From the NCBI GenBank assembly GCA_009801085.1, contig VNWV01000001.1:6200001-6264000 (forward strand): 64,000 nt of DNA, read 5' to 3'. Positions 1 to 64,000 of this stretch are shown in pieces (position 1 is the first letter of the stretch; each line of letters starts with the position of its first letter). The translations under genes and the position numbers were made by a program. This stretch comes from Lasiodiplodia sp. COLG20 (Eukaryota; Ascomycota; Dothideomycetes; Botryosphaeriales; Botryosphaeriaceae). Under the pieces are notes generated by a model, which worked only from the letters and a program-made list of their open reading frames with translations, ran no database searches and had not been told where the DNA came from.

Positions 1-768
1 GCGTCCCCCTAATATGAGCTGAGCCTACAGCTTGTTTTTCACGGCCGAATTAATGTGATGTCTGATAGTGAGGAGGGCGAATCGTGCGAAATCCATCTCG
101 TTGGGCTTCTGTTGCTGTGCCACGTGGGAGATAAAGGGCGGAAAGACGGTCCTGAAGGCAGTAGCGCGAACGCAGGGTGCCTTACCTTGTGTTTCAGTAG
201 TACTGAAGTCCTCATTGTCTGGGGTGTAATGCGTCTTTCTGCGTCTGGAAATGTCTCGTACCTGCTTCTGAAACATCATGTACATCATTCCTGCAGCAAG
301 ACATTAAGCAAATGCGGCCGTCAGCACCGAACGAATGCGGCCGCCCGGACCATTCCAAAAGTGGCGACTTTAACGTCCCCGCTCGCCTTTTACTTCATCT
401 GGTGAAATCCCAGATCCTTGTTGTCATGCGTAATGTGGGAAGTAGATGCGGCTACAAGGGAGAATGTTGCACAGAATGGAGTCAATACAAGAGCGATATC
501 TCTGGGTCATATCTGCTCTATTGTGTTTACGAAACGGTCTCTCTCGTCCTCTGAAGCGGATAATTCTCCCCATTACCATTAATATCAGTGTCGATTCCAA
601 GACAGACTCACGCCAGATACATGCTGCATTAGTGCGATGATAGTGTGGTACATCAGCAACACCGTCCAGTATCTCCACTTGACCAATTCAACCGAAAACA
701 AAACGAGGGGCAAGACCTGTCTTTACCCGCCTTTGTACAACCCTTGCTGCAATTTTCTGGATGCTTGA
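1..768. other. Intergenic flank, no gene seen
   Basis: This stretch lies downstream of the aquaporin gene. The open frames in it are short, overlap on both strands and lack a coherent protein pattern or a good start context. I see no RNA gene or repeat here. Confidence 0.5.
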
Positions 769-1993
769 TTAGTGCGGTAGACCCAGATTCCCCTCTTCCG
801 CACCTGGGGCTTTGTTGTAAGTATCCTCGCCCAAGGAGTGATGAGAACGGTGGTCGGGGCTAGTGGAATATTCAGAAGTCGTCTGTCCTGCGATTGACTG
901 AAGACGAGAGCGGTTCAGGTGGCCGCCTGTAGAGGACGACGTTGGAAGTGCAATTGTTGGGGCATGTGGGGTAATGCAAGCCTCGGTGGTTCCGTCGTAG
1001 CCGGAGGAATGGTGGCCTCGGCGTCCGGCACCAGGGTCCTCGTCCGGGTAGAAAACTTCGGCATCTGGCTTGTTAAAGTCGGCTCCTGGATTGGCCGTCT
1101 CGTACTCGAGTGCCTTGATCAGACGGTAAAGTGCGACAGCCAGGAGCGCGCCCAGCGCCGGGCCGACCCAGTATATCCAGTGGTAGCCATTGAAAGTGTG
1201 CAGAATGACGTCTGGGCCGAACGACCGCGCGGGATTGAGGCTTCCGCCAGTGAAATAGACGCCTGAAACAATTAGCACCCACTCAATACGTAGGCCATGG
1301 CGTGAGGCTCATACCTGCGAGTTCTGCGATGAAAAGGCACAGGCCAATGCCGACCGGGGCGAGGAAGGTGCCCTTGTGCTTCTCAGCAGCCAGCATAAAG
1401 ATGGTGAAAATGAGCTGGGCGGTGAGAAACATCTCAATGAAAAGGCCGCGGACAATTGAGGTATCAGGGCCCAGGGTGGTGCGGACGTTGAGAGGCCCTG
1501 GGAAGAGACACGAGACGATGCCAGCAGCAGCAATGGCGCCAATCATCTGTGTGAGAATGATCAGGAAGCCCCTGGCCCATCCAACGGCTCCGATCAGGCA
1601 GAGTCCGAGGGTGACCTTGAGGAGGGATCAGCAGCATACGGCGAAGTGGAAGAGAGCACTCACTGCAGGATTGAACACTCCTCCCGATATACGGAAGAAA
1701 ACCCAGACGTTGACGGCTAGAGAAAAGCCAAAGGCCAGGCTGATGTAAAGGAGGACAGCCATATTCGGACTCTGGCTGCCAGGAGCAGTGTTGGCGACCT
1801 GCGTTGCAGCGAAGGCGAAGAACAGGAAGAGAAAGGTGCCAGTGAACTCGCCCAGCATGGCAATGATGTGGTTGCGGATGGCGGGCGGCAGCCAGCTGAG
1901 GCCGTGCACGCGGCGCGGCGGAGGCCGTTCGCTGGTCTTGACCCTCATGCCGGGCAAAACGATAGGGTTGTCGGCAGGCCTGTTGATATTCAT
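769..1993 (-). CDS. Aquaporin (MIP family water/solute channel)
   Basis: A membrane channel of the major intrinsic protein family, expected in the plasma membrane or an internal membrane and passing water or small neutral solutes. The model is complement(join(769..1262,1315..1615,1664..1993)), about 374 residues. The two hallmark NPA boxes are present: GGVFNPA at about residues 104-110 and [12 protein letters not shown] at about 216-227, with hydrophobic helices around them. The introns are 48 and 52 bp with GT-AG ends, and the first falls directly after the first NPA. I chose the start at 1993 (MNINRPADN); an in-frame ATG at 2014 would add seven residues. The roughly 120-residue C-terminal tail after the last helix is polar and probably cytosolic. 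Two strict NPA boxes favour an orthodox aquaporin over an aquaglyceroporin, but substrate is not proven. Confidence 0.93.
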
Positions 1994-2921
1994 GGCGGCT
2001 GGGGTTCTGCGCAAGCAGAGGCCGGAGAGCTAGATAAAAGGTGTCGGATCCCACGAGAGACGCGTCCGTATTCCCAAACGGCAGACGCGAGCAGCAGTCG
2101 ACTCAGGCGATAGGATGCACAGGGCTGAAAGAAAAACCGTAAAGGGAGGCGTAGGTGATTCACAGGTAGCAATGGTACAAGGAGCGTGGAGGGCAGAGCA
2201 GGGAGAGAGAGCGGCGTGGTGGATTAGCTATGTCTACGTGTCGGCGCTGCGAGGCAGGCGCCATTGCTTGCGCAGGCAGGCAGGCGCGCGACGAGGAGTC
2301 GCTGCCGCGGGGAGTCGCGGTGGTGATAGTGTTCGGTGGTTGGGGGAGGGGCGCCGGAGCCAGGGCGGGGGCGGTCGAGCCCCCCGAAGGCTTGGCCCGA
2401 CGTTCACGGGCGGGCGGGCGATCAGCTTCAGGCGCTCTGTGCCCCCGGCTCCGCGGCTGCAAGCATGTGCGCGATGATGACATGGGAATGCGCAACGAGC
2501 GGCATTTTAGCTGTGGCGCGGCGCTTATTCGTGCAGTCATGTGCTGCTCTGTGTCGCATGCAGCGGCGGCGTGGGCTCAGCTGCGGCGGTGCGCGCTGCC
2601 CGACGCCCGCCTGCATCTGCTCTGCATCACCGCGACGCCAGACGCCAGCCTGCGAACCCCTGCCTTGTCTCGTCTTGTCGCGCCCTCGTCGCCTGCTGCT
2701 CAGAACCTCCCGCTCGGTGCTTCTCGTCACTGACCCACGTCGCCTACCGCGACGCCCCGCTCGGCCCTGCCCCGATTGACGAGCCGTTCGGCCCTTTCTC
2801 CGCCTCCATAACACCTGAGATTCCCCAGATGCTCACCCGACACTAAGCTCCAGCTTCCACCCAGCGGTCCTGTATATCGCTGCGGCGGGCTAACGCCTGT
2901 CGCCACAACCACCAGCCCCCA

Positions 2922-5695
2922 ATGCGCCCGCTCCGCCTGCTGCTGTCGCTGTCCTCGTGCGTCCTCGCCGTTACCCTCATCCTCTACATCGCCATACCCG
3001 CCCGCGACGCCCATGTTTCCTCGAGCCCGCCCAAGAAGAGCAAGCTGAGCGCTCTCTTCTCCCTCTCCGCCCCCGCTCTGTTTCCGCCTTCGGCCATCAT
3101 CAGCTTGACCGACGACAACTCCACCTTCTTCCTCGCCAGACCTGCTGCGTTTGGCCCTCCGCTGCCGTCCAAGGGCCTCAGCGGTCAACTCTGGACCGGC
3201 AGCGGCTTTGGTGGTGACACCTTGACCCATGGCGGTCTCGCTGCAGGCGTCGATGGTGAGCTTGGCTGCAGTGACGTACCAGGCTGGGATGAGAGGCGGG
3301 GCAGGCTAGCCTCCGTTTCGCTCTTCGACAAGGCTTCGCGGACTGCTAAAGACGCAGACGGCTCTAAGCAGGATCGTCCCCGACGCGGCCTCTTTGGTGG
3401 GAAATCACGTTCCCAACCCGTCCCTAAGCCTGGAGCGAAGCCGCTCGACGATGACGGCACTGACGACCATTTCCACCGTGTTCTGACCCACAAATCCAAC
3501 GCCCCGTCCTCGGGCAAGGCTGTCTCCGAAACCAGCGACCACGCAGATATCCAGTCACTGCAAGAGAGCGCTGAGATCGCCGGCAAAGTTGTTTTGCTTC
3601 GCCGCGGCGGCTGCGGTTTCCTGGAGAAGGTCAAGTGGGCTCAGCGGAGAGGTGGGGTTGCCGTCATTGTGGGCGACGATATCCGTGGTGGCCCTCTGGT
3701 CACAATGTACGCGCGAGGCGACACTTCCAACATTACGATACCCGCTTTGTTCACTTCCCACACTACCGCTCATCTACTATCTTCGCTCGTGCCCTCGGGG
3801 GGCCTTATTGAGAACTTACCTGCCGAGGATTCACTCAAGCTTGGTCTCGGGAAGGCAAGCAAGCCTTCAAAGAGTCCAGCCAGCGGTCCAACATTTACTT
3901 CCACTTCACCAGCTTTTCAGAAGACAGCAGGACGGATTGCATCCAAGAATTTAGCCAAAGACGCGCAATCCCCGAATGGAAAAGTTCGGAGTGGTGCGAC
4001 CACGCGAGAGAAGCACGGCTGGATCCGCTCGCTTCTTGCCATTTTCGGCACTGGCTCACGGAAAGAGTCAACTGTGGAAGAAAGTAGAAGACCTCCTAGC
4101 AGTGGGAACATCGATTGGATCCTTGTGGAAGATTGGGAAGACGAAGCGCCGACGAAAGCGAAAACTGCAACCTCTGCCGTACAGAAGACTAGCTCGACGT
4201 CCTTAGCAACACCTGCGGAGTCTTCTGACGATTTTGTCATTGGAGTGCAAGACTGGAGGGATCCCGACCTGCTCCCCCCAAAGACCGAGCTTTTGGCGAA
4301 CGAGAATCCAAGTACGCAATCGACCGCAAAGCAGTCTTCTGGTGCCACATCCTTGGCTGGCGGCAATGCACTCCCCGGAAGCGGAGAGTATGCCGAGCTT
4401 AGCTCTGCTAACGCAAAGTCTAAAGCTGCTTCTTCGGACAGGAATTCGGCGGCAAAGGAAAGGGAGCAGGATAAGCACGCTGGATGGTTTAGCAACATGC
4501 CATGGAATAAGCAGTCGGACGCAAAAGCAAAGGCTTCCATACAAGCATCTCCCGCATCGTCTGTCAAGCCAAACGTCAGCTTGAAGAGCACTCCAACGTC
4601 CACAGAAATTGTCGCTCAGAGCAATCTCCCTGGCGCTCAACCTGGTTCTGACAGACATGAAGGTCTTTGGGTGACTCTGACGCCTACAAGCATGTCAAAC
4701 AGTCCCTTTTTTGACACTCTGCTTGTGCTTGTTGTCAGCCCCTTGGTCACTCTGACAGTGGTGTATGCTCTTCTCCTCCTGAGGTCTCGGATCCGGCGGC
4801 GTCGCTGGCGGGCTCCGAAGTCTGTTGTTGAGAGACTGCCAGTCCGCACATATCAGACGCTAAGTTCCGGCGATAGTTCGTCATCAACTAGCCCTATTGC
4901 TACACCCGCGGCAGGGAGCCCACGGACACCACTGCTGCAATCATCGAGTTCGTCTCACGCCAATACTTCGCGAAGTCGGCCAAGGAGTAGAACGGCTGGT
5001 GACGTTACTTCGCACAGCGTTGGCCGCTCGGCCAGCCCTAAAGAAAAGGCTGAGACAGGTCTCGCAGCATGGCGCCGCAAGTATGGAGGTCGTCAAAAGG
5101 AGTGTGTCGTCTGCCTCGAAGAATATGTGGATGGTGTGAGCAGAGTAATGAGCCTTCCTTGCGGCCACGAGTTTCACGCAGAGTGCATGTGGGTTCTCAG
5201 GTCTCTTAACTCATCATCCAGATCAACACTGACATTAATAGAACTCCTTGGCTGACGACGCGGCGACGCACGTGCCCGATATGCAAGGGCGACGTCGTCC
5301 GCAACCTCGCATCCTCATCTCAACCTCATGCATCGAGTTCGTATTCTTCCCCAAGCTCACGCTCTCCCCCTCCCTTCCACGGCTCAGCACGCCCTACATT
5401 TGGCACGCGCCAACTATCCGATGACGAAGAAGACGACTTCCAAGACGAGACTGCGCAGACACGGAATGACTCCCCTTCCGCTGCACGCCCGATCAGCATC
5501 TCCAGCATGGAAAGCATTGGAGAACATGACCTTGAGGGCGGAGATCGTGATGCTCAAGACAGTGGCGTGATGTCATGGGCTCGGGATGGATTGCACGAGC
5601 TGCAGTCCTGGGCCGGCAGTTTCTGGGGCAATCGCAACGGACGAGGAAGAAGTGCGGAAAGATTTGGTGACGAAGAATTCGACCGGAGCCGATAA
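2922..5695 (+). CDS. PA-TM-RING E3 ubiquitin ligase, membrane bound
   Basis: A predicted transmembrane RING-H2 ubiquitin ligase. The model is join(2922..5188,5242..5695), 906 residues, with a 53 bp intron inside the RING; splicing joins HAEC to ITPWL and restores the zinc ligands. Order of parts: N-terminal signal anchor (about residues 3-27), a protease-associated (PA)-like lumenal domain (about 210-290, with KVVLLRRGGCGFLEKV), a long Ser/Thr-rich disordered stretch, a single membrane helix (about 595-620), and a RING (from about 728: CVVCLEEY, CGHEFHAEC, then CPIC in exon 2). This order is that of the PA-TM-RING family, which acts on membrane cargo in endosomal or Golgi compartments. The tail after the RING is acidic and serine-rich. 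It is transcribed away from the aquaporin across about 0.9 kb of GC-rich DNA. The substrate is unknown. Confidence 0.88.
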
Positions 5696-6551
5696 GTGTA
5701 TGTCACGATTGCAGTATCTCTTGTTGCTCAAGACCAGGTACAGTCACGAAAGAGGAAGACGGAACAGGCGAAGTCATGATGGAACAGGGCAAAATGTAAC
5801 AGTCCTGGCGGCTCTCTGCTCATATTTTTTTGGACATTTGTTTTGGCGTCCCGTGTCTACATCGGAACGCATATCTACTGGCCCGCTGTCGTGCTCGAGC
5901 TGTAGCTTGAGAATTGGACGGATTTCGATGGCGGGATGCTTGGGTCTTCTTTCAGAGGCATCCCCATTTTCGAGCTTTCCTTACCTTTGTTGACGTTTTC
6001 TTGTTGAGTGCCTGCGTTGGATTTTTTAGCATGGCGGCGGCCGGGAAATCTTATGGGCACTAAAACAGTGCGTTGTTCAAGAGTCTTATCCTATTCCCAG
6101 GGTCAGTTCGCCAAGTATCGCAATGCAATGGAGCGAGCCGAAGCTCTAGTTTAGAGGCATGTACCAAAGTCTCTGACAGGCGTTTCAAGTCTATATCTGC
6201 AATGCCCCTCTGTTGCATCATTCCACAACCAACCTTATGAGTTCTTGAGCAAATCAGTGCGGCATAAGTTGAGCCTATCATAGATCCATTATCGGGCGGC
6301 TCGCTTGGTAAACGTCCGCAGTATGGTGACGGTCTAATGCAGCTGGTCAAACTCCAATCGCCTACCGCCATGCGATCTAACACTGAAAATGTGCAAAGCT
6401 GTTCACTGAGACAGGTACGGGCAGAAGTGTTATCGGCGAAGTTCCGGCTGCAGGGTCCTCGCTACCGGCACTCATTCACGAACCCTTTGCGGGTATAACT
6501 ACCTTCTTCTAAGACAATCCAGCGCAAACGTCGACATCGACTGAAACACAG
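5696..6551. other. Intergenic, no gene seen
   Basis: Between two plus-strand genes. It contains only short overlapping open frames without domain features, and no repeat of the families found elsewhere in the window. Confidence 0.5.
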
Positions 6552-7130
6552 ATGTCCTTCCTCGCCCGTGACAAAGCGGCCTCAACTTCAACCTCACTCT
6601 CGCACATAGCCTCAGACAACATGAACGGCTTTATCCCTCTCACGATGAGCCCCAGCGACAGTGCTACGGCCAAACTCTCCGGCACCTGTGGCTGCACTGC
6701 CGCCAGCGACATCCGAAGCAACAGCGACAACGGCAGCTCCGTCCAGAACAGCCACAGAGCTACCCAGACCATCAGCAATGGTACCAGCAACCACAGCGCC
6801 ACGCAGACCAACGGCCACATCTCGGACATGGTGTCCCGCTTCCACTCAAGCGCCCTGGCCGCCTACGAGCCCATCGCCGACAACAGCCACGTCAGTTCCG
6901 GGGGCATGCATGGTCTCTGGGCCAAGCCGATCACGGCCGAGAGCCTGACCGCCGAGCTGGAAGAGGAGAGGCGCAAGCGCCGTGAGGCAGAGCAGACGGT
7001 CCGAGGACTTTGGGAGGAGCTCATCGAGAGCAAGGTGGAGGCCAGCCAAGCCAAGAAGGAGCTGTTCAAGGCGCAGATGGCCCTGTCAGACTACGACAAG
7101 AAGGACTCAACGACTCAGGAGGATGCTTGA
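6552..7130 (+). CDS. Hypothetical coiled-coil protein, 192 aa
   Basis: Single open frame from an ATG in good context (ACAGATGTCC). I do not recognise the family. The first 125 residues are rich in Ser, Thr, Ala and Asn and look disordered. Residues from about 130 to 185 are strongly charged and heptad-like (ELEEERRKRREAEQ, then KVEASQAKKELFKAQ), which predicts a coiled coil and possible dimerisation. No signal peptide or membrane segment is visible. It is the first of several small plus-strand genes, each rich in coiled coil or low complexity, between 6.5 and 11.3 kb. Confidence 0.6.
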   Translation: MSFLARDKAASTSTSLSHIASDNMNGFIPLTMSPSDSATAKLSGTCGCTAASDIRSNSDNGSSVQNSHRATQTISNGTSNHSATQTNGHISDMVSRFHSSALAAYEPIADNSHVSSGGMHGLWAKPITAESLTAELEEERRKRREAEQTVRGLWEELIESKVEASQAKKELFKAQMALSDYDKKDSTTQEDA

Positions 7131-7352
7131 TGGGCTAGATGCCTGCGCTCTAGCGGGATGGCGGGAGCTGGACGTATACTATAAAAGATGGTTTCGGTAT
7201 TAGATGATGAGGGATGTGGACTTCTTTACGGCATTTGGGCGTCAAGGGCTGGACGGCATGATACCACGATAGATTGCTACTGCAGTTTCCATCTCTGGAG
7301 ATACAATCAAGTTTTCTTGGGACTGGCGTGTATTGTTTTTTGCCCATGTCAT

Positions 7353-7433
7353 GGGTATTTTAAATCATCGTCTGAACGTGAATGTAAATTGCCAATTCCA
7401 CACTTACATCCGGATAGCCGCCTACAAACGTGT
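7353..7433. repeat. Decayed 81-bp foldback element
   Basis: Degraded member of the GGGTAGTTGAAG foldback family. The left end reads GGGTATTTTAAATCATCGTC and the right half keeps ACATCCGGATAGC, but the right terminus is lost. The flank TTTTTTGCCCATGTCAT matches the flank of the cleaner copies at 23312, 42276 and 48109. It begins about 220 bp after the stop of the 192-residue gene. Confidence 0.6.
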
Positions 7434-7661
7434 TCGTATCCCGGTGTAAAGCAAGCATTGCCTCGGACTCTGCTGCCACCCATCCACCGTTTGCTTCCCA
7501 TCAAAAGTGCTGCAGTCGATGGAGAAGGCGCGCGGGGCGAAGTGACTGCCTTTCTGGGCCGCCGCACCCGCTGTCTTAGCGGCAACTAACTCCTCGCACC
7601 GTTCAGATACCCAACCTTATCAACTACTCTGGCCCTTCGACGATCCTGCATCACCCTCGCA

Positions 7662-8816
7662 ATGACTCGCAGTGACGCAGGAAGCGCTCATCGCAGGCAG
7701 CGTGCGACACCGTTGCAGCGTCATCAGCAGCACGACCGCCGCCAGCGCACCTCTCTATCATCCACACTACCTTACAGGCCCGCTCAACGTGTTGCCGACA
7801 CGAAACGTCCGTCTTCCGCTCTCGCCCGCCGCTCACCCGAGCGCAATGGCTCCTCTGAGCGGCGCCGCGACGACGGTCGAATCCAAGAGCACGGAGGCCG
7901 TCGCGAGCTTTTCGATGACCGTGGCCAGCGCCTCTTCAAGCAAGAGCCCGGTGAGCAAGATCTGCCGCGCGGCAGCTTCCTTCAGCAGCAGCAGCAACAG
8001 TCGCAGCAGAATCCGCAGGCCCGCGCCCAGCAGCTGGCGGGCTACGAGCGGGAGCGGCGCCGTGAAGACGAGCGGCGCCTCTCTACCGGTCCTCGCGAAC
8101 TCATCTCCACGCGCAAGAATATCCCGATGCAACTCGCTGGATCGACTGAGCAACTGACGCGCGCATTCATCCACGAGGAGAATCGTGCTGTTGAGTTGAC
8201 TCGCCTCAACGCCGTCGTCGTGCAGCGTAACACCACCATTGCTGAGGCTAACCGCCAGATCGAGCGTCAGCAGGAGGAGATATCCCGTCTCAAGTCGACT
8301 ATCGCTAGCCGCCTCGATAGGCCCATCTCCTTTGAGCGCCAAAACGTGTTGGCGCAGAAGAATGAGGAGCTCGAGAAGATGCATCAAGCATTGGGAAGTA
8401 GGACTGAAATGGCGGCTGCGCTGCACGACATCTGCAGCCGCCAGCAGGAATTCCTCCGCGCAATCGGCGGTGGTATCTACGCCGCCGATGATGGACGGAG
8501 GCTGCAGTTCAATGCGTGGATCAATGGTAGCGAGCTCTACCTGGCCCACGTGAAGAGCCAAGTTGCATTCGAGACGAACTGGGAGGATATTCTCCGGAGG
8601 GCCAATGCAGTAGCTATCAAAGAGATCGGAAAGGCTGCCCAAACTGCTGCTCAGCAAGTCCTTCAGCACGTAGCTCAGCCGAGTGGCCTCCAGGTTGTCC
8701 ACCAATCCGGCACCCAGCATACGCAGCATGAAGTCCAGCAGGCAGTCGAGCAGCTTATCCAGGAGACTACCGAGGATCTTGACAGAAAGTCAAAGGGCTC
8801 GGGCTCTCTTGGATGA
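7662..8816 (+). CDS. Hypothetical Gln/Arg-rich coiled-coil protein, 384 aa
   Basis: One uninterrupted frame with ATG in the context GCAATGAC. Family not recognised. The first 150 residues are basic and Gln/Arg-rich with a poly-Gln tract (about residues 108-114), probably disordered. Residues of about 175-245 form a long predicted coiled coil (RQIERQQEEISRLKSTIASR, then QKNEELEKMHQAL). The region of about 255-320 is more globular, with several tryptophans and aromatics (AWINGSELYLAHV), and the C-terminus is again Gln-rich. No membrane segment. The composition suggests a structural or scaffold role, but no function can be assigned from sequence alone. Confidence 0.65.
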   Translation: MTRSDAGSAHRRQRATPLQRHQQHDRRQRTSLSSTLPYRPAQRVADTKRPSSALARRSPERNGSSERRRDDGRIQEHGGRRELFDDRGQRLFKQEPGEQDLPRGSFLQQQQQQSQQNPQARAQQLAGYERERRREDERRLSTGPRELISTRKNIPMQLAGSTEQLTRAFIHEENRAVELTRLNAVVVQRNTTIAEANRQIERQQEEISRLKSTIASRLDRPISFERQNVLAQKNEELEKMHQALGSRTEMAAALHDICSRQQEFLRAIGGGIYAADDGRRLQFNAWINGSELYLAHVKSQVAFETNWEDILRRANAVAIKEIGKAAQTAAQQVLQHVAQPSGLQVVHQSGTQHTQHEVQQAVEQLIQETTEDLDRKSKGSGSLG

Positions 8817-8914
8817 AGGCGCTCACGAGCTTGCACAAGCAGTGCACTCCGCAGTGTCATGACTAGAGGTCTGCGAGCCTAGGCTTGGATCGAGAACCAT
8901 TCGAAAAGATAGCA

Positions 8915-9151
8915 ATGGAGGTAAGCATTCATTGAAGGTAATTTTTTTGCTCATACTAATTCGGCATTTAGTGTCACTGCAAGAAGGTTATTAGCAAGGA
9001 AGAACAGCCTCTGGGAGTAGTGAGTCTCCTTTATGAGTAGCTAAGAGATAGAGATGATAATGCAACAAATTTCTACTCGTCCGTTCTGCGATGATTTCAG
9101 AGTAGTGCCTGCAAATTTCTCCCACGACGTGAATCTACGAAGACTGTGTGA
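8915..9151 (+). CDS. Possible three-exon micro-ORF (34 aa)
   Basis: Tentative. Two good fungal introns can be drawn: 8921..8971 (GTAAGC, branch ACTAAT, TTTAG) and 9020..9100 (GTGAGT to TTTCAG). Joining 8915..8920, 8972..9019 and 9101..9151 gives a 34-codon frame beginning MECHCKK and ending in a stop. The introns are more convincing than the peptide. It may instead be the 3' part of a transcript I cannot trace upstream, or a spliced untranslated region of a neighbouring gene. Confidence 0.25.
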
Positions 9152-9439
9152 TGAAAGCTATATTCCCTGAAGAGTTAGGTTCTGGCATGGGTTGAAACAG
9201 TCTAAGTGCTACCTTGTTTCACTTCTGAGCACTTTCAGAACCCGAACAGGCAGGAGCGTCCTTTCCTTTCACAGTGTCTTAGTCGCATCCAAAGTCTTGA
9301 ACTGCGCATAAACAAAAGCCTCGAACGTCTGCTGCTCCTACAAGTCCACTTCTTACTCCACATCACAACCAAGCAGGAAGCAGTAAGCACGACACCACAA
9401 CAGCCGACTGCTCCTTCATTCTTTCCTAGCTTTAATAAG

Positions 9440-10188
9440 ATGGATTCAGTACCTCTAGCAACCGTTGCCAGTGCGAAACAAGGTGAGCCTACAGTCATGA
9501 ATCTTCTTTCCATCAGCTAAGCCTCTGACAGTATTCTTTCCAGATCTCACTGGCGAGAAGAACCTCACAGACAAACCAATCAAACGCAGTCTGGACTTTG
9601 GCACCGCTAAAAAACGAAAGGCATGTCGGCTTCTTGGGTCCGCGTGGACAGATGCTCACTTCTATCCAGGCTTCTGTAGACAGTGAGGGTCTCCTCACAT
9701 ACATTCGACAGAACGAGAAGAAATGCGTAGAATCCGAAAGGCGAATCAACAAGGCACTCCTAGAGGATTGGAAGCAGAAGGAAGATGCGAGCTTCCAGGA
9801 GAAAGCGCAGTTGAAGCTTGAGATTGCCCACCTACGCAGCAAGAACAAAGATCTGGAGACACGCAACAACGAACTGAAGAACAATGCTGGCGAGGACGAG
9901 GTACTGAAGAGGGAGATGCAAACTGACCTGTTTGTGCTTCACAAAGTCTCTTCTGAGCTGATGGAGCTCTCAGTGATATCTCCTCCCACGTGCTTGAAAG
10001 ATAATTGGAGGGCTGAGCAGTGGAAGGACCTCATGGGAAGGAACGAGGCAATTCTGCTGCGAATCAAGGATAAGCTCTCGCCAAACTTGCCCAATGGGCT
10101 GTCCTGGGAGAATGTGGCTGCATATGCTATGGAATCTCATATCAAAAACTCAGAGGAGGAGTCCACAGGTTCGGAATGCGAGGAATGA
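9440..10188 (+). CDS. Hypothetical coiled-coil protein with NLS-like patch, about 210 aa
   Basis: Best model join(9440..9482,9544..9624,9680..10188), 210 residues. The first intron (GTGAGC to TTCCAG, 61 bp) is clear. A second junction is needed because the frame after it differs from that of the long last exon; GTCGGC to TGTAG (55 bp) fits, but a nearby donor/acceptor pair would also work, so residues 40-45 are uncertain. The N-terminus has a basic patch (KPIKRSLDF, then KKRKA) resembling a nuclear signal. The middle (about 60-125) is a charged coiled coil. The C-terminal third contains WRAEQWKDLMGRNEAILLRI and ends in acidic residues. Family not recognised. Confidence 0.55.
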
Positions 10189-10854
10189 GGGACAGCTGAA
10201 ACTTCGCAGTACGAGAGTGGCTGCGCTTCTGGGTATTGTTGGATTCACACGACCCTGCACAAAGCTTACAGAATCAGGCGTTGGAAAAGAGCTCGCCTTT
10301 CAAGCTCTTTCTCGCTACCCGCCATCACCACTGCCAGGGTCAGCTACAAACTGGGCTTTACGGTCTACTCATGGTTCAAATTAAGTGAGTAGCTAAACAT
10401 GAGCAACTGAAGGCACTGCTCCATACCTAAGTAGATATGAAAAAGATTCTTGATTTTACATGTGACTAAAGTTTTCCTTTCTGATGCCAAGGAAAAGGTT
10501 ACTGTTTGATCATGACCGCGTCGTTCAATCGGGTCTAGATTTCGAAGCCAAGAGCACGAGTTGCGGAAGGGGTCTCAGTGATTACGGATTGTACCCTAAA
10601 AGATACAGAGTGCCAGCGTTGCTGAAATGACTTGGTTGTCTGGTTTAAAGTTCGTTACGCCGAGAAAGGGATGCTGTACCATGGTAAGAGAGTCTCTACC
10701 AGTCATACCAGGCCAACCGTCGTTAGGCAGATATTGGCATTTTGACTGCACACATCTGACTGCACTGAATAGTATCAAGCCTATAAGATAAGCGATTCAG
10801 CTCCGTTTTCTCTTGTTTCCAGTACCAACTCCAGCTCGACTTTGAACCTCGCAG

Positions 10855-11337
10855 ATGAGCAGCTCCTCTTTATCAATGTCTCACGAAATGGAACATCTCA
10901 CGCTCGAGGACCTTGTCCGCCAGGCAGTGAGTTCCGAACTCACACGCCTCATGTCCGAGACCACACCAGTTGCGACGAAATCAAACAAAAGCTGCCCCCA
11001 CTGTGGCAGTGGCCTCGGTGGCCAGTCGGAATCCTCTACAAACGACCTTATGGCCGATATGCGGCGCGACATCAAGTTCATCTCGGAGCGACTTTCAGCC
11101 ATCATGACGAAGGAAGCAGCCGAAGCCGATCGAATTCCGACGTCCAATGAGGATAATCCCATGGCCGCCACTTCCGAAATTCTGCATCGCGTTTCTACTA
11201 GTTGTTCGTCAATAGGGTCGTCAGGGAGTGATATCAATGAACTTGGTGGAGCCGGACAGTATCAAGCCAACCAGCTTGATGCCTCCGATGGTGTCGAGGA
11301 GCCGCCTCACTTTGATGAGTACGACCAATGTTGGTAG
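10855..11337 (+). CDS. Hypothetical protein with CPHCG motif, 160 aa
   Basis: Single exon, ATG in the context GCAGATGAGC. Family not recognised. Residues of about 11-40 form an amphipathic helix (EMEHLTLEDLVRQAVSSELT). A single CPHCGSGLGG motif at about residues 47-56 could be half of a zinc site, but no partner CxxC follows, so metal binding is doubtful. The rest is polar and acidic and ends with FDEYDQCW. No membrane segment. It is the last of the small plus-strand genes before the LRP1 gene, which is convergent to it. Confidence 0.55.
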   Translation: MSSSSLSMSHEMEHLTLEDLVRQAVSSELTRLMSETTPVATKSNKSCPHCGSGLGGQSESSTNDLMADMRRDIKFISERLSAIMTKEAAEADRIPTSNEDNPMAATSEILHRVSTSCSSIGSSGSDINELGGAGQYQANQLDASDGVEEPPHFDEYDQCW

Positions 11338-11556
11338 ATGGGCGGAGAGTAATATGGTATTTGAAACAGTTGAGCACATGTGTGTATTAGGATTTCTCAA
11401 GCGGGCAGTCTTCGGACGGTAGTTGTTCATATCGCCATGTTCAAATGAAATTTAAGAAACCCCCTCATGAAGGGGTGGTATACCGAGACTTTTCCCAGTT
11501 CCCACAACGCCGACGCGCCAAAGCCATGCAGAAAACAAGGTGATCTCCTGACGCGT

Positions 11557-12435
11557 TCACGCCTTGGACTTCCTCTTACCCTTTGCCTTCTTCTTTGATG
11601 CCTGTGTCTCTTCCCTTTTTGGGATGGGACCCTTCAGTAGCGCCTCGAATGCACCCTTGTGGCCGAGTGGAACGTGGCTGGACTTCTGCCTCCGTGTGCC
11701 ACGGGACTCGTTGACTTCCCCATCCTCGTCGCTCACATTCTCTTCTTGTTCCCCGACTTGTTCCTCGGTCTTCCTTTGCTTGCCATTCTTCTTTCCTTTC
11801 GGCTTCTTATCCTCAGCTTCCCACAATTCGGCTGCCTTGGCGCGCTTGCTCTTCCGCGGCTGCTGCTGCTCTGGCTCCTGTTCTTCCTCCGACTCGGAAC
11901 TCGAGGATTCGGACTCCTCCTTGGTCTCTTCAGCCTTGCGTTTCTTGGACAGCTGCTCGAACTTGAGCTGAGCAATGGCTCGCTCCTTGGCCTGGCGCAG
12001 GGCGCGCTCCTTGTCGTACTGGTCGTTGCCGGCGAGGCCGGCTTTGATAAATCTGTTGGCAGCAGCCTTGTCGAGAGACTGGTTGGGCTTGACGGGCGCG
12101 TCCTCGACCTGCTTGATCTTCTGGAAGTATTGGCGCACACGGGTGAGCTCGGTGAAGACGGCGTGTTCCTTGGCCTTGACGCCATTCAGGTTCAAGTATG
12201 CTACAATGCGCCATTAGCAAAGGGGGGGGCGGACGGAATGCAACCACAACATACAGAAGAGTATGGACTCTATGGCATAGGTGACAAGGGTGTACAGCTT
12301 TGCTTTGTCGAGCAGCGGCAGTTTGCTAGCGTGGCTGGAAAGGGCGCTCTGGAGCAGCGGGCCCAGAGAATCCTCCAGATCATCGATGTTGTCGGCCAAA
12401 GCCTCGACTTGCGGCAGTAAGCTGGGAGTATCCAT
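11557..12435 (-). CDS. LRP1: Exosome cofactor LRP1/Rrp47 (C1D family)
   Basis: Nuclear exosome cofactor of the Sas10/C1D family. Known members bind Rrp6 and structured RNA and act in 3' trimming of rRNA, snRNA and snoRNA. Model complement(join(11557..12200,12255..12435)), 274 residues; the 54 bp intron joins SILF to SYLNLNGV, which matches the family's conserved block. The C1D domain covers about residues 1-110 (VEALADNIDDLEDSLGPLL, YLNLNGVKAKEHAVFTELTR, VRQYFQKIKQVE). The C-terminal half is Lys/Glu/Ser-rich with nuclear-signal-like clusters (KKRKAEE, KSKRAKA) and ends KAKGKRKSKA, as expected for an RNA-binding tail. The start at 12435 sits in CACCATGG. It is divergent from the ketopantoate reductase gene, with promoters sharing 120-370 bp. 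Confidence 0.88.
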
Positions 12436-12556
12436 GGTGGGAGGTGCTGGTGTAGAACGTTGAAGTCGCGCGTGTAACTTTCGCGACGGAAATGCGCCGG
12501 GGCCGGGAAAAGCTGCGGCCGGCCAAGGCGGTGAGAAAGGCGGCCGCCACTTTTCC

Positions 12557-14134
12557 TTGACCTCGCCGGAGTTAAGCTTGACGACATCACGCATTCGCTC
12601 CTCTGTTGATGCTTTCCCGTTGACCATCACCGCCTTCAACCTGTCTCACTTCGCTCATACACATCCGCTCCCGCGGCTGCGGCCAAGAATACCATGCCGC
12701 GCTACAGCATGCCCCGCAGGTAGCAGAGCTGCCGGCCGGGTGGCCCTCCTCTCCCCTTCGACCCTTCTCCGGAAAACCAGACTCGCTCCCCGATGTGTTG
12801 CTATGGACCCGCATGCTCGACATTTCAGCCAAACGGGGCCCGTTTCCCAGCTGGAGTCCGAAGCCCACGCTGCGCCGCGTACTCCACGTCGCATCTATAT
12901 CCTCGGCACCGGCAGCATCGGCAAGCTAATCGCCCACTCACTCAGCTCCCTGCCGGACCCTCCTCCTATTACACTTCTGTTGCATAAGCCCTCGCTCATG
13001 CAAGCGTGGCGCGATGCCGGCCAATGCATCCAACTAACGACTGCCGGCGTTCCCGACACAGTGGGAGGCTTTGACGTTGAGCTCGCCATGCCAAACCGTC
13101 GTGAGCACGGCAAGGAGATCGAGTTCGAAGATGATCCCAAGCGCACATTCATCCCAAAGTTGGGCTCCTCGCCCAAAGTCACTCCTGATGGAACCACTGC
13201 TCCCCGCGGCGCCGGGGCCGACTCGACAGAGCCCATCACTAATTTGATCGTCACCACCAAGGCCCCCTCAACTGTGTCCGCCATCTCAGCTGTCAAGCAT
13301 CGCCTGTCATCCTCGTCGACCATCTGCTTCTTGCAAAACGGCATGGGTGTCATTGATGAGGTCAACACGGACCTGTTTCCCGACGAATCTACTCGCCCCA
13401 ACTACATGCAAGGTATCATCAGCCACGGTGTGCATTCATCTTCTCCTTTCTCTGCTACCCACGCTGGTATGGGCACAATCCAATTGGGCATACTACCAAG
13501 AGGCCCTCTTGGCCCTCTCCGTGATGACCCCAACCATGAACTAGAGCGCAGCGTATGGGCATCGTCCTCGCGTTACCTGCTCCGCACGCTTATCCGAAGT
13601 CCTGCCCTCTGCGCCGTTGGTCTGGCTCCTGCCGATTTGCTCTCCGCACAGCTGGAGAAGCTGGCCGTCAACTGCTTGGTCAATCCGATGACGGCGCTAC
13701 TGGATGTCCGCAACGGGGTGCTACTCTACAATTTCCACTTCACCCGCGTCATGCGCCTCCTGCTCTCCGAGATCAGCCTGGTCATCCGTTCTCTGCCAGA
13801 GCTTCAGGGTATGCCCAACTTGGACACCCGTTTTGCACCGTCGCGCTTGGAGACCCTGGCCGTGTCTGTCGCTAATACTACCGCTGAGAACATAAGCAGC
13901 ATGCTGGCCGATACCCGCCGCGGATTGCAGACCGAGGTGGACTACATCAATGGGTACATCGTCAGGCGAGGTGAAGAAGTGGGCGTTCGCTGCGTGATGA
14001 ACTATATGCTTGCGTGCCTGGTAAATGGCAAGCAGAATGTTGTGCATCGGGAGATCGACGAGGACATCACGATCCTTGGCAAGGATGATCCCATCGGCTT
14101 TTCGATTGGCGAAGGCAGCGGGAAGAGAAAGTAG
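12557..14134 (+). CDS. PAN5: 2-dehydropantoate 2-reductase (ketopantoate reductase)
   Basis: NADPH-dependent reductase that converts ketopantoate to pantoate in pantothenate/CoA synthesis. Single exon, up to 525 residues. The Rossmann glycine motif is at about residues 116-122 (LGTGSIG), and the catalytic-helix block EKLAVNCLVNPMTALLDVRNG sits at about 367-387, with the family's essential lysine near 368. The C-terminal domain ends with TEVDYINGYIVRRGEEVG, typical of fungal members. The start is uncertain: the ATG at 12557 gives an 82-residue Ser/Arg-rich leader with few acidic residues, which could be a mitochondrial presequence, while the ATG at 12803 (MDPHARHF) gives a protein nearer the usual size. 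The segment between the Rossmann core and LIVTTKAPSTV is longer than in bacterial enzymes. Confidence 0.88.
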   Translation: MTSPELSLTTSRIRSSVDAFPLTITAFNLSHFAHTHPLPRLRPRIPCRATACPAGSRAAGRVALLSPSTLLRKTRLAPRCVAMDPHARHFSQTGPVSQLESEAHAAPRTPRRIYILGTGSIGKLIAHSLSSLPDPPPITLLLHKPSLMQAWRDAGQCIQLTTAGVPDTVGGFDVELAMPNRREHGKEIEFEDDPKRTFIPKLGSSPKVTPDGTTAPRGAGADSTEPITNLIVTTKAPSTVSAISAVKHRLSSSSTICFLQNGMGVIDEVNTDLFPDESTRPNYMQGIISHGVHSSSPFSATHAGMGTIQLGILPRGPLGPLRDDPNHELERSVWASSSRYLLRTLIRSPALCAVGLAPADLLSAQLEKLAVNCLVNPMTALLDVRNGVLLYNFHFTRVMRLLLSEISLVIRSLPELQGMPNLDTRFAPSRLETLAVSVANTTAENISSMLADTRRGLQTEVDYINGYIVRRGEEVGVRCVMNYMLACLVNGKQNVVHREIDEDITILGKDDPIGFSIGEGSGKRK

Positions 14135-14427
14135 GCGACGCGCGAAGGGACATGTTTGTCTTTCTTTATGCCGAAATTCTGGATCAGATAGTCGTGAAAC
14201 TAAGTTTTGTTGCTGTGCAATTGCTCGTCAGTGAAGACAAGAGAACATGCGCGCCAAGAATCCCAAAGTATACCTCAATAGGCAGCGCCACATCCTCACC
14301 GGACAAACAACCTAGGCCAGACTATCTATTGAAAGTCCATCCATGATTATTCACTGAAAGCTTCCTTGTCTACTCCTACGTGCAGTCATTACCGGATCCA
14401 TGCATCAATAGGCACAGCGCTCCCGGC
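14135..14427. other. Intergenic
   Basis: 3' flank of PAN5 leading into the TATA region upstream of 14546. Nothing else seen. Confidence 0.5.
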
Positions 14428-14434
14428 TATATAA
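14428..14434 (+). promoter_or_regulatory. TATA box candidate (TATATAA)
   Basis: A clean TATATAA lies 112 bp before the ATG at 14546. Between them is a pyrimidine-rich stretch with CA-rich sequence just before CACAATGG, the usual look of a well-expressed fungal promoter and leader. Confidence 0.5.
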
Positions 14435-14545
14435 CGACAGAGGTGCCTCCATCCTCAGTTCCCTTTCTCACCACCAAAACAATCTTTGAGTTCACTCGCA
14501 ACTTATACACACTCATTCTTTAACCAACTATCCAAAACTCTCACA

Positions 14546-14801
14546 ATGGGCACTCTTGTTCCGGGAAGAAACGGCTCCCCTCTGTCACAGCCTTGGCCCC
14601 CGTTCAGGGGCTGCGTCGTCATGTAAATCCATGAACCGACTATTCATCGAATCAGCCTTCAATGCCATTCCACTCTACGACAGGCAACAGTATGGTAGAG
14701 GGGTCCAGATGGAATATAGAAGCCAGGAGAGGAAGGCGGAGGTAAAAGGACAAAGGAAAGCCCCCTCGAGCTCGGGTGACCTCCGCTTTACTGTACTATA
14801 G
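14546..14801 (+). CDS. Possible small protein, two exons, 64 aa
   Basis: Candidate small gene. The promoter context is strong (TATATAA, CT/CA-rich leader, CACAATGGGC). Without splicing the frame stops after 26 codons. With the intron 14623..14683 (GTAAAT to GACAG, 61 bp) the frame continues, and join(14546..14622,14684..14801) encodes 64 residues starting MGTLVPGRNG and ending LRFTVL. The product is polar and basic, with no signal peptide, membrane helix or known motif. Alternatives are a decayed gene that kept its promoter, or a non-coding transcript. Confidence 0.4.
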
Positions 14802-16211
14802 GTTGCTTTTTGTTTCTTCTATCTTCGCAGGCAACATGGCGGTTTTTACTTTTAAATATCGCTAGCGTCTGAAGAAGCTTACTTTTAAATAAAAAAAAAA
14901 GGTCACCACCCGTTTCTCATCTCGAAGAGTGAATCGGGTCAAGATCAATAACGTAACAGAGACAGTAGACTGACTTGATTGTACCACCAGGTTGCGTAGC
15001 TTCTTATCATTCATGCAATGGGATCTGACCTATTTAAAATTCTAAGCAGCCCAAGGAGCCGACCAGCCCGCCTTTAGCAGACGCTGCTTCTCCTTCAACC
15101 CGAGCATCACTTGAACAGCAGAAAAAGAGAATAAAAGCCCAAAACCAAGCCATTAATTTCGACAGGACCCGGTCCCTTTCCTACTAGATATTCGTTATCG
15201 TACAAGTGTGCGTTACGCAAAACAAAAACATCCTCTTTACCCGCTCGACTTTTCTCAACCCTCTTTTGGACAGCAAACGTGCGTCCAAAGCAGTCGAGTC
15301 TATACAAAAAAAGCCAGATAAAGCCACTGAAACCAACACGAGTCGAAGCCCAAGGCCCCGAGACCCCAGACCCAATCCAACAAAGAGGAATTCCATGGTA
15401 CGTCTTCGAAACCACCGTCTATCCGCAGGTGCTGTCCCTGAACCTGATTATCCCTTCTTCCCTCCCATTCCTTCAATGCATCAAGGCGTGAAAAACAAAA
15501 AAACATCCGTCCTGCTTCTCTTCCCGCAAGGACTTCCCGTTCCCTTCCCGACCATGACATGTGTGACGTCTGCGATGTCCTTCCTTCCGTGATAAAGAAT
15601 TCTCCACGAGCAATGCGGGTGCGTCTTGATGACAGATAAGAAAAAAGAAAAAGAGACGTTCGCCCGCATTACTCGCATGCATTAAAATTGCCTACTCGTG
15701 ATGAAACTGTTTGCGCGAAGAGAAAAAGATGAAGTAACTGTCTCCAGGGAGCTCCTGCAGAGCAGCTTGTAGGTTCCATTGCGCGGATGAAGATTCAAAG
15801 CCCGGTCCGAATTGAAGATGCAAGTATGTATCGTATGCGCGCATTACAAGGTCCGTATGGTGGATACTGATGGCCAAAGAAGTAAAAGATATCCTGTGCA
15901 GAAGAGACCGGGCATGCAGGAGTAAAAAGACAATGTGCGTTCGTAAAGACTTTTGGTCTATTCGTCGGTTCGTGTTGCGTTTGGGTATGACGAATCGAAA
16001 GTGCGGGTGCACTGAAGAGCAAATGCAGCACAAGCAGGACGCGCGACGAAGGCAACGACATACGACGGAACGCGCAGGAATCGTCAAAACGCACTAAAAC
16101 ATGCCCATGGCAAGGAAAGCTGCCGAGCGTGCCATGAGACTAATGTTCGTGGGGAGTTGCTGTCAGCCAAGATGGTGGTTCGCATGCGGACAAAAGAAGA
16201 AATTTCTTCTC
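14802..16211. other. Intergenic, no gene seen
   Basis: AT-rich near 14.87-14.90 kb with a short poly-A run, then mixed sequence. The open frames overlap on both strands and lack coding character. It probably includes 3' regions of the flanking convergent units. Confidence 0.45.
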
Positions 16212-18420
16212 TCACTCAAAGCTGCCTGGCATCAGCGAAGCCCGATTATCGGATTCCTGGGTGGCAACCGATTTCTTCTCGTCGTCGTCGTCGGCCTTAG
16301 CTTCTGGTCTTGCCGTTTTCTCCGACTCGATCTCCGGCGTCTCGGCCGGTTGCGTCTCGGGTTCCGCTCGCTTGTCATCAGCGTCCTTGTCAGCTTCGGT
16401 CTCGCCGTCGTGCGCCTCGAGTGACTTCCGCATTCCGCTTTGTAATTGCTTCGCAGCTTCCTTTTCAATCCTTCGTTCATCATCCGAATCGAGGGCAACA
16501 GCGGAATCTTGCTTCTGCTCCAGATGAGCATCGCTGTCTGTAGTCGTTACGACCGGCCTCCCAGTGTCGATGCTGCTCTCCTGCTCCGAGGAATCCAGAG
16601 GCTCTTGCGCTTCACCCTGTAATTCCTGAGTCGTATTGTTCTCCGTGTCCGGGAGCTGATCGGCCGCGCCCTTGTCGTCGTGATTGAGTTTTAACTCGCT
16701 TTCAACACTTTTCCTCGGGTCGGCTGCCCCACTACGTCGTTTCTCCGCCATGGCACCTCTGGGGCTATGGTTCAGATGGATGTAAGCGGGGACAACTCCG
16801 CCGCCAACACGAGCCCAGAACATGCGCTCGCGAAGCCGGACACTTTCTTCCCACGCGCTTTTCTCCTCATCTCCGTTCTCGGCGCGCCAATGTCCGTCCC
16901 GACACAGACGCAAGAAACTGATATAGTCACAGCAGCTCCGAACCCGACCGAGGCAGAAGTCGCACAGCGGGTACCGTTGTGCATCCTTTTCGTCAGAGGT
17001 TCTAAACCGGTGCTTTCGCGCGTAGGGATCGGTTCCATCCTTGTTCATGACTTTTGACACTCGGTTTTCGCCGCAAAGGCTGCAAGCAAAAACAGGCCCG
17101 CGGTATCTGGCGTATGGAGGTTGTGGTTCAATGGTCAACGATCCAGCGGTCATGCTGTTGAGAACAGTTCGGCGGGCCAGCCAAGAAAGACCAGGGGCGT
17201 TGTCCAAGCGAAGAGTGGGTTCAATGTCCTCCGTTAGGGCTCGCTTGTAGAATTTGATCTCCTTCAGGGCAGGGAGGACGGCACCAGTTTCCTTGTTCAC
17301 AGAATTGACCGATTTCGGCAGAGAGGTTTCAGAGCTGTTCGTGGGTTGCAGGCTAAGAGTGGCAGTCGAAATGTTGGCGATCGATCCGAGACCCATGACG
17401 TTCAAACCTCCGTAGTTTCCGCTCGTAGTGCGAGAAGTCGGCAGAGAAGTGTGTGTTTTGGCAGTCCTTAACAGCTCTTGGAACTCGCCGTATGCTTCCA
17501 CGTCGGTACGCAAAACCGGACTGATTAAGTGAGTGAAGTGCAATGGGTGCGCAGGCTCAACATCTTCATCATGTGGCGTATTCGGAGTAAGGCTTGCTCT
17601 ATCGGAGGCACGGCTTGATCGGTCTGCGGGAACGGCAGCTGGCGTTGACGGCGCCGTCGAGTTGTGCGTATTCGTCGTGGCGGTCGTCTCTTTGTCGTCA
17701 TTCTCAGCGGTCATGGCTGCCATGACTTCTTTAAGGTCCCGAAGCTGTTCCTGATGTGAGGCAAGTAGAAGCTCGGCGTCTTTTAGCTGAGTTTTATACT
17801 GCTCGACTCTTCGCTCGGACGCTTCCGTTTCTTTCCTTGCTGCAGCAACCATCTGTAGGGTGTCAGTGCATTCGAACATGTACCAGGTAGGTCGCTGCAC
17901 AACATACCGTGTTAGCCTCTTGGAAGAGAGCAGTAGTGAGAGCCTCGAGTTCGTTCTCTATCCTCTTCTTTTCTTGATCAGCGGCAAACCGAGCCTTCTT
18001 CTCTTCCAATAACTGCTTCCGCAAAGTCATCTCTAGGTTGTCGTAGTCCTCCTTCTTCACCATACGCTGCATGACGCGCGCGTGTTCTTGTGCATCGGTT
18101 TCCAATTGCCCTATCCGCCGGCGTGCCATGTCCAGTTCGGCGCGAGCCTGTTGCAAGTTGTCGTCCAGGTTCGTTTGGTGGTTGATGGCGTTAATCAGCT
18201 TCGTGCTGAGCGTGGCAACCTCGTCGTTGAGATCCGGGTGGCGCGGCGTCTCCGGACGTTCTGCACTCGAGCCTGGTCTGTTATTCGGACTGGGCGTGCG
18301 CGGGTCGGGAATCGTGTTGAGCACGCCGGACTCGGGACGGCCCAGCATGGAACGCACAGGTCCGGGAGAGACATTGCGCGGCAGGGCCGAGGTCGAGGTG
18401 GACTTGGTGAGGGCCTTCAT
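16212..18420 (-). CDS. SEC2: Rab guanine nucleotide exchange factor, Sec2 type
   Basis: Predicted exchange factor for the Sec4/Rab8 GTPase on secretory vesicles, acting in polarised exocytosis at the hyphal tip. Model complement(join(16212..17852,17908..18420)), 717 residues. The 55 bp intron joins ALFQEANT to MVAAARKE, giving the conserved end of the Sec2 coiled coil. The coiled coil spans about residues 65-215 (LNDEVATLSTKLINAINHQ onwards). Downstream is a Cys-rich module (about 310-400: CSLCGENR, YPLCDFCLGRVRSCCDY, WARVGGG) found in fungal Sec2 proteins. The last 250 residues are acidic, Ser/Glu-rich and disordered. I chose ATG 18420 (CCACCATGAAGG); an in-frame ATG at 18582 would add 54 residues, and a GTAAGT nearby suggests a spliced 5' leader. 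Confidence 0.85.
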
Positions 18421-19564
18421 GGTGGACGTCGTCTTGTTGGTCGGCGTGACAGGGCGGCGCTGCGACGACAGTCGGGAAGACGGTGTTAGGCCGCCACCGC
18501 CATGGCCCCAGCCCCCGACCGTAAAGAAAAATGAACTGTGTCTCGTACGGTCAGTAGTGCAATGGCGGTCCCATGGCTGCATGCTTCCGGGACGGGACGC
18601 TGCAGGGCGAGGCTGAACTTACTCAGCCAGCTTGAACGACGGGTGATCGGCTCAGGAACAAGGAAAGCGCGAGGCCCGTGGGCAAAGGAGTGACAGAGAG
18701 CGGAGATAGGAGCGTCGGCGGTCGGGTGCAGCCGGTCTACTCGGGCATGGGCATCGCGCAGGCGGGTGGGTGTCTAGGGCGAGGAGAGCGGCAGGCAGAG
18801 CGCGTGGAGGGAGGAGAGCGGGAGGCGGGAGGGCGAGCAGACGGGGAGGCGTGAGATGAGCGATGATGTATCCCGGCGTGCGAGCAGCTTGGTTGCGGCG
18901 GCTCCTTGGGCCGCCTAGAGTCAAAGCGCCGCTGGGAGGCCTCGCCCTCGCCAATCGTATTCGACAAGCGCCGCCCAACAGCGCTGCGCCTTGCACCGCG
19001 GGGCCCGCTATTTTGCCTGCATAGCATGCCCACGCGTGGAGACGGAATGCACCTGCGTCCGCAGAGCTCAGCTCCGGCCGCCCATCTATCTGCTCTCTTA
19101 TTTTTGGCGTGCCTCGGCGCCCGCCCCCTCACGCTCGCAGGCGGGGGATGACCAGCCATCTGCACGCGGAATGCCGCAGCCGGCGCTTCCCGTGGTCAGC
19201 GGCAGCCAAGCGCACTGCTCGTGACTCTACCTTTTTGCGCATGCCTATACGGGCAGGAGACGCCCTGCACGCCGCGCAACGATTGGCATATCGCGTGCGC
19301 GCTGAAGCGGGTACCCACCGCACCCTAGGCCGTCGCTGCTGCCGGAGCTCCCGTGGCGTGTTGCGACGCAGCGCAATTGAGCCAGCCAGCCAGCGCGCGA
19401 CGCGCAGCCAGGGCACGCGCGGTTGTGCGATTTTGCTCGCGTGGCCCGCCGTAGGAGCACCTAGCGCTGGCCCCCGCCGCGCACCCTCGCCAGTCCTGCC
19501 GTTGTGTGCACCATAACGCAACCTCGCGCCCCGCCAACACCATCCGCACCGCCCGCAGATTGCA
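18421..19564. other. GC-rich divergent promoter region (SEC2 / PDCD5)
   Basis: A 1.1 kb stretch between two divergent genes, very GC-rich from about 18.65 to 19.5 kb. Many long open frames appear on both strands only because of base composition; none shows a family motif. Confidence 0.5.
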
Positions 19565-20100
19565 ATGTCTGACGCAGATCTCGAAGAGGTGCCGCCCCGG
19601 CCCACGGCGCGCCCGCCTGAAACCGCGCGCTGACCGCCCGCAGATTCGCAAGGCCCGTCTGGCCCAGCTCCGCCAGCAGAGCGCCGGCGCCCAAGCCGGC
19701 AGTGGCGGAGAGGGCTCGCAGGAAGACTCGCAACGGTACGCTCCGCCGCCGCCCCCTGGCCCCGCCGCGACCCCAAGACGCGTCGAGGCCCCGTCCTAAC
19801 CACCACCCCAGTGTTCGCGAAGCCGAGGCCCGCCAGGCCATTCTCTCCCAGATCCTCCTCCCCGAGGCCGCCGACCGTCTGGGCCGTATCCGCATGGTCA
19901 AGGAGTCGCGCGCCACCGACATCGAGAACCGCCTCATCATGCTGGCCCGGTCTGGCCAGCTGCGCCAGAAGGTCACCGAGGACCAGCTGAAGGACATCCT
20001 GGGCGCCGTATCCGAGCAGGAGGAAAAGCAGCAGGAGAAAATCGTCGTGCAGAGACGTGGTGGGTGGGATGACGACGACGACGACCTGCTTGATTTGTAA
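19565..20100 (+). CDS. PDCD5 / TFAR19 family DNA-binding protein
   Basis: Small conserved protein of the programmed cell death 5 family; archaeal and animal members bind DNA or act with chaperonin. Model join(19565..19588,19644..19735,19812..20100), 134 residues. The first exon encodes only MSDADLEE; exon 2 begins IRKARLAQLRQQ, the family's N-terminal helix. The three-helix core is in exon 3 (ILSQILLPEAADRLGRIRMV, then NRLIMLARSGQLRQKVTEDQ, then LKDILGAV), and the tail ends with acidic DDDDDDLLDL. Both introns have GT-AG ends (55 and 76 bp). The length is close to the usual 125-135 residues. Confidence 0.93.
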
Positions 20101-20530
20101 GGCATCTGCACTCGGGCAAAAATTTGAGGAATACCCTCTGTTGCATTGGGACGGCGTTGGGGTCACACTCAAGCTGTGGCTGTGGGGTAATTATGCCGGT
20201 GGTTCGTGGTCAACACTGTTCTTCCGAAACGTCCGGAATGAAAAGCGGTTGATCTTTGCTTGACATCACAGCGGATGAGCGACGCGTAGCAGGAAGCGAG
20301 ATTGATCTTCATCTTCACGATTGATTGACATACGTATGTTCTCTGAGGAATGTTTTAGGCAACAGGAACACCCGCCTCCGTGTTTATCACAGGGGTTGGT
20401 CGTGCGTTGTTGCGTGTCTTTTTCAGACAAACAGCTCTGAGTGCAGCCCCACGGGATGGTCTCACGCCCTTATTGCCCAATGCCAGGATATGATCGACAA
20501 TTCGCTCAGGGACGTCGCTGAAAATCAATC
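20101..20530. other. Convergent intergenic region
   Basis: Shared 3' region of PDCD5 (plus) and COQ4 (minus). No gene or repeat seen. Confidence 0.5.
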
Positions 20531-21406
20531 TCAAACAACGGCCTGACGAGCTGCCTCCCTAGCAGCCTTCTCCGCCTTTCTCCTTGCCTTCTCCTGCTGT
20601 CTGATATCCCTCAAATCCGGCGGCTTTTCAATGCCCAATTCTGTCCTCAGCTCATCCACGTCTTTCTCAAGACACTCCTCCCAGTAGACATTGATAACCT
20701 CTTTGGCCTTCAGCCCATTTTCAACCGCCCATGGCCCGTAGATACTCCAAAACCTCCCCCTCTCCTTCTTCTTTAGCGTGAGAGCTGCCGTAATGCTCAG
20801 GCCAGTCATTGGTAAAAGCGTGTTCGCAAACTCGAAAGCTTTGAGCGCTACCTCGCCCTCCCTGAACACAGGGAGGCCGCAGAGAGCGTGGTAAAAATCG
20901 TGACACTCGCGGTAGCGCTGCATGACGTACGCGCACTCCTCATCATCAATGTAGCGCACCTGAGCGCGGGTGTCGGGGCTGACGCCCTCGCGGTCAAGCC
21001 AGCCGACATAGGTGCGACCGACAGAATTTTCAGGTAGCGTACGGAGCCATTCGACATTCAGAGACTTGGAGGTGATGCGCGGACGGTCCCGTAGGATGCG
21101 ACGGCCCGTCGGATCACGCAGCATGGCGTCGCGTAGGCGGTAGATGAAGTAGGGCTGGGCAGTAGCTTCGCCCAGGGCAGCAATGAGGTCGCCGCGACGA
21201 GGATCGATGAGTGACCATACGGCGGAGCCGACGGCCAGGGCGCCGCGCTCGATCGTCGTCAGTGGCACATGGCCGGGGTAGTTCGGGGGAGGGCGGTTGA
21301 GCACGGAGAAACTGGCATGAGCGCAAAGCGGCAGTGCGCGCGGGAGCTGGGCGCAGGGAGAGGCTCGGAGTGCCCCGGAGAGCGGGCGCTTCAATGTTGC
21401 TGCCAT
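20531..21406 (-). CDS. COQ4: Ubiquinone biosynthesis protein Coq4
   Basis: Mitochondrial inner-membrane protein that organises the coenzyme Q synthesis complex (CoQ synthome); recent family work also links it to decarboxylation/hydroxylation of the ring. Single exon, 291 residues. The N-terminus ([20 protein letters not shown]) is basic and free of acid residues, as in a mitochondrial presequence. The conserved metal motif HDxxH-x11-E is complete at H169, D170, H173 and E185 ([19 protein letters not shown]). The C-terminus is a charged helix rich in Lys, Glu and Ala. It is divergent from the SET-domain gene with 342 bp between start codons. Confidence 0.95.
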
Positions 21407-21748
21407 TGTCGCATTGTCGGGAGTTGGGAGAGAAAGCTCAGGTGGACAGAGCAGGGTGCAGCGTGAGACGTCTGATGATGGTGGCTCGATTTGGCGCGAG
21501 CTTTATCGATACGGAGCGTCCGAAGTGCGCAGGAAAAAAAAAGTGGCCGTTTCTGACCCGGGACGCTACCGGCAGCTGCCGCAGCTCGCGCCGGCAGTTT
21601 TGGCATTCCTTGGCTTTTCCATTGTCCCGAATCCTCTGCATTCTTCACTTTCGTGGTCGGCAGCGGAAATGGATCAGCGGAAGTCCCCGTTGACTCAATA
21701 GCACCGCCGTCCTCAACACCATTCACTCGCCAACACCCTACTTACGCA
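21407..21748. promoter_or_regulatory. Bidirectional promoter COQ4 / SET gene
   Basis: 342 bp separate the two divergent start codons. It contains an A-rich run near 21534-21542 and no obvious TATA box on either strand, which fits a shared housekeeping promoter. Confidence 0.5.
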
Positions 21749-23231
21749 ATGGCAGTAATCCCGTCGCCCGAGGCGGAACACGAGCGCTTCATCTCGTGGG
21801 CAAAAGATCAGCTTGGTGTCACTATCGACGGTGTCACGCCCGCTCGCCTGCCCGGAAGAGGTCTGGGCGTCCTCGCGACCAAGCCACTGAAACAGGGGGA
21901 CCTGCTGGTCTCCGTCCCGGCCAAAGCGCTGTTGACGACCGAGACGAAGCACGTCAAAGATGTTGAGGTGCCAAAGGAAGCCACCGTCCATGCCCGCCTA
22001 GCCGCTTACCTGACCCTGATGGACGGGAGGGACGATGCGCCGCATCGGATCTGGCAGCCGGTGTGGCCGAAGAAGGAAGAATTCGAGTCAATCATGCCGA
22101 TGAACTGGGAGGAACGTGAAAAGGAGCTACTCCCGGCCCATGCGAAGAGTAGGTCTATGCCTCTGTATTGGTTTTTCATGAGCTGTGTGACCCTTGCTGC
22201 TGTTGGCATTCCTCGGCTGTCGTGTTGATGCTCACCATGACCAGGTCTTTTGGAGAAGCAGCAGGAGAAGTTCGAGAAAGATTGGCGGTCCCTCAAGGCG
22301 CACCTTCCGAGCAAGGACCTGTTCACCTACTATTGGCTGATTGTAAATACGAGAACCTTCTACTGGGACTATCCGACAACTACTCGCACGGGCAAGCAGC
22401 AGGTCAAAAGGCGCAAGCTCGCCCCCGACGATTGCATGGCTCTGTGCCCGTTCATGGAATACTTCAACCATGCCGACGAAGGAGTGAGTGAAAGCTTGCT
22501 CCGTGACCCCTTTATGGCGGCGTTGCTAAGGAATTCGAGTGCACGGTGGACCATGATATGAAAGGGTTCACCATTACCTGCAATCGCGAATATAGTGAGC
22601 ATACTCACCGCTTCTACCCTCGTTGTGAAACGAGATGAACTAATTTCTGGGCAAGATACCGGCGAGGAGGTCTTTCTCTCGTACGGTCCACATAGTAACG
22701 ACTTTCTGCTCATTGAGTGTAAGCGCACCCGAGTCTCGTGTTGATTGAAACGATCGGTTCGCTGATAGACTCCAGACGGCTTCATTCTCGACTCCAATAA
22801 ATGGGACGAGACCAAGCTTGATGATGTTATCCTTTCCAAGCTTTATCAGGACAAGAAAGATGCACTAGATGAATGTGGTTTCTTGGGGTAAGCCCTCGGT
22901 CCCTGAATAGTATCCCCAAAATGCGTTGTTGAAAAGCTTCAGGAACTACACCATTGATTCGTCCCAAATCTGCCATCGCACGCAAGTTGCGTTGCGGGCG
23001 CTGGTCCTTCCTGGAAAGACGTGGCGCCGCTTCGCAGATGGTTTTGACGATGGTGAGCGTGAACGGGAGAGCGTTGATGAGCGTCTGGTCCAGATCTTGA
23101 AGCAATACGAGCGCGAAATTGACACGGTGGATGATGATATTCAAAAGCTTCCCCCCTCCGACAGAAGGAATACTCTGGAAAAGCGCTGGGATCAGATACG
23201 TGACATCGTAGAGGGGCAGTTGAAGCGTTGA
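21749..23231 (+). CDS. SET-domain lysine methyltransferase (Rubisco-LSMT/SETD-like)
   Basis: S-adenosylmethionine-dependent protein lysine methyltransferase of the split-SET class; relatives modify ribosomal or other non-histone proteins. Six exons: join(21749..22148,22245..22483,22531..22594,22656..22718,22776..22887,22943..23231), 388 residues, all introns GT-AG (47-96 bp). The N-terminal SET half has GRGLGVLATKPLKQGDLLVSV (about residues 31-51). The catalytic half has FMEYFNHADEGEFECTVDHD and FLSYGPHSNDFLLIEYGF, where the NH and the Tyr are the cofactor and catalytic residues. The C-terminal 130 residues resemble the substrate-binding helical domain. The target protein cannot be told from the sequence. 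Confidence 0.9.
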
Positions 23232-23311
23232 TGCAGGTGCAGGTTGAACTATACATAGGGATATTGCAGCCAAAGATTAACTAACGTGAATTTGCTTTTT
23301 GCTCATGCCAT

Positions 23312-23392
23312 GGGTATTTGAAGCGATCATCCGGACGTGAATGTATAATTGTTAATTCGACATTTACGTCCGGACGATAGTTTCAACTACCC
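23312..23392. repeat. 81-bp foldback element (clear copy)
   Basis: Inverted repeat of exactly 81 bp, left arm GGGTATTTGAAGCGATCATC, right arm ending GATAGTTTCAACTACCC. It starts 80 bp after the SET gene stop codon, so it may be in that gene's 3' UTR. The left flank TTTTTGCTCATGCCAT matches other copies. Confidence 0.85.
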
Positions 23393-24021
23393 CCACAAGT
23401 CGAATACCCGCCTTCGGGTAAAAAGACCGGCCACCGGTCCGCATCCGCGGATTTGGGCGTGCCTACCGCATCCAGTAGGACCGGATCCAGATCGGGATCT
23501 CGATCGGGGCCTGAGCCGACATCCGACTACAGCCGATAGTGGCGATGCGCCGCGCGTGTCCAAAATGCTATAGAAGACTGCATATAATGCTAGGCTCGTT
23601 GGTAATTGTGCCAATTAGTATGTGAGGGTCGTTTTTGATGTTTTGCTCGAACAGCATCAAGATGTCAACCGCGTAATGCTCCGACATGGTCGAGAGTCGA
23701 GGTTCTTAATTACAATCATGTACAGTAACAAACATATCTTCATACGGCCCCCCGGCATTCTTTAACGGCATTATGAGGTGATTGGAAGTGCCCAAAGGCG
23801 AAAATCGTTGTGGTTGTGGTTAGAAAAACAAGTACAGCTGGTGACTCCATGTAGACCACCTCGGCATGCATCACTCATTACAAGGGTAAATTCACTATCT
23901 ATGGTTTTCGCGGCTTCCGCTTTCATTGCTGCATAAATTTGGTGTGGTTTGCGCGGTAGATCGCCCCAAAATGGTTAAGTTTATATTTTAACAACTCCAC
24001 CCCCAAAACCATCAAATTAGC
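23393..24021. other. AT-rich gene-free stretch
   Basis: Lies between the foldback element and the conserved tRNA upstream box. No open frame of coding character, no further repeat seen. Confidence 0.5.
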
Positions 24022-24055
24022 CACTCCAGATACAATTCTGGACTCCGCTTTCAAC
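24022..24055 (+). promoter_or_regulatory. 34-bp box upstream of tRNA-Pro(CGG), shared by two loci
   Basis: This 34-bp sequence, ending directly at the tRNA 5' end, is identical to 35480..35513 on the other strand upstream of the second tRNA-Pro(CGG). It contains an imperfect palindrome CCAGATACAATTCTGG. It may be a duplicated leader or an upstream promoter element. Confidence 0.6.
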
Positions 24056-24231
24056 GGCTCAGTGGTCTAGTGGTATGATTCGCGCTTCGGGCTTGTATCC
24101 CACGCCTCTAAGAGGTGTCTGAGCTGCAATATGCTGATATGTGCGAGGTCCCGGGTTCGGTAAGCTCCCAAGTTCGATCCTTACAGAATTATGAGTCAAC
24201 TAACAGTCGAAATAGATCCCCGGCTGAGCCC
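24056..24231 (+). tRNA. tRNA-Pro(CGG) with two introns, second in the T loop
   Basis: Exons 24056..24091, 24140..24159 and 24216..24231 give a complete cloverleaf: acceptor stem GGCTCAG/CTGAGCC, D region with A box TGGTCTAGTGG, anticodon loop TTCGGGT (anticodon CGG), stem CGCGC/GTGCG with one G-T pair, T stem CCGGG/CCCGG, T loop TTCGATC, and discriminator C. Intron 1 (24092..24139, 48 nt) is at the canonical 37/38 position. Intron 2 (24160..24215, 56 nt) lies between G57 and A58; it begins GTAAGC, contains ACTAACAG and ends ATAG, so it matches fungal spliceosomal introns. The B box is split, but a GTTCGATCC lies 12 nt inside intron 2. A T6 terminator follows 14 nt after the gene. Perfect stems argue against a pseudogene. 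Confidence 0.85.
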
Positions 24232-24245
24232 TAATAACCATCATC

Positions 24246-24251
24246 TTTTTT
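24246..24251 (+). terminator. Pol III T-run terminator
   Basis: Six T residues shortly after the discriminator base of tRNA-Pro(CGG), in the context ATCTTTTTTGCT, which resembles the T runs after the other two intron-2 tRNAs. Confidence 0.7.
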
Positions 24252-25613
24252 GCTTTTTGTCTCGACTTTCTGAGCTTGCTATGTGTTGCGAAGTGATGAA
24301 GCGCAAACCCCTTTTTTTGCAACCCAGCCGTACGATTGTGCGTCGGCCGTTTCTCGGAACAGGGAACCGCGGCACAGGTAAGAAACGCAAAGAGTATTTA
24401 CTAGGTTTTCGTAATCGTAAACATGATTTGAGTAAGAGCTTTTCTAAAAGTTTGACTTGAAGACCGAAGCATCACTACCGATCGGGCGCAGCAACGAAGA
24501 GTGATTGGGAGTAACATGGCTAGCATTATAACGAAATGCTTGCTAAGTATGCGCAAGTGTGACCAAGTTATCAGAAGCTTTGTTATACCACCTTCTTAGG
24601 AGGTGTAAGGGATGTCGTTGCTAGTAAAGCGGAAGGACAGGTCGCCGACACCTTTTATTAATACTAAAATAGAAATAACTGATCGCCATGTAGGCGCAAT
24701 AATAGTACGACCTCTACAGTCATGCATGCATCGAGGGTGCGTGCAGTGAGCAATGGGGTACTAGGACAGCTAAGAGAATGGTACTGCATAATGACACATT
24801 AAAGAGATTTACACTCCTTTTCACCCACTTTTGTAAGCGGTGCTCTCGTGTACGCGCATCAATACCTATACTATAAACTACTCTGTGTACTAAGTTAATG
24901 CTCTCATATTACAACATTGACGGGTAGTTGAATTATCCATCTAGACATAGATGCACGACGTATATATAAACAGATGCATCTGGGCAAGAGCTTCAACTAC
25001 CCCGACTCTATCACAATACCAAATGAACCGACCCAAGTGCCAGCGTTCGGGACATCTGGCAATCTGGCTTCGCAGCCTCCGATGTGGAGCAGGAAGCCTC
25101 GGAAAAACAAAGATGCTAGCAACTTCGAACGTGGTAAGTAAAATGAAGGCCTTGGGACGTTTTCTGATCGAATGGATTTATATTGTTATGATGTCATTGG
25201 GCAGGTGCGGTGAGCAAACTTCGGCGGTTGGCGGAAATTTGGACTTGCAAAACTTTTAGCGACAGCCAGCCAACTCCCCCATGTCTAAGGCTGTTCATCA
25301 GTGGGGTCCTCGTCGTCATCCCGAGTGCTCTAGACTTTTGCCAGGTCGCAATACCCTGCTTCGTTATCGGTGGGTGTGCTGATCCAGTGCTGCACCGGCT
25401 TGATGATCCCGCCCTTAAGAACAATTCGAGTACAAGAAGCTGTGCTATTTTCGCAACTTCATACAGACACAGTAAACCCTCCGGGCAGCTTTGCAGTTTT
25501 CAACACCAACGCAAACTCTCCCTCACCAAAAAGGCGAACGCGAAAGGCATAGATTGCGACTTGCCGATATTGTAAGCTTATAAAAGAAATCATTAATGAG
25601 AGAAAGAAAGAGC
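24252..25613. other. AT-rich gene-free stretch
   Basis: Between two tRNA-Pro genes. Short open frames only, none with a recognisable motif; no copy of the foldback family seen. Confidence 0.5.
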
Positions 25614-25620
25614 AAAAAAA
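25614..25620 (-). terminator. Pol III T-run terminator
   Basis: Seven T residues on the minus strand, 11 nt after tRNA-Pro(AGG), in the context TTCTTTTTTTGCT shared with the tRNA at 35311..35479. Confidence 0.7.
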
Positions 25621-25631
25621 GAAATTCATCA

Positions 25632-25774
25632 GGGTCTTGCCGCGGATCTGAGGAGCTGTTAGTCATTGATACTGGAGTTTGGATTCGAACAGATGAACTT
25701 ACCGAACGCGGGGCCTCTCGCAAGCTACTCAGGGTTCGCCCTAAGCGAGAATCATACCACTAGACCACAAGACC
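25632..25774 (-). tRNA. tRNA-Pro(AGG) with two introns, second in the T loop
   Basis: On the minus strand the exons are 25774..25739, 25722..25703 and 25647..25632. They form acceptor stem GGTCTTG/CAAGACC, A box TGGTCTAGTGG, anticodon loop TTAGGGT (AGG), stem CTCGC/GCGAG, T stem CCGCG/CGCGG, T loop TTCGATC and discriminator C. Intron 1 (25723..25738) is only 16 nt at position 37/38. Intron 2 (25648..25702, 55 nt) is between G57 and A58, begins GTAAGT, carries GACTAACAG and ends CTCAG. It also holds GTTCGAATCC near its 5' end, a full B box. The acceptor and T stems differ from the CGG copies yet pair fully, so this is an independent functional isoacceptor with the same unusual interruption. 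This AGG gene would read most common Pro codons. Confidence 0.85.
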
Positions 25775-26782
25775 TGGTGCTATTTGTTGAATAAAGGGTG
25801 GCAAAATACCTATATGATATGTGGGCAATGGAGAGCCGAGAAGGGCCGGCTTCGGCATTCGATGAGGCCCGTGCGTGAGTTCTACGTAGGATAACCCTAC
25901 TGGTCTGTACTTTAGCGGAAAAGGTGCTGGCGTAAAGTAATTGTTTGTGTGTATCAGGAAGGGCTGGAGGCTAGGTCAAGTCTATGCCCACGGTTCCACC
26001 ACAAATTTCTCCCCATCTTCCACCGGACTACGTTGACAGTAGTGAACTAACACAATGATTTGAGGACTCATCAAGATATCACTTGATGTCTTTCCATGAT
26101 AAGGAATATAGCCTTTCGAGTGTGATGTCGAAAGCAAAATTACCTCTCCGTAAATAGAGACCAAGTAGTTTCCACCATCATGGCTCGCGATTAGAGACAA
26201 CATAGACAAGTCGACTTGCTACTCCAATAAGCTCTCCATAAGAGTCCAGGAAAATTGACAGACAAAGCAATCTTCCGCCCTGATTTTGAATCTGGAATCA
26301 TAGTCTATGTTTTCTGCGCCGAATATGATTCCCAATTTCACATGGGTACTTAGAGCAAATATCCGGGCGTATATGCTGAATTCAAAATAATAGAAATATA
26401 TTTGACACGTAAGTGCAATTTATTTTGCGAAATATTGTTGAGAATGCGATATCACTTCGTCATACTGTGCGTTGGCAAGAAATATCGTGGAACATATATG
26501 TACAATTCATGTCATTCTACAAGTAAATGGTAATCGAACTCGAATGTGCTAAATGCCACGAGACGTTGTTTTTGCAAAAGAGATTTTCAAGTCATAGGCT
26601 ATATCTACCTACCTAGACAATGACGGCAGTTCATTCACAAAGATGCGTGAATGACGTGCTCGTCCACGCGTTCCTAAGGACACCACCGTCCGCACTCCTC
26701 TTTTCACATTACGAGACTAAGTGACAAATAATATTGCGGTGACAGGTCAACTGCGCTACAGAAGACTACAAGGAACTACCAT
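25775..26782. other. AT-rich gene-free stretch
   Basis: No gene seen. Around 26.34-26.40 kb a faint match to one arm of the foldback family (GGGTACTTAGAGC, then ATATCCGGGCG) may be a very old copy. Confidence 0.45.
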
Positions 26783-26790
26783 TATAAAAG
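26783..26790 (+). promoter_or_regulatory. TATA box candidate (TATAAAAG)
   Basis: TATAAAAG lies 82 bp upstream of the ATG at 26865, followed by a leader of C/A/T-rich sequence. Confidence 0.5.
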
Positions 26791-26864
26791 TTGACCGAAT
26801 TTTCTATTCTTCAACACAACTACATAAACACGGCTCCTCCAATCATACCCATTACTTCAATATC

Positions 26865-27263
26865 ATGTCGAATCCTGGCAACCAGCGGACTGGAGACGCT
26901 GATCGCGACACCACTCCGCTTCCCAGTATAACCAACACCTCAGAAAACACTGCTCCTCTGACTGACGGCGCAACATTCAATTTGCCTGGCGGCTCTACTT
27001 CCACCGCTGCCGACAATTTCGATATTGTGGAAGCAGCCAGAACTTTTTTACATGGCTGCTTAGACAGCCCAGTCAATCAGGAACTGACCTACGAGCAATG
27101 CAAAGCCATATTCGACGAGCGTCGGGAGTTCGCTAAAGTCTGCTGTGCTTTTTATGAAATGGGCGCTGTTTTCCCAGCCAAGGAATTCGGTCAGCGCACC
27201 TTTTGTAAACGCGCCCTTGCAGATCCCAAAGACAGATTGCCGCAGTACCCAGATTATGATTGA
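26865..27263 (+). CDS. Orphan small protein, 132 aa
   Basis: I chose the ATG at 26865 (TATCATGTCG), downstream of a TATA box; the frame is open for 48 codons upstream but that part covers the promoter. Family not recognised. Residues 1-55 are Ser/Thr/Asn/Gly-rich and look disordered. Residues of about 55-132 look folded (FDIVEAARTFLHGCLDSP, YEQCKAIFDERREFAKVCCA, FYEMGAVFPAKEFGQRTFCK) with five cysteines. No signal peptide. It sits alone in an AT-rich, repeat-bearing island, a typical place for lineage-specific genes. Confidence 0.6.
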   Translation: MSNPGNQRTGDADRDTTPLPSITNTSENTAPLTDGATFNLPGGSTSTAADNFDIVEAARTFLHGCLDSPVNQELTYEQCKAIFDERREFAKVCCAFYEMGAVFPAKEFGQRTFCKRALADPKDRLPQYPDYD

Positions 27264-27275
27264 TTTGGGTACTGT

Positions 27276-27356
27276 AGGTAGTTGAAGCGAATAGACGGAC
27301 GTAGAATGTGAAAATTTAAAGTGTACATATCCATCCGGACGGGGATCCAGCTACCC
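27276..27356. repeat. 81-bp foldback element (diverged)
   Basis: Left end AGGTAGTTGAAGCGAATAGA, right end GGGGATCCAGCTACCC, total 81 bp like the clean copies. It starts 12 bp after the stop codon of the 132-residue gene and so probably lies in its 3' UTR. Confidence 0.75.
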
Positions 27357-27534
27357 ATGTAAAAGTAGACTTCAAATTCCTTGGTGAGGCGGGTATAGGA
27401 AATTCACATTTCTGTGAGGATGCAATGCTATCGATACTTCTATCCAAATCCCTACAAAGATAGAACTACCACTCGATAAGCCCAGCTCTCAATCAACACG
27501 GAGCTATCAATCAGTAAGGGCGCAACCGACCACA

Positions 27535-28608
27535 TCAAGAGCTTTGCTCAACTGCAATGTCCGCATCGTAATAACTCGCGCACCTGCTTCTTACCACCTC
27601 TCTGTACCGTGACCTCCTCTCGCTGTCGCCTCGCCAGAGATACACATCTGGGCTCAACATCATCGACGCCACTTGTCCGTCCTCATTACTGCCGCCGAAC
27701 CTACTCTTCCTGGCGGCGCTCGTGGGGGTGACGGGCGCTTGCCCCGCGTCTCCTATCATCTTGCCGACATCTGGCGCAGGGGCCGGGGCAGGGCCCCGCT
27801 GCCTTGGCCTGCGGCGTCTGTGGGTCAGTGGACTGGCGGCAAAGTGTTGCTGGTCTGGCGGCTGCGACGGTGGTGACAGCATAATGCGAGGCTGTGGTGA
27901 AACCTGGGGACACGATGGTGATGGCAGCGCAAGTTTTGACGTGGACGGTTGGGGTGTGTCATCTCCACATGACGATGGCGATGACGAGCGCGGAGGCAGC
28001 AGAGGTGTGGTCGTGGGCGCGTGCTCAACGGCGCTGTCTCTCCGTTTTGGGCTTAGATGGAAGCCGCGGAGAGCAGCTGAAACGTCGCAATGGCTCGGTC
28101 GAACGTTCTCTAGCCATTCTTCTATGCGAGATTCGGGTTCTATAGGAGAAGGTGGCGTCTCGAAAGTAGGTGTTCGGTTGGATTTGGTTGGTGGATAATG
28201 TTGGCGCGCGCGAAACAATGGAGACCACGTTGTAGGTGAAACACGGGGCCGGGATGAGATGGGCGAGGGAGAGCGATCCTCGTTCAGATATTGGCCAGGC
28301 CTCAAAGCGTCCCGGGGAACGAGCAGACGAGGGGGAGGCAGGGGAGTAAAGGTGGGTACGTCGTGATCGTCTTCGTCATTCCAGTCTTTGGCGCGGAGAG
28401 GCAGGCGGCCTCTCGCAGGGCTGAAGAGCTTGGAGCTGTGGCCATGGCGAGCGGGACTGTTGTGGAGCGTGTTTCGAAGCCGAGTTTGCGAGAAGTTGGG
28501 AGTGGATGCTGCAAGGTTGGAAGCCGACGGTGACGTGTCGCGGCGCTCCTCCGGGCCGTTGGCGAGATAATTGTCGAGCCGTCGGGAGTCGAGGCCGGTG
28601 GATGACAC
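27535..28608 (-). CDS. Hypothetical Pro/Ser-rich disordered protein, 357 aa
   Basis: Single long frame starting MSSTGLDSRRLDN. Family not recognised. Nearly the whole length is low-complexity, rich in Pro, Ser, Arg and Thr, with many SP/TP sites (RSPSPISSRPRVSPTTWSP, TFETPPSPIEPE), so it may be a substrate of proline-directed kinases. Short ordered-looking islands are IEEWLENVRPSHCDVSAALR (about residues 160-180) and the C-terminal MMLSPDVYLWRGDSERRSRY. No membrane segment. The WLENV motif recalls cell-cycle or cytoskeletal regulators in fungi, but this is only an impression. Confidence 0.6.
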   Translation of the reverse strand: MSSTGLDSRRLDNYLANGPEERRDTSPSASNLAASTPNFSQTRLRNTLHNSPARHGHSSKLFSPARGRLPLRAKDWNDEDDHDVPTFTPLPPPRLLVPRDALRPGQYLNEDRSPSPISSRPRVSPTTWSPLFRARQHYPPTKSNRTPTFETPPSPIEPESRIEEWLENVRPSHCDVSAALRGFHLSPKRRDSAVEHAPTTTPLLPPRSSSPSSCGDDTPQPSTSKLALPSPSCPQVSPQPRIMLSPPSQPPDQQHFAASPLTHRRRRPRQRGPAPAPAPDVGKMIGDAGQAPVTPTSAARKSRFGGSNEDGQVASMMLSPDVYLWRGDSERRSRYREVVRSRCASYYDADIAVEQSS

Positions 28609-28833
28609 CTCAAACTTCTCTGTTCGCCATCAGCAATCTGGTACGTGACCAGGGAGCGTAGGGCAGACCGAAAGTGTGGGCAGCCATTGTGTGGCAGTGT
28701 CCGGCGGAGCTGGTTGATGAGAAAGTGAGGTTGCAATCAATGGGCGGAGGGCGGTGCATGCCATGGTGTCGAGGCAGAATGCACTTGGCAAATCCGGATA
28801 GCCAGGCCCGAACGACGTGGAAGGCACATGGTA

Positions 28834-28902
28834 GAGTAGTCGATGCTAACGTGGTTGTTCCATTTTGGCACTCACATTTACGTCCGGATGTTGGCTTCAC
28901 GT
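28834..28902. repeat. Decayed foldback element
   Basis: The right arm (ACGTCCGGATGTTGGCTTCA) is well kept, the left arm (GTAGTCGATGCTAACGT) is partly eroded. Same family as the 81-bp elements, located upstream of the gene at 27535..28608. Confidence 0.55.
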
Positions 28903-30331
28903 AGTGTCAAATTTCTGATATCTCAGGAGCGTGCATTGCATGCCATGCTACGCGTGAAACGAGGTGGTGAAGCCCAAGGACTCGGCGGTGAGGCAGATGC
29001 AGACGCAGGCGTCAGGAACAGGAAGCAGAATCGGAGGCGATGTGCACAGGGGAGTACTGTGCTACGCGTACAGCAGCACACCCCTGCGGCGCCGAGGCAG
29101 ACAGCGTGGAAGTCGTCGGGCGACATGGCCTGAAACAAGCTTCAGGCTGCACAAGAGCAGTGGTGACATAAAAGTAAGATACAGTAGCTGGTTGGGAGAT
29201 TTGAGATGTGCGATGGCCGCGGACGGGTTGACCTTGCCAGAGTTGAGGCTGCCAGTGCTCAGGCGAGAGTGAGGTGCTGCGGCCGGCGCAGCGGGCGTCT
29301 GCTGGCCGAGGCTGCAGCTTCCGCGAGCCGGAGGAAGATCTGTGGACCAGGGTCTGGCATTTGCCGTCATGCAGAAGGTGCGCTGGGAGCTTGTCCGGAA
29401 CGACCAGGCCCTTTAATGTCAGCCGTAAATAGATGGAGTCGTCAAATTGGCGAGGCCGTGCCTGGCGCCCCCCAGGCCACCCCTCAGCCTGCGCCGCGGA
29501 TCGTGTTCGCGCGCCCACGGCTCAACGGCCAGCGCGACGGCAGTTGCTGCAGTGCGACTCGGGCGGTGCGCGGTGACACAACACGCTCTGCGGCGGCCGT
29601 CGGCTCTGGCGGGGCACCAAGGCGGGCGCGCTGCGACTGTGATCAATCTCAGACGCGGGCCAGGGGCGGCCGCGATTGGCCAGGCGGGCCGGCGCACGCG
29701 GGCACCTCTCGTGGGCTGCTCCGGGCATGGCTCTGTTTGTGGCCGTCGCACCATCCGCCCTCAGGCCAATCTCTTCACCAGCCCTCGCTTCTGCTCCAGC
29801 TTTCGTCGCCGCCTCGCCCGCGGCATGCCCAGCCCCATGTCCGCCAAAATCACGCCCTCCGCCCTGCTTCCGCGCTGACTCTACTCCTCTCTCCTTCCGC
29901 CCTCAACCCGCGCCCGCACCGCCCGGGCCTGAGCTTGACGCTCGCCTTCTCTTCTTCTGTCTGTCGTTCACTTCTCTTTAGCCCTAAATTCCGCGAGCCG
30001 GATCCCCTTGGCCTCCTCCGCCGCCGCCGTCTTCACGCATGCCCGACTCTCCGACGCACGCCGTTTGATTCGCGACTGAGGAATTGACTGCGTGCTCCCG
30101 GCCCTGCGTACGTCTGTCTGCCTCTCCTCCTGGAACGCAATTTGTTGCATGCCCATCCCCAACCCACTGCGCCCGAGTGCCTGCGATCTTCCATTTACAA
30201 TGTCACTGCGTCCGTATCTCTGACCACCACTCTCCGCCAGGGCTCTCATCTTACCGCCAATCCTCCCGGCAACTTCCTCGCCAATTGCGACGCCGCTCCG
30301 CATGCAATAATCTGACAAGCAGCCCTCGCCA
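28903..30331. other. GC-rich upstream region, no gene seen
   Basis: Upstream of the EGF-like protein gene. Several open frames exist on both strands because of high GC content, but none shows a domain. The last 400 bp are CT-rich, as in long fungal 5' leaders. Confidence 0.5.
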
Positions 30332-33070
30332 ATGAGCTACCATCAGGCTCCCGGAGCCACCTATGATGGGTCCAGCGAAGGCCTCCACCGGAAGGGCTCC
30401 GTGAAAGCTGCAAGGGAACGTGCCCAGGCCGAGCAGGAGCACTACCTCCGTTCCGACTACTACGGCCAACCATCGCGCCCGCCGCTGCCAACGTCGCAGT
30501 ACAATGTCCGTCCACCCACGCGCCCTCAGGCCAATCCTACCCCACCCTCAAGCTCCGGCCGGGAAATGTCGCCCTCTCCCGGCCCCAACTGGCCTCTGGC
30601 TGACGACAGCCACCCCGTCCAGGACAGCCCGTCGCGTCAAAAAGGCCCGCCGCCCCAGCGCCCCCCGCGCCCATCTTACGTTCCCTCCATTCTAGATCCC
30701 ACCAGGCCGGACCCTACTCTGCTCGCTCCACCAGCCCCGAAAACACCCAGGCGCAGGGAGCCTGAACCCGAACCACTCTCGCCCTCCGACTACGATGACC
30801 AGCTGCTCTCGCCCACCTCCTACTACCCCTCGCCCCGAGAGCATCGCCCGGTAACCACCTCTTCCATGGCCTCGGTCTCGTCGCTCGGCTCCATTCCCGA
30901 CTTCCCTGTCCCGGTGCCAAACATGCCTCAATCACGGAAAAGCCCGAACCTTGGTCCCCCGCCGTCTGCCAGGAGAGGCCCTTCGTCCTACTACTCGCAG
31001 ATGTCGTACGTTTCGCCCATTGTCGAGGAGGCCGAGTCCAACAGATCGCACAACTCTTTCGCTTCGAGCAACGTCATTCCCAACGCCGACGGCTTCTATT
31101 TCGACGAGGACGCAACCCCCTCCGAGGAGGACCTGCCCATGGCCAGTCCCTCAACCATCACTGGGAGCGATCGATCTTCACGGGTGACGGACGACGGGGA
31201 TCAGGCTGGCCTTGTTAGGCATGCCAGCCTTGGCAAGCGGGGGAAGCCGTCGTTGACGACAATTAAGAGCGTGGACAGCTTTGACAGGATAATAAGGAAC
31301 AATGAAAAACAAAAGAAAAGTGCCGTGGGACAGGGCATCATGGCAGCTGGCGCTGCTGGTGGTGCATTTGCTGCTGGATACGGCAATTCCCGGGATCCCG
31401 GCTATCGATCGTCTTCGAGGCCTGACAGCGAGGCCCTGAGTAGCGGTACCGGTCTTTTCCCGCCATCGGCATCAGGATCTTCGGAATCGGTGAATTCGGT
31501 TGGGTTGAAGAGGCCAATGAAGTCTTCTCCTCTGGCTCGCTCCGAGGACAATAGCCCCGATTCTCCTGTTGACCCGAGGGTGGATCAGATTCTGGGTGGG
31601 CTGGAAAAAGGCGGTGCGCTTGGAGCAGGCTACAGCAACCCGAAGAGGGGAATGTCGCTAGCCGACCGTGTCGGCACTCGGCGCCCGCCCCGCTTGAACG
31701 TCGATGCTGTTCGGGATGCCGAAGCTCGTGGAAGTCTCACTAGTCTGCCTGATCTGATTAGACGCGCTACTCGCCTCGCTTCGAATCTCGACCGCGGCAA
31801 GACCGCAAGTCGAATGGACATGGAAATGTGGGAGAAGGGCGGAAACGACAAAGCTTGGGAGGCTGGGCAGCGCCGGGCATCCTCACTCTCCGACATTCTC
31901 ACATCATTTCCTCATCCAGGCATCGGCACACCAACTGGCGAGAGGAATGGATCACGGCCCGTTTCCCGCTGGCCCTCTGGCCTTGGTCAGTACGAACAGC
32001 ATCATGATCCGGACGCCGATCCCCGGGAGAAGAAGAAGCAAGGCAGGCGATGCTGCGGCATGCCGCTCTGGTGCTTCGTCATCCTCATGCTCATTCTTGT
32101 CCTGCTTATCGCCGCCGCCATTGTCGTTCCCGTTGTCTTGATTGTCCTTCCGAAGCAAAACAGTAGCGATGCCAGTTCGAGCGCCGATTCAGCTCTTGCT
32201 CAGTGCCAGCAAAACTACGCGTGCGAGAACGGAGGTAGCAGCGTCGTCAATCCGAGTGGCCACTGCAGCTGCATGTGTGTCAACGGTTTCACCGGCGATC
32301 GTTGCACTACGGAATCCGAGGAGGGCTGCACGACCACTACTATCGGAGGACGGAACGCCACGATTGGCTCTGCCATGCCGTCGCTCATCTCGACCGCCTC
32401 CGATTCCTTCCAGATCCCGCTCAGCGGAACCGAGCTTCTCTCCCTGTTTTCGTCCTCAAACCTTAGCTGCACAGCTGAAAACGCGCTTGTGACCTTCAAC
32501 GGCGTTTCCGCGAATAAGCGCTCCATCGATCTGCCTCCTCACGCCCCCATGCCAGTGGTTGAGGTTGCATTGGAGAACAATGCCAAGCCTGCCAATGACG
32601 CGCCTTCAACTGCGTGTACCTCGTCCGTCCCGATTGTCACTCCTGCCCCTGAGCTGAAGTTCCTGGCCGTTCGCGATGGTTCTTCGTCTGGCACCGACGA
32701 TGCTGCCACCAGATATGGCATCGTTTACGACTCTTCTCCGGCAAGCTCCAATGTGTACTACAGCTCCTATTCCTCAACCGCCACTGGCTCCGCCGCTGCC
32801 TCCGCCACGTCATCAGCCCTTTCCGTCAGCAAAAAGCGACTGCAGTTCGCGCGTATCGGGGTCCTTTTCGTATTCCAGGAAAGCAATGATTTGTCGAAAG
32901 CTGTCACGGCGCAGGAAAACCTCCAGACCTATTTCAAAGAATATGAAGAGGGTGACAAGGATGCAACGGCAGCCACTGCAGTCAGCTTGGGTAACGACTT
33001 TGCAATCGATCTCAGCCAGTGGCATATCACACTACCAAATGGTACGCATGTGGGGCATCTAGTTGAGTGA
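30332..33070 (+). CDS. Single-pass membrane protein with EGF-like domain, 912 aa
   Basis: Single exon. The order is: a 570-residue Pro/Ser-rich cytosolic part with many predicted phosphosites; a juxtamembrane basic/cysteine stretch (KKKQGRRCCG) that could be palmitoylated; one membrane helix at about residues 575-603 (LWCFVILMLILVLLIAAAIV and on); an EGF-like domain at about 624-657 with six cysteines (CQQNYACENGG, then GHCSCMCVNGFTGDRC); and an extracellular domain rich in Ser/Thr ending near DLSQWHITLPNGTHVG. There is no N-terminal signal peptide, so it is probably a type II protein. Fungal proteins of this layout are known only as EGF-domain proteins of unknown role, probably at the cell surface. 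The start MSYHQAPGAT is in good context. Confidence 0.8.
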   Translation: MSYHQAPGATYDGSSEGLHRKGSVKAARERAQAEQEHYLRSDYYGQPSRPPLPTSQYNVRPPTRPQANPTPPSSSGREMSPSPGPNWPLADDSHPVQDSPSRQKGPPPQRPPRPSYVPSILDPTRPDPTLLAPPAPKTPRRREPEPEPLSPSDYDDQLLSPTSYYPSPREHRPVTTSSMASVSSLGSIPDFPVPVPNMPQSRKSPNLGPPPSARRGPSSYYSQMSYVSPIVEEAESNRSHNSFASSNVIPNADGFYFDEDATPSEEDLPMASPSTITGSDRSSRVTDDGDQAGLVRHASLGKRGKPSLTTIKSVDSFDRIIRNNEKQKKSAVGQGIMAAGAAGGAFAAGYGNSRDPGYRSSSRPDSEALSSGTGLFPPSASGSSESVNSVGLKRPMKSSPLARSEDNSPDSPVDPRVDQILGGLEKGGALGAGYSNPKRGMSLADRVGTRRPPRLNVDAVRDAEARGSLTSLPDLIRRATRLASNLDRGKTASRMDMEMWEKGGNDKAWEAGQRRASSLSDILTSFPHPGIGTPTGERNGSRPVSRWPSGLGQYEQHHDPDADPREKKKQGRRCCGMPLWCFVILMLILVLLIAAAIVVPVVLIVLPKQNSSDASSSADSALAQCQQNYACENGGSSVVNPSGHCSCMCVNGFTGDRCTTESEEGCTTTTIGGRNATIGSAMPSLISTASDSFQIPLSGTELLSLFSSSNLSCTAENALVTFNGVSANKRSIDLPPHAPMPVVEVALENNAKPANDAPSTACTSSVPIVTPAPELKFLAVRDGSSSGTDDAATRYGIVYDSSPASSNVYYSSYSSTATGSAAASATSSALSVSKKRLQFARIGVLFVFQESNDLSKAVTAQENLQTYFKEYEEGDKDATAATAVSLGNDFAIDLSQWHITLPNGTHVGHLVE

Positions 33071-33653
33071 AAGTTGGCTTGAGGTAGCTGTGACGATCTC
33101 AGATTTCATCTATTTCCTATGCAGCAAATCAGATATCAACTTCAACCATCGCACATCATCTATCAATCACCGACCTCCACAAAACCCACCCATCTCTATA
33201 CCCAAAACTCTCATCTATCACTCACGCCTTATATCGCCAGCCTCGACCTCTTTTTATTTCTTTTAGTACTGTTAATTTTCTGCTTTCTCGCTGTTCACTA
33301 GAGCATTGGTCCCGGCGTCCACGATTCCGACACATCATAGCCCTCTGCTTTTGTACGTTTTTTTTTTTTTTCCTTACCTCTCCGCTTTGCTGCTGCGTGT
33401 TAACGGCCAAGAGACGGCACACCACGAAAGTAATAGCTGGCATTTAATTGGCTACTGCAGCAGCCTTTTTCTCTTATTTCTTATTCGATTCTTTGTGGTT
33501 CAGTGGGATACGGAAGAACTATACCCTTCTCTCATATCTCACTAGAGATATTACACTCTACTTACAGCCCCCTCTCGCAGCCGATGGCTAGCGCGAAGAA
33601 AAGCTGGGGTGTAGAATATAACGTAACTATGCCCCAGGGAAGTTAACATATGT

Positions 33654-33734
33654 GGGTAGTTGAAGCTATCGTCCGGACGTATATGTAAAATTTTTAATTC
33701 GACATTCTCGTCCGGATGATAGCTTCACCTACCC
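33654..33734. repeat. 81-bp foldback element (clear copy)
   Basis: Left arm GGGTAGTTGAAGCTATCGTC, right arm ending GGATGATAGCTTCACCTACCC; nearly perfect inverted repeat with an AT-rich loop. The right flank (ATGATATGAG then A-run then CAAATCC) is the reverse complement of the left flank of the copy at 42276. Confidence 0.9.
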
Positions 33735-33795
33735 ATGATATGAGAAAAAAAAACAAATCCACGCTAGCCATCGGCCGCGAGAGGGGACTGTACAT

Positions 33796-33878
33796 GGGCA
33801 GTTGAAGCTTATGTCCGGATGCTTTTGTATAAATTTGAAACCTACATTTGCATCCAGGTATCTGTGTTTCAACCGCCC
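33796..33878. repeat. Foldback element, diverged subfamily (83 bp)
   Basis: Left arm GGGCAGTTGAAGCTTATGTC, right arm ending TGTTTCAACCGCCC. It lies 61 bp from the previous copy. Its right part with the flank ATGCAAAAAG is also found at 48713..48786. Confidence 0.75.
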
Positions 33879-34263
33879 ATGCAAAAAGTGTTCTGTCTTT
33901 TGTAAGATATGAAAGAGCGAAGTATTTGCAATCCGTTGGAGGAAATCGGTTTGTGTATGTGGGGTTGGGATTTGTTGTGATACCTCTCTGCGCTTTTTCT
34001 TTTTGGTATGGTACGATTGGTGGTCTTTTGTCTTTTAAATCGAAATGTCTCAACGACATTGCATGCGTTGTAGTCCACTGCCAAGCCTGTTGACTGGGCG
34101 TGGAGCAGTTGGAAACAAGTAGCTGGAACGGCATTAGCTTAGACATCATTGCTATCACAAGCTTTCTTTTCCCATGTTGGAAATCACGTTGACGTTGTTT
34201 GGTGACGACGTGAAGGATAGAGCCCTTGAACATCTTTTCTGTACGAGAGACCGAAACAAACGT

Positions 34264-34344
34264 GGGCAGTTGAAGCTATCGTCAGGATGTATATGTAGAA
34301 TTTTTAATTCGACATTCTCGTCCGGACGATAGCTTCAACTACCC
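34264..34344. repeat. 81-bp foldback element (clear copy)
   Basis: Left arm GGGCAGTTGAAGCTATCGTC, right arm ending GATAGCTTCAACTACCC. The interior is nearly identical to the copy at 33654, including the TTTTTAATTCGACATTCTCG core. Confidence 0.9.
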
Positions 34345-34651
34345 ATACGTTGTTTTGTTTTGTTCTTTGTTGTTAAAGTGAAAAGGATGAGATATAGTTA
34401 TCCTCCAGAAGCTCGCTTTTCTTCGCGCTAGCAATCAGAACTTGAAGCTGGCGGCATTGGGTCTTTTGGGCGAACTGTGCGGTTGCTTCTCAACACCATT
34501 GAACTGTCATTGGTTCCAACCGTGTTTGGGGGTGAGTAGGGTGTTAGTATGTTCGTTGATTGAATTTGTGCTGCTTGCGCTTAGGCTCGCATTCCGTTGA
34601 GCCCTGAGACTCTACCTTGTCTCTTTTCGAGAGATAGAGCACTCTTGCTGT

Positions 34652-34732
34652 GAGTAGTAGAAGCAGTTGTACGGATGTAGATGTAAATTTTAAATTTAAC
34701 ACTTTCTTAGTTGGTATTTAACTAGTCACGTA
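34652..34732. repeat. Decayed foldback element
   Basis: Left end GAGTAGTAGAAGCAGTTGTA followed by GGATGTAGATGTAAATTTTAA; the right arm is strongly diverged. Assigned by the left arm and spacing only. Confidence 0.4.
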
Positions 34733-35293
34733 GGTAGGGTGCGGAAGGTTATATATTAGGAATATTTCGCTTCGAATGCACAAACGTACCTACATGGCCA
34801 GAGTCTTAATGCTCGTCCCCATTAGACTTTGACTTCCAGAACTTCTCTATAAACGGCGCAGATACAGACCGTCTCTAAGCCGTGATCCTTAGGGTCAACC
34901 TGACTATACCCCGTGTATTCACGTTTCTTGAAGCGGAGTGAATCTTAGAAGATTTCTAAGGGGCAGCTGCCGTCGCTACGTATCTATACGGTCATCATCT
35001 CGGCGTTTATCGCGCGTGCGTACAATACCATCCCATACGGACCTCAGCCTTTTGTTAAAGAAACGGTCGAAATTGTGAAATGTATACGATTCTTAATTAA
35101 AACTTCGTCCAATTAGCACTCAGTTACCAAAAGTATGCGCTTCAATATAATGCAATCGTTGGGACAGAGCTGCTCCGCAAATGCAGAGCAGTTTTGTGCC
35201 CAGGTAGCACCAATGATAGCCCGGGTTCACTTCACACCAAAAAAGGAAGTGTTCAAGTTTGGCTTAATTCCTCTGGTAGAACAGAAGAACAGC

Positions 35294-35300
35294 AAAAAAA
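35294..35300 (-). terminator. Pol III T-run terminator
   Basis: Seven T residues on the minus strand, 10 nt after tRNA-Pro(CGG), context TTCTTTTTTTGCT. Confidence 0.7.
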
Positions 35301-35310
35301 GAAGGTTATG

Positions 35311-35479
35311 GGGCTCAGCCGGGGATCTAATTACTGTTAGTTGTTGCTTGTATGAGGATCGAACTTAGGATGCTTACCGAACCCGGGACCTCGCACATAT
35401 CAGCATATTGCCGCTCAGACACCTCTTAGAGGTGCGGGGGTCGCCCGAAGCGCGAATCATACCACTAGACCACTGAGCC
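35311..35479 (-). tRNA. tRNA-Pro(CGG), second copy, two introns, second in the T loop
   Basis: Minus-strand exons 35479..35444, 35397..35378 and 35326..35311 are identical to the copy at 24056..24231: acceptor stem GGCTCAG/CTGAGCC, anticodon CGG, T stem CCGGG/CCCGG, discriminator C. Intron 1 (35398..35443, 46 nt, position 37/38) contains a hairpin CACCTCTAAGAGGTG. Intron 2 (35327..35377, 51 nt, position 57/58) begins GTAAGC, has AACTAACAG and ends TTAG. It shares GTTCGATCC near its 5' end with the first copy, but much of its remaining sequence differs while exons stay the same. That pattern is expected of real introns in working genes. The same 34-bp upstream box precedes both copies. Confidence 0.85.
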
Positions 35480-35513
35480 GTTGAAAGCGGAGTCCAGAAT
35501 TGTATCTGGAGTG
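35480..35513 (-). promoter_or_regulatory. 34-bp upstream box of tRNA-Pro(CGG), second copy
   Basis: Identical on the minus strand to 24022..24055 and directly adjacent to the tRNA 5' end, as at the first locus. Confidence 0.6.
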
Positions 35514-36478
35514 TCTCATTTGCTGGTGTTGAGATTTTCGTTGAAGTTTTGCCAATACATGGCTCAGGCCACGTGTGCGCGGGAACGCCCGCTTAAGCGA
35601 GATCCGTACCACTCGAGCCGAGATCTGTGCGAAGAGCCAATCATAATAAAGACATGTTTCGACCATATTGACGAATGTTGTCATGGTGCTATGAAACCCC
35701 CCCTTTTCACCATATTCTGGATTTGCTACGTCACGTCACGCTTACGCGTCAACAGCGATTAGAAACGCGTGCAAGTGGTGAGCACTTGATGAAATAGAGT
35801 TATTTCCGAGAAGTAAATGTCAGGAGTGACCTACACAATCCAGATCCAGACAAGTTTTTCCAAGACACCATGCTGCTATGTACCATGCAGTTCTCAACTA
35901 TCTCTACTCCTGAACTTGGAGCGGAGGCGATTCCATTAAGTTTATCTCAATTCGCCAACGAACGCGTTATGAGAATCAGAGTAATGGCGAAACAAAAGTG
36001 CTTGGTATGCGAGAGCACATACAGTTTGAACTGGTTCATCACCGACAACAGTCTGTTTTGAATCGGCTAACGTACTCATCCAGAATCGAGTGGCAAGGGA
36101 GGTGGACAGAGAGCGGAGATACAAGAAATATATACCACGCTTGTCGGCAGATTCCAAACTGTTGTGACCTTCGGGCTCGCCCAATCAACACTATATAAAC
36201 ATTGCACCTGTTTCAATGAGGGGTTGAAGTTCACTATCGATTGATACTGTTTAATGTCAACCTTGTCTTTATATTCGGATGAACTCTCTAACTTCCCACA
36301 CAGAACGTGTTACAATGTTATGGCTATGATGCTCACCAAAACAAGATATCCTCAAACGTCGAATCATCGCCCCCTTGATGCTGCTGACTTAAGAGGAGGT
36401 GTGGTACCTCAATGCTGTGTCGCAGAGGACTTGAGAACTCCACGCCTCGCTCCTGAGGCCGCTACACTCTTCCTACAT

Positions 36479-36559
36479 AGGTAGTGGAAGCAAATGTCTG
36501 GACGTAAATGCAGGATTCAAAATTGTACAAATGCATTTGGATACTGGATTTGATTCCTC
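36479..36559. repeat. Decayed foldback element
   Basis: Left arm AGGTAGTGGAAGCAAATGTC then TGGACGTAAATGC; the right arm has AAATGCATTTGGATACTGG. Arms still roughly complementary, termini eroded. Confidence 0.5.
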
Positions 36560-36697
36560 ATGGTCATCATAATCTGGCTGGATAGCTCATCGTTTGTCCC
36601 ACTGGATTCCCACATTTTATGTGTGGGAAACAGGCACGTAGGGCCAAAAGAAATTATTCTCCGCAACTATCTTTGCAGGCAGAAAGGGCACCCGACT

Positions 36698-36780
36698 TAC
36701 GTAGATAGATGTACATTGACGTCCGGACGGTAGCTTCAGCTACGTCCAGATGGTAGCTTCTTCTACTTACGTAGCGAGCT
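36698..36780. repeat. Foldback remnant: two right arms in tandem
   Basis: Contains ACGTCCGGACGGTAGCTTCA followed by a second right arm GTCCAGATGGTAGCTTCTTC, with TACGTAG at both edges. It looks like a rearranged copy or two nested copies that lost their left arms. Confidence 0.5.
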
Positions 36781-37047
36781 CAGGTGCTGATAGAAACTAG
36801 TTACTGATTTTGAACGTGCACATCCACACTGCGGAGTCGGTCTAGTAATCAAAAGCTTCTAAAATTTTATCCTTGACAAGCCTACTATCCGATCTACCGG
36901 ATCAAAATGGCAGTCAGTCGACTGCTTGTCTCTTCTAATGATATCTCATTGTTTCAAACATGCCCAGTTACCGATTGATCCTTTTCGTTTCACGCCAAAA
37001 GAAGACAGAACATCCCATCATACCGAACTCGCTTCTTCCGAAAGAAC

Positions 37048-39115
<2,068 letters not shown>

Positions 39116-40022
39116 GTTTCGCGAGAGGGAAGAATCAGAAAGTGAGGGAGCGAGGGGAGTCTGAGGAGCAGCAGCGGCGCGAGAAGACATGCTGGCGGCG
39201 GGCACTCGGCGGATATATATGGGGCGTTGGATGGAGTGGTGGCCGTTTCGGGCGAGGGCTTGGCTGGCGGGCAGGGATGCCGAAATTCAGCATGCGCGTA
39301 GTACGTAGAGCTAATGACAATCACACCCGGCTTGCCGCGTCAACAGCGTTGGTCGATGCGCTCCGCGGGACGTTGGCGTTGCGACTGGAATAGATTGGGG
39401 CCAGCCGGGCGTCTCAGCCTCCACACTCGGCGATTACGTCGCCGCCGCGATTCCTCCTTGTCCGTCCGCGCATGTTGCTGTCGCATGCGCGTGGCTTTCT
39501 GTCGCGACCTGCCGCGCCATTGAAAAGAGTTCCAAGGCCCTTGGCCCCGGTCACGTCATGACCAAGCAGCGCCGTCTGCCATTTTTTTTTTACTCCGGCC
39601 ACCTGGCGCCCGCACCTTGCTGGGTGGCCCCCCTCCGTCGGCTGACGGCTGCTCCACGCAACCACCGGGGCGTGCGCGATTTGCAGCGGAGAGGGGGCCG
39701 TGGCCCGTAGCGGAAGGCGAACTGGAATTAAAGGTTACTTGTTTCTCCAAAACGCCAAGCACCAGCGCTGATCAAGTCCATGCGAAACGCGGCCGCTGGC
39801 CGCCTCAATTGTCTGCCTGCGAACGGCAGGTGTCTATCTGTCCCCTTTTATATTCAATCTGTCCATTTTCAAGGAGCCCTCCCATGAACCCTGTTGATAT
39901 ATCCGCGCCCTGCAAATCAAAACGCCGTCCCGTAGCTGGGGCATCATGCTCATCCGAATGCTAACCAACGCCGATGCTAATATGCTGCAAAAAGAAATAG
40001 AAAGGCGATCGCCGCGGGCGCA
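39116..40022. other. Intergenic region, MET3 promoter side
   Basis: About 0.9 kb between MET16 stop and MET3 start. It contains TCACGTCATGACC at 39551-39563, a partial match to basic-leucine-zipper sulfur regulator sites, and a T run near 39583-39591. No other gene seen. Confidence 0.45.
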
Positions 40023-40978
40023 TCATGCCGCCCCGACGTGCGCCGACTCGAGCGCCTTACTTAGCGCCTCCTCCTGCCTCTTCCTCTCCTGCTCGGCCAG
40101 GAACTGGGCGTAGCGCGACTTCTTGTTGTGGATGCCACACTCGGACTTCTCGCGGCCCTTCCACCGGCCCGCACGCTCGTCCTCGCCCTGGGCCACGGGC
40201 TGCGTCGAGTGCCAGTCGCCCACGCTCTTGTAGCCGCGGTCGAGCAGCTCGTTGTACGGCACCTGGTACTTTTCGACGTAGCTCTTGACGTCGCTGAAGC
40301 TCCAGTTGGCGAGCGGGTTGATTTTGATCAGTCCGTCGTCGGCAATCTCGACGATGTCCAGATCGCCACGCTTGCCGCCCTGGCTCCGCCGGCGGCCCGT
40401 CAGGACCGCCTTGACCTGGAGCTCGGCGTAGGCGCGCTGGGCAGGCTCGACCTTGGCGACGAAATCATAGAGCTCCTCGTTGGTCTCCCACAGGCGGGCG
40501 CCGTGCTTGGCGGCGAAGTCGTCGGCCGTCTCGCAGCCGGCAGGCTTGTAGACGTGCAGGTTGAAGTGGCTGTACCGCTTCTTGACGCGGTCGACGAGAT
40601 CGTGCGTCTCCTGGAAGTGGTGCAGCGTGTCGAGGAAGATGAGGTCGACGTTGGTCTTGGTGGGGTTGGGCAGGCGCGACAGCATGTCAAGGGTCACGAG
40701 ACCGGTCAGGCCAAAGGCCGTGGTCTGGTAGAGCGACGGCAGCGTGATCAAGCACCACCTCAGGATTTCTGCATCCCCCTTGTTAGCAAGGCTCGCGGTG
40801 AGGCGCGACAGCAGTGAAACGCACCCTCGGGCTCAAGCTTGGCTAATTGCTGGTTGATGAACTTGAGGTGCTGCTTGCTGAAGAAGATGTCGGGCAGAGC
40901 AGCCTCGCTGGAGCAGCCGCTCGCATAGCCCGACTCAACCTCCCTGGGGGATTGGCAGTCGAAGTTGGACTCGGACAT
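40023..40978 (-). CDS. MET16: Phosphoadenosine phosphosulfate (PAPS) reductase
   Basis: Thioredoxin-dependent reductase that turns PAPS into sulfite plus 3'-phosphoadenosine 5'-phosphate. Model complement(join(40023..40768,40825..40978)), 299 residues; the 56 bp intron has branch GCTAACAAG. Exon 2 opens with EILRWCLITLPSLYQTTAFG, then VDLIFLDTLHHFQETHDLVD and LIKINPLANWS, all family blocks. The redox-active Cys is in ECGIH at about residues 261-265. The enzyme acts two steps after ATP sulfurylase, whose gene lies just downstream on the same strand; APS kinase is not in this window. Start 40978 (MSESNFD) is the first Met before the conserved helix. Confidence 0.96.
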
Positions 40979-42217
40979 GGTGGGGTCTCGCGTAGTGGGC
41001 GCAGGGGCTCTGTAGTGGCTGGAGAAGGCTTGTGGCGCGCTCGCTGGCAATTCCACCGGATCAGTTCGAGTTGAAGAGATGTTGGTGAAGAGAAGAGCGA
41101 AAGCGGAGGGAGACGAGTTAACTGGAGCCTCGCATCGGGCATATAACGCCGGCAAGCGCCAACGGCTCCATCTTTGAAATCACAGACCTGAAGGCATCAT
41201 AAGTTTTCTTGATCACGCAATTTTAGCGTGCCGAAAGCAGATGCCGTACGCGCCCTGCAGCCAATCGCCGTGCGCCGTTACAGCCGCGCCGCGCTGACTC
41301 ATTGCAACGTGCTGAGCAATCGAGGCGGCTGCTCCGACGCGCGACGTGCCTGGCGATGATGCAGCAGCAATTCCGCCGCCGTCGTCCGGCCTGCCTCAGC
41401 ACCTGCTGGCGATCGCGACGGCCTCGCAGTGCGGCTGATGGCTACATGTTGTCATCCCACGTGCAGCGACGCCTTTTCTTCAGCCCTACGCCCGCTGCGT
41501 CTGGAGGTCGGGCGGGCCCGGAGCGGGAGGGCGGCCAAGCGTCTTGCGTGCTTGTTTGTCAGAATCGCGCGGATGGCGCTGCCCGACGGCGGAAGTGGGG
41601 GCTTTTGCCATCCGATGTGGTTGCCAGAGTCGGATGAAGGGCCTGCCAGCCGCTGACAACCCGTCCGCTTTGACCCTTGCTCTTTGTGCGGCGCTCGCCC
41701 TGCTTAGAAATTGCGCTGACCGGTTCTTTGTGTGAGGGCGAAGCTGCGGAGCCATGGATCTCCGCCCCTATGGCGGACCGAGCCGGCCAATGATGTAACA
41801 TTGCCCTTTTCGTCGCTCCGCCATGGCATCATCACACATCCTTCTGTCGCGACCACCTCCAACCTAAATTCAACCTCGCCGCTCCATCTGGGGTTGACGC
41901 GTCTGCTCCAGCCCTCCGCATTTCCCCAGAGCCGGAGGCGGGTCCTTCTCAACCTGGATACTGAAGCGAAAGCAATGGCCATGCAGTTTTTCGTGTAGTC
42001 GGACATAGCGCGGATTTAGCACGAGCACCGCATCCCCATCTGAACTAGCTCTGCTACCTTGAGATCCATAGGGCGAGAAAAATCTCTCCGTACCCCACGG
42101 CGCTACCGTGCCCAACCGATATCCAGCAGACCGACAATTCCCTCGCCTTGGATTCGCCAAGCCCCGAACATCGGCAGCCCTGAATTGCCGATATTGCCGG
42201 CCGATTCTGTCTGTCAT
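40979..42217. other. Intergenic region upstream of MET16
   Basis: GC-rich to about 41.75 kb, then mixed. No gene with recognisable features; a candidate sulfur-control site is listed separately. Confidence 0.45.
41446..41463. promoter_or_regulatory. Candidate sulfur-control site (CYS3/MetR-like plus CACGTG)
   Basis: ATGTTGTCAT (41446-41455) matches the fungal CYS3/MetR consensus ATGRYRYCAT at nine of ten positions, and two bases later comes CACGTG (41458-41463), the Cbf1-type E box. The pair lies about 470 bp upstream of MET16. This is inferred from motif match only. Confidence 0.4.
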
Positions 42218-42229
42218 GGGTAGTTGAAG
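42218..42229 (+). repeat. Solo left end of foldback family
   Basis: GGGTAGTTGAAG preceded by CTGTCAT, then unrelated sequence. It is 58 bp from the complete copy at 42276 and may be a broken or partly captured end. Confidence 0.5.
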
Positions 42230-42275
42230 AAACACAGCTGATGGCTACTGTGGATTTGTTTTTTGCTCATATCAT

Positions 42276-42356
42276 GGGTAGTTGAAGCTATCGTCCGGAC
42301 GCATATGTACAATTTTTAATTCGACCTTCTCGTCCGGACGATAGCTTCAACTACCC
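42276..42356. repeat. 81-bp foldback element (clear copy)
   Basis: Left arm GGGTAGTTGAAGCTATCGTC, right arm ending GATAGCTTCAACTACCC, almost perfect. The left flank TTTTTTGCTCATATCAT is shared with copies at 7353, 23312 and 48109. Confidence 0.92.
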
Positions 42357-42420
42357 ACACGTGTTGTTTTTCTAAGAAAGAACTGAAGCATAATTATTCT
42401 TTACACTAGCCTCTGTATAA

Positions 42421-42529
42421 TATCTTACTTACGGGGGTAGTTGAAGCTAACGTCCGGACGTAGATGTTAATTTAAAAAGTATACAAATACATCCGGACGT
42501 TAGCTTCAACTACCCCCGTAAGTAGGATA
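42421..42529. repeat. Longest foldback element, arms extend beyond the 81-bp core
   Basis: Core 42435..42515 (81 bp, left arm GGGTAGTTGAAGCTAACGTC). The inverted symmetry continues outwards through CTTACGG/CCGTAAG to about 42421 and 42529, giving a near-perfect foldback of about 109 bp. It lies about 80 bp beyond the stop codon of the Arb2-domain gene. Confidence 0.92.
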
Positions 42530-42606
42530 TATTTTCAAGAAGTTTCGGGAAATCTCAAATTTGTCTGGAATAGCAAGCCTATAGCTTGCTTGTAACTATC
42601 TGCTAT

Positions 42607-44053
42607 CTACTCCTTGTCCTCCTCAGTAGCGTCGAAGACCTCCACGCCCTCAGGAACTTCGGGAACCCGGAACTCCGGGTTACGGTAGTTCGCAGTAGCC
42701 GCAACAGCGTTGAACCAGGCAAGGATTGGGCGACAGGCAATGGGCAGGATGATCTCGCCAAAGACTCGCTCGCCAGAGGACAAGATGGGATAGTAGTGGA
42801 AGCCCCAGTCAGAGCTGTGGGCAGGCAGAGGACTGGAAGTCGTCGTCGAAGGAACAGCAAGCGGCGTGCTGAACGGCTCCGAGGATGGGACCAATGCACG
42901 AGCACGGTCACGTAGGAACTTGACGAACTTCTGGTTGGTGAAAACCTCCTGGATCGGCGTCGGGTCCGTCAAGACAATGGCTGCAACACGGTGCTCATAC
43001 TTCGGCCCTATTATTTGTCAATGGCTGACATATATACGTGAAGAAAGTCCGAAGCACTTACAATCTTCGTTGAGGACTTGTAGCAGAGCATTGCCGCCAT
43101 TTCCAATGCCAATCATGTCGAACTTGGCATCAGGTGCTACCCAGTTCGGGTTGTTGATGATCGCTTCAAAGGTCGACTTGATGTGCTCAGCAACGGTGCT
43201 ATGTCCATCAATCCTGTTGCGAACAGGGTGAATCTTGGGGACCGGGTGCACAGCTGACTTCCGTGGCTGCGAATCCCAAGACTGGTTGCTGACGGCCTTG
43301 TCGAGATGGTATGAGTAGACAAGCTGGCCTGGGTTGAGTACGACCAAGCCCGGGGCCTGCCAGTTCTCCGGAACCTTGAAAGGGACGCTCTCCGTGCTTG
43401 TGACAGGCGTTTTGCTTGCTATGGCCAACTCCGGGCCGTTGTTGGCGCCGGGCTTAGAGATGAGGCTCTCCTTGAGATCGTGCTTCTCGTTCTCCGCAGA
43501 GCCTTGGGTAGGGAGCGTAGGGACTTCAGTGGGCTCAAGATCGGAGCTGACCAGTGCCTTGGCAAGGGAAACCACTGAACCGGCCTCTAGGCCACGTTCC
43601 TTGCTGACGATACGGTACGCCAGGAGGCCAAGATCCTGGCAATCCTCGTTGATCACTACCGTGATCCTCTTCTGCTTGTTCATATCTTCCTTTTTGGTGG
43701 CGAAGATAGGGACATTGGGTTCGCCATGTGGTTTCTCGCTCGTTTGCTGAGGTAGGTAGATAGGTGGGATGCCCAAAGCTGTCATTCGGCGGGTGACTTC
43801 GTCGTTGATGCAGGCATGCATGGATTCGCGGAAAGCCTCGTTGACGCGATCATTGTTGGAGAGCCAGAAGTTGTAGTAGTAGTGAGGTGGCTTGATAGTT
43901 CTGATCTCGGATCGTTCATCGATGAAGTATCTGCGAATTGTTAGAGAGAGAAAGCCTCACTTGGACGGATTCAGTGCGCTCGTACCCAAGCTGCGCGAGG
44001 TCCTGCGGATACGATGGATCCCCAGGCATCCCCGCCTCACTGAGCTTGAACAT
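42607..44053 (-). CDS. Arb2-like domain protein, 445 aa
   Basis: Member of the fungal Arb2-domain family, an alpha/beta-hydrolase-like fold found in heterochromatin RNAi components (fission yeast Arb2) and in Hda1-type deacetylase tails. Model complement(join(42607..43007,43062..43930,43986..44053)), 445 residues; the introns (54 and 55 bp) rebuild QLGYFIDERSEIR and NEDWPKYEHRVAAIVLTDP. Family-like blocks are MFKLSEAGMPGDPSYPQDLA (N-terminus), RITVVINEDCQDLGLLAYRI, KSAVHPVPKIHPVRNRIDGH and FDMIGIGNGGNALLQVL, the last resembling the nucleophile elbow but with Asn in place of Ser, so catalysis is doubtful. The acidic C-terminus ends with DATEEDKE. A role in silencing is only an inference. Confidence 0.75.
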
Positions 44054-44271
44054 GGTGTAGAGGACGGTCGAGCAAGCTGGTGTTGAGGTTGGAGTGGAGG
44101 TTAGAGGACGAGGAGCGGGTTCGAAGAGTCGGTATTTAATAGGCGTGTGTCGGCACCTGACGAGGCATAGAAGGAAGGCGCGACCTATGTAGCAAGCACG
44201 TGCTCTTGCCCAATATGTCAATCACGTTCGAATCCAAATCTACCTGCGCGAGAACCTAATCCCTCTTACGT

Positions 44272-44352
44272 GGGCAGCTGAAGCTAACGTCCGGACACAA
44301 ATGTGAGATTTTAAAATGCACAAATGCATCCGGACGTTGGCTTCAGCTGCCC
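44272..44352. repeat. 81-bp foldback element (clear copy)
   Basis: Left arm GGGCAGCTGAAGCTAACGTC, right arm ending GTTGGCTTCAGCTGCCC; compensating changes keep the arms paired (GGGCAGCTG with CAGCTGCCC). Flanks CTTACGT and GCTTAAG extend the symmetry. It lies between the Arb2-domain gene start and the uS14m gene. Confidence 0.9.
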
Positions 44353-44670
44353 GCTTAAGTAGAGTGTAATATCCCTAGTGATTAGTGCGATGGGTTAGAA
44401 ATTTGGCCTGTTTGGCTATTCCCAGCAAGAAAGTCAAATTCTTGAGCATCGCAGTCTCGGAGTGCCTCACAGTGTCAGTGCGTGGGTCAGCAGGTTGGAG
44501 TGAAGCATCTGATTTGAGGATCTGCAGCGGCGATATGCTAGCGAACCCGAACAGGAGCCCCGACAGTCTCTTGTGGACGTTGAGCCCGCGCATCCGAAAA
44601 ACCATCCTCCCAAACGCCATCCAATGCCCTGTAAATTTTGTACAACCACGCTACGCTCGTCGCCCATCGT

Positions 44671-45191
44671 CTACCAGCTGGCCTTCTTGACACCGGGGAT
44701 ATTTCCAGCCAGAGCGTTCACACGAAATTGGTACTGCGGAGTTTCAATGTTAGTGAAATGTCGCTTTCGAAGTAGAAAAGCTGCGCCGCATCCAATCGCG
44801 CGCAAGCGACATCTGGGGCAGAGCGAAGTGCTTCAATGGCCTCGTGGAGACTTACTCTACCCATCCTGAAGTCGCTCATGATACCTCTTCCCTTGCCTCC
44901 CATTATACACCTGTTCTTGAACTGGGTGGAGCGGGTGTAGGCGTGCATCTGCGAAAGCTCGAGCTGGGCCTGGGCGCGGACACGCTGGGGAAGGAGGGTG
45001 TTGCGGATCATGTAGCGCAGCGCTTGTCTGCCGTACCGTTAGCATTGTGCTGAGCTGGATCTCCAGGCGCGCAGGCGGCCATACCTCTCGGGCTCAAACT
45101 GGGCGAAGACCTTGCGCTTGGTGTGGTCGCGAATGTTGCGGCCATTGATAAAAGAGCCCAGATCGAGGCGGGCGGCTCTGAACTGCGACAT
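44671..45191 (-). CDS. Mitochondrial ribosomal protein uS14m
   Basis: Small-subunit protein of the mitochondrial ribosome (bacterial S14 family; yeast Mrp2). Three exons on the minus strand: 45191..45085, 45027..44856 and 44733..44671; 113 residues, the usual size. The sequence shows QALRYMIRNTLLPQRVRAQA, then RSTQFKNRCIMGGKGRGIMS and the conserved end FRMGRYQFRVNALAGNIPGV plus KKASW. The RCIMGGKGRG block is the S14 signature without the zinc cysteines, as in C-minus forms. The second intron (122 bp) is longer than most here. Divergent from the UFL1-like gene, 525 bp between starts. Confidence 0.95.
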
Positions 45192-45715
45192 GGTGGACGG
45201 CGGGCGATGGTAGCGGATTGCGGATGGCGTTGGTGGTGTTGAAGGTCGGCGGCGGGCGGGAAAGTTGGTGATTGGCGCGTGCGGCGACACCGGAGATGAT
45301 CCGCGACTTGAACTCTGCCGCGAACCTTCGCTGCAATCAACGCGACCTTGTTCTTCGTGAGTCATCCTGCTGGCTGCGGCTTCGTAAAACAGACGCGCTC
45401 ATGGACTCCTCAGTCACATCCCGCCGTCTGCTGCTTTGTGCAATACCGAAAAGGCCGCGTGCGAGCGCGACCAGCACCGTTGCTGGTATATCGTTGCCGC
45501 TGGACGCCTCTGTCCTAATTTCGAGCACTGCCTGATCGTTGCAGCTGATCGCCGTCCGTGCCAGCATCTTATTGCTCCAGCTTCGTCTTTGGCCCTTTGC
45601 TTGCCAGGGCCCCTTCACCTCCCCCTTTCGGCCATAACCGAGAAATAACCCCGACTAATTAACACATCTCCATGCCCTTTGCAAGAATTCCTTGAGGTTC
45701 CGCCCACTCGCCACC

Positions 45716-47951
45716 ATGCCGCAGATGTTCTCGTTAGACGAAATGCGCGAGCTTGCGCTCGCCTTCCCGGACGCTGGTAGCCGTGCGTTTCCCGAGAGCG
45801 ATCAGGAGGTCCGCCTCGTCCCTAGCCTTTCTGGAGACGGCTTCATTAGGTCAGACGTCCTTTTACAGAAACTGAACGAGCACATCGAGTCCGGTACGCT
45901 TAATCATCTTACTCGCTTACCTGCAGAGCTAATGTGCACCCAGACGGCCATGGACGCCTTCCCTTGTCCGAGCTTGCCACTGCCTTCGACATTTCCAAAG
46001 AGGAGCTCTCTGCCCTGGTGAGAGATGCCCAAGCAGAGCTGCTTCTGAGCACGGACGGACAGAGTGCCATCTCCAAGTATGTTTAGACGTCCTGCATGCA
46101 TTTGTCCATGCTGATTCTCCAGGCCCGAGGCAGAGCGTCTGCAGAATGACCTCAAGGAGCTGGTTCAGGGACGCGTGGTGTATGCTGCCGGAGTTGCTAT
46201 AGCGAATAATCTCGCGCTTGAGAGCATTCATAAGCTTATTGCCATGAACCGATACGGTGCAAAGGGGGAAGATGAAGACGGACCCCGACTTGCTCTATAT
46301 CCTCAGACCAGCGACCCTAGAGAGGTCCGTAAGTCCATCATCTTCTCGCCTCCCTTTCTCGATGCACTTGTTGCAGACGCACAAGCTGCCGCCGAAGCTG
46401 CTCAGCAGTCAGGAGTGTAAGTTACAGCTTCTTTCTCGGTAGAACGAGACATTGACATTATGCAGCCCTGAAAGCATTCCGCCAGACGGCGTCTTGCCAA
46501 CTGCCTTCCTCCAGCTCATTGTCGATAGGCTTGGGTCTGATTTCCGTGGGCGGGTGGCCGTCACCGAAGGCGCCGTCGAATTCATACCAACAAGCTACCT
46601 CGAACGCCTACGGGACGACAAGCTCGACGAACTGGTCGCCGGCACAACGCCTTTCTGTAGCCTCCAATGGTTTGTTGACCTCATGCCGGAGCAGTATCCG
46701 GATATCAGCTCCGCGGAGAGATATGTAAATTCGCAACATCCACGAAGAATTTTCATCTTCTTTGACACGGCCGTCTCCAAAAAATGGCATGACAAAGCTA
46801 TCGGTGACCTCTTGCACACACTGGCGGACAAGTCCATCGTCAACATCAGCGTATGGACGCACCCTATTCAACCCACGCCACGATACTAACACCATCTCCG
46901 CCAGGATCCCTTCCAAGACCTCTCTCCCGAAGCAGCCCGCGCGGCCGCTGCCAAAGCCCACGCCGAAATCATCGCCATCGTCCGGACTGATAACGAATGC
47001 ACCGTCGTCTCCGAAGGCCTCTTTCCTTACCTCATCGGCATGGACCTCTTCCTCGCCACTCAAGACGCCTTCAACGCACGCGTGCGCGCCCACGCCGAGC
47101 ACCTCTGGTCCAACTCGCACCAGCTGCCAGAGGCAGAGCTGACGGGGGGGCTGGGCGACCTGAACGCGGTGCTCGCGCCGGCAGCACAGGAGCTGCAACT
47201 CCCGCCGCCGCTGCTCCCCATCCTGGTGCGCTGCGGGTGCGACGGCGGCGCCAAGGCGGCCTTCAACGAGACGCTGACGCAGCTCGAGGCCGACGCCGAC
47301 GCCGCGCTCGCCGCCTTCTGGGCCGACCGCGTGGCCGCGCGCTTCGAGCTGCACGCCGTCGCCACGGCCGAGGCAGCCATCGCGGACGCGAAGGTGCGCG
47401 CCCAGCTGCTCGACTTGCTGCGCGACTACGCCGCCAGGGAGCTCGTCCCGGACGCCGTGGCCCGCGCCGAGGCGAAGGGCCTCGTCCGCAGCGCCCGCGC
47501 CCGCCGCAACGTCAAGAAGCTGCTGGCCGTGCTCAAGGAGCCGTCGTCGTCGGCGCAGGTCGGTGAGCAGGGGCTGGCCGCCGTGCAGGCGTCGCTGCAA
47601 AAGTTCGCTGCGAAGATGGAAGTGCCGCCCGTGGCGGACGTGCAGGCGCGGAAGGAGGCGTACGTGCGGGACATGGTGCGCGATATGCAGAAGGACGCCG
47701 ATGCGCCGCGGTTGTTCCTGAAGTTGATGGTGGCGCTGTGGGCGAAGCGCGCCGATGGTGTCGTCTATGCCACGGGCAAGTTCGCACCGAAGCTGTTGAA
47801 GCTGCTGTCCAAGGGCGCTGGCGATGGTGGGCTGGGCGAGGAGCAGGTGGCAAGGCTAGAGGCTCTAAAGGACGCTGTGAAGGAGGGCAGCGCAGGCGAT
47901 GCGGAGAAGGCAGAGATGAGGACGATGGCTATGGAGGCGTGGGAGGTGTGA
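45716..47951 (+). CDS. UFL1-like protein (tentative), 683 aa
   Basis: Five exons: join(45716..45893,45929..46076,46123..46416,46466..46850,46905..47951), 683 residues. Introns 2-4 (46-54 bp) are ordinary. Intron 1 is only 35 bp (GTACGC to GCAGAG), but it is required to keep the frame for ANVHPDGHGRLPLSELATAF. The N-terminal half looks like a series of winged-helix modules (DGHGRLPLSELATAFDISKE, IPPDGVLPTAFLQLIVDRLG, VAVTEGAVEFIPTSYLERLR) and the C-terminal half is Ala/Leu-rich and helical. This layout resembles UFM1-protein ligase 1, which transfers UFM1 at the ER, but I base this on impression of a few blocks. If wrong, it is a conserved helical protein of unknown role. Confidence 0.6.
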
Positions 47952-48108
47952 CACACGGAGCATATGCTGGGAAGGTTCAAGGGTCTGTGTGGGTTGGGAG
48001 GATCTTTGTTTTAAATTTGAGCTTATTACTTTGTACATGTTCAGGTTTCAGTTGCGTACAGACCCCTATTGCAGCCTAAAGTGTAGATTTGTTTTTTGCT
48101 CATGTCAT

Positions 48109-48189
48109 GGGTAGCTGAAGCTATCGTCCGGACGCATATGTAGAATTCTTAACTTTACATTCTCGTCCGGATGATAGCTTCAACTGCCC
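48109..48189. repeat. 81-bp foldback element (clear copy)
   Basis: Left arm GGGTAGCTGAAGCTATCGTC, right arm ending GATAGCTTCAACTGCCC. Left flank GTTTTTTGCTCATGTCAT is shared with other copies. It begins about 160 bp after the stop codon of the UFL1-like gene and is followed by a long T-rich run. Confidence 0.9.
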
Positions 48190-48575
48190 ACATATGTTTT
48201 CTTTTCTTTTTTTTTTTTTTTTTATGGTAGAGAGGGCGCTGTAGACTGGTATTTCTACTAATTCGTTGATTAAATGTAAGCTTGATTAATTACAACACGA
48301 TGTATAAATTCGAATGCCCTCCGAGGTATTCTGAAGTACAAGCATCTCCGGTTATCACTATTGTTACTTCTAAAGGGAACTGTTAACGGGATTTCAAGGA
48401 AGAATCCCCGATCTTTGCATCGATACTGCATCATCACCCATATTCCCCTAGTTATTTGAGTTGACTGTGAAGAGATAACGCCTTATCTCCGTGAATAATT
48501 GGATTCGTTGCCTGTACTTTAGTTCTGAAAGAAACGGCACTTCGTTATCATATTCGCAAGAAGTAAGACTTACGT

Positions 48576-48656
48576 GGGCAGATAAAGCTATCGTCCGGAC
48601 ATAAATGTAGAGTTCTTTAACCTACATGCACGTCCGGATGATAGCTTCAACTACTA
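48576..48656. repeat. 81-bp foldback element (clear copy)
   Basis: Left arm GGGCAGATAAAGCTATCGTC, right arm ending GATAGCTTCAACTACTA; the last bases of the right end are eroded. Confidence 0.8.
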
Positions 48657-48712
48657 TACAATGAGCTTTGATGCTTATGTAAATGAATTGCGATGGGCAA
48701 GATCGTTTCGCG

Positions 48713-48786
48713 GCCACTGTGACCTGGATGTTTTTGTACTTTGTAGGCTGACATTCGCACCTGGGTGTTTCGCTTCAGCTGTCCAT
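48713..48786. repeat. Diverged foldback remnant
   Basis: Contains CACCTGGGTGTTTCGCTTCA and GCTGTCCATGCAGAAAAGG, matching the right arm and flank of the element at 33796. The left arm is only faint (GTGACCTGGATG). Confidence 0.45.
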
Positions 48787-49213
48787 GCAGAAAAGGTATT
48801 ATCATCTATTAACTATAGAAACGATAAATATCTTGCGTCTTATCATCTGGTGCCTTTGAACATGCTAAGAAGTGGCTGTGAATGCTAAAGTCCACGTGCA
48901 GGCCTTCGGGCAAGGAGACAGATTACACCGTGGCTAGGACCCCTCAGCGTCGTGCAAGGCTTTTCTTTTGCAATCTGCCTTGTTGTTTTTCTTATTTTGT
49001 CCAAAATACTCAAGTGTGGGCTGTCACATCTTTCTAAGGGTCCAAAAAGACCGGTGATGGTGGCTGAGCGCTGCTGGTAACTGGCCCCTTGCTTCAACAT
49101 CCACCCATCCACGAAATAGCCTTGCTGTGGCTCAAAACAAAGCAGTATGCAAAGAGAACGTCTAGTAAGAAGCCCAGGGGACTCTAAAAGAGCTCTGGCC
49201 TCTTTGCAGGGCT

Positions 49214-49220
49214 AAAAAAA
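49214..49220 (-). terminator. Pol III T-run terminator candidate
   Basis: Seven T residues on the minus strand about 40 nt after tRNA-Pro(TGG). The spacing is longer than at the other tRNAs, but no nearer run exists. Confidence 0.5.
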
Positions 49221-49259
49221 GATGGAAACACCAAGAGATTGGACTCTTGGGAGCATTTG

Positions 49260-49352
49260 GGGCCCAACCGCGATTCGAACGCGGGACCTCTCGCATTCTA
49301 GGCTTGCTTGAAGCTTCCCAAAGCGAGAATCATACCACTAGACCATTAGGCC
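49260..49352 (-). tRNA. tRNA-Pro(TGG) with one canonical intron
   Basis: Minus strand. Acceptor stem GGCCTAA/TTGGGCC (one G-T pair), A box TGGTCTAGTGG, anticodon stem CTCGC/GCGAG, loop TTTGGGT (anticodon TGG), T stem CCGCG/CGCGG, uninterrupted T loop TTCGAAT and B box GTTCGAATCG, discriminator C. A 21-nt intron (49296..49316) sits at the standard position after G37. It has no insertion in the T loop and thus serves as an in-window control for the other three tRNA-Pro genes. Confidence 0.95.
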
Positions 49353-50199
49353 GACGATTTGGAGGTCGTTGTTGAGGTCTGGGATGGGGAAAAGTGGTTA
49401 TGTGGAAAGGGGAGCGATGGGGAACTGCAAACGTCGATGAGGTTTGGCAGAACAACAAAGGATCGTCAGAAGTTGCCGAGGCAGCTTTCTTTAGGCTTGG
49501 GGCGCACTGGAATATGCTATGTGTCACAGGGCGAGTGGAGGCCGAGGGGTCGCCGAGGGTGGGGAATCTGGGCGAGACTAAGCGACTGACAGGCACAACA
49601 GGGTTCGCGGAGTGATTTTCTTTGCAAGCGAGGGTCGGAACATCAAGCGTGAACGAGAGAAGGAAAAAGTTGATGACCAGTTGGCTGGCCGAGGTGAAAT
49701 TTGCATGGTGGTCAGCGGTGGCAAGGCCGAGTCTACGCTTGATTGGTGCGAACCGCCGGAACGAATCGCGCACGTCACTATCAGGACGGTGCGACAGACA
49801 GGCTCTCTAAAAAAAAGAAGTTAGCAGCATGGATCGAAAACGAAACCAACTTCCAATATACTGAAGGCTGAAGACGTTATGCTTCCTGAAGGATTTGTAC
49901 CTGTGCGGCGATAATTTCACTTTGCTTTTCGCAGGTGCAGGTGACATTATGCGCTTATTGGCCGTTGGTGAGGTCTTCATGGTTGGGTGGACTGTGGGAG
50001 AAGTGATGCCGCTCTTGTGACTGGTTGAAATGGATATAGATTATACTTTTCACCGGACCGCGAATGGACCTCCATGAGAACAGCTTTCGTCTGAGCGCCG
50101 AGATGAAATGAGATGGCAAGGTCTCCTAGTAGAAACATCCGGCGCATAGCCTTGTGAAGCACTAAAGACATGGAGTGGTTGACGTCCAGGGGAAATCGT

Positions 50200-50279
50200 C
50201 CTAAGGCAAACAATTTATTGCCTTAGGCGTATGGCTACTATTGCCTTAGGCGTACGGTTGCTGCCTTAGCGCGTGCGCC
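50200..50279. repeat. Palindrome fused to 23-bp tandem repeat
   Basis: CCTAAGGCAA (50200-50209) and TTGCCTTAGG (50218-50227) form a perfect 10-bp inverted repeat with an 8-base loop. The second arm is also the start of a 23-bp direct repeat (50217-50239 and 50240-50262, ATTGCCTTAGGCGTA each), followed by a partial third unit. It lies about 465 bp beyond the stop of the receptor gene at 50744. Confidence 0.75.
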
Positions 50280-50743
50280 TTCTTCTCCTCTATCATCAAT
50301 CCCTTCATTCCAAATTTGGCTTAGGTCAGTGACCGAACACCTTCTCGATGACAGTGATCCCATTCCGTTCTTTTCACTTTCAAGATCAACATCTGAGAGC
50401 TGAAGCGTTAAACTTAGGAGTGTTTCATCTCACAGTAGGTCACAACTTCTTTACGAGAACTTCCGACTCCTTTAAATACTTGAAACAAACTGTATTCTAG
50501 TGAACCCGACCTTACTGTTCTTTTCTATTCGTTGCCGGTCTTCCGTAGTCATGCAGTACAAATGAGAAGAGGTCCAATGACAAACAAGTTCCGCCGTAAT
50601 GCCTCGGAGCAACCAGGGTCGCCCCCCAAAAATAAAGAAAACTCTAGTGGTATCTACAACTTTGACGCACAAAACAAGGATATCTAATGGAACGCCACCC
50701 AATGACGACATATAAACAACACACCCCGTCGATAGCACTAGAA

Positions 50744-52117
50744 TCAAGGAAAGTCATGAATCGGGATCCCGTTGCTCTTGGAGCTAGAACTCAGACTGTC
50801 CTTCTCGGCCGCATTGTCATGCATGCGGCTCTTCGCATAGCTTATGCCAGCGATGTCATCAAGCTCCATCGGGTCGCTGCGCACGATGACGGTCGTCTCC
50901 GTCTTGACGGCGAGAGCCGCAGGCTGGGGAGGGGTGAGCAGCTCAGTGCTATCCTGCCTCACCAACCAGCGGCGGTTATTGTGGTTCTTGGCGGCATTGC
51001 CTGCAATGATGAGCGAGTGGCGGAAGCCGGCGCCGGCGCCGGCTTCAATAGTGGTGGTGGTGCCAAAGAGCTGACGATTCGTCCAGAAGGGGAAAGACGA
51101 CTGGAAGGTGTCGATGAGCTCGTCCTCGGCCGGTACACTATGCTCCTCATCGTCGCCACCAGGAGCATCAGGTGTGGGGACGAAGACTTCACGGGTGGCA
51201 CAGTAGACCAGGACGTCCAGCCAGCCGGTGCAAGAGATCATAGCGCCGGCAAGACACAGGTGGTCGATACTGGTGTTGATGCCCATGACGCTCTGGAGAC
51301 GGGCGGAGGCGAGAGGCAGGGTGCATACGACGTAAATGAGCGGGTAGACGACCATCATGTAGGCAGCTCGCTGAGCCTTGGCCGTCTTCACCGGGCAGCG
51401 AAAGTGGTTGCTCTTGATGCGGCGGTGGATGATCCAGAAGAGTGTGCCGTAGAGGAAGACGGTGCCGAACTCGGCGACGAAAATCCAGAAGTAGTGTCCC
51501 CATATACGTAGGCCGGGGTATTTGGCGTTGACCCAGCACTGTCACATGAGGTGAGCTCGAGTGATGACAAAGAAGGGACGAGAACTTACCCAAGCTCCGG
51601 CGCGAACGTAAAGATCGTCGCCATAGGTGACAGCACCAATGATGGCAGCCAGGAAGACGAATGCCCAGATGGAAGCACAGACGGTGTAGAAGGTGTAGGA
51701 GTCAATCTTGTGGGACAAGGCGATACAAGCGAAAGTGTGGAGGCCAATGGCCACGGCCCACCAGCCGCTTGCGAGATCGCCTACGGAGACGAACCAGCCT
51801 TGGGCGTAGCAAGAGGGCGACTGGATGTCGATTGCATCGCGCACAAGCCACTCGATGTTGATGAAGAAAGCGACGGCTTGTTGGAGATCGGCAAGGAGAA
51901 GGTTGAAGATAAGGAAGATGAACTGATTCTGGACGCCATGGGCCTTTCTCCGCCACCTGGACAGGAGAGTGCGGGCAAGAATAACAAGAAGCGCGGCGGT
52001 GGAGACAAGCGATAGGAGACTGAAGACGACTACTGCGGTGAGGCCTCTGGTCATGACCGGAGGCAAAGGAGAGAGAGAGGCAGAGTCTGGAGCCAGGTCG
52101 GCTACATTTTGGCCCAT
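50744..52117 (-). CDS. Seven-helix receptor, Git3/cAMP-receptor-like, 440 aa
   Basis: Predicted plasma-membrane G-protein-coupled receptor. Model complement(join(50744..51538,51590..52117)), 440 residues; the 51 bp intron joins VRAGAW to CWVNAKYPG. Seven hydrophobic helices can be placed; helix 2 has the family block FNLLLADLQQAVAFF, helix 3 starts after a Cys (PSCYAQGWFVSVGD), helix 5 is FWIFVAEFGTVFLYGTLFWI, helix 6 follows AAYMMVVYPLIYVVCTLPLA, and helix 7 ends with GWLDVLVYCATREV. The acidic, Ser-rich C-terminal tail (from about residue 310) probably meets G proteins or arrestin-like partners. LLLADLQQ is typical of fungal cAMP-receptor-like and glucose-sensing (Git3) receptors; ligand unknown. 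A paralogue follows at 54776..56465. Confidence 0.82.
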
Positions 52118-54775
52118 TGTGGCGTTGGTGGTGGAAAACAAAAAGGCAATAAGGTTGGTATGTACACGGGAGGATAAAAGCATGATGGACGGAAGAGGCG
52201 GGCTGGGCATAAGTAGCACTGGTCGGAGGCGGCGGAGGGCGAATTTGCAAGGATGGATCGTGGGCGAGTCGTGGCGCGGTTAGGGTGTTTTGATGCTTAA
52301 TTCTAGCCATAGCCTGATGCACAGACTGGAAGAGGCTTCATCTGCGCTTAAACGTGCAGCTGTGAGTTCGTTAGCCCTGCAAGAGAGACACAGATCCAGA
52401 CTGGCGGGACGCGTATGGGCTGATCTTCAGCAGCATTGGACGGTCTTCGCACCGCAGCCCGAATCCGCAGGTCTGAGAGGTACACGACAGCGCCAAGGCA
52501 CGGGGTCCGCGGGTGCGAGCGTTGGGCGACGAGCTCATGAGTTCAAACGGCCATAGGCGGGCGTCTACAGACTGGCGCTGGCGGGTGGCAGCGGCGGACG
52601 TGCATGGAATGAGGCTAGTGAGGGTTCTCGAATCATGAAGCCAAGGAGCGAGGCCGGAAGCAGACTGGGCTGGTGATGGCTTGGGGCTGGTGTTGACGAC
52701 TTCCTGACTCGCCCCGCTCTCCGCCGAATCCTCCCGTCCGCCGCCCTCCGCCCTCTTGCTTTTCCGCTTCGCCCCCAACCCTCAACCCGCTCACCCCACC
52801 ACCACGCGTTATTTCTGCCCTCACATGCGTCCTCCACGCCGCGCCCGGCGCTGCTGCTGAGTCCGCCGCCCTGCAGCGCGTCGCAGCTCGCTGTTTCACC
52901 TCCAGAGTCTATCCCAACGCTCAGGCCCGGCGATCGCCCTCCGCTCTAGCTGCTCCACCTGCTCAATAGGGCTATCATGCTGCCTTGCGCGGAGTCATGC
53001 TCCACCTCTCCTTGACCTTCGTCACGATCCACCCGCTGCCACCCAACATGCAGCTTGATCAGCCCGGACTCCCTTCAACGTTGGCCGCCGCAGTCCCTAC
53101 CGTCCGCGCGGCCCGGCACGAAACCGCCGCCAACTTCGTCGCTGCCCAAATTCTGTGGTGCTTGGCTGGACGCAAGTGCCGGGCGGCACATCTGACTTAA
53201 TTTATCTGAAGATCTGAGACACGAGTGGGCACACATCTCATCGTCCTACTTGCCTCGGCTGCTCTTCGCTGCGAGATCGCTCAAGCAAACTCTACCACTG
53301 AACCGTATCTGGCCTCAGCTACACCCTGACTCTGCAGCTCGTGCTCCAGAACCTGCCGACTGTGTCATGCCACAGCACACCTTGCCGTCCTCTTCCCATT
53401 CGACGTCGAGATCACGTTTTGTCGAGCAGGGCGGTCGTCATCTAATGCTGACATGACGGCCCACCTTCACAGCCGCACCGCGAGGGCACCTTACAAATTC
53501 TCCGATCGCTGACTCGCGCGAAAGCCGTTGCCGAGATGATGGGCACGCACCTCTGATCAGGGTCCCTCCGTCTTGTTGATGCCCAGCCCTCCGCACTCCT
53601 TTCCCAAAAGACGCTCAGGGTCCGTCGGCACTCGAGTCAGCAGGGGGCTTGGCACAATTGCCCCGCAACAAAGTGTTGACTCTCTAGCTTGGAACATTTA
53701 CAGCGGAGGCTGGAGACCAAGAGCTTAAGCGAACCTCATCGTACGACTCGATCTAGATGTGTTCGGCCTGCGGCAGGATTTGTAAAAACAGACGAAGCTT
53801 AAACGGAGTCAACTCCGCCATCCTTCGATCGAGATGGGTACGATACTTTCTAGAGTGCAAGGTAAGCCACGATCCCTGAATCCTGCAATCCCGATTACCT
53901 TTGCTCTTCATTTTACATGCTCTGAACTCCCAATCATAAACATCGCTTTTCTCTCCGTGCCCGAATGGCACCACTGATGTTCCCTTTTATTACTCCGCCG
54001 TTTCTTCCTCCACCAATGGCTTTATCATTCTCGTGTGTTCCTCGCCATCCCAGAGACGTGCACCCAGATTCACAAGACCTAGCATATACAGCTATCCTCG
54101 TGTGAAGTTGAGACAATCGCCCAGGCACTGCTCGGAAAACGTCAATCAGCTATACGATGATCTGAAACTCGACATATTTATCCAGCGAGCTGAGGCCCAG
54201 CCTCGTCGCACTGCCAAAGAAAAAGGTGGAATTAAATTTATTTATGAAGCGGAAATGTCATCCCATTCCGAGTGCTCGTAAGCAAGACACTACGTTGAGT
54301 ATGAACTCATCTGCTGCCATTCTAGCGTATTCTCCCTCAGGCGTCTCATTCAAAGATGAGGTAATCGCCCTACATCCCGATCTCTAGATCTGAGAGAACT
54401 GAGGGAAACGAAGGTTTGGAAGAGAGAGAGAGGGGGGGAAGAAAATAAGAGTATGGCCTTCCTAAGTCATGAACACCTTTCCCATGTATCAATCCCCTTC
54501 TCTGTCCATGCACATATACTGAAAAAGAACAAGGAAAGAACAAGAGTTGACGAATAGGCCGTACCCAGTCCGGTATCCAGGGTATCTCAGACGACAGAAA
54601 AAAAAAGATCAGAAAAAGAAAAGAGGTAGAAAGAATAGTCATTCCGGTCCAGCGTACATGCGCATCATCAATGGTTAAGAGAAACAAACGAAAGCGGCTG
54701 GAAATTTTGAGAGATGGCCGACTCGACTCCAGGTATTAATTTTGGTTTGTTTGTGATCTCGTTGGTTTATTCCTT
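52118..54775. other. Region between receptor paralogues, no gene seen
   Basis: 2.7 kb. The first 0.8 kb is GC-rich and probably the promoter of the first receptor; the remainder is mixed, with an AG-rich run near 54.42 kb. No coding frame with domain features. Confidence 0.5.
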
Positions 54776-56465
54776 TCAATACGGACTACCCGATCTCGGC
54801 CTCGCAGCATTCGAGTTGCCCACCACCTCGACAATTCTGCCACTGGGGGTCGACACGCCGCTACCATCGCCGCCACGGCCGCTCCCTTCTCCAGGCAGCA
54901 TATAGCCGTCGGCGGGCTCGACTCTGATCTCAACCTTGGTTTCAGCGCGGACGCCACCAAGGCCGGCGAGGATGGAGTCTGTGCTGCCGCGGGGCGTGGA
55001 CTCGCGGGCGGAGGTGCTACTACTGCGGGCGCGCGTCAGGCCTTGAGTGGAGGGGGTGTTGCTGTTCTTGTGCTTGGGGCGGCCGATGCGCTCGATGGCG
55101 GAGTGGTGGACGGCGCCGCCCTTGGACAGCTCGTCCATGTCGATGAAGCTGGAACCGCGCGCGTCGCGGCCGCCGGTGATGGTGACGGTGTGGTCGACGG
55201 TCAGGCCGCCCTTGCGGTCGCTGAATGACGCCATGTCCCAGCCGGTGCCCGTGGTGCTTCCGTGGGCGCCGTAGCCGGTGCGCCCGCCCGACGACGACGC
55301 GGCGCCCGCCGCGCCCTTGTGCTGGCCGATCTCGTTGGATACGAGCACGCGGCGAGTCAGCGCGTACAGGGCCGCATCAACCCAGCCGCACGACGTCATC
55401 ATCGAGCCCGCGGCGCAGTAGTATGCGATGGGTAGAGTCTGGCCCGTCATGGTGGCCATGCGGCCGGCAGCCAGCGGCAGCGTCAACAGCACGTAGGTGA
55501 GCGGGTACAGGACCATGTAGCGCGCTGCCTGCGAGACCTTATGCTGCGTGCCGCGCTGTTGTGCCGAGGAGATGTGGGCCAGCTGCTTGCGCAGGTAGAT
55601 GAAGATGAGGGCGTAGACGATGACGGTGCCGAACTCGATGATGAAGATCCACAGGTAATGCAGCCAGAGGCGCTCCGTCTCGTACTTGTCCGACGCCCAG
55701 CACTGAAAAGGGGTAAGTTAGTTTTCCATTCTCGTATTTTATTTGGTATGCCGGCTGTAATGGAGGAAGAGAGTTGAAGTGTTTCCTCGGCCGAGGATGC
55801 GTATCACAGCCCCGCCCATCGCCATACTCATTACGAATCCGGCAACTCTTCACACTTATATTTTCCATCTCATTCACGTGTCATGATCACCGGCTAAACG
55901 AAAGAGAAGATGAACTTACCCAAGCACCAGCAGCAGTGAAGTACTTGTTTCCGTGCAGCGCCGGTCCAAGCACCGTCAACAACAATGCGATGGCCCAGAT
56001 GATAATGGTTCCAGTCAAGAAGACCCTGAAAGGCAGCTGCCGGCCCTTGACGACGCTAAAGAAAGTATGCAGGGCGATGGCGAGGACGAACATGCCGGAG
56101 GAGATGTCGCCGATCTGAACGAGCCACGCCTGGCCGAAGCAAGCGGGGCTGGGGGCCAGCATGCTATCGGTGTGGATCCAGTGGAAGCTAATAAGGAAGG
56201 AGAGCGACTGCTGCAGGTCGGCCAGCAGCAGGTTGTAGATGAGCAGCACGTACTGGTTGTAACCGACGTAACTGCGGTAGTGCTTGCGCCACGATACCAG
56301 GCGGTACGTGATCCACGACAACAGTCCCACCGTCGCTACCGTCGACATCAGGGCGAAGATGCCCACCGGCCACAGCCCCTTCCGCAGGTCATCCGGTAGC
56401 GGGTCAACGCTGTACGGCCAGGGGAAGTGCTGGGAGTCTGCCCGGGGGAGAAGTTTGGCCGCCAT
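54776..56465 (-). CDS. Seven-helix receptor, Git3/cAMP-receptor-like, 490 aa
   Basis: Paralogue of the previous receptor in the same orientation. Model complement(join(54776..55702,55920..56465)), 490 residues. The intron (217 bp) is at exactly the same place as in the other gene (TAAGAW | CWASDKYE), showing common descent. Helix 2 has YNLLLADLQQSLSFLISF; helix 3 region PSPACFGQAWLVQIGDISSG; helix 5 YLWIFIIEFGTVIVYALIFI; helix 6 AARYMVLYPLTYVLLTLPLA; helix 7 ends GWVDAALYALTRRVLVS. The C-terminal tail of about 200 residues is Gly/Ser/Arg-rich and differs completely from that of the paralogue, so the two may couple to different partners. The start MAAKLLPRAD follows GCCATGG context. Confidence 0.84.
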
Positions 56466-59400
56466 GGTTTCGGCAAATTCGTGTCCTCGGTGCTTGGTTC
56501 CTGTCCCACGGGTTCTTCGTCGTCCGGGTATTATGGAGGGTTAAATTAAGAGGTGGTCTAGAACGGATCGATGACGGGTTGGATGGGAAAAGTCGTCTCT
56601 ACTTGGATGTTGATATGCGTAGGGGCATGTCGGTAATCCTTCGCTTCTTGGGTGGAAAGGATATCCCTCAGCGGCGGGAATGTGTCGAGCGGGGCAAAAC
56701 GAAAGAAGGAGTGTGAGAGAGAGCGAGGGGGGAACGGATAATATTCGAACGAACGAGGGACAGTGGGGCTGAGCAGGGAGTGGTATGTGAGGCACAAGAC
56801 GAGTCAAGGCCAGGGACGAAAGGATGATGGGAGATCCGCCCTTTGGCGAGGGTAGGCGGCAGTCTTTTCAGTGGACCAGGGTCCTCTTGGTGGGCGTGGG
56901 GCAGTACTAGCTACATCTGTGCGGCTGGGGGTGGGATGAGGCGAGAGGGTGACATGGACTGTGGCAGATCAAACGGGAGCACAAGACGCGGATGCGGCTG
57001 CTAGACGGACCCGGGCCCGGTAAATCTGACCCTCGTCACTTGCCGCAAACAGTGCGCGCATGGGCTGGGCCTATCATTTGTCGTCTCCGCTACCAGGCTG
57101 GGGAATTGCAGCCGGGGGATGCTGGCACGATCAGCTTTTCCGGCGGCCTTGATGCCCGCTTGGCCGGTTCAACCCAGGATTCGGACCGCCGCTATTGGAC
57201 TATCTTTTGTGGGCTGGGCCGTGGTGTCCTGGTGACAGGGTGTTGGAGAGTTCGGTGCAGCTCCGGGACGCGTGCTGACTGCTGCGGAAGGATTGCAGGC
57301 ACGACCGCAGAAGCACCGTTTTCTGTTGATTCCCATCTTTTTCGATTGCCCATTGCATCGGAAGGCTCCGCGCGGCTGACAAGTGGTGTAACCTCTGGCG
57401 GACAGGGGCGGCTCACACGTGGAAGCGACTACGTAAACAGCAGCGTGGTTTGAGTCTTCGTGTTGGGGTTGGTCAGGTACCTTGCACGATCCGCGCCGCA
57501 AAAGACATGGGGTATCGGCGGGCGCCCGTTATGGGACGCAGCGCCGGGGATCAGCAAGGGGCACGTCTTCGTACTGTTCATTCATTCACAGTCCGCTGCT
57601 GGACGGCGTGTGAATGAGGACAACGGCGCGCTGCACTACCAAGGCAACAGTTCTTGTTTCACACGCGGCGCCGGACCTAGAGCGGGTCGGGAGTGTGCTT
57701 CCGCAGCGGGGGCAAGAGACAAGAGACACCAAGACAAATGCTTCGCCCGTCTGTGCTGGGTGGCGGTTGACTCGCAGGCCCAGCGATTGGCAAAACGGCG
57801 GCGACTCGCGTGCTCGCGAGGGACAGCTGTTCACCCTCCCTTCGCCCTACGCTCAGCAGAGCGTTTCGCTAGTGGGCGCTACGTTCGACAGTTGATTAGC
57901 GGCGCGCATCTTCATCCTCTCCCGCCCCCAAAGTCTTTGCCGCTGCTGCTTGCCGTCATAGTGTTTGCGCTTGGGCGTGCGCATCCCTAAGAAAATCGCC
58001 GAATGGTCGTCATGCGAGCTGGCAGCTGGCACCTGTCTCACTTTAGCTGCCCTCGACGCCATCAAACCTATCCGTTTCAGGTGCTCGGCCAAGTGGCGCT
58101 ATTGAGAAAGCTGGTGTTGGGATCCAGAGTGTCTGCGGGGTACCTAGTCACGGAGACTGGCGTGCGGAAATAAATGGATAGTGCGACTTGTGCCTGTTCA
58201 GCCAAGCTTTCCGGGGCAAGGCTGGGCTGGGCTGAGCTGAAGAAGGGCAGGGCAGATCTCGATGGCTGACCGGAGCTGCCGACACCTGCAATCCCCGACC
58301 CTGCATCAAATTTACTGCGCCGCGCAGCAAGCATCGCTTCGGCTCCACTGTTGTCTCGCGGATCCGCACTCAGCACTCGCAAATCCTCGGCTTCTGATTC
58401 CTGTTGCTTCCAACCAACGCCCCACTTCGGCTTCCACTCGACTCTTTCCACCCGTCCCACGGCCCCCCGTGCGCCTGCCGCTGCCCTGTAAAAAGGAAAA
58501 AAGGGATCCACCGCCCGTGCCACCTTCGCCTTAAGCGACAAACGGAAGCATTCCCGACTCAGTACGCGTCGCTCCCGCCCGCCCGGCGGAGCCAGTGGGG
58601 TTGTCGAGAAGATCTCTATAGGGGAAGCTTATTGCAACAAGCCTTTTCTCCAGCATCAACCTGAGGTTGACCTGCTGCCGAAGCGAAAAAGCACCTGCGA
58701 ATCCTGCAGGAAGCCATGGCGCACGTCACCTCCAACGGCGTAGTACGTACCTGCGTTCTGGAATAATATTACTTTCAACCGCGCCGCCGGCCCACCGGCT
58801 GCTCCACCTTTTGCAATCAACGCCGCCCCCTCGCTTTCGCAACCTCTTGATGAAATCCCTCCCGGTGGGTCTGCGCCGCAACCTCTTCAGCCTGTGCGCC
58901 ATATCACACCTCCTTTTCCTCATTCTCATCAAGTGTCGGTCCTTTCCAGCAACACTGCCTAACGGGGAGCCGGCACACCTGATACAGCCGCACGCTGGTG
59001 AGCGGGAAAGCCGCCGCGCCGCAAAATCCGCCGACTCCAACAACCTGTTACTACCTTCAATTATTCCCGAGAGCCAATACGGTACCCACTCTGCTCATTC
59101 CCAGTGCTGTCCAGACGGGCACTATCGATACATAGCTAGAACTAAATCCTGCCGCGGCTCGGAAACTGCACCTTCAGATCATCGTGCACCCAGCCGACCT
59201 CTCCGGTCGATCTCCCCGCACACGCAGTCTCTAGCATTTGAACCTTGGATTCGCCACCGCCCACTGCTGCCTTTCTGAGCATCCCCGCCCTCGTCCGTCC
59301 ATCACACTCACCGCGCTGTGATTTGCCATCTTTGCAGCATAGATAACCCTACAACCGCTCACGTCTACTCACGAGCAGCCTCCATCGTATCCAGTTGCTC

Positions 59401-60000
59401 TCCGGCGCTATAACTTCGGTGCTCCCACGGGGAGTATGGAAGATCCCATGACGAAGGAGCCAACTCATCATTTGTACTATCGACCGTTCAGCCGGTAGGA
59501 CCGAGAGCTTGCCCCACAATTGACTATCCTCCCGCCCTACCATTTGGCCCTGAAGATTTGTTACATCTTATCTCCGCTTTTGCTCTTACCTCCTTTTCGG
59601 GCCTGGAATGGTCTACTACGCTCTGATTGGCGAATGCCCTCATTAGGATTCACTTCCCTGCTAGCATTGCCTGAAAAGAGTGACTGGCGTGTTTGAGCAT
59701 AGCCAAGGCTCATCTCATGCCGACGCCACTTTTATCATATTCTTCCGCACGTGGTGGTTGAGATGACGCAGTTTTCCAGAACGAAAAAGAAATGAGCAGC
59801 GTCTGCCCAAAGTCCATTCTGCACCGTTACCGCCCATGGCTACCGGCTGGACTTGACCAAAAACGGATCCCAAATAGCTTAAATTACGACCGACCTATTG
59901 GATATTCTGGGTTGCTTTTCTTTTTCTGCTTCAAAGAGCAGAGGATCAAGGAACATCTATGGGATCTGCACGTACCAATGTTCATTCGTTGCGTCAAGAG
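56466..60000. other. Long region without convincing gene
   Basis: GC-rich to about 59.3 kb, with a CT/GA-rich part (56.55-56.8 kb) just upstream of the receptor that looks like a leader/promoter. The longer frames (plus 57460..57990, minus 58077..58541, plus 58667..59278) have compositions of untranslated GC-rich DNA and no domain. A long promoter or non-coding transcripts are possible. Confidence 0.45.
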
Positions 60001-63000
60001 CACAACTATAACTGTCGTTTTTCGAATCCTCCCGTTCCGTTCCTCCTAACGTAAACGCACAATGTATCCGATCTCCTTGGCTGCTTTGCTGTTCAAATGC
60101 GAGATCATTCTTCGTACTTGGAACGAGACCTTCGACTGTTTCCGATATGTTCATGCAATCTTGCTTTCCTTTTTCTTTTTGTTCTCTAATACTTCTACGA
60201 CAGAAGTCAAGTCAACCCACCCACCCCCAAAAGTTTTCATACATGTCGTCAACACTAAGCTTTTGGTACGTACCCACACAAGGCCCAGCCTACGCGTCGA
60301 TCCTCCGCAAAGAAGACCCGCGGCCGTGGTGGCGAGAGATCGAACGTGGGCTCGAGCACCCTCCCCTGGCGCACTCTCTCTCCCACTCCACAACCGCCCA
60401 GTGCTTTGGACGGATCATAAACGATCCTCGGGGTAGTGCGAGCAAAGAGGGAATGGTCGCCCATCTCAAAAAGAAGATCATGGCTATCATTGGACGGGGG
60501 AAGTGACGGGTTATGGGGTCACAGCCTTCTCTCGGGGATGATTCGGAGGCGCGCCATGCACCATGCCTTGGCCTCGGAGCACTTGTCCTGGATCGGTAGG
60601 AATGTGCGCGCGCACGGTATTTGGGGGATATGTGACGGGGGTTTGGATGAGGAGTGGAGGTCGGATCCCCCAGTCTTTCGGCTTGCGAACATGTGTCTCG
60701 TGCTCGTGATTGGGTCCGTGGTGGTTGTGGAGGAAGAAGGTGTTGTTGCAGACACGAGAGGATCTGCCACGAATCTTCTTGGCCGATGCCGATGCGATAC
60801 CGGAGAATTTCCTTCGAAGACCATACCCCTTAGAAATTGGTCGATCATATTATGAAAAGAGAAGGTGAGCATGGGAACCGTGGAGTCAGGGTCTTCAAGC
60901 CAAATCTGAGTTCGAAGATCTACCACCTCCAAGGCAAACTAAATCATAGACCAGGATTAAGAAATGTTCTGACTAATAAGGTCCCCTGCATTTCTGGCCC
61001 TGTCTTCTCTGCAGCTAATTTGCTTTGCGTTTCCAGTAATTCGTCTTTCATAGGTAAAGGAGCATTTAGCTAGAAACTCGTATGTGCTACGTATCATGAA
61101 ATTACAGGGCTGCTATAGGTTCTGCGTACGGAAAACTCAAGACTAATAACGGGCGCGACATCATTGTTTATGCTGTTGGCTCACCAAATGACCTCTTTTA
61201 TACTCACGAGAAATAGGTTTTCCTTGAAATTTTGATAATCAGCACTGACAGGCGCTAAATTTATATGACTACAGTCCCATTCAACTCAGAGATCGCATAC
61301 CGCATCCTGGATTCGATGGTTAAATGTTGCAGGACCACTGCTATTCACGCCTGGGAAATGCTGACGTGATCCCAAACATCAAGAACAGCTTTGAAAATAT
61401 CAACATTTTAAGTGGCTAGCTCGAGAAAAAAGCAGCAGGAGCTTGAAATCAGCCCGTCTCGTGAAGAAACATCCGCACTCTTCCAAGAGGCGTCCATGAG
61501 CCTTCCCACTCATCTAAAGGACCACATTAACAAACGCTCGACGCTTGAAAAGCTTCATGAGTTGGATAATACATGGAAAGTGGTTTTCAAAGTGCGTGAA
61601 AGATCTGGAGAGTGCTGTGGATCGCTGTTTGGAACCTGTACCTGGGTTTATGCAGATACATCTCCAACAGATGGTGCTATGCAAGCGGTATTTCAGAGAT
61701 TGAACCTTACATAAGTAATTAAAACTACTTGACGTCGTGTAGATGGCATTTTTTCATTCATGCACCTATAAGCCATCAAACTATTTCAGGACCTACATTG
61801 TAACGGTCCAACTACTATTCACGACGCCACGACGCCACGTAGGCCCTCTCAAGGGCAAAAGCATGCACTGGAGTAGACGAAATCGAGGGTTCATTCTAGC
61901 GTGGTCAGCCAACGTACCATGTTTGCGATATCCCACCTCTCTCGTCTGTTTCCGAAAATGACTGGAACTGCCGATAGTTGCGTGTCCTGGTGTTTTATAC
62001 TGCTAGGGTTTGATGAAACTACGCTGCATGTATACGTAATGATCTATTTTAGCAATGCTTCTTTCATAGTTTACGAGTTTATTCCATGCTTGTACAAACA
62101 AGAGCAAACCTCGGATATTGTCCTACAAATCTGGCTCCCACATTTGACACACCGCAATCTGGTTGCCATGAGATAGCTTGACAGATACGAAAGCTGCAAG
62201 AGTGGCCTCTCAAGCAGATTTCTGGAGACTACTCGAGACAGTTCTTGTCGAAATACCCGGCTTATCCCTCGTACTCTCGGAGTCTGATGAGCTTGACCGC
62301 GGCGAATATTGCTGTAAGGACATCCTTTAAAGACTGAAGATATACATTATCCGTTCCGACGATTATTAGTTGGGAAGCCACATCCCATGTTATTCCATTG
62401 GCATCCAAGGAAGTATCAAATCCGGTGTTTTTTCACGCTGCTCTGTCCAAAAAAGACGTGAGAGAAGATGACAATAAGTTTTCTGATCATATAGAGAAAA
62501 AAAGGAAACTATCGGTTCATTAAGAATAGCCAAAGCACGATATTTCAGAGTAGATGGCTGACAAAGCCTGTTGCATGTTCTTGCGGATTGGGGGGCAGGG
62601 AATTCAGCTGGAAGATTGCATAGGCAGAGGTGTTCTCGAGAAGGTCGTAAACAAAATGTTAAGGGCCTTCCTCGCGTCTATAAACACCTGGACGAATGTC
62701 TGATACCTCAAAGAGGATGGAAAATAAAGGTATATCTTAATTCTTTAATGGGAAATGTTCGTATTTAAATTGCTTGCTTATCTTACCGTTAATCGAAGCT
62801 CTGTTGATTGGTTAAGAAGCTCTTCTCGATCACGTCTGCGTGGATGATGTTCCTTAAATCACAGAGAGCAAGATCGATAGCGGAGGTTAGACCCTTATGT
62901 GGATCATCTCTGGAGATTCAAGCTGGATTTGCACCTGGGTCCTATATTATTATACTAGAATGCAGGACATTACGGTGAAGTTCCTCGCTCCGCCGGGTTC

Positions 63001-64000
63001 TTTGCCTGCATGATGCATTGCTCAAACCCACAAGAACAAGCATTTATCAGACGAAGAACAGGAGCTCCCGCTTCACCCAAAGCAAAGATAGTTGGCTCAA
63101 GAGTTTAGTGAAAGTGGCGCACAAGATGTATACTGTGATACATGCAACCCGGTGTCTGGTTTTACTAAATTGTTGTGTTTTCACCAACGAACTAGCGCAT
63201 TGGTGGTCTAAGGTTTCCATGCCTAAATGCATCAATTTCGACTCCTACTCTATGTGCATGTTATAATTTGAACATTCACATTCTGGAAATGGTTGGAATT
63301 GTAACGTACGAGAACGAATTTCTAAAGAGTTGGTTCTTCTAAGGCCTATACTGTATTTACATGTAACTCTTAGACTATGGAAATCTCTCTTACAAATCTT
63401 AAACTTGGTGCTTTGAGACCCTGAAGTTCCCGTCAAGCATCACTGAGTATTGGTGAGTGGTTATCGGTTGGCCCGTTATTGGGAAAAGGCGTGGTATTTT
63501 GCCACTTGACCGTGATCTTTTCTCACTAGCATGAGAACATGGGAGGAGCTGTGTTATGATCATTTCTGCGCAGCATGATCTTTTTATACGTGAAAACATA
63601 AGGACCATTCCTTCGTGAGACCTGAAGATTATTCAACGGTTGTACATCTTACATACCATCCGAGATCAATTTACTTAGTATTGCAATCAAGCCGAGTGAT
63701 TGAAGCTCTCACCCAGATATGTTTACTCCCAAATACGCCCTGATAAATGCCCCAGCCACTCCTAGCCAGTGTTGCAATACTCGACGAACCAAAGGAGTAA
63801 AGCTTACAGTGTCTTCTCACTAGCCGGATATAGTAACGATTGAAGCTAAAGGATCATTGTGTCGGTGCTCATGAAGAAAACATTGCCTAAGCAAAACTGT
63901 GTCCAAGTCTCAAGGATTAACAGCTAAGGGTCCAAGTCAGCCTCGCAAAAGCAAGCGGTGAGAATGGGATGGGAAACTAGCCACTCACGGATGAGTCAAC
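60001..64000. other. AT-rich terminal stretch, possibly with decayed genes
   Basis: From about 60.9 kb the DNA becomes AT-rich. Short protein-like pieces occur: plus 61496..61714 (72 codons from ATG, containing WKVVFKVRERSGECCGSLFG) and plus 62185..62331 (about 48 open codons, FWRLLETVLVEIPGLSLVLS). Neither has an obvious full gene around it; they may be remnants of accessory genes. I see no tRNA and no clear foldback element here. Confidence 0.4.

Follow-up and report, generated by a model that had tools for sequence, protein, structure and literature searches.

Putative spliceosomal introns carrying their own B box in the T loops of nuclear tRNA genes of Lasiodiplodia sp. COLG20

As generally taught, no enzyme but the tRNA endonuclease deals with the introns of nuclear tRNA genes. 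Spliceosomal introns in genes transcribed by RNA polymerase III (Pol III) are a known kind, and the U6 intron of fission yeast is the closest precedent for the locus described here, but we know of no example in which the host is a tRNA. Schizosaccharomyces U6 introns reportedly contain a match to the B box, as the title of a 1990 paper by Frendewey et al. is said to put it. In Schizosaccharomyces pombe, U6, a Pol III RNA, possesses an mRNA-type intron near the catalytic residues, according to the passages cited here (PMC10484740). As far as these passages describe it, that intron is similar to the T-loop introns of Lasiodiplodia in being short and of mRNA type, in lying in a Pol III transcript, and in having a B-box match. 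Its host, however, is a spliceosomal RNA, whereas the Lasiodiplodia hosts are several tRNAs, in each case interrupted in the T loop, and not U6. The U6 gene of the Lasiodiplodia genome is a full-model match, with 100 nt for 105 positions, and is intronless. A further difference from the S. pombe case, to the extent that the passages describe it, is that the Lasiodiplodia introns between nucleotides 57 and 58 (57/58) replace the B box that they destroy. The B box is an internal Pol III promoter element which overlaps the T loop, and an insertion at 57/58 cuts it.

The nuclear tRNA genes of Cyanidioschyzon merolae have T-loop introns with a bulge-helix-bulge for the tRNA endonuclease, and this organism has been suggested to transcribe its tRNA genes without TFIIIC, as stated in parts of two papers (PMC3978253, PMC9602550). 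On the evidence of these parts, C. merolae and Lasiodiplodia share T-loop introns and the presence of 37/38 introns in the same gene. They differ in that the C. merolae introns have the bulge-helix-bulge, while those of Lasiodiplodia have conserved mRNA-type splice signals and a replaced B box. Among the best-ranked papers listed in our literature search, which were judged by titles and the beginnings of abstracts and in which most subscription papers are not represented, none describes a tRNA gene with a spliceosomal intron, and the term "spliceosom" is absent from a review on tRNA introns (PMC4090602).

The window, that is, the whole 64-kb stretch of DNA analysed, contains a tRNA-Pro(CGG) gene (copy a) with an insertion in its T loop (Table 1). 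The sequence-only reading had described this insertion as a spliceosome-type intron between G57 and A58, and its anatomy was reproduced to the exact base: the insertion starts with GTAAGC, contains CAACTAACAG, and ends with ATAG. When it is excised, the T stem CCGGG/CCCGG has five out of five pairs, the loop reads TTCGATC, and the acceptor stem GGCTCAG/CTGAGCC is closed. Shifting the boundary from −6 to +6 gave a consensus T arm with both −1 and 0. The tRNA side alone is ambiguous by one base, and the boundary was placed at 57/58, as claimed before, because GT-AG picks among the options left by the tRNA side. Our analysis also showed a canonical 37/38 intron in copy a, which had gone unmentioned. 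Folding of the whole copy a precursor revealed nothing unusual (z −0.23).

Table 1. Positions of the tRNA genes, introns and putative signals in the window (position 1 is its first nucleotide).
Feature	Positions	Strand	Remark
tRNA-Pro(CGG) gene copy a, positions 1-72	24056..24230	+	discriminator C73 at 24231; two introns
Canonical 37/38 intron of copy a, 48 nt	24092..24139	+	tRNA-endonuclease type, judged by position
T-loop GT-AG intron of copy a, 56 nt, at 57/58	24160..24215	+	sequence
B-box word GTTCGATCC(T) in the T-loop intron of copy a	24172..24181	+	12 nt past the 5′ splice site
CTAAC branch-site motif in the T-loop intron of copy a	24200..24204	+	proposed branch A 24203, 12 nt before the intron end
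T6 run 3′ of copy a, proposed Pol III terminator	24246..24251	+	then T5 at 24254-24258
tRNA-Pro(AGG) gene, 37/38 intron 25723-25738	25633..25774	-	sequence
T-loop GT-AG intron of tRNA-Pro(AGG), at 57/58, 55 nt	25648..25702	-	B-box word 25681-25690
tRNA-Pro(CGG) gene copy b, 37/38 intron 35398-35443	35312..35479	-	sequence
T-loop GT-AG intron of copy b, at 57/58, 51 nt	35327..35377	-	B-box word 35355-35364
tRNA-Pro(TGG) gene, canonical intron, T loop uninterrupted	49259..49352	-	internal control

Judged by its sequence, the insertion of copy a is not a one-off but has a small number of counterparts elsewhere in the Lasiodiplodia genome (assembly of 43.5 Mb in 88 contigs), with which it forms a family. 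A COQ4 protein encoded in the window has 100% identity, across its entire length, to one assigned to Lasiodiplodia hormozganensis, which agrees with a Lasiodiplodia or a very near relative as the source. T-loop insertions with GT-CTAAY-YAG were found in at least 10 tRNA loci genome-wide, nine at 57/58 and one at 60/61. The genome scan for tRNA genes with an insertion at 57/58, which had been proposed with tRNA-Pro in mind, gave nine loci, and five of them were Pro: Pro(AGG) three times and Pro(CGG) twice, along with Ala(AGC) twice, Arg(CCT), and Gly(TCC). The host at 60/61 is a Val(CAC) gene on contig C34, in which C60 and C61 are separated by 58 nt of the form GT...CTAAC...TTAG. From these sequences we consider it very probable that a nuclear tRNA gene transcribed by Pol III is here interrupted by a spliceosomal intron of U2 type, and that this intron belongs to a family most of whose members carry a B box of their own.

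The word GTTCGGTRHG occurred four times in the window against 0.64 expected, a count that none of 100 shuffles reached, and three of the four occurrences were inside tRNA genes. Genome-wide, the pattern of GTTCGGTRHG, then YTRAY, then AGA gave 39 matches versus 46 in the reversed control, which is no enrichment. The tRNA loci were therefore identified by their flanks, which were inspected for 31 of the 39 matches, the other eight being judged by their matched letters. The pattern for 60/61 had a single match in the genome, the Val gene, and none in the reversed control. For the GTTCA/GT form at 57/58 there were 17 matches in the genome with no tRNA in the matched letters, and when 14 of the 17 were scored with the family model, L056 alone matched, and weakly (E = 0.64). 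Insertions with a longer first part had three matches, with no tRNA among the matched letters. This model, built without the Arg and Val genes, recovered both among 41 loci, Arg(CCT) with E = 4.6e-5 and Val with 0.005. ARAGORN predicted a tRNA in none of the ten unaltered loci and in nine out of ten when the insertion was removed; it is insensitive to the exact boundary and gives a wrong anticodon for Val and for both Pro(CGG) copies. The family counts are lower bounds, as other insertion forms were searched in part and as scores were obtained for 63 of the 1009 candidates from the general search for tRNAs, which were read in part.

The ten T-loop insertions are 50–58 nt long, a size that mRNA introns of the window also have. 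Their 5′ sites are GTAAG in nine cases and GTGAG in one (10/10 fit GTRNG), their branch motifs CTAAC in nine and CTAAT in one (CTRAY in all ten), and their 3′ ends CAG in seven and TAG in three. The intron pattern used for the window had 55 matches versus 40 in the reversed control, a weak enrichment, so that most bare matches are due to chance. Nineteen of the 55 join open frames, and some of these 19 are also chance matches. Among these mRNA intron candidates, 14 out of 19 measured 46–62 nt, and 13 of the 14 had CTRAY 7–14 nt before a CAG or TAG end. Four of the 19 candidates, located between 38780 and 37689 on the minus strand, belong to a single gene, whose spliced product matched the Pfam families ATP-sulfurylase (E 1.2e-88) and APS kinase (E 5.8e-58). 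The T-loop introns are thus similar to the ordinary mRNA introns of this fungus in 5′ site, branch motif, 3′ site, and length, but differ from them in the host transcript and in the B-box word. Canonical 37/38 introns are present in the same genes and had 16–70 nt in the seven that were measured. They lie at another position, however, and the GT...CTAAC...AG signals were not seen in those seven.

In each of the nine insertions at 57/58, a word resembling the B box stands 11–15 nt in from the 5′ splice site: GTTCGA in eight and GTTTAATTCC in one, that of Arg. The Val insertion at 60/61, which keeps GGTTCGATC in the exon and loses only the last C of the B box, has no such word (0/1). GTTCRAN{1,2}C was present in 7 of the 9 real 57/58 introns versus 0.7–1.5% of shuffled introns. 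Within the window, 23 GT..CTRAY..YAG stretches were found, and the B-box word occurred in three of them, which are exactly the three tRNA introns; none of the other 20 contained it, one (at 17907) having the core GTTCGA only. An A box was found in all eight complete 57/58 genes and in the Val gene, and the distance from the A box to the intronic B box was 76–131 nt in those eight genes. The longest T run in the T-loop introns did not exceed 4 nt, while downstream a T run of at least five, starting +10 to +36 from the gene, was present at 10/10 loci. A B box, the absence of longer T runs in the intron, and a T run downstream are what a gene still made by Pol III would need, and the B-box words and downstream T runs point to Pol III. 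The claim of a spliceosome-type intron in a Pol III gene is in this way supported by signals, length, B-box words, and T runs, all of them features of the DNA.

A productive transcript made by Pol II, as an mRNA-like host of spliceosomal introns, is extremely improbable: spliced RNAs are indeed mostly Pol II products, but the complete 57/58 genes possess an A box, a replacement B box, and a near T run, for which no use by Pol II is known. With 50–58 nt, the T-loop introns are too short for self-splicing introns.

We also considered that the interrupted genes might be disabled, having been broken by insertion or decay while intact paralogues do the work. Among the nine 57/58 loci, the T stem pairs in every one, and eight also have the remainder of the tRNA. 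The ninth is truncated at its 5′ end, in line with this explanation: in the Ala locus on contig C78 the 5′ half was absent across 738 nt upstream, and the copy is probably dead. Some 220 nt past this truncated locus (L055), on its downstream side, we observed a decayed Ala 3′ half without T-loop intron, GGTTCGACGAGTCCCGACGGATCCA, which is perhaps a relic of local duplication. A second T-arm-like piece was seen in the 3′ flanks of the Ala(AGC) loci (L018, L020, L052, L055), some bases past the tRNA and before the T run, with the sequences CTGGTTTGATTCCAGG, CTGGTTCAATTCCGG twice, and, in L020, a form in further decay, CTAGTTAGACTCCAGG. It is as though the trailer had retained an extra B box or T-arm hairpin.

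Intact genes exist for Pro(AGG), Ala(AGC), Val(CAC), and Pro(TGG), which also agrees with disabled copies. The sequence-only reading had allowed for intact tRNA-Pro(CGG) genes elsewhere. This held in part, for other hosts: intact copies were found for Pro(AGG) (two), Ala(AGC) (two), and Val(CAC) (one), but none for Pro(CGG), Arg(CCT), or Gly(TCC). The search of the genome gave no intact copy of Pro(CGG), and that with one pattern no intact copy of Arg(CCT). Given their intact copies, the interrupted Pro(AGG), Ala(AGC), and Val(CAC) genes could be silent. The exons, however, argue against decay, being identical beside diverged introns and flanks. In the three interrupted Pro(AGG) copies they are identical over 72/72 (37/38 intron included) and 15/15 positions, while the T-loop introns have 62–93% and the flanks 57–65% identity. 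The two Pro(CGG) copies likewise have identical exons, with 83% identity in the 37/38 introns and 75% in the T-loop introns. Stem changes are two-sided. Pair 50-64 of Val is C-G in the interrupted gene and T-A in the intact gene, and pair 12-23 of Ala has T-A where the gene is interrupted and C-G where it is intact (pairs in our own numbering). With their conserved exons and paired stem changes, the interrupted genes look alive. Terminators in 10/10 loci, T stems that pair in 9/9 loci at 57/58, and the lack of any other Gly(TCC) gene in three pattern searches are also at odds with disabled genes, and decay would leave the fresh B-box word in all nine 57/58 insertions unexplained. Disabled genes are a very improbable explanation of the family.

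The need for splicing would be most pressing in Gly(TCC). Under standard decoding, the codon GGA requires a tRNA with U34. A single nuclear Gly(TCC) gene was found, the interrupted one (C45:1013977), and no second one appeared in the 88 contigs by three patterns with limited mismatches, whose matches were partly read. These patterns were the 5′ half with up to three mismatches, a looser 5′ half with one, and the 3′ end with up to three. The first gave 23 matches, one of which was the Gly(TCC) gene, and ARAGORN predicted no tRNA in the other 22. The looser 5′ half gave 30 matches, among which the gene itself was the one identified, the others being unread. The 3′ end gave 22 matches, one of which was the gene's own 3′ exon, with 14 left unread. 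C12:1996713 matched the 3′ exon with an AG before it and was tried as a second interrupted Gly(TCC) gene, but on reading it contained no tRNA, and C67:1611618, a near match to the Gly(TCC) 3′ end, is a Gly(CCC) gene. Nine matches shared one 3′ end, and the three that were read were all Gly(GCC). Nine others shared another 3′ end; the two that were read were called Ile(tat) and Arg(tct) by ARAGORN, neither being Gly. ARAGORN also reported tRNA-Gly(tcc) in L001 and L006, both from contig C47, which has 73 kb, is dense in tRNAs, and is taken to be mitochondrial. GGA made up 2 of the 39 Gly codons in the ATP-sulfurylase gene and 0 of the 17 in COQ4. Since the interrupted Gly(TCC) gene is the sole nuclear one found and only tRNAs with U34 read GGA, the gene appears to be needed, and removal of its T-loop intron would be essential for the cell if no other gene has been missed.

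Two places met in these searches, L107 (C1:1120983) and L108 (C1:4303838), together with seven unread places having the same 3′ end, are tRNA-like genes. L107 and L108 resemble the Gly(TCC) gene in body; their T loops are uninterrupted, and an intron of 46 nt lies in the anticodon loop. Their anticodons are Ile(tat) and Arg(tct) according to ARAGORN, and ATA and CTA when aligned on the Gly gene. This family is perhaps a tRNA-derived repeat or a group of remoulded tRNA genes. The Gly(GCC) genes at L100, L101, and L109 have canonical introns of 65, 34, and 68 nt (ARAGORN) with similar ends.

That the T-loop introns are ectopic introns of the red-alga or archaeal type, in which a bulge-helix-bulge is cut by the tRNA-splicing endonuclease and the ends are sealed by tRNA ligase, is very improbable. 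T-loop introns at 55/56 and 53/54 are removed in this manner in C. merolae, as reported in the parts cited (PMC3978253, PMC9602550). Loose bulge-helix-bulge motifs of 3 bp could be drawn at 3 of the 10 Lasiodiplodia T-loop junctions, versus 5 of the 7 canonical introns, and this discriminates poorly. The strict motif was found at 0/10 T-loop junctions but also at 0/7 canonical 37/38 introns of the same genes. Because the canonical introns fail the strict motif too, the case against a bulge-helix-bulge rests on the mRNA-type signals: the endonuclease route needs no GT, CTAAC, or AG, and yet all three are present in 10/10 insertions. The positions, 57/58 or 60/61, are also not the 37/38 of nuclear eukaryotic tRNA-endonuclease introns. 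The fungal tRNA endonuclease locates its cut sites by their distance from the body of the tRNA, which has to be intact, and a T-loop insertion disrupts that body.

For the spliceosomal introns that we favour, the following course of events may be proposed. The sequence itself shows how the genes are built, with their splice signals, replacement B box, terminators, and conserved exons, and also the paired changes and the recurrence; from these we infer that Pol III is used, that the spliceosome removes the intron, in which order the steps follow, and that the product is functional. Pol III would be recruited through the A box of exon 1 and a B box which the intron supplies in place of the broken one, and would read through the intron to the downstream T run. 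With GTAAG as the 5′ site, CTAAC for branching, and YAG at the 3′ end, the spliceosome would then join G57 to A58 (C60 to C61 in tRNA-Val) and so restore the T loop. Only after this splicing could T-loop modification, end trimming, and export take place, and the 37/38 intron would be cut by the tRNA endonuclease, probably later than the T-loop splicing. The proposed order, T-loop intron first and 37/38 intron later, has a parallel in C. merolae, where introns of the D and T arms are supposedly removed before the anticodon intron, and where Pus4 leaves pre-tRNAs with a T-arm intron unmodified, as described in part of one source (PMC9602550).

As to origin, copies a and b of Pro(CGG) have 87% identity across the duplicated stretch, and by this sequence likeness the pair is a duplication. 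The T-loop introns of Pro(AGG), with 62–93% identity versus a maximum of 60% in 300 random pairs of 55-mers, are clearly related on the same grounds. When the motifs of the 57/58 introns were masked, 11 of the 36 pairs were more alike than shuffled sequences (p < 0.05, uncorrected, the pairs being non-independent), and this likeness includes Pro with Ala and Pro with Gly. Shared ancestry of the Pro introns, and perhaps of others, means that the ten loci are not ten independent cases. The likenesses hint at the copying of a single intron into several T loops, whether by gene conversion or by reverse splicing. A scan of the viral contigs for the 5′ site and the B box gave four places, none with such a tRNA. 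Two related viral contigs (L102, 3894-3923, and L105, 1612-1641) contained the successive T-arm-like words GGTTCGACTCC, GTTCGGTAAG, and GGTTCGATTCC, which lie a few hundred bases upstream of a tRNA-Gln and look like crowded or partial tRNA pieces.

We lean, with less confidence than for the nature of the introns themselves, towards the view that spliceosomal introns specialised for Pol III have spread among the tRNA T loops of this fungal lineage, each copy at 57/58 with its own B box, and that the decoding of GGA and the supply of tRNA-Pro(CGG) and tRNA-Arg(CCT) have in this way become dependent on the spliceosome. By having its own B box, an intron at 57/58 could therefore settle where the host would otherwise be silenced.

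If this is true, tRNAs finished by the spliceosome would represent a second route of tRNA splicing, uncapped Pol III transcripts besides U6 would be able to reach the spliceosome, and the supply of tRNAs would be tied to the capacity for mRNA splicing. How the splicing machinery sees short Pol III RNAs, and whether introns move between genes by reverse splicing, would become testable questions. There is also a warning for annotation: tools would miss such genes, and tRNAs that are seemingly absent from fungal genomes may be hidden in this way, because ARAGORN found none of the ten unaltered loci and because the search of tRNAscan-SE 2.0 for noncanonically placed introns is described, in the part of its paper cited here, for archaeal tRNA genes (PMC8450103).

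The Rfam models, group I and group II introns among them, gave no match at gathering score in the 64-kb window, which is a weak test, since the intact Pro(TGG) gene was also unmatched. Two long, near-perfect hairpins with similar arms (GTTGAAGCTATCGTCCGGACG; GCTGAAGCTAACGTCCGGAC) were observed in the window at 42276-42356 and 44264-44360. They showed weak matches to unrelated microRNA families and are probably small inverted-repeat transposons.
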